Part shown: piece after piece, positions 1-34,847 of the stretch
Layout of the letters: the number at the start of each line of letters is the position of its first letter
Numbering within the stretch: position 1 is the first letter of the stretch
Source: Candidatus Omnitrophota bacterium
GTDB taxonomy: Bacteria; Omnitrophota; Gorgyraeia; Gygaellales; Profunditerraquicolaceae
Direction of reading: 5' to 3'
DNA: 34,847 nucleotides
Assembly: GCA_026387405.1 (NCBI GenBank)
Contig: JAPLLV010000068.1
Location: 1-34,847 of the forward strand
Notes under the pieces: generated by a model
Database searches by the model: none
Told to the model about the DNA's origin: nothing
What the model saw: only the letters and a program-made list of their open reading frames with translations
Translations under genes and position numbers: made by a program

Positions 1-70
1 CAAGCGTTAACTAAAACGTACGAATGCATTTAGTGTTCTCATAGTCAAATTATGCCGCCTTCCTGGAATA

Positions 71-748
71 TCAAAAAACTATTTCACCCTCCGCAGCCGT
101 TGCAGGGACATTCGACAACGCAGTTGTAACGTTTTTCTCAACTACATCTAGATACGCTTTTATGGCATTAACCACTGATGCGTTTCGGCTCTTCAACATT
201 GCCACGCAATTATCCGCTGCATGCTGGCCCTCAGGATAAACCATGACATATTTCCCCTTACTGTCGCGTTTCAAAGGATAGGGTGACTCTGCCATCTTCT
301 GGTAACGGAATAACAGCCCAAAATTAGGATTGTCATACGCAAGGCTTGGACCATACGCTTGATCCTCTAAGGTGATCAGCGCGCCCCCAGGATCAGCCAT
401 GCACGTATCAATTGCTGACTTGAATGCCGCATACTCAGGACTCCCCTGCCTACCAACCAGCAATTGGTAATCTCCTATACCTCCATAGCTTCCCCTGCCA
501 AAAAGGCTGGCAACATACTCCTTGCCCCCATCCTTGGCAGCAAGCAAAGCAGTGCGCGTTTCAGATAAATACCCCTTAACGGTGGCAAGATATTTCGCCA
601 TGCGTAACGCATCATTATTTATCACGGACGAACTATCCTTAGGGTCACTTTCTGCATACGTAAGCTGACACGCAATGCCTACAAAAAAAACAAGCGCTGC
701 CAAGAAAAATATGGATATTGCATTGCAAGTAATATGATATCTTTCCAT
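71..748 (-). CDS. Exported protein of unknown function (N-terminal hydrophobic signal/anchor segment)
   Basis: 225-aa ORF; N-terminus MERYHITCNAISIFFLAALVFFVGIACQLTYAES looks like a signal peptide or anchor; no recognised domain. Confidence 0.7.
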   Translation of the reverse strand: MERYHITCNAISIFFLAALVFFVGIACQLTYAESDPKDSSSVINNDALRMAKYLATVKGYLSETRTALLAAKDGGKEYVASLFGRGSYGGIGDYQLLVGRQGSPEYAAFKSAIDTCMADPGGALITLEDQAYGPSLAYDNPNFGLLFRYQKMAESPYPLKRDSKGKYVMVYPEGQHAADNCVAMLKSRNASVVNAIKAYLDVVEKNVTTALSNVPATAAEGEIVF

Positions 749-903
749 TACGATCCTCCCTCACGCACTGTTACGCTAGCGCGCTGTCAACTTAATTCAT
801 CGTAGTTTAAGTGTATAACCAAATAAGCATACTCATTAAAAACCGCATAACAAGGCCTACAAAAGATATTTCCGGAAACGCTTCCTTAATCAACCTACGG
901 CTA

Positions 904-978
904 CCTCGGGCTAAAGCCCGAGGTTTGCTATGGTTGATACTGCGCAACCCTTGTTCATCCTCGCCATAAATGGCGAGG
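904..978 (-). repeat. Two adjacent perfect hairpins (ACCTCGGGCTTTAGCCCGAGGT and CCTCGCCATTTATGGCGAGG), REP/IS200-605-end-like
   Basis: acctcgggctaaagcccgaggt at 904-925 and cctcgccataaatggcgagg at about 959-978; the second is enclosed by TGCGCAAC...GTTGCGCA. Confidence 0.5.
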
Positions 979-1013
979 TTTTCTTGTTGCGCATGTATAA
1001 GTATCCATAAAAG

Positions 1014-1047
1014 CAAAAAAGCCCTAAAGGTAATCTTTAGGGCTTTT
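1014..1047 (-). terminator. Rho-independent terminator-like hairpin
   Basis: Minus strand AAAAGCCCTAAAGATTACCTTTAGGGCTTTTTTGC: strong stem followed by T6. Confidence 0.65.
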
Positions 1048-1081
1048 AAAAAAATAGCCGTGAGGGGATATTCACTCACGG
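1048..1081 (-). terminator. Rho-independent terminator-like hairpin (candidate expression platform of the riboswitch)
   Basis: Minus strand CCGTGAG..CTCACGG followed by CTATTTTTTT. Confidence 0.65.
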
Positions 1082-1095
1082 TTCTTTGTTTCTCC

Positions 1096-1184
1096 CCTTT
1101 GGCAGCTGGCTATCCTCTATATATTACCTATAGAGGACCCTTCAGCTTTGTGCCCCAAGATTACTCTTGGTTTACCTTTATCAG
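1096..1184 (-). ncRNA. Probable cyclic di-GMP-I (GEMM-I) riboswitch aptamer
   Basis: Minus strand AAAGGTAAACC-[CCAAGA GTAA TCTTGG]-GGCACAAAGC-TGAAGGG-[TCCTCTATA GGTAATA TATAGAGGA]-TAGCCAGCTGCC. It has the AAACC motif, a GNRA-capped hairpin, a CAAAGC motif, a second helix and an AGCCAG-TGCC 3' closing segment, as in GEMM-I. Confidence 0.72.
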
Positions 1185-1227
1185 TAGGTCAAAAGAACAA
1201 ATTGTCACTTTTGTAACTTACATAAAA

Positions 1228-1255
1228 AGTATAGCATATTCCCGCGGGTTGTCAA
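1228..1255 (-). promoter_or_regulatory. Sigma70-type promoter upstream of the riboswitch
   Basis: Minus strand TTGACA (1255-1250), 16-bp spacer, TGCTATACT (extended -10; TATACT 1233-1228). Confidence 0.65.
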
Positions 1256-1287
1256 GCCCGCCACCCCTTCCCATGTTTCTTGCAGGC

Positions 1288-1686
1288 TTATTCGGCCGAG
1301 TCTGACTTATACTGCTTGAGAATCGATTCGATCCTGCTGATGAGTTCGTCAGGAGCTACGGGTTTGGCGATGAAGAAACGCCCGCCTATCAGCCCGGAAG
1401 TTCTCTTCACTTCCTCGCTTTTTACCAGGGCGGTAAGGAATGCTACCGGGATATCTTTCGTAAGCGGCTCTTCGAACAGGTGCTCGGCCACCTCGGAACC
1501 GCTCATATCGGGCATAGATTCATCAAGAAGGATCAAATCCGGCTTATAACTTTTAACCAGATCAACCGCCCCTACTCCTGTGGTCAAAAACATCGCTTCG
1601 AACTTCCTTGTCCTCTCTAAAAGTTTTTTTGTTATCTCGCACATCTCCTCTTCGTCGTCAATTATCATTATCTTTGCCTTCTTCAT
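1288..1686 (-). CDS. Single-domain response regulator (REC/CheY-like)
   Basis: MKKAKIMIIDDEEE..., LILLDESMPDMSG phospho-acceptor region, AKP motif; start trimmed to the internal Met of ORF 1288..1773. Confidence 0.85.
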   Translation of the reverse strand: MKKAKIMIIDDEEEMCEITKKLLERTRKFEAMFLTTGVGAVDLVKSYKPDLILLDESMPDMSGSEVAEHLFEEPLTKDIPVAFLTALVKSEEVKRTSGLIGGRFFIAKPVAPDELISRIESILKQYKSDSAE

Positions 1687-1712
1687 AGCTGCCTCCTGTT
1701 GCTGGTAATTTA

Positions 1713-2684
1713 TTACCCTGAAGCCCCTTGAGTTATTGATTTTACTTTTTTTCTCGGCGGGGATACCGGCCACACAGAAGAACGACTTGATTCTTCCGGT
1801 CCTGTTATGACCTGCTTTGGAGATTCAGTGCCGGTTACAACATTTACCCGCGTTTCCGTTCCCCCGATAACGGAATTACTCGGTCCCGGAAGGGTTATAT
1901 CCCTCTTAGGCGGTTCGGGCCTTGCAAAATATGTCGCGTCCCTATAGAGCTCTTCGCACGCAGATAATATGGAGACCCCGTCACAGCATTTATCGCCGCA
2001 AACTCCCCTGTGCCCGGAACAACAATCTTCTCCTATTTTATTTTGGCCTGCGTTATTTATGTCCAAAGACGGGTAGTCTTTAATCAGCTTCATGAAAAAC
2101 TCTGATTTGGGATTGTATCTATATAATTGAAGGGAAATCTTTCTTGCGATCTCTTGCCTGCCGTTCTCCATGGCGTATTTGGCATACCCGTAAGAGGTCT
2201 TTGCGTCCTCGGCATTATTTATTCCGCGTTGTAAATAAGGAGCAAACCCCAGGCCTTTGATTAATGCCTCGGCATCACTTAGTGATGCCACGGGTATTGC
2301 CGCAAACCCGGTATCTTGAGCTTCGTTTATATAAGGGGCTGCCAAAAATTTACCCGCGTATATTCGCGCTAACTGCCTTCTGATATTCACCTTGGACCAC
2401 TCAAAATATTTTTTCTTTCCGGAATCCGTGAATCCGGCAACCGCCATTGGCCTGCCAAACTCATCCTTGCTGATGCCGATCTGCTCTATATCCTTATCCG
2501 ACAGAAGGACTTGTTTGTTAACCGATATCTCCTTGCCGTTCTCATCGGCATACTTGTCATAGGCTATAGTTTTAGATTCTTCGCCGGTCAAAACCGATCT
2601 AAATTGCAATTCTTTTGTTTGGGGGAAACAGCGGGTAGAAAACAACAGAAATACGATTATGAAGAATGCGGCTTTCTTCATCAT
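1713..2684 (-). CDS. Exported protein with a SecD P1-head-like domain and Cys-rich C-terminal part
   Basis: Signal peptide; VLLSDKDIEQIGISKDEFGRPMAVAGFTDSGKKKYFEWSKVNIRRQLARIYAGKFLAAPYINE resembles the SecD/SecDF P1 head; later CCSGHRGVCGDKCCDG. Confidence 0.6.
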   Translation of the reverse strand: MMKKAAFFIIVFLLFSTRCFPQTKELQFRSVLTGEESKTIAYDKYADENGKEISVNKQVLLSDKDIEQIGISKDEFGRPMAVAGFTDSGKKKYFEWSKVNIRRQLARIYAGKFLAAPYINEAQDTGFAAIPVASLSDAEALIKGLGFAPYLQRGINNAEDAKTSYGYAKYAMENGRQEIARKISLQLYRYNPKSEFFMKLIKDYPSLDINNAGQNKIGEDCCSGHRGVCGDKCCDGVSILSACEELYRDATYFARPEPPKRDITLPGPSNSVIGGTETRVNVVTGTESPKQVITGPEESSRSSVWPVSPPRKKVKSITQGASG

Positions 2685-2754
2685 TCACCTTGCTTTTACC
2701 GATGCCGGGAAAGGTAGGAATAGAAAAAAGATAACTAGCTGATGGGCGTTAAGG

Positions 2755-3297
2755 TTATTTCTTCTGGCCCGCCGCCTTAGTATCAGCCGCCTTAGTAGTC
2801 GTTAAAGACCCTGATCTGTTGTTTACGCTATCCAGGTCTTTCTTGGTAGAATCCAGCTCTGCCTTGGTGCTGTCCAGTGCCTTCTTCACGCTCTCCAGTT
2901 CCATTTTAGCAGAGCCTAGGTCTTTTTTGGCGCTCTCCAGCTCATTCTTAACGCTATTTATATCACCCTTGGAACTCTGCGCCTCTTTTTTAACGGTATC
3001 CAGTTCTGTTTTTACGCTGTCTAAGTCTTTCTTGGTGCTCTCCAGCTCCGTATTAGCGCTGCCCAACTCTTTCTTAGTAGTATCCAACTCGGTCTTAGCG
3101 GCGTCTAAATCGCTTTGTTTTGCCTGCGCGTCATCGCTAAGGGTCTTTATCTTGTCGTCTTTTTGCGCGACCAGCTGGGTCAAGCGGGTGTTCTCACTTT
3201 CCAACTGTTTGATCTTGCCGGAATTTATGCACCCGGTTATCAGAAAAGTAAACATGACTAAACCAACGGAGATGAGCAAAATCTTATTGTTCTTCAT
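2755..3297 (-). CDS. Coiled-coil lipoprotein with 7-residue repeats
   Basis: Lipobox LITGC after a hydrophobic N-terminus; tandem ELDSTKKDLDSVKT-like heptads. Confidence 0.75.
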   Translation of the reverse strand: MKNNKILLISVGLVMFTFLITGCINSGKIKQLESENTRLTQLVAQKDDKIKTLSDDAQAKQSDLDAAKTELDTTKKELGSANTELESTKKDLDSVKTELDTVKKEAQSSKGDINSVKNELESAKKDLGSAKMELESVKKALDSTKAELDSTKKDLDSVNNRSGSLTTTKAADTKAAGQKK

Positions 3298-3405
3298 CTT
3301 CTCCCTCCTTCGCGGTAGCGAACACCGGCCTATCCGATAAAGCCGAGTGTAAATCCTGACTTGATTTTATTATACCACTTTTTTTGCGAAACAATAAAAT
3401 ATTTA

Positions 3406-3478
3406 TGCGCCTGGCAGGAGTCGGACCTGCAACGCCTAGCTCCGAAGGCTAGCGCTCTATCCATTGAGCTACAGGCGC
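3406..3478 (-). tRNA. tRNA-Arg(UCG)
   Basis: Minus strand GCGCCTGTAGCTCAATGGATAGAGCGCTAGCCTTCGGAGCTAGGCGTTGCAGGTCCGACTCCTGCCAGGCGCA; cloverleaf, anticodon TCG; CCA not encoded. Confidence 0.93.
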
Positions 3479-3487
3479 AGGAGACCA

Positions 3488-4231
3488 TTACACTATCTCG
3501 CACTTATCCCCTAGCATGCCTTTGATCTTAACGAGTTTGCTTCGGGGAACGGCTGATACGTTTTCTTCGGCAGTGGCGCGCACAGGAGAATTGAGTTGGA
3601 TCTTATCGGGATTGATCTGTTGAATAACTTCCTGAAGTTCGCGGATATGCCGTAAATCATCATTCAACCCCCTTACCAACATCACCTCAAGCCAGATCTT
3701 GCCCCGGAATTCCTTTCTTAAACTTACCAGCCCCGCGATCACATCTTCTATCTTGATCTTCTCATGGGGCCGGTCTATGCGCGCGAAGACATCTTCTGTA
3801 ACCGCGTCCAGGGAAGGGACGATCAGATCTGCGCCGCTCAATGCCCGGCGGACCTCGGGCAAAGATAATAATGAGGCATTGGTAATGACCGCCACCGGCA
3901 CTGAAACTATCTTTTTGATCTCGGCGATCAACCGGCCGATCTTTATGTTCAAAGTAGGTTCGCCGGAACCGGACAGGGTAATATACTGCAGATCATTTAT
4001 CTCCTTCTGATGATGCGCCAGCCATAACTTTAACTCGGCAACAATATCCTCTATGGAGCTGTATTCGCCGATCTCGACGGTCTTCTCGGTGGTCTTGCCT
4101 AACTGGCAATAAACACAGTCAAAACTGCATACCTTATAAGGAGTTAGGCTGACCCCCAAAGACATCCCTAAACGCCGTGACTTTAACGGTCCATAAATGT
4201 ATTTCATCAGATAAGGAACATTATTGAACAA
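3488..4231 (-). CDS. Radical SAM protein (start may be at 4207)
   Basis: CSFDCVYCQLG cluster motif, GSGEPTL motif. Confidence 0.85.
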   Translation of the reverse strand: MFNNVPYLMKYIYGPLKSRRLGMSLGVSLTPYKVCSFDCVYCQLGKTTEKTVEIGEYSSIEDIVAELKLWLAHHQKEINDLQYITLSGSGEPTLNIKIGRLIAEIKKIVSVPVAVITNASLLSLPEVRRALSGADLIVPSLDAVTEDVFARIDRPHEKIKIEDVIAGLVSLRKEFRGKIWLEVMLVRGLNDDLRHIRELQEVIQQINPDKIQLNSPVRATAEENVSAVPRSKLVKIKGMLGDKCEIV

Positions 4232-4282
4232 AAAAGCCCACCCCTCAAATTTCCAACGTGAACTTTAAGAAGGTGGGCTTTA
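4232..4282 (-). terminator. Inverted repeat, likely terminator of the CBM48 gene
   Basis: Minus strand AAAGCCCACC...GGTGGGCTTTTTTG. Confidence 0.6.
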
Positions 4283-4294
4283 ATTATAAAATTA

Positions 4295-4570
4295 TTATCT
4301 TACTTCCAAGACGCAATTCTGCGAACCAAAGGCGTTAGGGGTGCAGGCCCTGCAACTGGGGTCGTTCACCCAATTGCCGTCTACTACGAATTTATATTCG
4401 TATCTTCCCGGCTTAAGGCTTAACTTAGCTACCCAGTTACCATCGCTGGCTTTCTTAACCGCTGTTTTCTTGGTATCCCAATTATTAAAAGTACCCGCAA
4501 GATTGACCCTTCTTGCCTGCGGCGCGTGAAGCTTTAACTCGGCTGACACACTTTTAGTGATCCTTGCCAT
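4295..4570 (-). CDS. CBM48/AMPK-beta glycogen-binding-like domain protein
   Basis: MARITKSVSAELKLHAPQARRVNLAGTFNNWDTKKTAVKKASDGNWVAKLSLKPGRYEYKFVVDGNWVNDP. Confidence 0.85.
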   Translation of the reverse strand: MARITKSVSAELKLHAPQARRVNLAGTFNNWDTKKTAVKKASDGNWVAKLSLKPGRYEYKFVVDGNWVNDPSCRACTPNAFGSQNCVLEVR

Positions 4571-4676
4571 ACCTACCTCCTTGTCTGCAAAGACAACACC
4601 CGCGCAACACTTCACCGCTAGGTGAATACTGACCCAAATCCTGCCTGGGCCAGGTACTATCTGCGCGGGGTGTCTT
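4571..4676 (-). ncRNA. Candidate structured 5' leader: three-way junction plus SD-proximal hairpin; family not recognised
   Basis: P1 GACACCCCGCGCA/TGCGCGGGTGTTGTC, P2 TAC-C-TGGCCCA/TGGGTCAGTA, P3 TTCACC-TAGC-GGTGAA, then TTGTCT-TTGC-AGACAA followed directly by GGAGG. Confidence 0.55.
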
Positions 4677-4686
4677 GTTGATACTA

Positions 4687-4715
4687 TTTATACACAACAA
4701 CTTAAAGCCTGTCAA
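4687..4715 (-). promoter_or_regulatory. Sigma70-type promoter for the CBM48 gene leader
   Basis: Minus strand TTGACA (4715-4710), 17-bp spacer, TATAAA (4692-4687). Confidence 0.75.
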
Positions 4716-4731
4716 GACTTTTTATAGAGAT

Positions 4732-4842
4732 TGCTGAAAAAGTCCGCTCAGGCGTCATTGCGAGGGAGCGAAGCGACCGAAGCAATCTAAAACGGGATTG
4801 CTTCGCCCCTTCGGGGCTCGCAATGACAATTTTTCAGCAATT
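4732..4842. repeat. Palindromic repeat element, copy 1 (GTCATTGCGAG...CTCGCAATGAC family)
   Basis: Core gtcattgcgagggagcgaagcgaccgaagcaat...attgcttcgccccttcggggctcgcaatgac (4754-4827), flanked by ttgctgaaaaa/tttttcagcaa. Confidence 0.85.
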
Positions 4843-4843
4843 T

Positions 4844-5647
4844 TTATACTGCCACTATCGAAAGACCTTTTGTGTCGGCTAACCTGACGCTTGCCTCCCG
4901 GTCAAAAAATAAGGTCTTATCCGCCTCAATCGCAAGACAGGAGGCCTTTATCCTGACCAGGTTCTTCACCGTATTCAACCCTACCACCGGTATATCAAAG
5001 CGCAGGTCCTGATGGGGCTTACTCACCTTAACAATTACAGCCCTGTCTTTTGTGATCTGTCCGGCGCGGCGAATGAGATTGTCCGTTCCTTCCAGCGCCT
5101 CTACTGCCACGATCGCCTTCTCTTTTACAGCTACGGTCTGGCCAATATCCAGGCCGGCTATCTCTTTAGCCATGGCCAAACCGAAGTAGATATCCTCCCA
5201 GGCCTTGAAATCCGGCTGCTTGCGGGTAAGGGTCCCTTTCTGGGGCAAATAGTCTTTAAGAAAAACGGTGGAATCAAGCAGCTGGAAACCGGATTTCTCC
5301 AACATTTCGGCTATTGCCTTGAATATCGTATCCGCCCTTTTATCCGTAAGCCCGGCGAGCAATTCTTTAAGGCGCGCGTCCCGCTGTATCCGGGGGGAAA
5401 AAAGACTGCGCGGGCTGATCTGGCCTGCCATGGCTACCTTGGTTACCCCGGCGGCCTTGAAAATTTCAAACATCCGGCTAAATTCATCCAACCCCAGCCA
5501 GTGGATCTCATCCACCAGGGATCTTAATTTCCGCGAGGTATCCCCTTTTATGGCCACTGCCGCGACAGAAAAGCCGTTCTTCCTTGCGGCCTCGGCAAAA
5601 CACAGGGGGAACTTCCTGTTTCCGGCGATAAGTCCGATCTTTTCCAT
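4844..5647 (-). CDS. lpxI: UDP-2,3-diacylglucosamine pyrophosphatase LpxI
   Basis: LpxI/DUF1009-like: MEKIGLIAGNRKFPLCFAEAARKNGF..., VAMAGQISPRSLF, VAVEALEGTDNLIRRAG. Confidence 0.9.
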   Translation of the reverse strand: MEKIGLIAGNRKFPLCFAEAARKNGFSVAAVAIKGDTSRKLRSLVDEIHWLGLDEFSRMFEIFKAAGVTKVAMAGQISPRSLFSPRIQRDARLKELLAGLTDKRADTIFKAIAEMLEKSGFQLLDSTVFLKDYLPQKGTLTRKQPDFKAWEDIYFGLAMAKEIAGLDIGQTVAVKEKAIVAVEALEGTDNLIRRAGQITKDRAVIVKVSKPHQDLRFDIPVVGLNTVKNLVRIKASCLAIEADKTLFFDREASVRLADTKGLSIVAV

Positions 5648-5654
5648 TAAATGA

Positions 5655-5705
5655 GGCCACAACTTATGGAGTCCCACGAAGTGGAACGAACATAAGTTGT
5701 TAGGC
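5655..5705 (-). repeat. Nested inverted repeat upstream of lpxI
   Basis: Minus strand GGCCTAACAACTTATG...CATAAGTTGTGGCC enclosing TCCACTTCGTGGGA. Confidence 0.7.
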
Positions 5706-5713
5706 CGAATTAA

Positions 5714-5759
5714 TCCCGCCGTTCGGCGTGTTTTGTATTTACAAACACGCCAGGCGGGA
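5714..5759. repeat. Inverted repeat in the lpxA-lpxI gap
   Basis: tcccgccgttcggcgtgttt...aaacacgccaggcggga. Confidence 0.65.
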
Positions 5760-5764
5760 AATAC

Positions 5765-6556
5765 TTATTCTTTAATTACCCTGCAGGAACGGGATATCCC
5801 TCTTTCGGAACGCTTGATAAAATCTATTAAGTAAGCGACTTCCGGGCAAGCGGAGGCTTCCTTAACCAGGCTTTCTAAGGCATGCCTGATCGAAAGCCCG
5901 GAGCTGAACAAGACATTGAAGGCGTGGGTTAACGCGTGGATTGAATCCCTGCTGATATTATTACGCCTTAAGCCCACCAGGTTTAAGCCGTAGACGCGCG
6001 TGGGATGGCCGTCGCAGGTGGAATAAGGCGGTATATCCTGCACCACCTTGGAACAGCCGCCGATGATGCAAAGAGTACCCAGATGCACAAACTGATGCAC
6101 TGCCACCAGCCCGCCTATTACCGTCTTGTCTTCTACTGTTACATGGCCGGCCAGAGTGGCATTATTGGCAAAGACGCAATTATCGCCTATCTTGCAATCA
6201 TGGGCAATGTGGGAATAAGCCATAAAGAGGTTACCGCTTCCGACGATAGTCTTGCCGCCTTCGCCTGTGCCGGGATTAAAGGTGCAGTACTCGCGGATAA
6301 TATTATTGCTTCCTATCTCAAGGTACGTAATCTCATCTTTAAATTTTAGATCCTGCGGACGGCTCCCCACTACCGCGCCACTAAAGATCTCGCAAGAGGA
6401 ACCAATCTTAGTATGGCCTTCAATGAAACAATGGGCGCCTATATTGGTGCCGGCGCCGATCTGCACATCGTCGCAAATAATAGTATAAGGCCCCACCGAA
6501 ATGTCATCGGCTAGTTTTGCCTTGCGGGAAACTACTGCGGTTTTGTGTATCTGCAT
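5765..6556 (-). CDS. lpxA: UDP-N-acetylglucosamine acyltransferase LpxA
   Basis: Hexapeptide repeats, MQIHKTAVVSRKAKLADDISVGPYTII, HDCKIGDNCVFANNATLAGHVTVED. Confidence 0.93.
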   Translation of the reverse strand: MQIHKTAVVSRKAKLADDISVGPYTIICDDVQIGAGTNIGAHCFIEGHTKIGSSCEIFSGAVVGSRPQDLKFKDEITYLEIGSNNIIREYCTFNPGTGEGGKTIVGSGNLFMAYSHIAHDCKIGDNCVFANNATLAGHVTVEDKTVIGGLVAVHQFVHLGTLCIIGGCSKVVQDIPPYSTCDGHPTRVYGLNLVGLRRNNISRDSIHALTHAFNVLFSSGLSIRHALESLVKEASACPEVAYLIDFIKRSERGISRSCRVIKE

Positions 6557-6557
6557 T

Positions 6558-7874
6558 CTAGGATTCAACCAGGGCAAACATGAGGTCTGCCTCGCAAACG
6601 AGCTTGCCTTCGACATAGGCCTTACCGTGTACCTGGCCGGTCTTGGATTTTATCCTTCCCGCCTCAACCTCCATCACAAGCTGGTCGCCCGGCAGGACGG
6701 TCTTTCTGAATTTTATATTGTCCGCGGCCAAAAAGAAGGCCAGCTTCCCACGGTTTTCCTCTGGAGCCAGCATCATCACCCCGCCTACCTGGGCCATAGC
6801 TTCAACGATCAACACCCCAGGCATCACCGGCCTTCCCGGAAAATGCCCTTTGAAAAAATAGTCATTGAGGGTCAGATTCTTAACGCCCGTGGCGCGCTTT
6901 CCCATCTCCAGAGAAAGGATCTTATCTACAAATAAAAACGGATCGCGATGCGGCAGTATCTTCTTAATAGCCTCCACATCCAACTCTCCCCCCAGGGGAG
7001 GATGGTATCCGGCGCCTACTCCGGCAGAAGTATTTTTTTGCTTCTCCCTCTGGAGCCTTTTTAAAAGCTTGAGATTCAGCGAATGCCCGCTTTTTAAAGC
7101 GATAATATGACCCCTGATCGGCTGGCCTAGGACGTAGAGGTCTCCCATGAGATCAAGGATCTTGTGACGCACAAATTCATCTTCAAAGCGCAACTTATTT
7201 TTGATCACGCCTGCTTTACCCACGACCAGCGTATTATCATAATTTGCCCCGCAACCCACGCCCTGGCTCAGCAATTCCTCCGCCTCATTCTCAAGACAGA
7301 ATGTGCGCGCCGGGGCGATCTCGGATTTAAAATTTTCCTGCCCGATCGTCAATTCCATAAACTGCGCCTTTAGCATAGGATGATCGTAGCTGAGCATATA
7401 GGAGATCTTAAATCCATCGTCCGGCACTGCCATAATCGAGGCCCCGTCTTCTTCCACAAAAACCGGCTCTCTTACGACATAATATTGCCGCGGCATATCC
7501 AATTCTTTGATGCCTGCCTTGATCAGCGCCTCGGCAAAATTCAGGCTGCTTCCGTCTAAACCAGGGATCTCGGAATTGTCTATTTCGATAATAAGATTGT
7601 CGATCCCTAATCCCGCCAATGCCGCCATGAGATGCTCGATGGTCTGGACTTCGGCAACGCCGTTGCCCAGGGAGGTCCTGCGCGGAGAGCGGCCCTGGGG
7701 GATCAATGACTCAACGCCTACCTTGACGCCGGATTTATCGGCGATGTCCGTGCGCACGAAAGTAATCCCCGTGCCAGGGCCAGAAGGTTTAAATTTAAGG
7801 TTAACTTGGCCTGCGGTGTGTAATCCGATACCGGAAAGACTGAATTCTCCGGAGATCGTCTTTTGTTTATCCAT
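6558..7874 (-). CDS. lpxC/fabZ: Bifunctional UDP-3-O-acyl-GlcNAc deacetylase / 3-hydroxyacyl-ACP dehydratase (LpxC-FabZ fusion)
   Basis: LpxC N-terminal half ([23 protein letters not shown]..., [25 protein letters not shown]) continuous with FabZ ([14 protein letters not shown]..., [22 protein letters not shown]). Confidence 0.95.
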
Positions 7875-8916
7875 GTTTTTGCGCCTTCTTGATCCCTTCT
7901 TCCAATTCTGCCAGCTTTTCCTTAAGCTGCTTTACCGATTCATAGAGCCTGGGCAGGTTTTGCACACAGGCATTTATTTTTTTGGCGACTTGGTGAGTCC
8001 TCGCGGGGTAACCCGAGACCATGGTATGAGGCGCAACGGACTTAGTCACGCCTCCCTGGGCCGCAACAATTGCCCCGTCTCCAATGGTGATATGCCCCAC
8101 CAATCCCGCCTGGCCGGCTAAGGTAACGCCGTTACCGATGATAGTCGAACCGGAGATACCCACCTGGGCTACAATAATCGAATTCTCTCCGATGATTACG
8201 TTGTGAGCAATATGCACAAGGTTGTCTATCTTGGTGCCCGCGCCGATCACGGTCTTATCAAAACGGGCCCGGTCAATGGCGGCATTGGCGCCGATCTCCA
8301 CGTCATCGCCGATCTCTACAGTCCCCACTTGCGGTATCTTATGATGAGAACCTTCGACATTCACAAAACCGAAACCATCAGAACCTATGGCAGTCCCGCT
8401 GTGCACGATGACCCGGTTGCCGATCGTGATACGCTCGCGGATGGTGACGTTGGGATAGATTAAGGTATCGCTGCCGATACGGCTGAACGCGCCTATGAAA
8501 CAACCCGAATAGATAATTGACCGGTCGCCGATAGATACATTATCCCCCACAACCGCGTAGGGGCCTATCGCGACGCCATTCCCCAGGGAAACGCCTTTAC
8601 CCAGCAGGGCGCTGGGATGGATCCCTACAGGATGCGCGGTGCCGGATGGCGCAAAAAGAAAAATTACCTTGGTAAAGGCCAGGGAAGGATTATCCGTGCG
8701 TATAATCGGCCGGGGAGAGATTTTCACGTCCCGGCCGGTAATAACCGCCGAGGCAGAAGTCTTTTCTAAGAGCGGCGCGTACTTGGGGTTGGCCAGGAAC
8801 GTGATCTCACCCGAACAAGCCTCCTTGATCCCGTTGACACCGCACACCACAGTATCCGCATCGCCGACTATCTCTCCGCCGATGATTTGGGCTATTTCTC
8901 TTAATGTCTTTTGCAC
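7867..8916 (-). CDS. lpxD: UDP-3-O-(3-hydroxyacyl)glucosamine N-acyltransferase LpxD
   Basis: LpxD N-terminal domain plus hexapeptide repeats, [35 protein letters not shown]. Confidence 0.95.
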
Positions 8917-8937
8917 TCAAAAATTCCCGTACCTGGC

Positions 8938-9450
8938 TTATTTCTTTGCAGCCGGCTTACCATTCAAAATAGCTATGATCTTATCGGTGATATCCAAGTT
9001 CTGAGACTGGTATATCAATACCCTCTCATTGAATACCAGGGTATAGCCTTCCTTGACAGAATACTGTTTTACCGCTCCTTCGATATCCTTCATGATCTCT
9101 TTCATCTTCTCATCCTGCTCTTTGCGCAGGTCAGTCTGTCTCTGGCGGTCAAATTCCTGAAGGGCCCTTACCTTGGCATCCAATTCGCCTTTTTTGGCTT
9201 CTTTTTCTTTATCGGCCAACAGGTTTATCTTATCCTGAAAACTCTTTACATCGGCGGCCTGTTTTTCTCTCTCATCGGTATAGGCCTTTTCCTTATCGGT
9301 CAATACCTTGTCGTAACTCTTGGTCTTGCCGTACTCGCTAAAGATGCGGCCTAAATCCACGTACGCCATTTTCTCCGCGGCAAACGAGACACCCGCGCAT
9401 AAAGCTAAACCGATCACCCCTCCCAACAATACTACGCCTAACCTTCTCAT
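8938..9450 (-). CDS. skp: OmpH/Skp family periplasmic chaperone
   Basis: Signal peptide, AYVDLGRIFSEYGKTKSYDKVLTDKE..., charged coiled coil; between bamA and lpxD. Confidence 0.85.
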   Translation of the reverse strand: MRRLGVVLLGGVIGLALCAGVSFAAEKMAYVDLGRIFSEYGKTKSYDKVLTDKEKAYTDEREKQAADVKSFQDKINLLADKEKEAKKGELDAKVRALQEFDRQRQTDLRKEQDEKMKEIMKDIEGAVKQYSVKEGYTLVFNERVLIYQSQNLDITDKIIAILNGKPAAKK

Positions 9451-9538
9451 TTCGCTTCCTCCTTTTTAACGTTTTGGAATCATTGTCTTTATCCGCTCAA
9501 TTTATATTGAAGAAATATTCCCTTGCTTTGTAGAGCAA

Positions 9539-11896
9539 TTAAAAACCGTGGCTCATGCTAAAGTAAAACTTTCCACCCCCCTTCTTATCATCTCCAGTTT
9601 CCTTATTTAACGGCAGGCCGTAATCCAGCATTATCGGCCCGATGGGGGTTTTAATGCGCACACCCAAACCCATGCCTGATTTAAAACCGCCGGCACCTAT
9701 ATCGCCAGCTTTATCCCAGACATTGCCTATATCATAAAAGGTAGCCAGCTTCATAAAACTCAATACGGGATAAGTATATTCCGCGTTTCCTATTAACATG
9801 GAATCTCCGCCTTTGGGGTCACCCGAACCTTGATCTATGGGCCCGACTTTTCTCTCTCGATAACCCCTGATGGTATAGGCGCCGCCGGCGAAGAATCTCT
9901 CGTAAATCGGCACCTTAGTGCTATTACTATAGGGCTTGGCTAAACCGAGCCTCCCGCGTAATTCAAGCGATGAGTTCGCGAAAAACGGGATATAGTGAGA
10001 TGCCCGGCCTAAGAATTTATTAAAATCCTTGTCCCCGCCAAAAGGCCCGCCTGCCAGCTGATAAGAACCGGTGAGAAGATCTCCTCTGGTAGTGTCAAAG
10101 ACATTATCGCGGGTATCAAAGTTAAGGTCGTATTGCATGCTGCTGATCGAGTTAGAGCCTAACTCGTCGGTCAGGTCGCTGGTAGCATCTGAGCTAAGAT
10201 TACTGATCCTGATATTATCGTAGCGATAGGTCAGGTTCTGCTTGAGATATTCGGATATCTCGTTGCCTAACCGCAGATCCCCGCCGGTGACATTCTGGTC
10301 ATAGCCGTAGCCGACGTCCTGGTCCCTCTCGTGTATCTCTTTGTAGACATCGAATCCGAAGGAAACCGGGTAATCAAAAAGCCAGGGCTCGGTAAAACTT
10401 AAATTATACCCTTGGTTGATAGAGCCAAAAGAGGCCCGCATTTTCAGGTCCTGGCCCGCGCCGGTAAAATACGGGAAATTCTTCCAGTCAAAATTCTTCT
10501 GTTCGATCTCCACAAAACCCACAAACTGCTCAACCGTGCTGTAGCCGCCGCCGAAACTGAAAGCCCCGGTCTTGGCCTCTTTCACATCTACGATCAGGTC
10601 CTTTTTGTCCGGGGTAGCCGTATCCTCGGTATCATAGCTTATTTCATCGAAAAAGCCCAGATTCTGCAGCCGTTCCTTACTGCGGCGCAGCTTCTGGCCG
10701 TCGAATTTGTCTCCCGGGTGTATCCTTAATTCCCGGCGGATAACCAGGTCCCTTGTCTTAACATTGCCCCTTATCTTTATTTTATTCACATAGGCGATAT
10801 CGTTTTCTTTGATGTGGTAGCTGACATCCACGCGGCCGGAAGAAGAATTTACCGCAGTGGCCTCCTGCACCTGGGCCATGATGTAACCTTTGTCAAAGTA
10901 GACGCTCTGGATATTGGCAATATCTTGCTTTAAGCCATCCTGGCTAAAGACCCTGCCCGGCAGGCAGGCCTTAAGCTTGGAGATGATTTCTTTTTCGGCG
11001 ATCTCCTTGTTCCCGTCTATAGAAACATTGCCCACGAGATATTTCTTGCCTTCATTTATCTTTATCTGGATATACAAAAACGGGCGCTTGGCGTCAATCT
11101 GGGTGCCGTATTCCACTTCCACGTCGGCAAAACCCTGGTTATGATAAAAGGATTTTACGCGCTCTATGTCTTCCTTAAGCACCTCTTCCTTCAAGATCCC
11201 GGCATTAAAAAGCCAACCCCTCTTGGTTTTCAAAAGGCCGAGGATGCGCCTCTTGGTAAATGACTTATTACCTTTAATATAAATATCCCTGACGTGGATC
11301 CTTTTGCCCTCTACCACCGCAAATTGCACATCCGCCTTGTTGGTCTCTTTGTTAAGATCCACCTTGTAAGTAATCTCTGTTTGCGAGAAGCCCTTTTTCT
11401 CATACATCTTCCTGAGCGTACCTACATCTTCGTCAAGGCTCGGATAATCCAGGTATTGCGACTCCTTTGACTTCAGGCTCTCCTTTAATTTTTCGTCCTT
11501 CATGGTAAGGCGGCGGATGCCGGAAAAAGTGATGTGGGCGAGTAGCGGCCGCTCCACAACCGAGACAATAAGCTTCAGGCCGTTCTTATACTTCTCGGTG
11601 TCTATCTTTATATCGCTAAAGTATCCTAAGAGGTATAGCCGCTTCAGGTCATCGCTTACCACATTCTCCTGGTAAGCGGCGCCGATGCGCGATTTTAACT
11701 TTGAGATAATGGTGTTGGAGCTGATGGCTTTATTGCCTTTTACTTCTATGGCGGTGATAAATTCTTCGGGGGTACTCTGGGCCTGGGCCGCTGGAGACGA
11801 TGCGTCTTGACTGGAGCCTTGCGGCTTGTCTTCGGCGAAAGCTGCGAGGTGCGCCGACAGGAAAAATACAATTAACAGTAAGAGGACCTTACGCAT
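9539..11896 (-). CDS. bamA: Outer membrane protein assembly factor BamA
   Basis: Signal peptide, POTRA repeats, C-terminal barrel with FAGGAYTIRGYRERKVGP and terminal aromatic F. Confidence 0.95.
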   Translation of the reverse strand: MRKVLLLLIVFFLSAHLAAFAEDKPQGSSQDASSPAAQAQSTPEEFITAIEVKGNKAISSNTIISKLKSRIGAAYQENVVSDDLKRLYLLGYFSDIKIDTEKYKNGLKLIVSVVERPLLAHITFSGIRRLTMKDEKLKESLKSKESQYLDYPSLDEDVGTLRKMYEKKGFSQTEITYKVDLNKETNKADVQFAVVEGKRIHVRDIYIKGNKSFTKRRILGLLKTKRGWLFNAGILKEEVLKEDIERVKSFYHNQGFADVEVEYGTQIDAKRPFLYIQIKINEGKKYLVGNVSIDGNKEIAEKEIISKLKACLPGRVFSQDGLKQDIANIQSVYFDKGYIMAQVQEATAVNSSSGRVDVSYHIKENDIAYVNKIKIRGNVKTRDLVIRRELRIHPGDKFDGQKLRRSKERLQNLGFFDEISYDTEDTATPDKKDLIVDVKEAKTGAFSFGGGYSTVEQFVGFVEIEQKNFDWKNFPYFTGAGQDLKMRASFGSINQGYNLSFTEPWLFDYPVSFGFDVYKEIHERDQDVGYGYDQNVTGGDLRLGNEISEYLKQNLTYRYDNIRISNLSSDATSDLTDELGSNSISSMQYDLNFDTRDNVFDTTRGDLLTGSYQLAGGPFGGDKDFNKFLGRASHYIPFFANSSLELRGRLGLAKPYSNSTKVPIYERFFAGGAYTIRGYRERKVGPIDQGSGDPKGGDSMLIGNAEYTYPVLSFMKLATFYDIGNVWDKAGDIGAGGFKSGMGLGVRIKTPIGPIMLDYGLPLNKETGDDKKGGGKFYFSMSHGF

Positions 11897-11958
11897 TTTT
11901 TTATGGATGATATTTTAGTTAGTATAACACAATCTTTACGGAATGCAATTATTTTAGA

Positions 11959-12669
11959 TTAATTGTAATCGCCGTAACAAGCTGGAGCCGGGATGCAATC
12001 CGAATAACAATTTGACAAGAACGTGTCCCTGCCTTTATTAACAGCGAACCAATTTGTCAGACATTTTTGATAAGCCTCATGGCAGGCCTTGTTTTCGGCG
12101 GTTATCCTCTTTATCAGCTTTCCCTGGTTCACCCGGGATGCCTTGGTTATTGCCAGTGCAATAAGGGTGTTACCGCCTGAGGGTTTGTATTTGACATGCC
12201 GCATCTCTAGCGCTGATAAATCCTTATCAGTAGCAAAAGCAGCGCTCTTGCAGTCGCCGATTATGATCAAATCTGAGGGTACTTGTTGATAATCTTTAGT
12301 TGAAAGGCCGTTTAAGATACTGTTGTATCCGTAAGAGATGTGGGCGCCATCCTTTTTTTCCGGAGAATCAAGATCTGCCGGGCAAGAGAGATATTTCAAG
12401 TCTCCCAAGGCGATGCTGTTGAGGAAGGGTTGGGCGGAAGAAGAATCGAGACAATAAGATAATCCCTTTTCCATAACACAGGAATTAAAGGCTGCCTGCA
12501 AGGCAATAAGCTTAGTTTCGCAGCTCTTGGTTGCGGAATCCGCCTTCATGGAGCGATACGCCCCAAAAGAAATGGTGGCCAGGATACCTATGACCACCAC
12601 CACCATTATAAGCTCGGCTACGGTAAACCCCCGCGCCAATTGAATATCGCTCCCCATCTTTTTTCTCAC
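11959..12669 (-). CDS. Type IV pilin-like/pseudopilin protein
   Basis: Prepilin motif ARGFTVAELIMVVVVIGILATISFGAYRSMK. Confidence 0.85.
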   Translation of the reverse strand: MRKKMGSDIQLARGFTVAELIMVVVVIGILATISFGAYRSMKADSATKSCETKLIALQAAFNSCVMEKGLSYCLDSSSAQPFLNSIALGDLKYLSCPADLDSPEKKDGAHISYGYNSILNGLSTKDYQQVPSDLIIIGDCKSAAFATDKDLSALEMRHVKYKPSGGNTLIALAITKASRVNQGKLIKRITAENKACHEAYQKCLTNWFAVNKGRDTFLSNCYSDCIPAPACYGDYN

Positions 12670-14001
12670 TTATTCTATCCTTGCGAGATTCTCAAAACGC
12701 GTATATTCGTTGATAAAAGACAGCCTCAGCGTCCCTACCGGGCCGTTACGTTGTTTAGCGATAATGACGTCGGCAACCCCTTTTTCGGCATTGGGATTAT
12801 AATATTCTTCCCTTAATAAGAGCGCCACCACGTCCGCGTCCTGCTCGATCGCCCCGGATTCCCGCAGGTCCGAAAGCTGCGGCCGGTGGTCAGTGCGCGA
12901 TTCCACTGCCCGGGATAACTGGCTGATGGCGATAATCGGCACATTCAATTCGCGCGCCAGCGCCTTTAAAGAACGGGAGATATCCGAAATCTCCTGCTGC
13001 CTGCTTTCAGCGCCGCTTGAGCCGCGCATCAATTGAAGATAATCAACGATAACCAGTTTTATATCGTGATGGCTTTTGAGCCTGCGGGCCTTGGCGCGGA
13101 TCTCCATGGCGGAGATAGCCGGGGTATCGTCAATGTATATCGGGGCCTCTGAAAGCTTTCCCGCGGCAGCGGTGAGCCGCGGCCAATCCGAAGTGGCTAA
13201 ATATCCCGTGCGCACCTTATGCGCGTCCACCCGCGCGTGCGCGCAGAGCATCCTCTGCACGAGCTGCTCTTTAGACATTTCCAGGCTGAAGATCGCCGTG
13301 GGGATCTTCTCCACCACCCCTGCGTATTCGGCTATGCCTAAGGCGAACGCGCTCTTGCCCATTGAAGGCCTGCCGGCGATGATTATCAGATCCGACGGCT
13401 GCAACCCCGCGGTCTTGGAATCAAACTCGATATATCCGGTGGGCACGCCGGTGACATGCGCCTTGCGCTGATAAAGCTTATCTATGGTCTCGATACTCTC
13501 CTTGATGATCTCCTTGAGATGTATATAGCTGCCCGACATCCTCTTATTGCTGATCTCAAAGATCACCCGTTCCGCGTCATCTATAAGTTCATCTACGTTG
13601 CCGTCGCTTTCGTAACACCGTGAAATGATCTTGGTGCTGTTAGAGATAAGGTTACGCAGGATATTCTTCTCCCTGACGATATTCACATAATGGCTGATAT
13701 TAGCCGCTGTCGGCACGGAGTTCGCCAGTCCCGTTATAAAACTGGCCCCTCCCACCGCGTCCAGGATCTCCCTTCTCTTCAATTCGTCGGTGAGGGTGAT
13801 AAGATCTACCGGTTTATTAGAATTATACAGATCAACGATCGCGCCGAATACCTTTTTATGGGAGGGTTTGTAAAAAACATCCTCATCCAGGGTTTCCACG
13901 GCAACCGAAATTGCCTCCTCGTCAATAAGCATGGAACCCAGGACTGCGGCCTCGGCGTCGAGGTTCTGGGGGGGGATTTTTTCCGGGGAAGTATCGGCCA
14001 T
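12670..14001 (-). CDS. dnaB: Replicative DNA helicase DnaB
   Basis: PPQNLDAEAAVLGSMLID, Walker A AGRPSMGKSAFALGIA, VIVDYLQLM. Confidence 0.97.
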   Translation of the reverse strand: MADTSPEKIPPQNLDAEAAVLGSMLIDEEAISVAVETLDEDVFYKPSHKKVFGAIVDLYNSNKPVDLITLTDELKRREILDAVGGASFITGLANSVPTAANISHYVNIVREKNILRNLISNSTKIISRCYESDGNVDELIDDAERVIFEISNKRMSGSYIHLKEIIKESIETIDKLYQRKAHVTGVPTGYIEFDSKTAGLQPSDLIIIAGRPSMGKSAFALGIAEYAGVVEKIPTAIFSLEMSKEQLVQRMLCAHARVDAHKVRTGYLATSDWPRLTAAAGKLSEAPIYIDDTPAISAMEIRAKARRLKSHHDIKLVIVDYLQLMRGSSGAESRQQEISDISRSLKALARELNVPIIAISQLSRAVESRTDHRPQLSDLRESGAIEQDADVVALLLREEYYNPNAEKGVADVIIAKQRNGPVGTLRLSFINEYTRFENLARIE

Positions 14002-14002
14002 A

Positions 14003-14051
14003 GGTTAGTTCACAGTTCACAGTTCACAGTTGACAGAGGATAGTTGACAGA
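14003..14051. repeat. Degenerate 7-bp tandem array 1 (agttcac units) between rplI and dnaB
   Basis: agttcac agttcac agttcac agttgac agaggat agttgac agatggg. Confidence 0.85.
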
Positions 14052-14065
14052 TGGGATGTTTAGTT

Positions 14066-14509
14066 CTATTTCTTTACGACCCAAATCTTTATTTGCGCGC
14101 TCACCTCGGGATGAAGTTTTATGGGAACCTCGTAGATCCCAAGGCGCTTTATAGGCTCATCCAGGACGATGAGGTCTTTATCTATGTCGACACCATCTTC
14201 CTTTAAAGCTGCCGTAATATCCGCGGCTGAGATACTGCCGTAAATCTTCTCATCCTCCTGCGCTAAAACGGGCATGGTCAGGGATAGACCTGTAAGTTTA
14301 TCCCTTTGAGCCTCGGCGTCTTTTTTTAATTTTTCCTGTTCATGGGCCCTGCGCAGCTTCTCTTCTTCCAGGTGCTTAAGGTTTGCGGAAGAGAGAGGCA
14401 CGGCCAATTTATTAGGGAAAAGAAAATTACGGGCAAACCCGTCTTTTACCTTAACCACCTGGCCGCTGCGGCCGATCCTTTCAACGTCTTTATTTAAGAT
14501 AACTTCCAT
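14066..14509 (-). CDS. rplI: 50S ribosomal protein bL9
   Basis: MEVILNKDVERIGRSGQVVKVKDGFARNFLFPNKLA. Confidence 0.97.
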   Translation of the reverse strand: MEVILNKDVERIGRSGQVVKVKDGFARNFLFPNKLAVPLSSANLKHLEEEKLRRAHEQEKLKKDAEAQRDKLTGLSLTMPVLAQEDEKIYGSISAADITAALKEDGVDIDKDLIVLDEPIKRLGIYEVPIKLHPEVSAQIKIWVVKK

Positions 14510-14533
14510 GGGTTACTCCGTTTGAGCCCTCTT

Positions 14534-14788
14534 TTACGCGCGCGCATACGGCACCAACGCCAGGAACCGGGCCTTCTTGATCTCCTCGGCTACCCTCCTC
14601 TGGTGCTTGGCGCAATTACCAGAGAAACGGCTGGAGACGATCTTGCCCCTCTCCTTGATAAAAGACTCAAGAAGCCTGACGTCTTTATAATCTATCACCT
14701 TTGTCTTATCCGCGCAAAAGCGACAGAACCTTTTCTTGAATGCGAAACTTGGTTTTTTCTTTATCTGGATCTTTTCCCTAGACCTCAT
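14534..14788 (-). CDS. rpsR: 30S ribosomal protein bS18
   Basis: KKRFCRFCADKTKVIDYKDVRLLESFIKERGKIVSSRFSGNCAKHQRRVAEEIKKARFLALVPY. Confidence 0.97.
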   Translation of the reverse strand: MRSREKIQIKKKPSFAFKKRFCRFCADKTKVIDYKDVRLLESFIKERGKIVSSRFSGNCAKHQRRVAEEIKKARFLALVPYARA

Positions 14789-15230
14789 CAGTTTTTTCCT
14801 CGCTTTCTTCGCTCAACCATGATGTCTCAGTAGAAGGCTCCTGCGCAGGTTCTGCTTCAGCCTTTATGGGCTTGGGCTGTTCCTGCCTGGCGCCTCCCGA
14901 AGGACTGCCCATAAATTGGACCCGCTCCGCCCTCACTTCAATGACGCTGCGCTTGGCTCCTGCGGCATCCTCCCAGCTGCGCGACTGCAGCCTTCCCTCG
15001 ATAAACACGGGGCTGCCTTTATGTAAATACTGGTTACAGTTTTCAGCCTGCTTCTCCCAAGCCACGGCAGTCACAAAACAAACTTCTTCTTTGTATTCCT
15101 GGTTCCTGTCTTTGAATTTCCTGTTGACCGCCAGACGTAAATTCACCACCGCAGTGCCTTGCGGCGTATAACGCAATTCCGGGTCCTTGGTCAAATTACC
15201 CATCAGTAACACTTTATTAAAACTAGCCAT
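14778..15230 (-). CDS. ssb: Single-stranded DNA-binding protein
   Basis: MASFNKVLLMGNLTKDPELRYTPQGTAVVNLRLAVNR. Confidence 0.96.
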   Translation of the reverse strand: MASFNKVLLMGNLTKDPELRYTPQGTAVVNLRLAVNRKFKDRNQEYKEEVCFVTAVAWEKQAENCNQYLHKGSPVFIEGRLQSRSWEDAAGAKRSVIEVRAERVQFMGSPSGGARQEQPKPIKAEAEPAQEPSTETSWLSEESEEKTDEV

Positions 15231-15247
15231 TGTAAATTCTCCCTCGC

Positions 15248-15556
15248 TTATTTGGCAAGGCTATAAAGTATGCCCGCCAGAAGTATGATCAAGATCCCCG
15301 TAACAAATCTTATCTTGGTGTTGAAAAGGGCCTTATCCAAAGATATCTCTTTATCCAACAGATTCTTAACGTTGCTGAGCGCTTTTATTAACGTCTTATC
15401 AAAGGGGAGGCTCTTATTCAGCGTCTTTCCCGCCCAGGTCAATACCCTGGCTCCCAGGATCAGGTCCAGCCCCACCAATATACCCACAAAGCTGAAGAAA
15501 AGATTGAGTATCCTTAACGCCACCATTGCCACTTCTAAAACGGACAATTCCTCCAT
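15248..15556 (-). CDS. Small two-TM membrane protein of unknown function
   Basis: 102 aa, two hydrophobic segments, tightly packed between rpsF and ssb. Confidence 0.75.
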   Translation of the reverse strand: MEELSVLEVAMVALRILNLFFSFVGILVGLDLILGARVLTWAGKTLNKSLPFDKTLIKALSNVKNLLDKEISLDKALFNTKIRFVTGILIILLAGILYSLAK

Positions 15557-15558
15557 AT

Positions 15559-15849
15559 CTATCCTCCTGTATTGGTGATAAGGACTCTTAATATGAATTC
15601 GTTCAGCCTGTATATGGCGCGCATCTCTTTTATTGCCTCCGGCGGAGCCTGAAAGTTCACCAGGTAATACACCGCTTCCTGCTGTTTCTTGATCGGAAAT
15701 ATCAGTTTTCTTTTCTCTGACCAGACCGCCGATTTAGCGATAAGACCCTTATTTTTTATTACCGCGTCGTTGATCTGGGCAAAGAGCGTTTTTCCTTCTT
15801 CTTCCGACAGATCCGGCTTGACCATTACCATTGCCTCATAAGTATTCAT
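15559..15849 (-). CDS. rpsF: 30S ribosomal protein bS6
   Basis: MNTYEAMVMVKPDLSEEEGKTLFAQIND..., YYLVNFQAPPEAIKEMRAIYRLNEFILRVLI. Confidence 0.96.
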   Translation of the reverse strand: MNTYEAMVMVKPDLSEEEGKTLFAQINDAVIKNKGLIAKSAVWSEKRKLIFPIKKQQEAVYYLVNFQAPPEAIKEMRAIYRLNEFILRVLITNTGG

Positions 15850-15868
15850 GTAATTATCCCCCTAGATT

Positions 15869-16000
15869 AATCACCAATAACCAAGATACAAGAACCAAAC
15901 AAATTCCAAGAACCAATAATCAATAACCAAACCCGTGTTTGGAATTTGGTGTTTGGGTATTGGTCATTGTTTGGTGATTGGAAATTGATGATTGGTTATT
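15869..16000. repeat. Degenerate 7-bp array 2 with inverted 64-nt arms (AANNNCC units) between pth and rpsF
   Basis: Each arm parses as four AANNNCC units, AAAC, four more units, AAAC; arms separated by ccgt. Confidence 0.88.
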
Positions 16001-16574
16001 TTTCATGTTGCTCTCTATTAAATAGATTCATTGCTTTGCTTATGCCTTCTTCAACCCATGCCTGACAACACAGGCATGCCTGGCTAACGATATCACCTAA
16101 TTGCGCTTTTTCTACTTTGGAAAAATTCCTTAATACATAATCAGCCGGGTCTATCCTGCCCGGAGGCCGGCCTATGCCGATACGCAAACGGCAAAATTTA
16201 TTTTCCTCCAATGCCACTATGATAGATTCTAAACCCCGGTGCCCTCCGGATGAACCGGAAGATTTGATCTTAAGCCTGCCGAAATCCAGGTCCAGATCAT
16301 CGCACACCACCAGGAGATCTCCCGGATCCAACTTGTATTTTCTGATCAGCGCGCCTGTTGCCAAGCCGGAAACATTCATAAAGGTTACGGGTATTGCTAA
16401 AACCGCCTCCCTGCCCTCTATCCTGATCTTGGCGGTGTAGCAAGAAACATATTTGTCCCTGGCGAGCTTGACGTTATGTCTACGGCATAAGGCCTTTACC
16501 ACAATAGAGCCTATATTATGCCTGGTGTGTGCGTAGAAGATTCCGGGATTGCCCAACCCAACTATTGCCTTCAC
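15996..16574 (-). CDS. pth: Peptidyl-tRNA hydrolase (GTG start)
   Basis: MKAIVGLGNPGIFYAHTRHNIGSIVV, VTFMNVSG, LLVVCDDLDL, GSSGGHRGLESII. Confidence 0.96.
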   Translation of the reverse strand: MKAIVGLGNPGIFYAHTRHNIGSIVVKALCRRHNVKLARDKYVSCYTAKIRIEGREAVLAIPVTFMNVSGLATGALIRKYKLDPGDLLVVCDDLDLDFGRLKIKSSGSSGGHRGLESIIVALEENKFCRLRIGIGRPPGRIDPADYVLRNFSKVEKAQLGDIVSQACLCCQAWVEEGISKAMNLFNREQHEK

Positions 16575-16652
16575 CCCGTACCTTCTCCATTACTCGCTAT
16601 TCTATACTTAAACATAAATACTTACGTTTGAGATCGAAGGTACGGGGTTCAT
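16573..16652 (-). promoter_or_regulatory. Inverted-repeat element A overlapping the pth GTG start
   Basis: Minus strand ATGAACCCCGTACCTTC...GAAGGTACGGGGTGAAGG; inner UAAGUA-UUUA-UGUUUA hairpin. Confidence 0.75.
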
Positions 16653-16661
16653 AGATAGGCT

Positions 16662-17351
16662 CTATTTTTTCTCCTTCCCCTCTTCCTCGGCAGCGCCTTC
16701 AGCCGGCGCTTCCTTCTTCTCTTTGATAACCTCGGGTTCCTGCGGCGCTTCTCCCTCAACAGCCTCAGCCACGACCTCTTCCTTTATCGGAGCGGCTACC
16801 GAGAGGATAACCGACTGGGGATCATTAATAACCTTGATATTAGGCGCGATCTGCAGATCTTTGATGTGCACGGAATCGCCTATTTTAAGCGCGCTTACAT
16901 CCACCTCGAATTCTTTGGGTATTTCGGTAGGCAGGCATTCCACCTCGATCTCCCAGAGTATATGCTCCAGAGAGCCTCCGTCCTGCTTTACCCCTGCGGG
17001 TTCGCCCTTGGCTACCACGGGGACATTGACCTTGATGGCCTTGGTAAGCGATATCTCGTTAAAATCCACATGCACAATATTGCCGCGCACAGGATGATAC
17101 TGGATCTCTTTTATAATACAAGACCGCGGCTTTTGCTTCTTCTCATCATCGATCTTCAGGTTGATAATGGCATTCTCCAGCCTATGCTGGTGCAGAAGCT
17201 GTATCAGCTGATGGGCGGATATTTTTATTGCCTGAGATTTAGCCCCTTCTCCATAAATGACCGCCGGTATGAAGCCTGCGTCCCGTAAATCGTTAACCTT
17301 GCCCCTGCCTGTTTCCTGCCGCAATTGTGCATCCAAGAATATCTCTTCCAT
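16662..17351 (-). CDS. rplY: 50S ribosomal protein bL25/general stress protein Ctc
   Basis: LDAQLRQETGRGKVNDLRDAGFIPAVIYGEG, TL5/CTC two-domain organisation. Confidence 0.94.
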   Translation of the reverse strand: MEEIFLDAQLRQETGRGKVNDLRDAGFIPAVIYGEGAKSQAIKISAHQLIQLLHQHRLENAIINLKIDDEKKQKPRSCIIKEIQYHPVRGNIVHVDFNEISLTKAIKVNVPVVAKGEPAGVKQDGGSLEHILWEIEVECLPTEIPKEFEVDVSALKIGDSVHIKDLQIAPNIKVINDPQSVILSVAAPIKEEVVAEAVEGEAPQEPEVIKEKKEAPAEGAAEEEGKEKK

Positions 17352-17371
17352 GGCGTTTCCTTTCGCATATA

Positions 17372-17451
17372 TATTCTCGACTCGCCGACAAATTTATTCT
17401 TCGAGCCTCGTCGAGAAGATAAATTTGCCGGCTCGCTCGAATAATATACTA
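17372..17451. repeat. Long imperfect inverted repeat between prs and rplY
   Basis: gactcgccgacaaatttattcttcgag...ctcgtcgagaagataaatttgccggctcg. Confidence 0.7.
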
Positions 17452-17475
17452 TTCCGGTAACCAGTTTGTTATGAG

Positions 17476-18414
17476 CTAATCAAATAAAGAGCTCACGGAT
17501 TCTTCATGATGAATGCGTTTTATCGCCTCACCCAGAAGATCCGCCACTGATAAGACCTTCAGATACTTGCGCTTTTTGTCTTCCGGAAGGGGAATGCTGT
17601 CGCTGATCGCCAGTTCCTCCAGATACTTACATTTATCCAGGCGCTCGATCGCCGGCCCCGATAAAACACCGTGCGTGATCGCCGCCCTGACAGTAGCCGC
17701 CCCATCCTTTTTCAAGGCGGCCACGGCCTCGATCAGAGAACTTCCGGTAGCAATAAGATCATCTACTATAATAACATTTTTATCCTTAACGTCACCCAGT
17801 ATGTACATCACCTCTGTCTTATCCATGGAGTCGCGCCGTTTATCTATTACAGCCAGATCCGCGTCCAGCCTCTTGGCATAAGCCCTGGCCATCTTGATAC
17901 TCCCCACATCCGGACAAGCCACCACGACATTCTTAAGATTCATCTTGGAAAAATAATCTATAAAGACGCCTACGGCAAAAAGATGGTCCACCGGGATATC
18001 GAAGAAACCCTGGATCTGGCCGGCGTGTAAATCCATGGTCAAGACCCGGTTTGTGCCGGCAACCGTCAAGAGATTAGCTACTAATTTCGCGGTAATGGGA
18101 ACGCGCGGCTGGTCCTTGCGGTCCTGGCGGGCATAACCGAAAAAAGGCATCACCGCGGTGATGCGGGCGGCTGAGGAACGACGCAAGGCATCGATCATGA
18201 TCAATAATTCCATAAGGGTATCGTTCGGCGGCGGGCAGGTCGGCTGGATCACAAAAACATCTTTGCCCCTGACATTATAATTGATCTTGACGCGTATCTC
18301 GCCCTCGCTGAACTTTCCCACCAGCGCCTCTGATAAAGGCACCTTAAGGTATTTGCATATCTTTTTTGCCAACTCCGGATGGGCATTGCCCGTAAAAATA
18401 GATAATTTATCCAT
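17476..18414 (-). CDS. prs: Ribose-phosphate pyrophosphokinase
   Basis: MDKLSIFTGNAHPELAKKICKYL, YARQDRKDQPR, VIVDDLIATGSSL. Confidence 0.97.
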   Translation of the reverse strand: MDKLSIFTGNAHPELAKKICKYLKVPLSEALVGKFSEGEIRVKINYNVRGKDVFVIQPTCPPPNDTLMELLIMIDALRRSSAARITAVMPFFGYARQDRKDQPRVPITAKLVANLLTVAGTNRVLTMDLHAGQIQGFFDIPVDHLFAVGVFIDYFSKMNLKNVVVACPDVGSIKMARAYAKRLDADLAVIDKRRDSMDKTEVMYILGDVKDKNVIIVDDLIATGSSLIEAVAALKKDGAATVRAAITHGVLSGPAIERLDKCKYLEELAISDSIPLPEDKKRKYLKVLSVADLLGEAIKRIHHEESVSSLFD

Positions 18415-18442
18415 TTTATCCCCTATTACTCTCCAAAATTAA

Positions 18443-18521
18443 CGTCATTGCGATCCGCCGCAGGCGGAGAAGCAATCTCTCCAATGGGATTGCTTCGTCG
18501 CTACCGCTCCTCGCAATGACG
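18443..18521. repeat. Palindromic repeat element, copy 2 (glmU-prs gap)
   Basis: cgtcattgcgatccgccgcaggcggagaagcaatctctccaatgggattgcttcgtcgctaccgctcctcgcaatgacg. Confidence 0.85.
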
Positions 18522-18529
18522 GGTGTGAA

Positions 18530-19795
18530 TTACGCACACCCGTCAGTTTTTAATCGTCTTGCCGGCACACCCGCGACAACCGTATTGTCCGCAACATTAT
18601 GGCGGCTGGTCACCACCGAACCAGCGCCGGTCTTGGCGCCCCTGCCGACTTCTACCGGAGCCACCAACACCGTGTCCGAGCCGATAAAGGCCCTATCTTT
18701 TATGACGGTAATATTCTTTTTTAGGCCGTTAAAGTTGGCCGTAACCGTGCCTGCGCCGATATTCGCGTCTTTGCCGATGAGAGTATCGCCGATATAGGAA
18801 AAATGTTTCACCAGCGTTCTCTTGCCGATCCGGGAACGGACGATCTCGATAAAATTACCCACTACCGTATTATCCTCAAGGCGAGTGCCCTCTCTGAGGT
18901 GAGCGAAGGGGCCAACCGAACAGAACCTACCAATTTTAACATCTCTTTCTATAACTGTAAAGGGGTAAATTGTGGAATCAACGCCGACTTTTGTGCCGAA
19001 ACCGATAAACGCGGAATCCGGGTCAACAATGCTTACGCCCTGCTGCATCAATCTATCATTTATTCTTTTCTGCATGATCCCGTTAGCCAAGGCAAGGTCT
19101 TTGCGCGAATTGATCCCTAAGACCTCATGGACATCCTTAATACTGATATATTCTATGATCCTGCCTTCTTTATAAAGCAGAGTGATGACGTCGGTAAGAT
19201 AATATTCTTTTTTGGCGTTGTTGGGCCGGATCTTGCGCAAGGCGCCGAACAGCGCCTCTTTGTCAAAACAGATTATTCCGGTATTGATCTCGTTGATGCT
19301 TTTTTCATAATCATCCGCGTCCTTGTCTTCCACGATCCCGGAGATACTGGAATATTTGTCGCGGATAATGCGTCCGTATCCCGAAGGTTCATCCGTAGTA
19401 ACGGTCAAAACGGTAGCCGCGGGTTTAGACTGCCGGTGATGCGTAAGGAGCTGGCGGATTGTCTCTGACTTTAATAATGGCGTATCCCCGTAAAGCACCA
19501 GGACTGTCCCCCTGAAACCTTTAAGCGCTTTTTCTGCCTGTCTTACCGCGTCCCCGGTACCACGCAGGCCCTTCTGGAGCACTATTTTAATCCCGGGGGG
19601 AAGGATATTCTTTACCTCTTCGTGTTTATGCCCCAGGACCGCGACTGTCTTGGAAACCCTAAAGCCCTTGACCAGATCCAGGACATACCCCAGCATCGGC
19701 CTCGAGCAAACAGGATGCAGCACTTTGGGGATAGCGGACTTCATCCGCTCTCCCTTGCCTGCCGCCAGGATTATCACTGCAGTATTTTTGTCCAT
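18530..19795 (-). CDS. glmU: Bifunctional UDP-N-acetylglucosamine pyrophosphorylase / GlcN-1-P acetyltransferase
   Basis: VIILAAGKGERMKSAIPKVLHPV, left-handed beta-helix C-terminal part. Confidence 0.95.
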   Translation of the reverse strand: MDKNTAVIILAAGKGERMKSAIPKVLHPVCSRPMLGYVLDLVKGFRVSKTVAVLGHKHEEVKNILPPGIKIVLQKGLRGTGDAVRQAEKALKGFRGTVLVLYGDTPLLKSETIRQLLTHHRQSKPAATVLTVTTDEPSGYGRIIRDKYSSISGIVEDKDADDYEKSINEINTGIICFDKEALFGALRKIRPNNAKKEYYLTDVITLLYKEGRIIEYISIKDVHEVLGINSRKDLALANGIMQKRINDRLMQQGVSIVDPDSAFIGFGTKVGVDSTIYPFTVIERDVKIGRFCSVGPFAHLREGTRLEDNTVVGNFIEIVRSRIGKRTLVKHFSYIGDTLIGKDANIGAGTVTANFNGLKKNITVIKDRAFIGSDTVLVAPVEVGRGAKTGAGSVVTSRHNVADNTVVAGVPARRLKTDGCA

Positions 19796-19805
19796 ATTAT
19801 AATTT

Positions 19806-19879
19806 TGGCTGGGACGCATGGATTCGAACCATGATAGCGAGACCCAAATTCTCGTGTCCTACCATTGGACGACATCCCA
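19806..19879 (-). tRNA. tRNA-Gln(UUG), CCA encoded
   Basis: TGGGATGTCGTCCAATGGTAGGACACGAGAATTTGGGTCTCGCTATCATGGTTCGAATCCATGCGTCCCAGCCA; anticodon TTG. Confidence 0.93.
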
Positions 19880-19888
19880 AAAGCTTGG

Positions 19889-20317
19889 CTATTCTGTTTC
19901 CACCTCGTGTTCGCCCTGGTTCGGGATGCCCGGGGCCTTGGTCTTTTCCTGATTATAGGCCTCTAAAACCCTTTTTTGCAGGATCTCCCTGAATGACTGC
20001 GTGATAGGGTGGGCGATATCTTTATGCTCCATCTGTGCGTTAGATGGCTGGTCGCTTGCGCCAGGGATGACATTCACTACCGGCAGCTGCCCGCCGCACT
20101 GGTTACAGTATTTGCTGCGCGACTCGTTTTTAAAACCGCATTTGGGGCAGGGATGTTTCACTTTTCTTGAAGGCATGGCTATAAAGTGGCCGCTGGTGCC
20201 TTCTATCACCTTAATATTGCGCACCACGAAAGCGTTATCAAAGGTTACTGTCGCATAGGCTTTTAATTTTTTGTCGGGTGAATCTTTCAAAAAGACCCTG
20301 ACCTCCGTGATCTCCAT
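19889..20317 (-). CDS. spoVG: SpoVG-like protein with an internal zinc-ribbon insertion
   Basis: MEITEVRVFLKDSPDKKLKAYATVTFDNAFVVRNIKVIEGTSGHFIAMPSRK | CPKCGFKNESRSKYCNQCG | DIAHPITQSFREILQKRVLEAY. Confidence 0.9.
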   Translation of the reverse strand: MEITEVRVFLKDSPDKKLKAYATVTFDNAFVVRNIKVIEGTSGHFIAMPSRKVKHPCPKCGFKNESRSKYCNQCGGQLPVVNVIPGASDQPSNAQMEHKDIAHPITQSFREILQKRVLEAYNQEKTKAPGIPNQGEHEVETE

Positions 20318-20341
20318 AACATCCTCCCTTGTTGCACGACC

Positions 20342-21346
20342 TTAAACGCTGCTTGCGCTAAAAATCCGCCAAGACTTGTGCTTTTTCTTTAGTTGTTCGG
20401 CTAAAAAAACGGCCTCCTTTCTCGAAGAAACAATCCCGAATACCGCCGGACCGCTTCCGGACATCAAGATCGACTTCAGGCCTAATTTTTTAAGGCTTGC
20501 CTTGACAATTTTTAGTTCAGGGTACAGCCGAAACGTCACATCCTGCAGGCTGTTAAATAATGCCTTTTGGAGCAAAGAAAAATCTTTTTTTATTAGCGCT
20601 AAATTTAATATATTAGCATCATATTCGGGCAATGTCAACCTTACTTTTTCGCTGCGCGCCCGGGCTCTAAACTCATCCCATTTCTTATAAATAAAGGGCG
20701 TGGAAACCTTTATCCTGGGCACCACTATAACATGCCATAACCGTAAGTTTTTTAGCCCGATAAGGGGTTTTATATGGTCCCCCCTTCGCCCTCCCAGGGC
20801 AAAACGGCAATCGCGCAGGAAAAAAGGCACATCCGCTCCGATCTTCCTTGCGTAAAGCGCTAATTTATTCCGGGAAAGACGCAAGCCCCAGAGTTTATTT
20901 AGGCCTAAAAGCGTCAACGCGGCATTGCTGGAGCCGCCGCCCATACCGCTGCCTACGGGAATACGCTTTATTATGGTGATATCAACACCCAGACAATTGT
21001 CATTGCGAGGAAGCGAAGCGACCGAAGCAATTCCGTTTTTGAGATTGCTTCGCCCCCTGCCTTGCCGGCAGGCAGGCTTCGGGGCTCGCAATGACGGTTG
21101 TGAATAAGCGTATGCCTGCAGTAATCTCGCCGCCTTCGCGCAGAGGTTAGAATCATCTTTCGGTATATCCCCCGAGGAAGAAACGATCGTGATCTGATCA
21201 TCCCTGTGGGTTTTGAGGATTATTTTATCAGAGAGGCTGATCCTTTCGAAAATGGTGCTCAGGTTATGATAATTATCTTTGCGCTTACCCAGAACTTCCA
21301 GGTAGAGATTTAATTTGGCGTAAGAGGCAAGAGTCAGCTTATCCAC
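20342..21346 (-). CDS. ispE: 4-diphosphocytidyl-2-C-methyl-D-erythritol kinase with in-frame repeat insertion
   Basis: GHMP kinase motifs: YAKLNLYLEVLGKRKDNYHNL, VGSGMGGGSSNAA, LMSGSGPAVFG; insertion segment SLRAPKPACRQGRGRSNLKNGIASVASLPRNDN. Confidence 0.92.
   Translation of the reverse strand: MDKLTLASYAKLNLYLEVLGKRKDNYHNLSTIFERISLSDKIILKTHRDDQITIVSSSGDIPKDDSNLCAKAARLLQAYAYSQPSLRAPKPACRQGRGRSNLKNGIASVASLPRNDNCLGVDITIIKRIPVGSGMGGGSSNAALTLLGLNKLWGLRLSRNKLALYARKIGADVPFFLRDCRFALGGRRGDHIKPLIGLKNLRLWHVIVVPRIKVSTPFIYKKWDEFRARARSEKVRLTLPEYDANILNLALIKKDFSLLQKALFNSLQDVTFRLYPELKIVKASLKKLGLKSILMSGSGPAVFGIVSSRKEAVFLAEQLKKKHKSWRIFSASSV
20994..21101. repeat. Palindromic repeat element, copy 3, inside ispE with a nested 21-bp palindrome
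   Basis: gtcattgcgaggaagcgaagcgaccgaagcaat...attgcttcgcccc[ctgccttgccggcaggcaggc]ttcggggctcgcaatgac. Confidence 0.9.
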
Positions 21347-21358
21347 AACTGCAAAAGA

Positions 21359-22285
21359 TTAGACGATAGATATTGCGGTTTTCTCTATATCCTGACTGGT
21401 CAGATTATATTCTTTTAAAAGCTCGGCGGGTTCTCCGGACTGGCCGTACCTGTTTCTTATGCCCAGGCTTGCCATTTTAACAGGACACCTCTGGCCTAAG
21501 ACTCCGGCCACGCAGGAGGCCAGACCTCCTATAACGCTATGCTCTTCGCAGACGATAATGCCCTTGGTCTGATTGGCTGCCCTTACAATAACCTCTTCAT
21601 CAAGCGGCCTTAAGCTGTGCATATTTATTACTCGCGCGGAAATGCCTTTGGCTTGCAGGCTGGCTGCGGCGATCAACCCCTCATTGACCATGATGCCGCA
21701 GACGATAATAGTCACATCTTTACCATCCCTTAAAACCTCGGCCTTGCCGAACTTGAATTCGCCTTTATTTTCTATGGTAGGTACCTTGGGCCGGCCAAGG
21801 CGTATATAAAATGGGCCCTTATTGTTTGCCGCGGCCCTGACCGCGTCACCGGTCTGCGGCCCGTCGCAAGGCACAATAATATTCATATTGGGGATGACAT
21901 GCATGAGCGCGATGTCTTCCAGCGCCTGATGGCTGGCACCGTCAGGCCCCACGGTAATACCCGCATGCGTAGCAACGATCTTAACATCTAAATTATTGTA
22001 GGATATGCTGTTTCTTACCTGGTCCCAGGCCCTTCCCGCGGCAAAGATGGCAAAGGTGGAAACAAATACCGTCTTCCCGCAAGTCGCCAGACCCGCAGCG
22101 GAGGCCATCATATTTTGCTCGGCTACGCCAAAATTAAAAAACATCTCCGGGAACTCTTTGGCAAATATACCGGTACGCGTGGAGCTGGAGAGGTCCGCGT
22201 CCAGGACCACGATGTCTTTATTGGCCTTGGCCAGCTCAACCAGGGTCTTACCGTAAATGTCGCGCTGATATAACATCTCGGGCAT
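21359..22285 (-). CDS. Transketolase C-terminal subunit
   Basis: Pyr/C-terminal transketolase module: DIVVLDADLSSSTRTGIFAKEFPEMFFNFGVAEQNMMASAAGLA. Confidence 0.93.
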   Translation of the reverse strand: MPEMLYQRDIYGKTLVELAKANKDIVVLDADLSSSTRTGIFAKEFPEMFFNFGVAEQNMMASAAGLATCGKTVFVSTFAIFAAGRAWDQVRNSISYNNLDVKIVATHAGITVGPDGASHQALEDIALMHVIPNMNIIVPCDGPQTGDAVRAAANNKGPFYIRLGRPKVPTIENKGEFKFGKAEVLRDGKDVTIIVCGIMVNEGLIAAASLQAKGISARVINMHSLRPLDEEVIVRAANQTKGIIVCEEHSVIGGLASCVAGVLGQRCPVKMASLGIRNRYGQSGEPAELLKEYNLTSQDIEKTAISIV

Positions 22286-22286
22286 A

Positions 22287-23108
22287 TTACTCTAATTCCT
22301 TTAAAGCCATTACCATCTCATCTTTCGTGGGCGCGCGGCCGTGGAAATCACAGACGTTCTCCATAAAAGATACGCCCTTGCCTTTTATTGTGCGTGCGAT
22401 AATAATGCTGGGTTTTCCTTTGGTGGAAGCGGCCTCTGCGTAAGCGCTGAGGATTTCTTTCATATTATGGCCGTTTATCTCTATTGTGTGCCAGCCAAAA
22501 GACTGCCACTTGGAAGCCACTGGCTCAAGGTTCATCACGTCGCAGGTCTTACCGTCGATCTGAAAACCGTTGTAATCCAGCATAGCGCAAAGGTTATCGC
22601 GTTTGAAATGCGCGGCGGCCATAGCTGCCTCCCAGATATTACCTTCCTGGGTCTCTCCGTCGCCCAAAAGCACATACACGCGCCAGTCCATCTTATCAAT
22701 CTTAGCTGCCAGGCTCATCCCTAAGCCTACCGATAGCCCTTGCCCTAAAGACCCGGAGGCGATCTCTACCCCCGGCGTGCGCCGGTCCGGATGCCCCTGC
22801 AAAATCGAGCCCAATTGCCGCAAAGTCATGAGTTTTTCTTTGGGAAAATAGCCTGACTCTGCCAATACCGCGTACCAGAGCGGACAACAATGCCCTTTAG
22901 ACATATGAAATCTATCCCGTTCCGGCCAGCGCGGCTGTTCGGGTTTATGGCGCAATACGGCAAAGAATAAAGCGGTAATTAAATCCGTAGAGGAAAGGCT
23001 TCCTCCGGGATGTCCGGAACCGGCCCTGGCGATCATCTCTACAATAAACCTGCGAATCGTCTTGGCCTTAGTTTCTAGTTCTTTGATCTGGGTGTCGGTG
23101 TATTGCAT
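22287..23108 (-). CDS. Transketolase N-terminal subunit
   Basis: TPP-binding module: GSGHPGGSLSSTDLITALFF, LLGDGETQEGNIWEA; start set at MQYTDTQIKELE. Confidence 0.92.
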   Translation of the reverse strand: MQYTDTQIKELETKAKTIRRFIVEMIARAGSGHPGGSLSSTDLITALFFAVLRHKPEQPRWPERDRFHMSKGHCCPLWYAVLAESGYFPKEKLMTLRQLGSILQGHPDRRTPGVEIASGSLGQGLSVGLGMSLAAKIDKMDWRVYVLLGDGETQEGNIWEAAMAAAHFKRDNLCAMLDYNGFQIDGKTCDVMNLEPVASKWQSFGWHTIEINGHNMKEILSAYAEAASTKGKPSIIIARTIKGKGVSFMENVCDFHGRAPTKDEMVMALKELE

Positions 23109-24091
23109 GCCTCTATCTTCTTTTTTACGTTTTCCTGGCTTGGATCCAGCTTTAGCGACTTGTGCCAATTCAATATCGCCTTCTGGTTATCCCTGAGACT
23201 AAAATTTACATCCCCTAGATGGTCATAGATCACGGGGTCCTCTAATAGGATGCTTGCCCTGTCCAGCAAACGGACCGCCTCTTTAGTCTTCCCCTTCTTA
23301 AAGTACAACCAGCCCAGGCTGTCCAGATACGCCCCGTTATCGGGCTCTATCTTCAGGGCTTTATTTATCATCGTCTCGGCTGCGCCTAAATTCCTATTTT
23401 CCTCGATATATAGATAACCCAGATAATTCAAGGCGTCGGCGTAATCCGGCGCTAATTCCAGGCTCTTTTTCAGCTCCCGTTCCGCGGCAGGCCGGTTGTG
23501 CAGCTGCTCATAAATGTCGGCGATATAGAAATGCGCCTGGGCATCTCCGGGTGAAAGCTCAAGGATTATCCTGTACATATCCAGCGCAGACTGGTATTTC
23601 TTCTGCTGCAGGTAAATTACACCCAGGGTCTTGTAGATATCGGGATTCTTTGGCTCAAGCTTCGAGGCGTTCTGGAGGGCTATCTCGTATTCACGGTTGG
23701 CGTCTTCAGTTTTATTCTGCACGGAATACAGGATGGCCAAGAGCGCGTGCGGCTCCACTGCTTCGGGGTCAAATTTTACGGCGAGGCCCAATTCCTCTAT
23801 GGCCTTGGGTATATTATTATCTTTTATATAGGTGGAGGCCAGGCCAACATGAATATCGGTGTTTTCGAAATCTGCCTTAAGCGCCGCTTTATATTCGGGG
23901 ATAGCCTTTTGCAACTCGCCTTGCCGGTCGTAAACAGAAGCCACTATATAATGGCTTAACGCGGCAGCCGTATTTTTATCTGAAGATAACGCGATTCCCC
24001 GCGCCAGAAGAAAAGATGCAAAACAAAACAACACCGTTGTCTTCTTCAGGCTAGACTTAGAAGCCATGATAAAAAAGTTAGGTTGAAGCAA
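23075..24091 (-). CDS. TPR-repeat exported protein
   Basis: Hydrophobic N-terminus and consecutive TPRs (AHFYIADIYEQLHNRPAAERELKKSLELAPDYADALNYLGYLY...). Confidence 0.85.
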   Translation of the reverse strand: MLQPNFFIMASKSSLKKTTVLFCFASFLLARGIALSSDKNTAAALSHYIVASVYDRQGELQKAIPEYKAALKADFENTDIHVGLASTYIKDNNIPKAIEELGLAVKFDPEAVEPHALLAILYSVQNKTEDANREYEIALQNASKLEPKNPDIYKTLGVIYLQQKKYQSALDMYRIILELSPGDAQAHFYIADIYEQLHNRPAAERELKKSLELAPDYADALNYLGYLYIEENRNLGAAETMINKALKIEPDNGAYLDSLGWLYFKKGKTKEAVRLLDRASILLEDPVIYDHLGDVNFSLRDNQKAILNWHKSLKLDPSQENVKKKIEACNTPTPRSKN

Positions 24092-24096
24092 GAGAC

Positions 24097-24198
24097 TTAA
24101 GCCCAGGCCCTCTTCTTGATATGACGAAGACGGCGGCGCATTTTTTTTCTCTTGTGGGTCTTTATCTTCTGTTTCTTTCTTTTTCTACCGCAGGGCAT
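24097..24198 (-). CDS. Very small basic protein, AURKAIP1/COX24 (bS22-like) family; absent from the ORF track
   Basis: Translation MPCGRKRKKQKIKTHKRKKMRRRLRHIKKRAWA followed by TAA. Confidence 0.75.
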   Translation of the reverse strand: MPCGRKRKKQKIKTHKRKKMRRRLRHIKKRAWA

Positions 24199-24213
24199 CA
24201 TTCCTCACTTTCG

Positions 24214-24349
24214 TTCGTCCAAGACAAAAGATAAAAGTCAAAAGTAAAAAGTTCAAGGCAAAATTAAAAAGTAAGTTCTTTTTTATTTTTGTTTAAAAAT
24301 TTTACTTTTACCTTGCACTTTTGTCTTTTTCCTTTTTACTTTTAACTTT
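24214..24349. repeat. Degenerate 7-bp array 3 with inverted arms (nAAAAGn units) between hisG and the COX24-like gene
   Basis: Left caaaaga taaaagt caaaagt aaaaagt tcaaggc; right arm reverse complement taaaagt aaaaagg aaaaaga caaaagt gcaaggt. Confidence 0.85.
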
Positions 24350-25234
24350 CTAATATATGACTTTGTTTAATGGGTATTCAATAATGCCTTCGGCGCCCAT
24401 CTTCTTGAGTTCCGGTATCAGCTGGCGCACCACTTTTTCGTCGATAACCGTTTCAATAGCGAACCAGCCCTCTTCGGAGAGCTGGGAAATAGTGGGTTTT
24501 TTTAAGGCGGGCAGAGAGGCGATTATGTTTTTAAGGTCGGATTTTCTGATGTTCATTTTTAGGCCTACCTTCTCTTCGGCGGCAATCGCCCCTTTCAGAA
24601 GAAGGGCTATCTCCTGCATCTTGTCTTTCTTGAATTTGTCTTTCCAGGAAGAATTGTTAGCGATAAACTGGGTAGTCGACTCGCAGATAGTGGCGATCTC
24701 AACCAGCTTATTGGCCTTAAGGCTTCTGCCGGTCTCGGTAAGCTCCACTATCGCGTCCACCAGGCCGGAACTCACCTTTACCTCGGTAGCCCCCCAGCTG
24801 AATTCGACGTCTACCTCTACTTTGTTTTTACGAAAATATTCTTTGGTTACAGCCACAAGCTCTGTGGCAATACGTTTACCCCTGAGGTCCTTTATTGATC
24901 TCATGCCGGAGCCCTCCGGAACAGCCAAAACCCACCTCACCTTATTCAGGCTCTGCTTGGCATAATTCAAGTCTGATATCCTGACCACATCGGACCTATT
25001 CTCAAGTATCCAGTCGTTCCCGGTTATGCCGCAATCTAAGGCGCCGTCTGCGACATAGCGGGACATCTCCTGGGCGCGCAAAAGCACAGCCTCGATCTGG
25101 GGATCGTCTATAGACGGGAAATACGAACGCTCGGAAGGCAGGGAAACAGCGAAACCGGCCTTCCTGAAGATCTTAAAGGTCGCATCCTGGAGGCTGCCTT
25201 TGGGTAAACCTATTTTAAGCATCTTATTTTTCAT
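24350..25234 (-). CDS. hisG: ATP phosphoribosyltransferase (long form)
   Basis: [59 protein letters not shown]-terminal regulatory-type domain. Confidence 0.93.
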
Positions 25235-25337
25235 AAACCTCTTCCCTTCTAAGATAACTGCACCCTCAAATTAGTTATTATACCGGTAAATGCCGTTTTG
25301 TAAAGAAAATATTCGGCAGCAATTTAATAATATTTTG

Positions 25338-25365
25338 CAGTTGCAAAATGCGCACTTTTGATTAT
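25338..25365 (+). promoter_or_regulatory. Putative sigma70-type promoter for the PpiD/SurA-like gene
   Basis: TTGCAA, 16-bp spacer, TATAAT; agggagg SD before ATG at 25397. Confidence 0.5.
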
Positions 25366-25396
25366 AATAATGCGTAACCTTATAGGGAGGAAATAC

Positions 25397-26833
25397 ATGC
25401 TTAGTAAACTACGCAATAAAAAAATCGCAAAAAAAGTCTGGATCATCCTGGCGATAGTAGTGGTGCCGCCTTTCATCCTCTGGGGCTCAGGCAGCCTCAT
25501 GCGTAACAGGGATGAATCCGGGATCGCCGGAAAAATTTTCGGCAGGGCCGTATCGGCCTTGGAATATAAAGAGGCCCTGGAAGCCACCAAGACCAAGGCG
25601 ATCATGCAATTCGGCGACAAGCTTTCCGAGGTAGAGAAATACCTGGACCTCCAAGGCCAGGCCTGGGAGAGGATCATGCTCCTAAGGGAGGCCGCCAAAC
25701 GCAGGATAAACGCCAAGGACAAAGAGGTTATCCAGGCTATTGCAAAATACCCCTTTTTCCAGAGAAATTCCGTTTTTGACGACCGACTCTATCAGGAAAT
25801 GCTGCGTTATGTATTCCGGGTCATGCCCCGCACCTTCGAGGAACAGGTCCGCCAGGACATCATCATGAAGAAACTATACGATGAAACCACCAAGGCAGTT
25901 ACGGTAAAAGATAGCGAGGTCCAAGATGAATACCGTAAGGCCAACGAAGAAATGAGCCTGAATTATATTGCGGGCCTTGCCGCTGACTTTACCAAGAATA
26001 TTTCTCCAACCGAAGAAGAGATCAGAGAATACTTTACGAAGAATTCCCTGCAGTTCAGGCAACCCCTCTCTTTCAATGTCGAATACCTTACGATCCAGGC
26101 CAAAGACAAAGAAGACCCGGAGGCAAAAAGCAAGATAAAAAGTCTCAAAGCCCTCCTGGACAAGAAGACATCCTTCCTAACGGCAGCCAAAGAAACAGGG
26201 CTTACCCTGAAAGTTACCGGGTTGTTTATGGAAAACGGCCCGATACCGGGCATAGGGTGGATGCCGGAAGTCTCCAATATGATATCCCGCTCGAAACCCG
26301 GAGATCTTATCGGCCCGATATACGCGGAAAATTCCTATTTCTTTATGAGGCTTGCGGAGAGAAAAGAACCCTATATACCGGAATTAGAGACGATAAAAGA
26401 CGCGGTGAAAAATGCCTACGTGCGGGAAAAATCTCTGGAGATAGCAAAGGGTAAAACCGAAGATTGCCTGAAGAAATTGAAACAAGTTTTCCAGGCCAAT
26501 CCCAAGGCGGTAGATCTGGAAAGAGCCGCTAAAGACTGCCGTCTAAAATACGATACCACGAAGGCCTTTAAATTCGGCAGCTACATCGAAGGGATAGGCG
26601 CTTCCGACCCCTTCTGGACTAAGGCCTTGGCTCTACCCGAGAACGGGTTTAGCGATATTATCGCGATTCCCGCGGGCTTCTACATCGTCAAATTAAAATC
26701 AAAGACCAATATCGACGAGAAGAAATTCGCCCAAGAGAAAAAAGAATTCACCGATCGCCTGCTTGCTCAAAAAAGACAGGAATACTTCACAAAATATGTA
26801 ACGGCATTGCAGGAAAAAGCCAAAAGATTTTGA
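25397..26833 (+). CDS. SurA/PpiD-like membrane-anchored peptidyl-prolyl isomerase-type protein
   Basis: N-terminal TM, SurA_N-like helical region, parvulin-like region PEVSNMISRSKPGDLIGPIYAENSYFFMRLAERKE. Confidence 0.75.
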   Translation: MLSKLRNKKIAKKVWIILAIVVVPPFILWGSGSLMRNRDESGIAGKIFGRAVSALEYKEALEATKTKAIMQFGDKLSEVEKYLDLQGQAWERIMLLREAAKRRINAKDKEVIQAIAKYPFFQRNSVFDDRLYQEMLRYVFRVMPRTFEEQVRQDIIMKKLYDETTKAVTVKDSEVQDEYRKANEEMSLNYIAGLAADFTKNISPTEEEIREYFTKNSLQFRQPLSFNVEYLTIQAKDKEDPEAKSKIKSLKALLDKKTSFLTAAKETGLTLKVTGLFMENGPIPGIGWMPEVSNMISRSKPGDLIGPIYAENSYFFMRLAERKEPYIPELETIKDAVKNAYVREKSLEIAKGKTEDCLKKLKQVFQANPKAVDLERAAKDCRLKYDTTKAFKFGSYIEGIGASDPFWTKALALPENGFSDIIAIPAGFYIVKLKSKTNIDEKKFAQEKKEFTDRLLAQKRQEYFTKYVTALQEKAKRF

Positions 26834-26872
26834 TACGCTGACTATTCTATAACAAAAAGGGTAACAAAAAGC

Positions 26873-26936
26873 AAAAAAGGGGACGTTTCTATTTTTTAGG
26901 CGAAAAGACTAAGAAAAATAGAAACGTCCCCTTTTT
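26873..26936. terminator. Long inverted repeat, likely bidirectional terminator between convergent genes
   Basis: aaaaaggggacgtttctattttt...aaaaatagaaacgtccccttttt. Confidence 0.8.
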
Positions 26937-26945
26937 ACTTTTTTC

Positions 26946-27128
26946 CTAACTAACCTTGATGGAATTAACCGGGCACTGGTCTGCAACTTCCTGTAGTTTA
27001 CAGCTGGTACAAATTTGACCCTTTACGTGGGCAATGCCGTCGCCCTCGACCTTAAACACCTCGGGGCAGGACTGTTCGCACAGGCCGCATCCTACGCACG
27101 TTGACGCATCTACTGTTACCTTTGCCAT
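26946..27128 (-). CDS. Small ferredoxin
   Basis: MAKVTVDASTCVGCGLCEQSCPEVFKVEGDG...CPVNSIKVS. Confidence 0.92.
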   Translation of the reverse strand: MAKVTVDASTCVGCGLCEQSCPEVFKVEGDGIAHVKGQICTSCKLQEVADQCPVNSIKVS

Positions 27129-27161
27129 CTTTTCTTTCTCCTGTTAAAAAATAGAGCCTGC

Positions 27162-27641
27162 TTAACGCTCCAATAAATTTTCAAACATCTCTTCGTGATC
27201 GACCTCTTCGGAAAGGATATGCGTCACTAGCTGATACGTAACATTATCCTTGCCCAGGGTCTTTTTGGCGATCTTATTGTAGACCTCGATCGCAGTTGCC
27301 TCGGCATCAGTAACAATGCGGATAATGCGGTTCAGGTCTGCGGTATTCTTGGGAGGGAGAGAATATGGTGCGTTGGCATTCTTTTCCAATTCCATAGGAT
27401 TGGCCACCGGCATCCCGCCTAATTTGATGATCAGATCCGCCAGCTCCGTTGCGTGCTCCAATTCATCCTTGGCAATTTTCTCCAGGAACTCTTTCATATC
27501 CTCATATGCCCTGCCGGAAACGATCTGCGCCATATACCAGTAAAGATAATACGCCAGCCATTCATCGCAATAAGCCTTGGTCAGGTCCTTTACCAGCTCC
27601 TTGAGGCTTACTTCCGAAATAGCCCTTGCCTGTTTTCCCAT
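27162..27641 (-). CDS. Ferritin-like/bacterioferritin-type protein
   Basis: Four-helix ferritin-like pattern: YCDEWLAYYLYWYMA, KDELEHATELADLI, AEATAIEVYNKIA, EEVDHEEMFENLL. Confidence 0.85.
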   Translation of the reverse strand: MGKQARAISEVSLKELVKDLTKAYCDEWLAYYLYWYMAQIVSGRAYEDMKEFLEKIAKDELEHATELADLIIKLGGMPVANPMELEKNANAPYSLPPKNTADLNRIIRIVTDAEATAIEVYNKIAKKTLGKDNVTYQLVTHILSEEVDHEEMFENLLER

Positions 27642-27655
27642 ACCCACCTCCATTT

Positions 27656-27727
27656 TTCATGATATTTGACACCTGATACATGACACAAATCTTCCGTATG
27701 CGTCAAAATATCATGTATCATAAACCA
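27656..27727. repeat. Degenerate 7-bp array 4 with inverted arms (TGAYACM-like units) between porB and the ferritin-like gene
   Basis: tgatatt tgacacc tgataca tgacaca ... gcgtcaaaatatcatgtatcataaaccatga. Confidence 0.75.
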
Positions 27728-27731
27728 TGAA

Positions 27732-28619
27732 TTACTGATTACTCTCAGTTTCTAGTTTTAAGTTATATTTATTAATATTGTAATCCGCGATAGCCTGGAT
27801 CTTTTTTATTTCTTCGGGATTAGCAAGAAGATGCTTAAACCTGCCCTGGATCTTCAGGTATTCCTCAACCGGCTTAGGGGTAATTTTTTTCTGGGCAGAC
27901 AATACCCCGTTTTCAAATTCTACCAGAGGATAAAGACCGGTCTCAACAGCTATTTTGGCAACCTGCAGGGTAAGATTCGACTCATGACGCCAGCCTAACG
28001 GGCACGGCACATGCACCTGTATATATTTGGGGCCTTTTATAGAGACGGCCTTTTTTACCTTGCGCTGCAAATCCTGCGGAAATCCTGCTGAAGCAGTAGC
28101 GACGTAAGGTATGCCGTGGGCCAGGCAAATCTCCGGCATAGGTTTCTTGGGCCGGATATTCCCTGTAGACTGGGAGCCGGCGGGGCTGGTCGTGGTATTG
28201 GTATCAAAAGGGGTAAGGCCGCTTCTCTGCACGCCCGTGTTCATGTAGGCCTCGTTATCATAACAGATATAGAGAATATCGTGGCCGCGCTCCATCATCC
28301 CTGATAAGGCCTGCAAGCCTATATCCGCCGTGCCGCCGTCACCGCCCTGGGCGATAACGTTGATAGAATCCTTCTTACCTAAATAACGCAGGGCCGCTTC
28401 TACGCCTGATGCCACTGCCGCCGAATTCTGGAATAGCGAGTGGATCCAGGGAATGCCCCAGGCAGATTCAGGGTATTTGGTGGAAAAAACTTCCAGGCAC
28501 CCTGTGCAGTTGACCGCGATCGTATTCGGTCCACAGGCATCAATTACGAGGCGCGCCGCCAATGATTGTCCGCAGCCGGCGCAGGCAGTATGGCCTGAAA
28601 CGAATAAATGATTATCCAT
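27732..28619 (-). CDS. porB: Pyruvate:ferredoxin oxidoreductase beta subunit
   Basis: HTACAGCGQSLAARLV, GGDGGTADIGLQALSG, NEAYMNTGVQRSGLTP. Confidence 0.93.
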   Translation of the reverse strand: MDNHLFVSGHTACAGCGQSLAARLVIDACGPNTIAVNCTGCLEVFSTKYPESAWGIPWIHSLFQNSAAVASGVEAALRYLGKKDSINVIAQGGDGGTADIGLQALSGMMERGHDILYICYDNEAYMNTGVQRSGLTPFDTNTTTSPAGSQSTGNIRPKKPMPEICLAHGIPYVATASAGFPQDLQRKVKKAVSIKGPKYIQVHVPCPLGWRHESNLTLQVAKIAVETGLYPLVEFENGVLSAQKKITPKPVEEYLKIQGRFKHLLANPEEIKKIQAIADYNINKYNLKLETESNQ

Positions 28620-29799
28620 CGGAAAATTCTTCCTTTAAAAGTTCGGGTTTTAAATCTATAAATTCCGCGCTTCTCTCTTTGGCGGTAAGCATCCGGAAGA
28701 TCTCCTTGATCGAATCTTTGGTGATGTCGCGCCCGCCCAGGCCCACCACAAAACTGCTGATCACTGACGGTCTTTTCTTCTTACCGCTGAACACGGCTTT
28801 GATCTCCGCCTCAAGCGGGGCAAAGGAACCCAACGATAATGCCCTGTCAATAACCGCAACCTTAGGTATATCTTTTAGCGCCCCATAGATCGACTTGACG
28901 GGAAAAGGCCGGAATGCGGTAACTTTTAGTAACCCTACTTTTTTACCCTTGGCCCTTAATTCATCCACCACTTCCTTGATCGTCCCGCATACCGAACCCA
29001 TAGCCACGATCACCCGCTCGGCGTCTTTGGTGCGGTATTCTTCGATCAGGCCGTTATAGGCGCGGCCGGTGACCTTGGCAAAATCCTGCGTAACCTTAGG
29101 GATAAAATCCAGGACCTGCTCCATGGTCTTTTGAATAGCGAACCTAGTTTCCATATAATAATCTGGGTCCACCAACGGCCCTATAGTAATCGGATCCTCG
29201 GGATCAAGCTTGTACAAAGGCTTGTAACTTGGCAAAAACTTATCTACCTGTTCCTGCGAAGGTATATCCACGGTTTCAATGCCGTGGGTAAGGATAAAGC
29301 CGTCCATAGAAACAATCACCGGGAGCATGATGGATTTATCTTCCGCCAGACGGTAGGCCATAAAATGCATATCCACTGCCTCCTGGATGTCCTCGGCGTG
29401 AAGCTGGATCCAGCCGCTGTCCCTTAAAGAAACCACGTCCTGATGGTCATTCCATATATTTATCGGCGCGGAGATCGCCCGGGCGGCGCAGGTCATCACT
29501 ATAGGAAGGCGCAGGCCCGCGATATTAAATACTACTTCCGCCATATAGAACAGGCCTTGCGAACTCGTGGCAGTGTAGGCGCGCACACCCGCAGCCGATG
29601 CCCCCAGCACTACCGATGCGGCAGAGTGCTCGGACTCCACGTTCACAAACTGCGAACCAAGCTTGCCGTTGGCTACCAACTGGGCCAATTCTTCAACGAT
29701 ATGCGTCTGAGGAGTAATGGGATAGGCCGAGATAACCCCGGGTTTACATAATCTTATTGCCTCAGCTACTGCCAGAGAACCTTCTAGGAATTCCTTCAC
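28612..29799 (-). CDS. porA: Pyruvate:ferredoxin oxidoreductase alpha subunit (GTG start)
   Basis: EGSLAVAEAIRLCKPGVISAYPITPQTHIVEELA, ATSSQGLFYMAEVVFNIAGLRLPIVM. Confidence 0.94.
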   Translation of the reverse strand: MKEFLEGSLAVAEAIRLCKPGVISAYPITPQTHIVEELAQLVANGKLGSQFVNVESEHSAASVVLGASAAGVRAYTATSSQGLFYMAEVVFNIAGLRLPIVMTCAARAISAPINIWNDHQDVVSLRDSGWIQLHAEDIQEAVDMHFMAYRLAEDKSIMLPVIVSMDGFILTHGIETVDIPSQEQVDKFLPSYKPLYKLDPEDPITIGPLVDPDYYMETRFAIQKTMEQVLDFIPKVTQDFAKVTGRAYNGLIEEYRTKDAERVIVAMGSVCGTIKEVVDELRAKGKKVGLLKVTAFRPFPVKSIYGALKDIPKVAVIDRALSLGSFAPLEAEIKAVFSGKKKRPSVISSFVVGLGGRDITKDSIKEIFRMLTAKERSAEFIDLKPELLKEEFSDG

Positions 29800-29882
29800 C
29801 CCGCACCTTCTTTTTTATTCATTAATTTATCCCCCCCCCCAGTCCTTCCTAAATACGAATACTTAGAAGGTGCGGGGTTCAT
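29796..29882 (-). other. Small ORF spanning element B (MNPAPSKYSYLGRTGGGDKLMNKKEGAG), stop overlapping the porA start
   Basis: Minus strand ATG AAC CCC ... GGG GGG GGG GAT AAA ... GCG GGG TGA; TGA overlaps porA GTG as GTGA. Confidence 0.4.
29798..29882 (-). promoter_or_regulatory. Inverted-repeat element B overlapping the porA GTG start, with a G10 tract
   Basis: Minus strand ATGAACCCCGCACCTTCT...AGAAGGTGCGGGGTGAAGG; inner CUAAGUA-UUCG-UAUUUAG hairpin. Confidence 0.75.
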
Positions 29883-29883
29883 C

Positions 29884-30150
29884 TTATTCTTTCTTCTCTT
29901 CTTCCTTGACCATGATGATATCCTGTTTAGGACAGATCACCGCGCAAAGACCACAACCTTTACAATAGTCCAGGTTACAATTATAGGTATTTTTGCCGCT
30001 GCCTTCAATGCAGGCCTCGGGGCAGACCAGAACGCACATATTGCAGGCAATACAGTTCTTCTGCAGGTATTTAGGCCTTAACTCAGTGCGCCAGGAACCG
30101 GTCTTATTGTTCTTGCTGGATTTAGGCTTACAGATCAAAGGACCAAACAT
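29884..30150 (-). CDS. porD: Pyruvate:ferredoxin oxidoreductase delta subunit (2x[4Fe-4S])
   Basis: CIACNMCVLVCPEACIEG, CKGCGLCAVICPKQDI. Confidence 0.93.
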   Translation of the reverse strand: MFGPLICKPKSSKNNKTGSWRTELRPKYLQKNCIACNMCVLVCPEACIEGSGKNTYNCNLDYCKGCGLCAVICPKQDIIMVKEEEKKE

Positions 30151-30702
30151 TTAAACTTTACTCCTATTTTTCACAAACTCGTAACCCTGTTTTGCTGCTG
30201 CGATATTGCCTTCCAGGGCCTTACCCTTGAATCTCTTGGTTATTGCCTCCAGGAGAGAATCCAGGCTGAATTCATTGGTGGCAGCGCAGAAACCGCCTAA
30301 AAGGGCGGTATTACCCAGAGGCCTGCCAATGGTTTTTAAGGCTATCTCTTTGGCCGGGATGACAAAAGCCCTCTGGCCCGGCTTAAGTTTAGGTATCTCC
30401 GTATCTTTAGTGCCATCTATGATCGCCACCCCATCCTCTTTTAACCCGGAAAAACAATTATAACCGCGTAAAAGGGTGGGATCCGCGATAAGCAGATAAT
30501 CCGGTTCGTAGATCTGGCTGCGCAGCCGAACCGGCTTAGAGTCCACCCGCACAAAGGCGTTCATGGGCGCTCCCATACGGGCTGCCCCGAAATTGGGAAA
30601 GGCGTAAGGATACATGCCTTTCAAGAAATATACATAGCCCAATAACGCCGCCGTGGTGATCGCCCCTTGTCCTGCCCGGGCGTGGATGCGGATTTCCTTC
30701 AT
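30151..30702 (-). CDS. porC: Pyruvate:ferredoxin oxidoreductase gamma subunit
   Basis: MKEIRIHARAGQGAITTAALLGY..., FPNFGAARMGAPMNAFVRVD; start at the ATG following GGAGG-N11. Confidence 0.92.
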   Translation of the reverse strand: MKEIRIHARAGQGAITTAALLGYVYFLKGMYPYAFPNFGAARMGAPMNAFVRVDSKPVRLRSQIYEPDYLLIADPTLLRGYNCFSGLKEDGVAIIDGTKDTEIPKLKPGQRAFVIPAKEIALKTIGRPLGNTALLGGFCAATNEFSLDSLLEAITKRFKGKALEGNIAAAKQGYEFVKNRSKV

Positions 30703-30760
30703 CCCGTTAGAAACCTCCAATTGCTCACCCGTCAGAAAAATAGTTTCTAACGGGACTCAT
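30702..30760 (-). promoter_or_regulatory. Inverted-repeat element C abutting the porC ATG
   Basis: TCCCGTTAGAAAC ... GTTTCTAACGGGA(TG), 13-bp perfect stem. Confidence 0.75.
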
Positions 30761-30832
30761 GAATTAAAATCCTCCTGAACCTGATACATCCCCGCGCCAA
30801 AATTTTTGGTGCTGGGGCAAAAGCAGGGCCAT

Positions 30833-30861
30833 ATAATACGACTTTTTGCCGGATTTGTCAA
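30833..30861 (-). promoter_or_regulatory. Sigma70-type promoter of the por operon
   Basis: Minus strand TTGACA (30861-30856), 17-bp spacer, TATTAT (30838-30833). Confidence 0.7.
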
Positions 30862-30940
30862 ATAATTTATTTTGTGGGTTTGTACAATATTGGGTGGAGT
30901 TTCCCCTAATAAACTTATAGCGCGGTTTTTAAAACTTAAT

Positions 30941-33900
30941 TTAAAACCTTTTCTTGGTAAAGGTTGCGGTAACCGTCTTATTGCTATTCATCGTTATCTT
31001 CACCGGGTTAGCCGTGCCGGTCAGGCTTCCGCTCCAGCCGGTAAAAACATACCCGGCTTTAGAAGCAGCGCTAAGGGTGACCACTGTTCCATAAGCCAGG
31101 GATCTTCCCGATGGCACTGCCTGGTTGTCGGCAATTGCGCTTAGGCTGCCGCCAACTTGAGCAGAGGCGACAAGCGTGTAGGTCTGTAGAGCATAATTAG
31201 CGGTGATCACTTTATTACTATTGGCTATAACGGTAACCGGATTAGAGGTACTGCTTAGACTTCCGCTCCAGCTTACGAACTTAGACCCCGTATTCGGCAA
31301 TGCCTTTAACACTACCGCTGTATTGTATGCGTATCCAGTTTGACTCGGGGATTTGCTTACGCTTCCGTTACCATTGGTGGTTACGCTCAAAGTATAGACA
31401 ATAGGAGCATAGTTAGCGGTGATGGCCTTATCTCCATTGGCGATAACGGTAACCGGATTAGAGGTACTGCTTAGACTTCCGCTCCAGCTTACAAAGCAGT
31501 ACCCTGCATTGGGCGCTGCCCTTAACGCTACTGCCGTATTGGGAGCATATAACGACTGATTTGGAGTTTTGCTTACGCTTCCGTAAGGCGAAGTAACCGT
31601 TACTGTGCCTCCCTTGGCAAACTCAGCGGTAAGAGACTTGTTTTGGGTCATGCCCACTCTATACGGATTTGCGGTACTTACCACCGTTGCCCCGTTCATC
31701 CAGCGCAGGAAATAGCTGTTTTTGTCCGGTTTGGCGCTCAAAGTCACCGCTGTATTGTATGCGTATCTCTGCTGATTCAGGGATTTGCTTACGCTTCCGT
31801 TACCATTGGTAGTTACGCTCAAAGTATAGGTATCGGGCGGCTGGGGCACACAAGGAATCCATACTTCAAATGGCCCCGCTTGCTGAGGGAACTGGTCGGA
31901 GTTACCTTCCTTCCAATCGGGAATACCGTTTCCATTCATATCTTGTAACCACTTATTTCCCTCCTTCGGCCTATTCCCCAAGAGAGGAAAGTTATTCCAT
32001 GGAGAAGACACTCCATCGACCTTGACTATGACTTTCTGATTTTTCCAATTATCAGGAAGAGTGCCGGGATAAAGATATAAGCCGTCGCCGCCGTCTTTAG
32101 CCGGGCTCCGATTAAGCTCAAAAGTGATACTGCCGTTTAGTAACCTAGGAAATTCGCTAAACACAGTATTTCCGCAGGCGCTACAGTCCACGCTCACCAA
32201 ATTACCGGCATTCACTGCGACTGATGAGTTCGGAAGCTCTGCGCCCGGAGCTCCCATTGAAAGTTGGATACTAAACCCCTGACTGCCGTCCACATAAACA
32301 CCCTCAACATAGGGATGAAGTTTATAGGGGACGTTCGCCTTGAAAGAATGTATGTCTGAATTATAGGCGCGGGCGTTGTAATACCAGAAGTACTTATTAT
32401 AGGAAAAATATGCCTGCTTATACGCTTTATCTTCAGAGGTATGAATTGCTAACGGGTTCCCTATCATTTTAATGCCGTTTACCTCTGCCTGAGCATCCTT
32501 AATAGTCAGAATGCTCTTGGGAATATCCCCATCCTTGTGAACATTATAATATTTGTCATATTCTTCCTGGTCCACTACTTCAACTTCCGGAATCAGGCTA
32601 AAGGTAAATAAGCTGCCTGAACTCGAACTACGGGTAGGACCTGTTTTGATGGCATTTTTTCCTTTGATTTTAAAATCAATGGTAGGGAGTATTCCTATTC
32701 CATCGCTAAAATTAACCTGCGAATCCATTCCTCCTCTTTGCAGATCAAGCGATGTAATATAGGGGAAAAGATGGGCATCGCTTATTTGTAGTTTAGACTC
32801 CATAATGCTGGGTATATCTGCAAATACTTGCTGACCACTCAGATTGGTACTTTTCACATCAGCCCAGTTCCTGGACATTAGTACTTGCGAAATAGTTGTA
32901 CAGGTTGGACCACCAAAACCCATAATATTAGATACATTAGGATTGGGGCCGGCGAAATCAAGCGGGTACTTATCATAATGATTTTTACAAGCTGCGGGTT
33001 CACTCCCCTTAACCTGTGGACCGTAACCTAACATATAACTGCAAAAAAGTTTCATGTCCCATAGCGATTTGAAAATTTGATTTGGCAATTCGGGCTGACC
33101 TAGATAAATGGCGCGTGCGTTTTCTAATCGTACTGATGCTTGCCCGAAACATGGGATTCCCGATTCAATGGCTTTTTGGGGGATCTTTAGATCATTGATA
33201 CGAACACCCCAAGCAAGATAAATAGGAGCCGGGAGGAGCTTAGGCGAAACAAGCACCTCTGTACATATATAGCTATTACCTTCAAACCATCCTAAGCCGG
33301 ATTGCCAAGGTTGATCTGTTCCGGCAGTGGGAAACGGGTTATGCCCATCTTTAAAAAGAGAGATAAAATCCGGGTCATTGGCTAAACCCCGTTCAAATCT
33401 TCCTCCCGGTCCTGCATCTGCCTTTTCCACGCAACCAATAGGAAATATAAATCCGCCTTCTTCCCCATGGAAATTAAGCAACAAGACTTGCCCCCGGGTA
33501 TTTTTGACTATAGCCTTTAAAAAAGCTACCCCATCCTTTGGGTAGCTTTTACCTTCTATGCTATTGATTTTATAGCCTAACTTTGCCAGTTGCATTACTT
33601 CACTTTTGATAGGAGCTACGTAACGGCTTAGAACAGCTCGTATACCATCAATCCAGTCAATCTGGTTATTACAGGGGATAACCGAGCCGCTTTGGCCAGT
33701 ATAACAACCCGGTTCAGGAAGGGATAAGGATAAAGAGGTGACTTTTGCTTTACTAGCAACTACCGGCGCCTGGACCTGCATAATAATATCATTAATGTCA
33801 TAGACCGACATAGAATCAAGCGTATTATCTGACACCACAAAGAAAAGGTCGGGATTACTGGTATCAGTAAGAAAAGATTGAAAGAATTGAAGATTGGTTC

Positions 33901-34624
33901 TTTTATCATATACCATCGGATCATTTTCAAATGAAAAGGAAACTGCCTTCTCTAAACCCTGTAGATTGCTTGTCGGTTTGGGAGACACTTTAACATAATT
34001 GCCGGCAGCAGAGATTTCAAAATTCGCATCAAACCCTCCGATGCTTGCAAACCGCCTGTCTAGATAGGCCTTAATAGAAACCCGCAGAAGTGGATCGTCC
34101 CCTATGGCAGTACCAGGGGCCTTCTTGGAAAGGTTACCCAGCATACAAGAAAGATAAGCATACCAAGGATCATTGGTATTGCAGACGTTTTGCGTGTTAA
34201 GCTCTGTCAGATCGGCCAATACCGCGCTGCCCTGGTTTACCCCGCCCCGGTTAATCTGTATTGATATGACATCTTTGGTATTGGTGATATTTATAGCAGC
34301 GGAACTATCCAGGATAACAACCTTGCCGTTAAGGATGATAAATTTCTTGCCTGCCAGCCTGTCCATTGTTGTCTTTAAGGCAGAAATCTGCGTTGTGGTA
34401 AGATTGCCGCTTTTAACGTCCGCTTGATTAATATTTGGGCTTGAGAATTTGATCAGGGCGCAGACTGCAATATCAGCGGTTGTATTGACTTGTGCGGCGC
34501 ACTGAGGGCAAGAACTCTGGCTTATGGCAGGGCTTTGTTGAGAATCCTGGGCAGCGGGGGATTGTACAAACGATACATTTAAGATTATAAAAGCCGAAAC
34601 CAAAACAATGACAAGACGCTTCAT
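30941..34624 (-). CDS. Large secreted protein with four C-terminal InlB B-repeat-type (Listeria-Bacteroides) modules
   Basis: Signal peptide MKRLVIVLVSAFIILNVSF; repeats such as YTLSVTTNGNGSVSKSPSQTGYAYNTAVVLKALPNTGSKFVSWSGSLSSTSNPVTVIANSNKVITANYA. Confidence 0.88.
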   Translation of the reverse strand: MKRLVIVLVSAFIILNVSFVQSPAAQDSQQSPAISQSSCPQCAAQVNTTADIAVCALIKFSSPNINQADVKSGNLTTTQISALKTTMDRLAGKKFIILNGKVVILDSSAAINITNTKDVISIQINRGGVNQGSAVLADLTELNTQNVCNTNDPWYAYLSCMLGNLSKKAPGTAIGDDPLLRVSIKAYLDRRFASIGGFDANFEISAAGNYVKVSPKPTSNLQGLEKAVSFSFENDPMVYDKRTNLQFFQSFLTDTSNPDLFFVVSDNTLDSMSVYDINDIIMQVQAPVVASKAKVTSLSLSLPEPGCYTGQSGSVIPCNNQIDWIDGIRAVLSRYVAPIKSEVMQLAKLGYKINSIEGKSYPKDGVAFLKAIVKNTRGQVLLLNFHGEEGGFIFPIGCVEKADAGPGGRFERGLANDPDFISLFKDGHNPFPTAGTDQPWQSGLGWFEGNSYICTEVLVSPKLLPAPIYLAWGVRINDLKIPQKAIESGIPCFGQASVRLENARAIYLGQPELPNQIFKSLWDMKLFCSYMLGYGPQVKGSEPAACKNHYDKYPLDFAGPNPNVSNIMGFGGPTCTTISQVLMSRNWADVKSTNLSGQQVFADIPSIMESKLQISDAHLFPYITSLDLQRGGMDSQVNFSDGIGILPTIDFKIKGKNAIKTGPTRSSSSGSLFTFSLIPEVEVVDQEEYDKYYNVHKDGDIPKSILTIKDAQAEVNGIKMIGNPLAIHTSEDKAYKQAYFSYNKYFWYYNARAYNSDIHSFKANVPYKLHPYVEGVYVDGSQGFSIQLSMGAPGAELPNSSVAVNAGNLVSVDCSACGNTVFSEFPRLLNGSITFELNRSPAKDGGDGLYLYPGTLPDNWKNQKVIVKVDGVSSPWNNFPLLGNRPKEGNKWLQDMNGNGIPDWKEGNSDQFPQQAGPFEVWIPCVPQPPDTYTLSVTTNGNGSVSKSLNQQRYAYNTAVTLSAKPDKNSYFLRWMNGATVVSTANPYRVGMTQNKSLTAEFAKGGTVTVTSPYGSVSKTPNQSLYAPNTAVALRAAPNAGYCFVSWSGSLSSTSNPVTVIANGDKAITANYAPIVYTLSVTTNGNGSVSKSPSQTGYAYNTAVVLKALPNTGSKFVSWSGSLSSTSNPVTVIANSNKVITANYALQTYTLVASAQVGGSLSAIADNQAVPSGRSLAYGTVVTLSAASKAGYVFTGWSGSLTGTANPVKITMNSNKTVTATFTKKRF

Positions 34625-34729
34625 GCGCTTTCACTCGTTTGTATAATATCAAAATGTATCAAATAACGGGTAATTTTATATATTGTAACACCTGAATAAC
34701 AAAAGAAAAGTAGAATTATCCATTATTAA

Positions 34730-34845
34730 CTAAAAACCCTCTAGCCTGTACCCCATAAAAGTAATTACGGGGCTTAATTTTACGGCCAGCTCTTCAATAC
34801 TTATACCCTGGGCCGCCTTTACCTTGGTTATTTTGGCAGTCATAG
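34730..34845 (-). CDS. Small ORF or C-terminal fragment running to the window edge
   Basis: Minus strand MTAKITKVKAAQGISIEELAVKLSPVITFMGYRLEGF then TAG; the frame stays open toward the edge. Confidence 0.4.
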   Translation of the reverse strand, partial: MTAKITKVKAAQGISIEELAVKLSPVITFMGYRLEGF

Positions 34846-34847
34846 TA

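Follow-up and report, generated by a model that had tools for sequence, protein, structure and literature searches.

Judged by its sequence, an RNA encoded on the reverse strand of an Omnitrophota contig is a genuine c-di-GMP-I aptamer, and it is followed by two tandem terminators. In the reading that we favor with modest confidence, this RNA is a c-di-GMP class I riboswitch that would act as a transcriptional OFF switch, its free core strand capturing the second terminator. The DNA analyzed (hereafter the window, 34,847 nt) is one entire contig (C78) of a 1.92-Mb genome in 84 contigs. A preliminary description of this DNA had proposed the aptamer, the promoter and the tandem terminators, all of which held together with their coordinates, and had named the gene at 71–748 as the controlled gene, for which the case proved weak; it had missed that terminator 2 is complementary to the aptamer core and that such complements recur across the lineage. 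The features are as follows.

1228–1255, minus strand: promoter TTGACA-16-TATACT with extended TG, 11/12 matches
1097–1185, minus strand: c-di-GMP-I aptamer, cmscan 59.7 bits for RF03167 and 62.6 bits for RF01051
1172–1180, minus strand: aptamer 5′ core strand UAAAGGUAA, the proposed antiterminator strand, a 9/9 inverted repeat with terminator 2
1048–1081, minus strand: terminator 1, CCGUGAG hairpin plus U-tract, −11.1 kcal/mol, z −5.0
1014–1047, minus strand: terminator 2, 13-bp hairpin plus U-tract, −17.5 kcal/mol, z −5.5
1025–1033, minus strand: anti-core UUACCUUUA, loop and 3′ arm of terminator 2, perfect complement of UAAAGGUAA
888–998, no strand assigned: double-hairpin repeat of ~110 bp between the terminators and the gene
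71–748, minus strand: 225-aa ORF, the N-terminal portion of an exported protein of ~1000 aa and the closest gene downstream; control uncertain

RNA elements of the window and the downstream gene

Both cmscan matches of the aptamer, the check that had been suggested for it, were significant and lay above the gathering scores of their models (35 for RF01051, c-di-GMP-I; 59 for RF03167, c-di-GMP-I-GGC, with an E value of 8e-12 over the window). The expected P2 helix, CCAAGA-GUAA-UCUUGG, was seen at 1170–1155 (−) with GUAA as its GNRA cap, and the basal P2 pairs G21-C46 and U22-A45 are present. In Vc2 numbering, which we assigned by hand from the covariance-model alignment, G20 falls at 1176, U22 at 1174, A45 at 1151, A47 at 1149, and C92 at 1102. 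Covariance matches to PyrR and trpB in the window were far below cut-off, and these identities were dropped as chance scores on the terminator hairpins.

The sigma70 promoter with its extended TG was found at 1255–1228 (−). Counted alone, such promoters are no more frequent than chance predicts (1 found vs 2.9 expected); comparable boxes lie 5′ of all seven host aptamers, six of them with the TG. Both terminator hairpins, located exactly where they had been reported, fold far better than shuffled sequence. The stem of terminator 1 spans 1081–1058 and its U-tract runs to 1048, the fold energy of terminator 2 was computed for 1047–1017 (−), and neither terminator overlaps the aptamer. An ORF at 807–1079 was rejected as spurious, its GTG start lying inside terminator 1 without a ribosome-binding site.

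For the gene at 71–748, described earlier as an exported protein under c-di-nucleotide control, the ORF was present, with a good ribosome-binding site and a start that resembles a signal peptide; in-frame stops, the intervening repeat and a family found in 1 of 384 genomes weakened the proposed control. The host has two paralogs, one of 1040 aa (contig C22) and one split into two ORFs (C57). Homology to them runs past the stop of ORF 71–748 to the contig end, with three in-frame stops in ~25 codons; the ORF is a truncated copy, probably with a truncated product, rather than an intact gene. No aptamer was found near the paralogs, and the family was found in none of the 383 other genomes of the class searched. 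Searches with the 225-aa protein (Pfam, NCBIfam and PDB) and with the 1040-aa paralog (Pfam) returned nothing significant. The repeat at 888–998 has three other near-identical genomic copies and one diverged copy; it resembles REP or MITE elements.

The locus may also be read as a decaying orphan, in which the RNA elements are genuine but control no working gene, the repeat having been inserted and the downstream gene broken. The near-identical repeat copies elsewhere, the stops in a frame homologous to the paralogs, a family not found in the 383 other genomes and the paralogs without a nearby aptamer all speak for such decay. Against it, none of the RNA elements (aptamer, promoter, both terminators) is damaged, the ORF retains a good ribosome-binding site and a good signal sequence, and further genes could follow beyond the contig end. 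We regard decay as a serious possibility that falls somewhat short of an even chance. As regards mechanism, it is compatible with the OFF-switch explanation. Riboswitch control of ORF 71–748 is possible, and the link between the two is not conserved. Since the first gene downstream encodes an exported protein in truncated form, the present output of the switch may be weak or lost.

Proposed pairing between the aptamer core and terminator 2

The anti-core of terminator 2 is complementary to the ligand-contacting 5′ strand of the aptamer, on which G20 and G21 lie. In the OFF switch that we propose, the free core strand would, when c-di-GMP is absent, pair with the emerging loop of terminator 2 and then extend this pairing into the 3′ arm ahead of hairpin closure, letting polymerase read on. 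An anti-core that starts in the loop would emerge ahead of the 3′ arm. With c-di-GMP bound, the core would be buried and the terminators would form; a transient antiterminator that is prevented by the ligand implies OFF logic. The core pairing probability of the window anti-core was 0.84 in a transcript cut at its end, a cut that favors core pairing by construction and speaks to feasibility only, and 0 at full length, so that switching would have to be kinetic. Terminator 1 is weaker and lacks a core complement, and so would need another antiterminator; it may be opposed by AGGGGA (1098–1093) pairing with UCCCCU (1068–1063).

We compared related loci that have a separate downstream terminator. 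In 33 of 90, the terminator held a perfect complement, 7 nt or longer, of the core of its own locus, by a terminator finder and a 7-nt rule made for this analysis, the rule having been set on these first 90 loci. Background terminators, which came from the same genomes and were sampled in 20 control stretches of 20 kb each, matched the cores in a mean of 2.3 cases (maximum 7 in 200 draws), and swapping cores among the riboswitch loci gave a mean of 22 and a maximum of 32 in 500 swaps. In a second set of 25 loci, fetched later and judged by an unchanged rule, the complement occurred in 9, where background draws predicted 0.52 and never exceeded 5 in 1000. Loci from other phyla with the same core sequence had it in only 1 of 27 cases (Fisher p 0.0005). 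These counts come from related loci that are not independent of one another, and the complement pattern tracks gene families.

The complement maps to positions 16–23, most often covering G20, and hardly occurs at the aptamer 3′ end; the anti-core usually starts in the terminator loop (22/33 loci). At one locus, L304, the complement is 11 nt long. Core pairing probability exceeded 0.5 in the cut transcript, with the same built-in advantage as above, at 29 of the 33 loci, and terminator probability exceeded 0.5 at full length at 27. Single-position covariation in two-by-two tables was weak (p 0.04 to 0.5). In the first set, the complement was found at 24 of 32 tandem terminators vs 9 of 58 single ones; the second set did not show this link (1/4 tandem vs 8/21 single) and is too small to confirm it.

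A more ordinary platform could also underlie this arrangement, with the linker 3′ of the aptamer serving as antiterminator of terminator 1 and terminator 2 as an unregulated back-up; the core complement would then be incidental or a by-product of stereotyped terminators. It would use the AGGGGA–UCCCCU pairing, helped by the P3 3′ strand AUAGCC pairing with GGCUAU. The sharing of CCCTAAAG arms by many terminators of the clade speaks for this platform, as do two characterized riboswitches. In Cd1 of Clostridioides difficile, a transient antiterminator that later refolds is made from the aptamer 3′ strand (PMC9262584), and in Bc1 of Bacillus thuringiensis one aptamer precedes two terminators, the second of which is ligand-independent and active at any c-di-GMP level (PMC11218506). 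Against the ordinary platform, matches to the core are rare among background terminators from these genomes; the riboswitch match peaks at G20, exceeds the core swaps, was seen again in the second set and hardly occurs in other phyla. We consider this account unlikely, though it retains appreciable weight.

The proposed OFF switch shares with Cd1 the aptamer class and a terminator apart from the aptamer, and would share OFF logic in which a transient antiterminator and the aptamer compete; by sequence, the window has terminators separate from the aptamer and a core complement. It differs in that Cd1 uses the aptamer 3′ strand (A) and one terminator, whereas in the window it is the second of two terminators that the ligand-contacting 5′ strand matches. 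Like Bc1, the window combines one c-di-GMP-I aptamer with a weak–strong pair of intrinsic terminators, an arrangement that the Bc1 authors call rare (PMC11218506). In Bc1, c-di-GMP unfolds T1 while T2 stays active, and a core complement is not described in the sections consulted (PMC11218506). The pilM 3′,3′-cGAMP riboswitch of Geobacter metallireducens (PMC9262584) has a homologous aptamer fold. Its terminators are of the ON type and incorporate the 3′ strand of the aptamer (PMC9262584), an arrangement also seen at several other loci of Omnitrophota, and it differs from the window RNA, which has G20 and separate terminators, in its cGAMP ligand and ON logic. In the literature that we searched on the c-di-GMP-I class, a 5′-core antiterminator design was not found.

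Ligand of the aptamer

The preliminary description had left the ligand preference open on account of the unusual GGCACAAAGC and had suggested aligning the ligand-contact positions. The alignment gave G20, A47, and C92, which are the canonical contact bases for c-di-GMP and which agree across all seven host aptamers wherever the positions are present. The deviation in GGCACAAAGC amounts to a change of G45 to A, matched by a change of C22 to U on the opposite side of P2; read from the sequence, the oddity is a compensated base pair (U22-A45), which recurs in 11 to 13 of 116 clade aptamers. Given these canonical contact bases, and a substitution at 45 that position 22 compensates, c-di-GMP is the predicted ligand, and the question appears largely answered.

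That the aptamer senses another dinucleotide, such as 3′,3′-cGAMP, or an unknown ligand of a GGC variant is very improbable: Rfam clan competition does name the window RNA c-di-GMP-I-GGC, and A20 occurs in eight of ~150 clade aptamers, but both G20 and A47 are present in the window RNA, G occupies the A47 position in the RF03167 consensus, RF01051 gives the higher bit score, and the cGAMP change in a crystallized GEMM-I RNA is G20A (PMC6274999). The A20 hallmark of 3′,3′-cGAMP (GEMM-Ib) aptamers is replaced by G at 1176. The GGC label is the outcome of competition between overlapping models of one clan. RF03167 shares an AAAGG-type 5′ core with the window, which scores just above its gathering score, and differs in its consensus G at the A47 position, where the window (1149) and the other host aptamers have A. 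We take this G to be what the name GGC denotes, and a GGC-class reading of the ligand was rejected on that difference.

Two kinds of variant were seen elsewhere in the clade. The eight A20 aptamers (L098, L122, L142, L293, L302, L303, L310, and L316) carry the change known from 3′,3′-cGAMP riboswitches, and one of them, L142, sits upstream of a type IV pilin gene. In three others (L064, L103, and L120) the basal P2 pair is flipped to C21-G46 from G21-C46, with G20 and A47 kept.

The host genome and aptamers across the lineage

Host DnaB shares 59–79% identity with its counterparts in eight named Omnitrophota genomes and, over full length, no more than 52% with those of the other phyla tested, which places the host in Omnitrophota. 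The host genome encodes six GGDEF domains, which count in favor of the proposed switch; the GG(D/E)EF motif is intact in four of them and reads GGDDF in one other. No EAL domain was detected in this genome. A genome search placed six host aptamers above the RF01051 cut-off, and a local scan did so for a seventh (L061, 2401–2467), which is truncated where contig C44 ends; its P2 hairpin is the same as that of the window. Two genes behind another host aptamer (L002) lies a protein that reads as PilZ-like by its sequence rather than by a family match.

Within the class, RF01051 matches were present in all 58 genomes searched, the host included. Downstream of the aptamers we found a ~90-aa family with the motif VVTFLNREEVDFLDKLGKDALF at 17 loci, Peptidase-C39-like proteins at 13, an exported IPAIPG family and an exported ~165-aa family at 7 each, GH1 glycosidases and type IV pilins at 6 each, IS200-like transposases at 5, and TPS-secreted proteins at 3. 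The ~90-aa family (VVTFLNREEVDFLDKLGKDALFSTG; L005, L028, L034, L067, L105, and 12 other loci) gave no Pfam match for the one member scanned (L034). The transposase genes are related to one another (Y1_Tnp; aptamers L099, L104, L109, L129, and L143) and were an unexpected target. At twelve clade loci the terminators are of the ON type, with the aptamer 3′ strand forming part of them. We found no paper on c-di-GMP or riboswitches in Omnitrophota in the literature searched.

We give roughly even chances to the wider proposition that a large share of Omnitrophota c-di-GMP-I riboswitches use the ligand-contacting 5′ strand as antiterminator, nucleating on the loop of a terminator that is often one of two in tandem. 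If this is true, the ligand and the terminator loop would compete directly for the same core bases. The aptamers and their recurring targets, namely pilins, secreted proteins, glycosidases, IS200-like transposases and undescribed small proteins, suggest that c-di-GMP-sensing RNAs serve a large regulon in this phylum, whose bacteria are uncultured.
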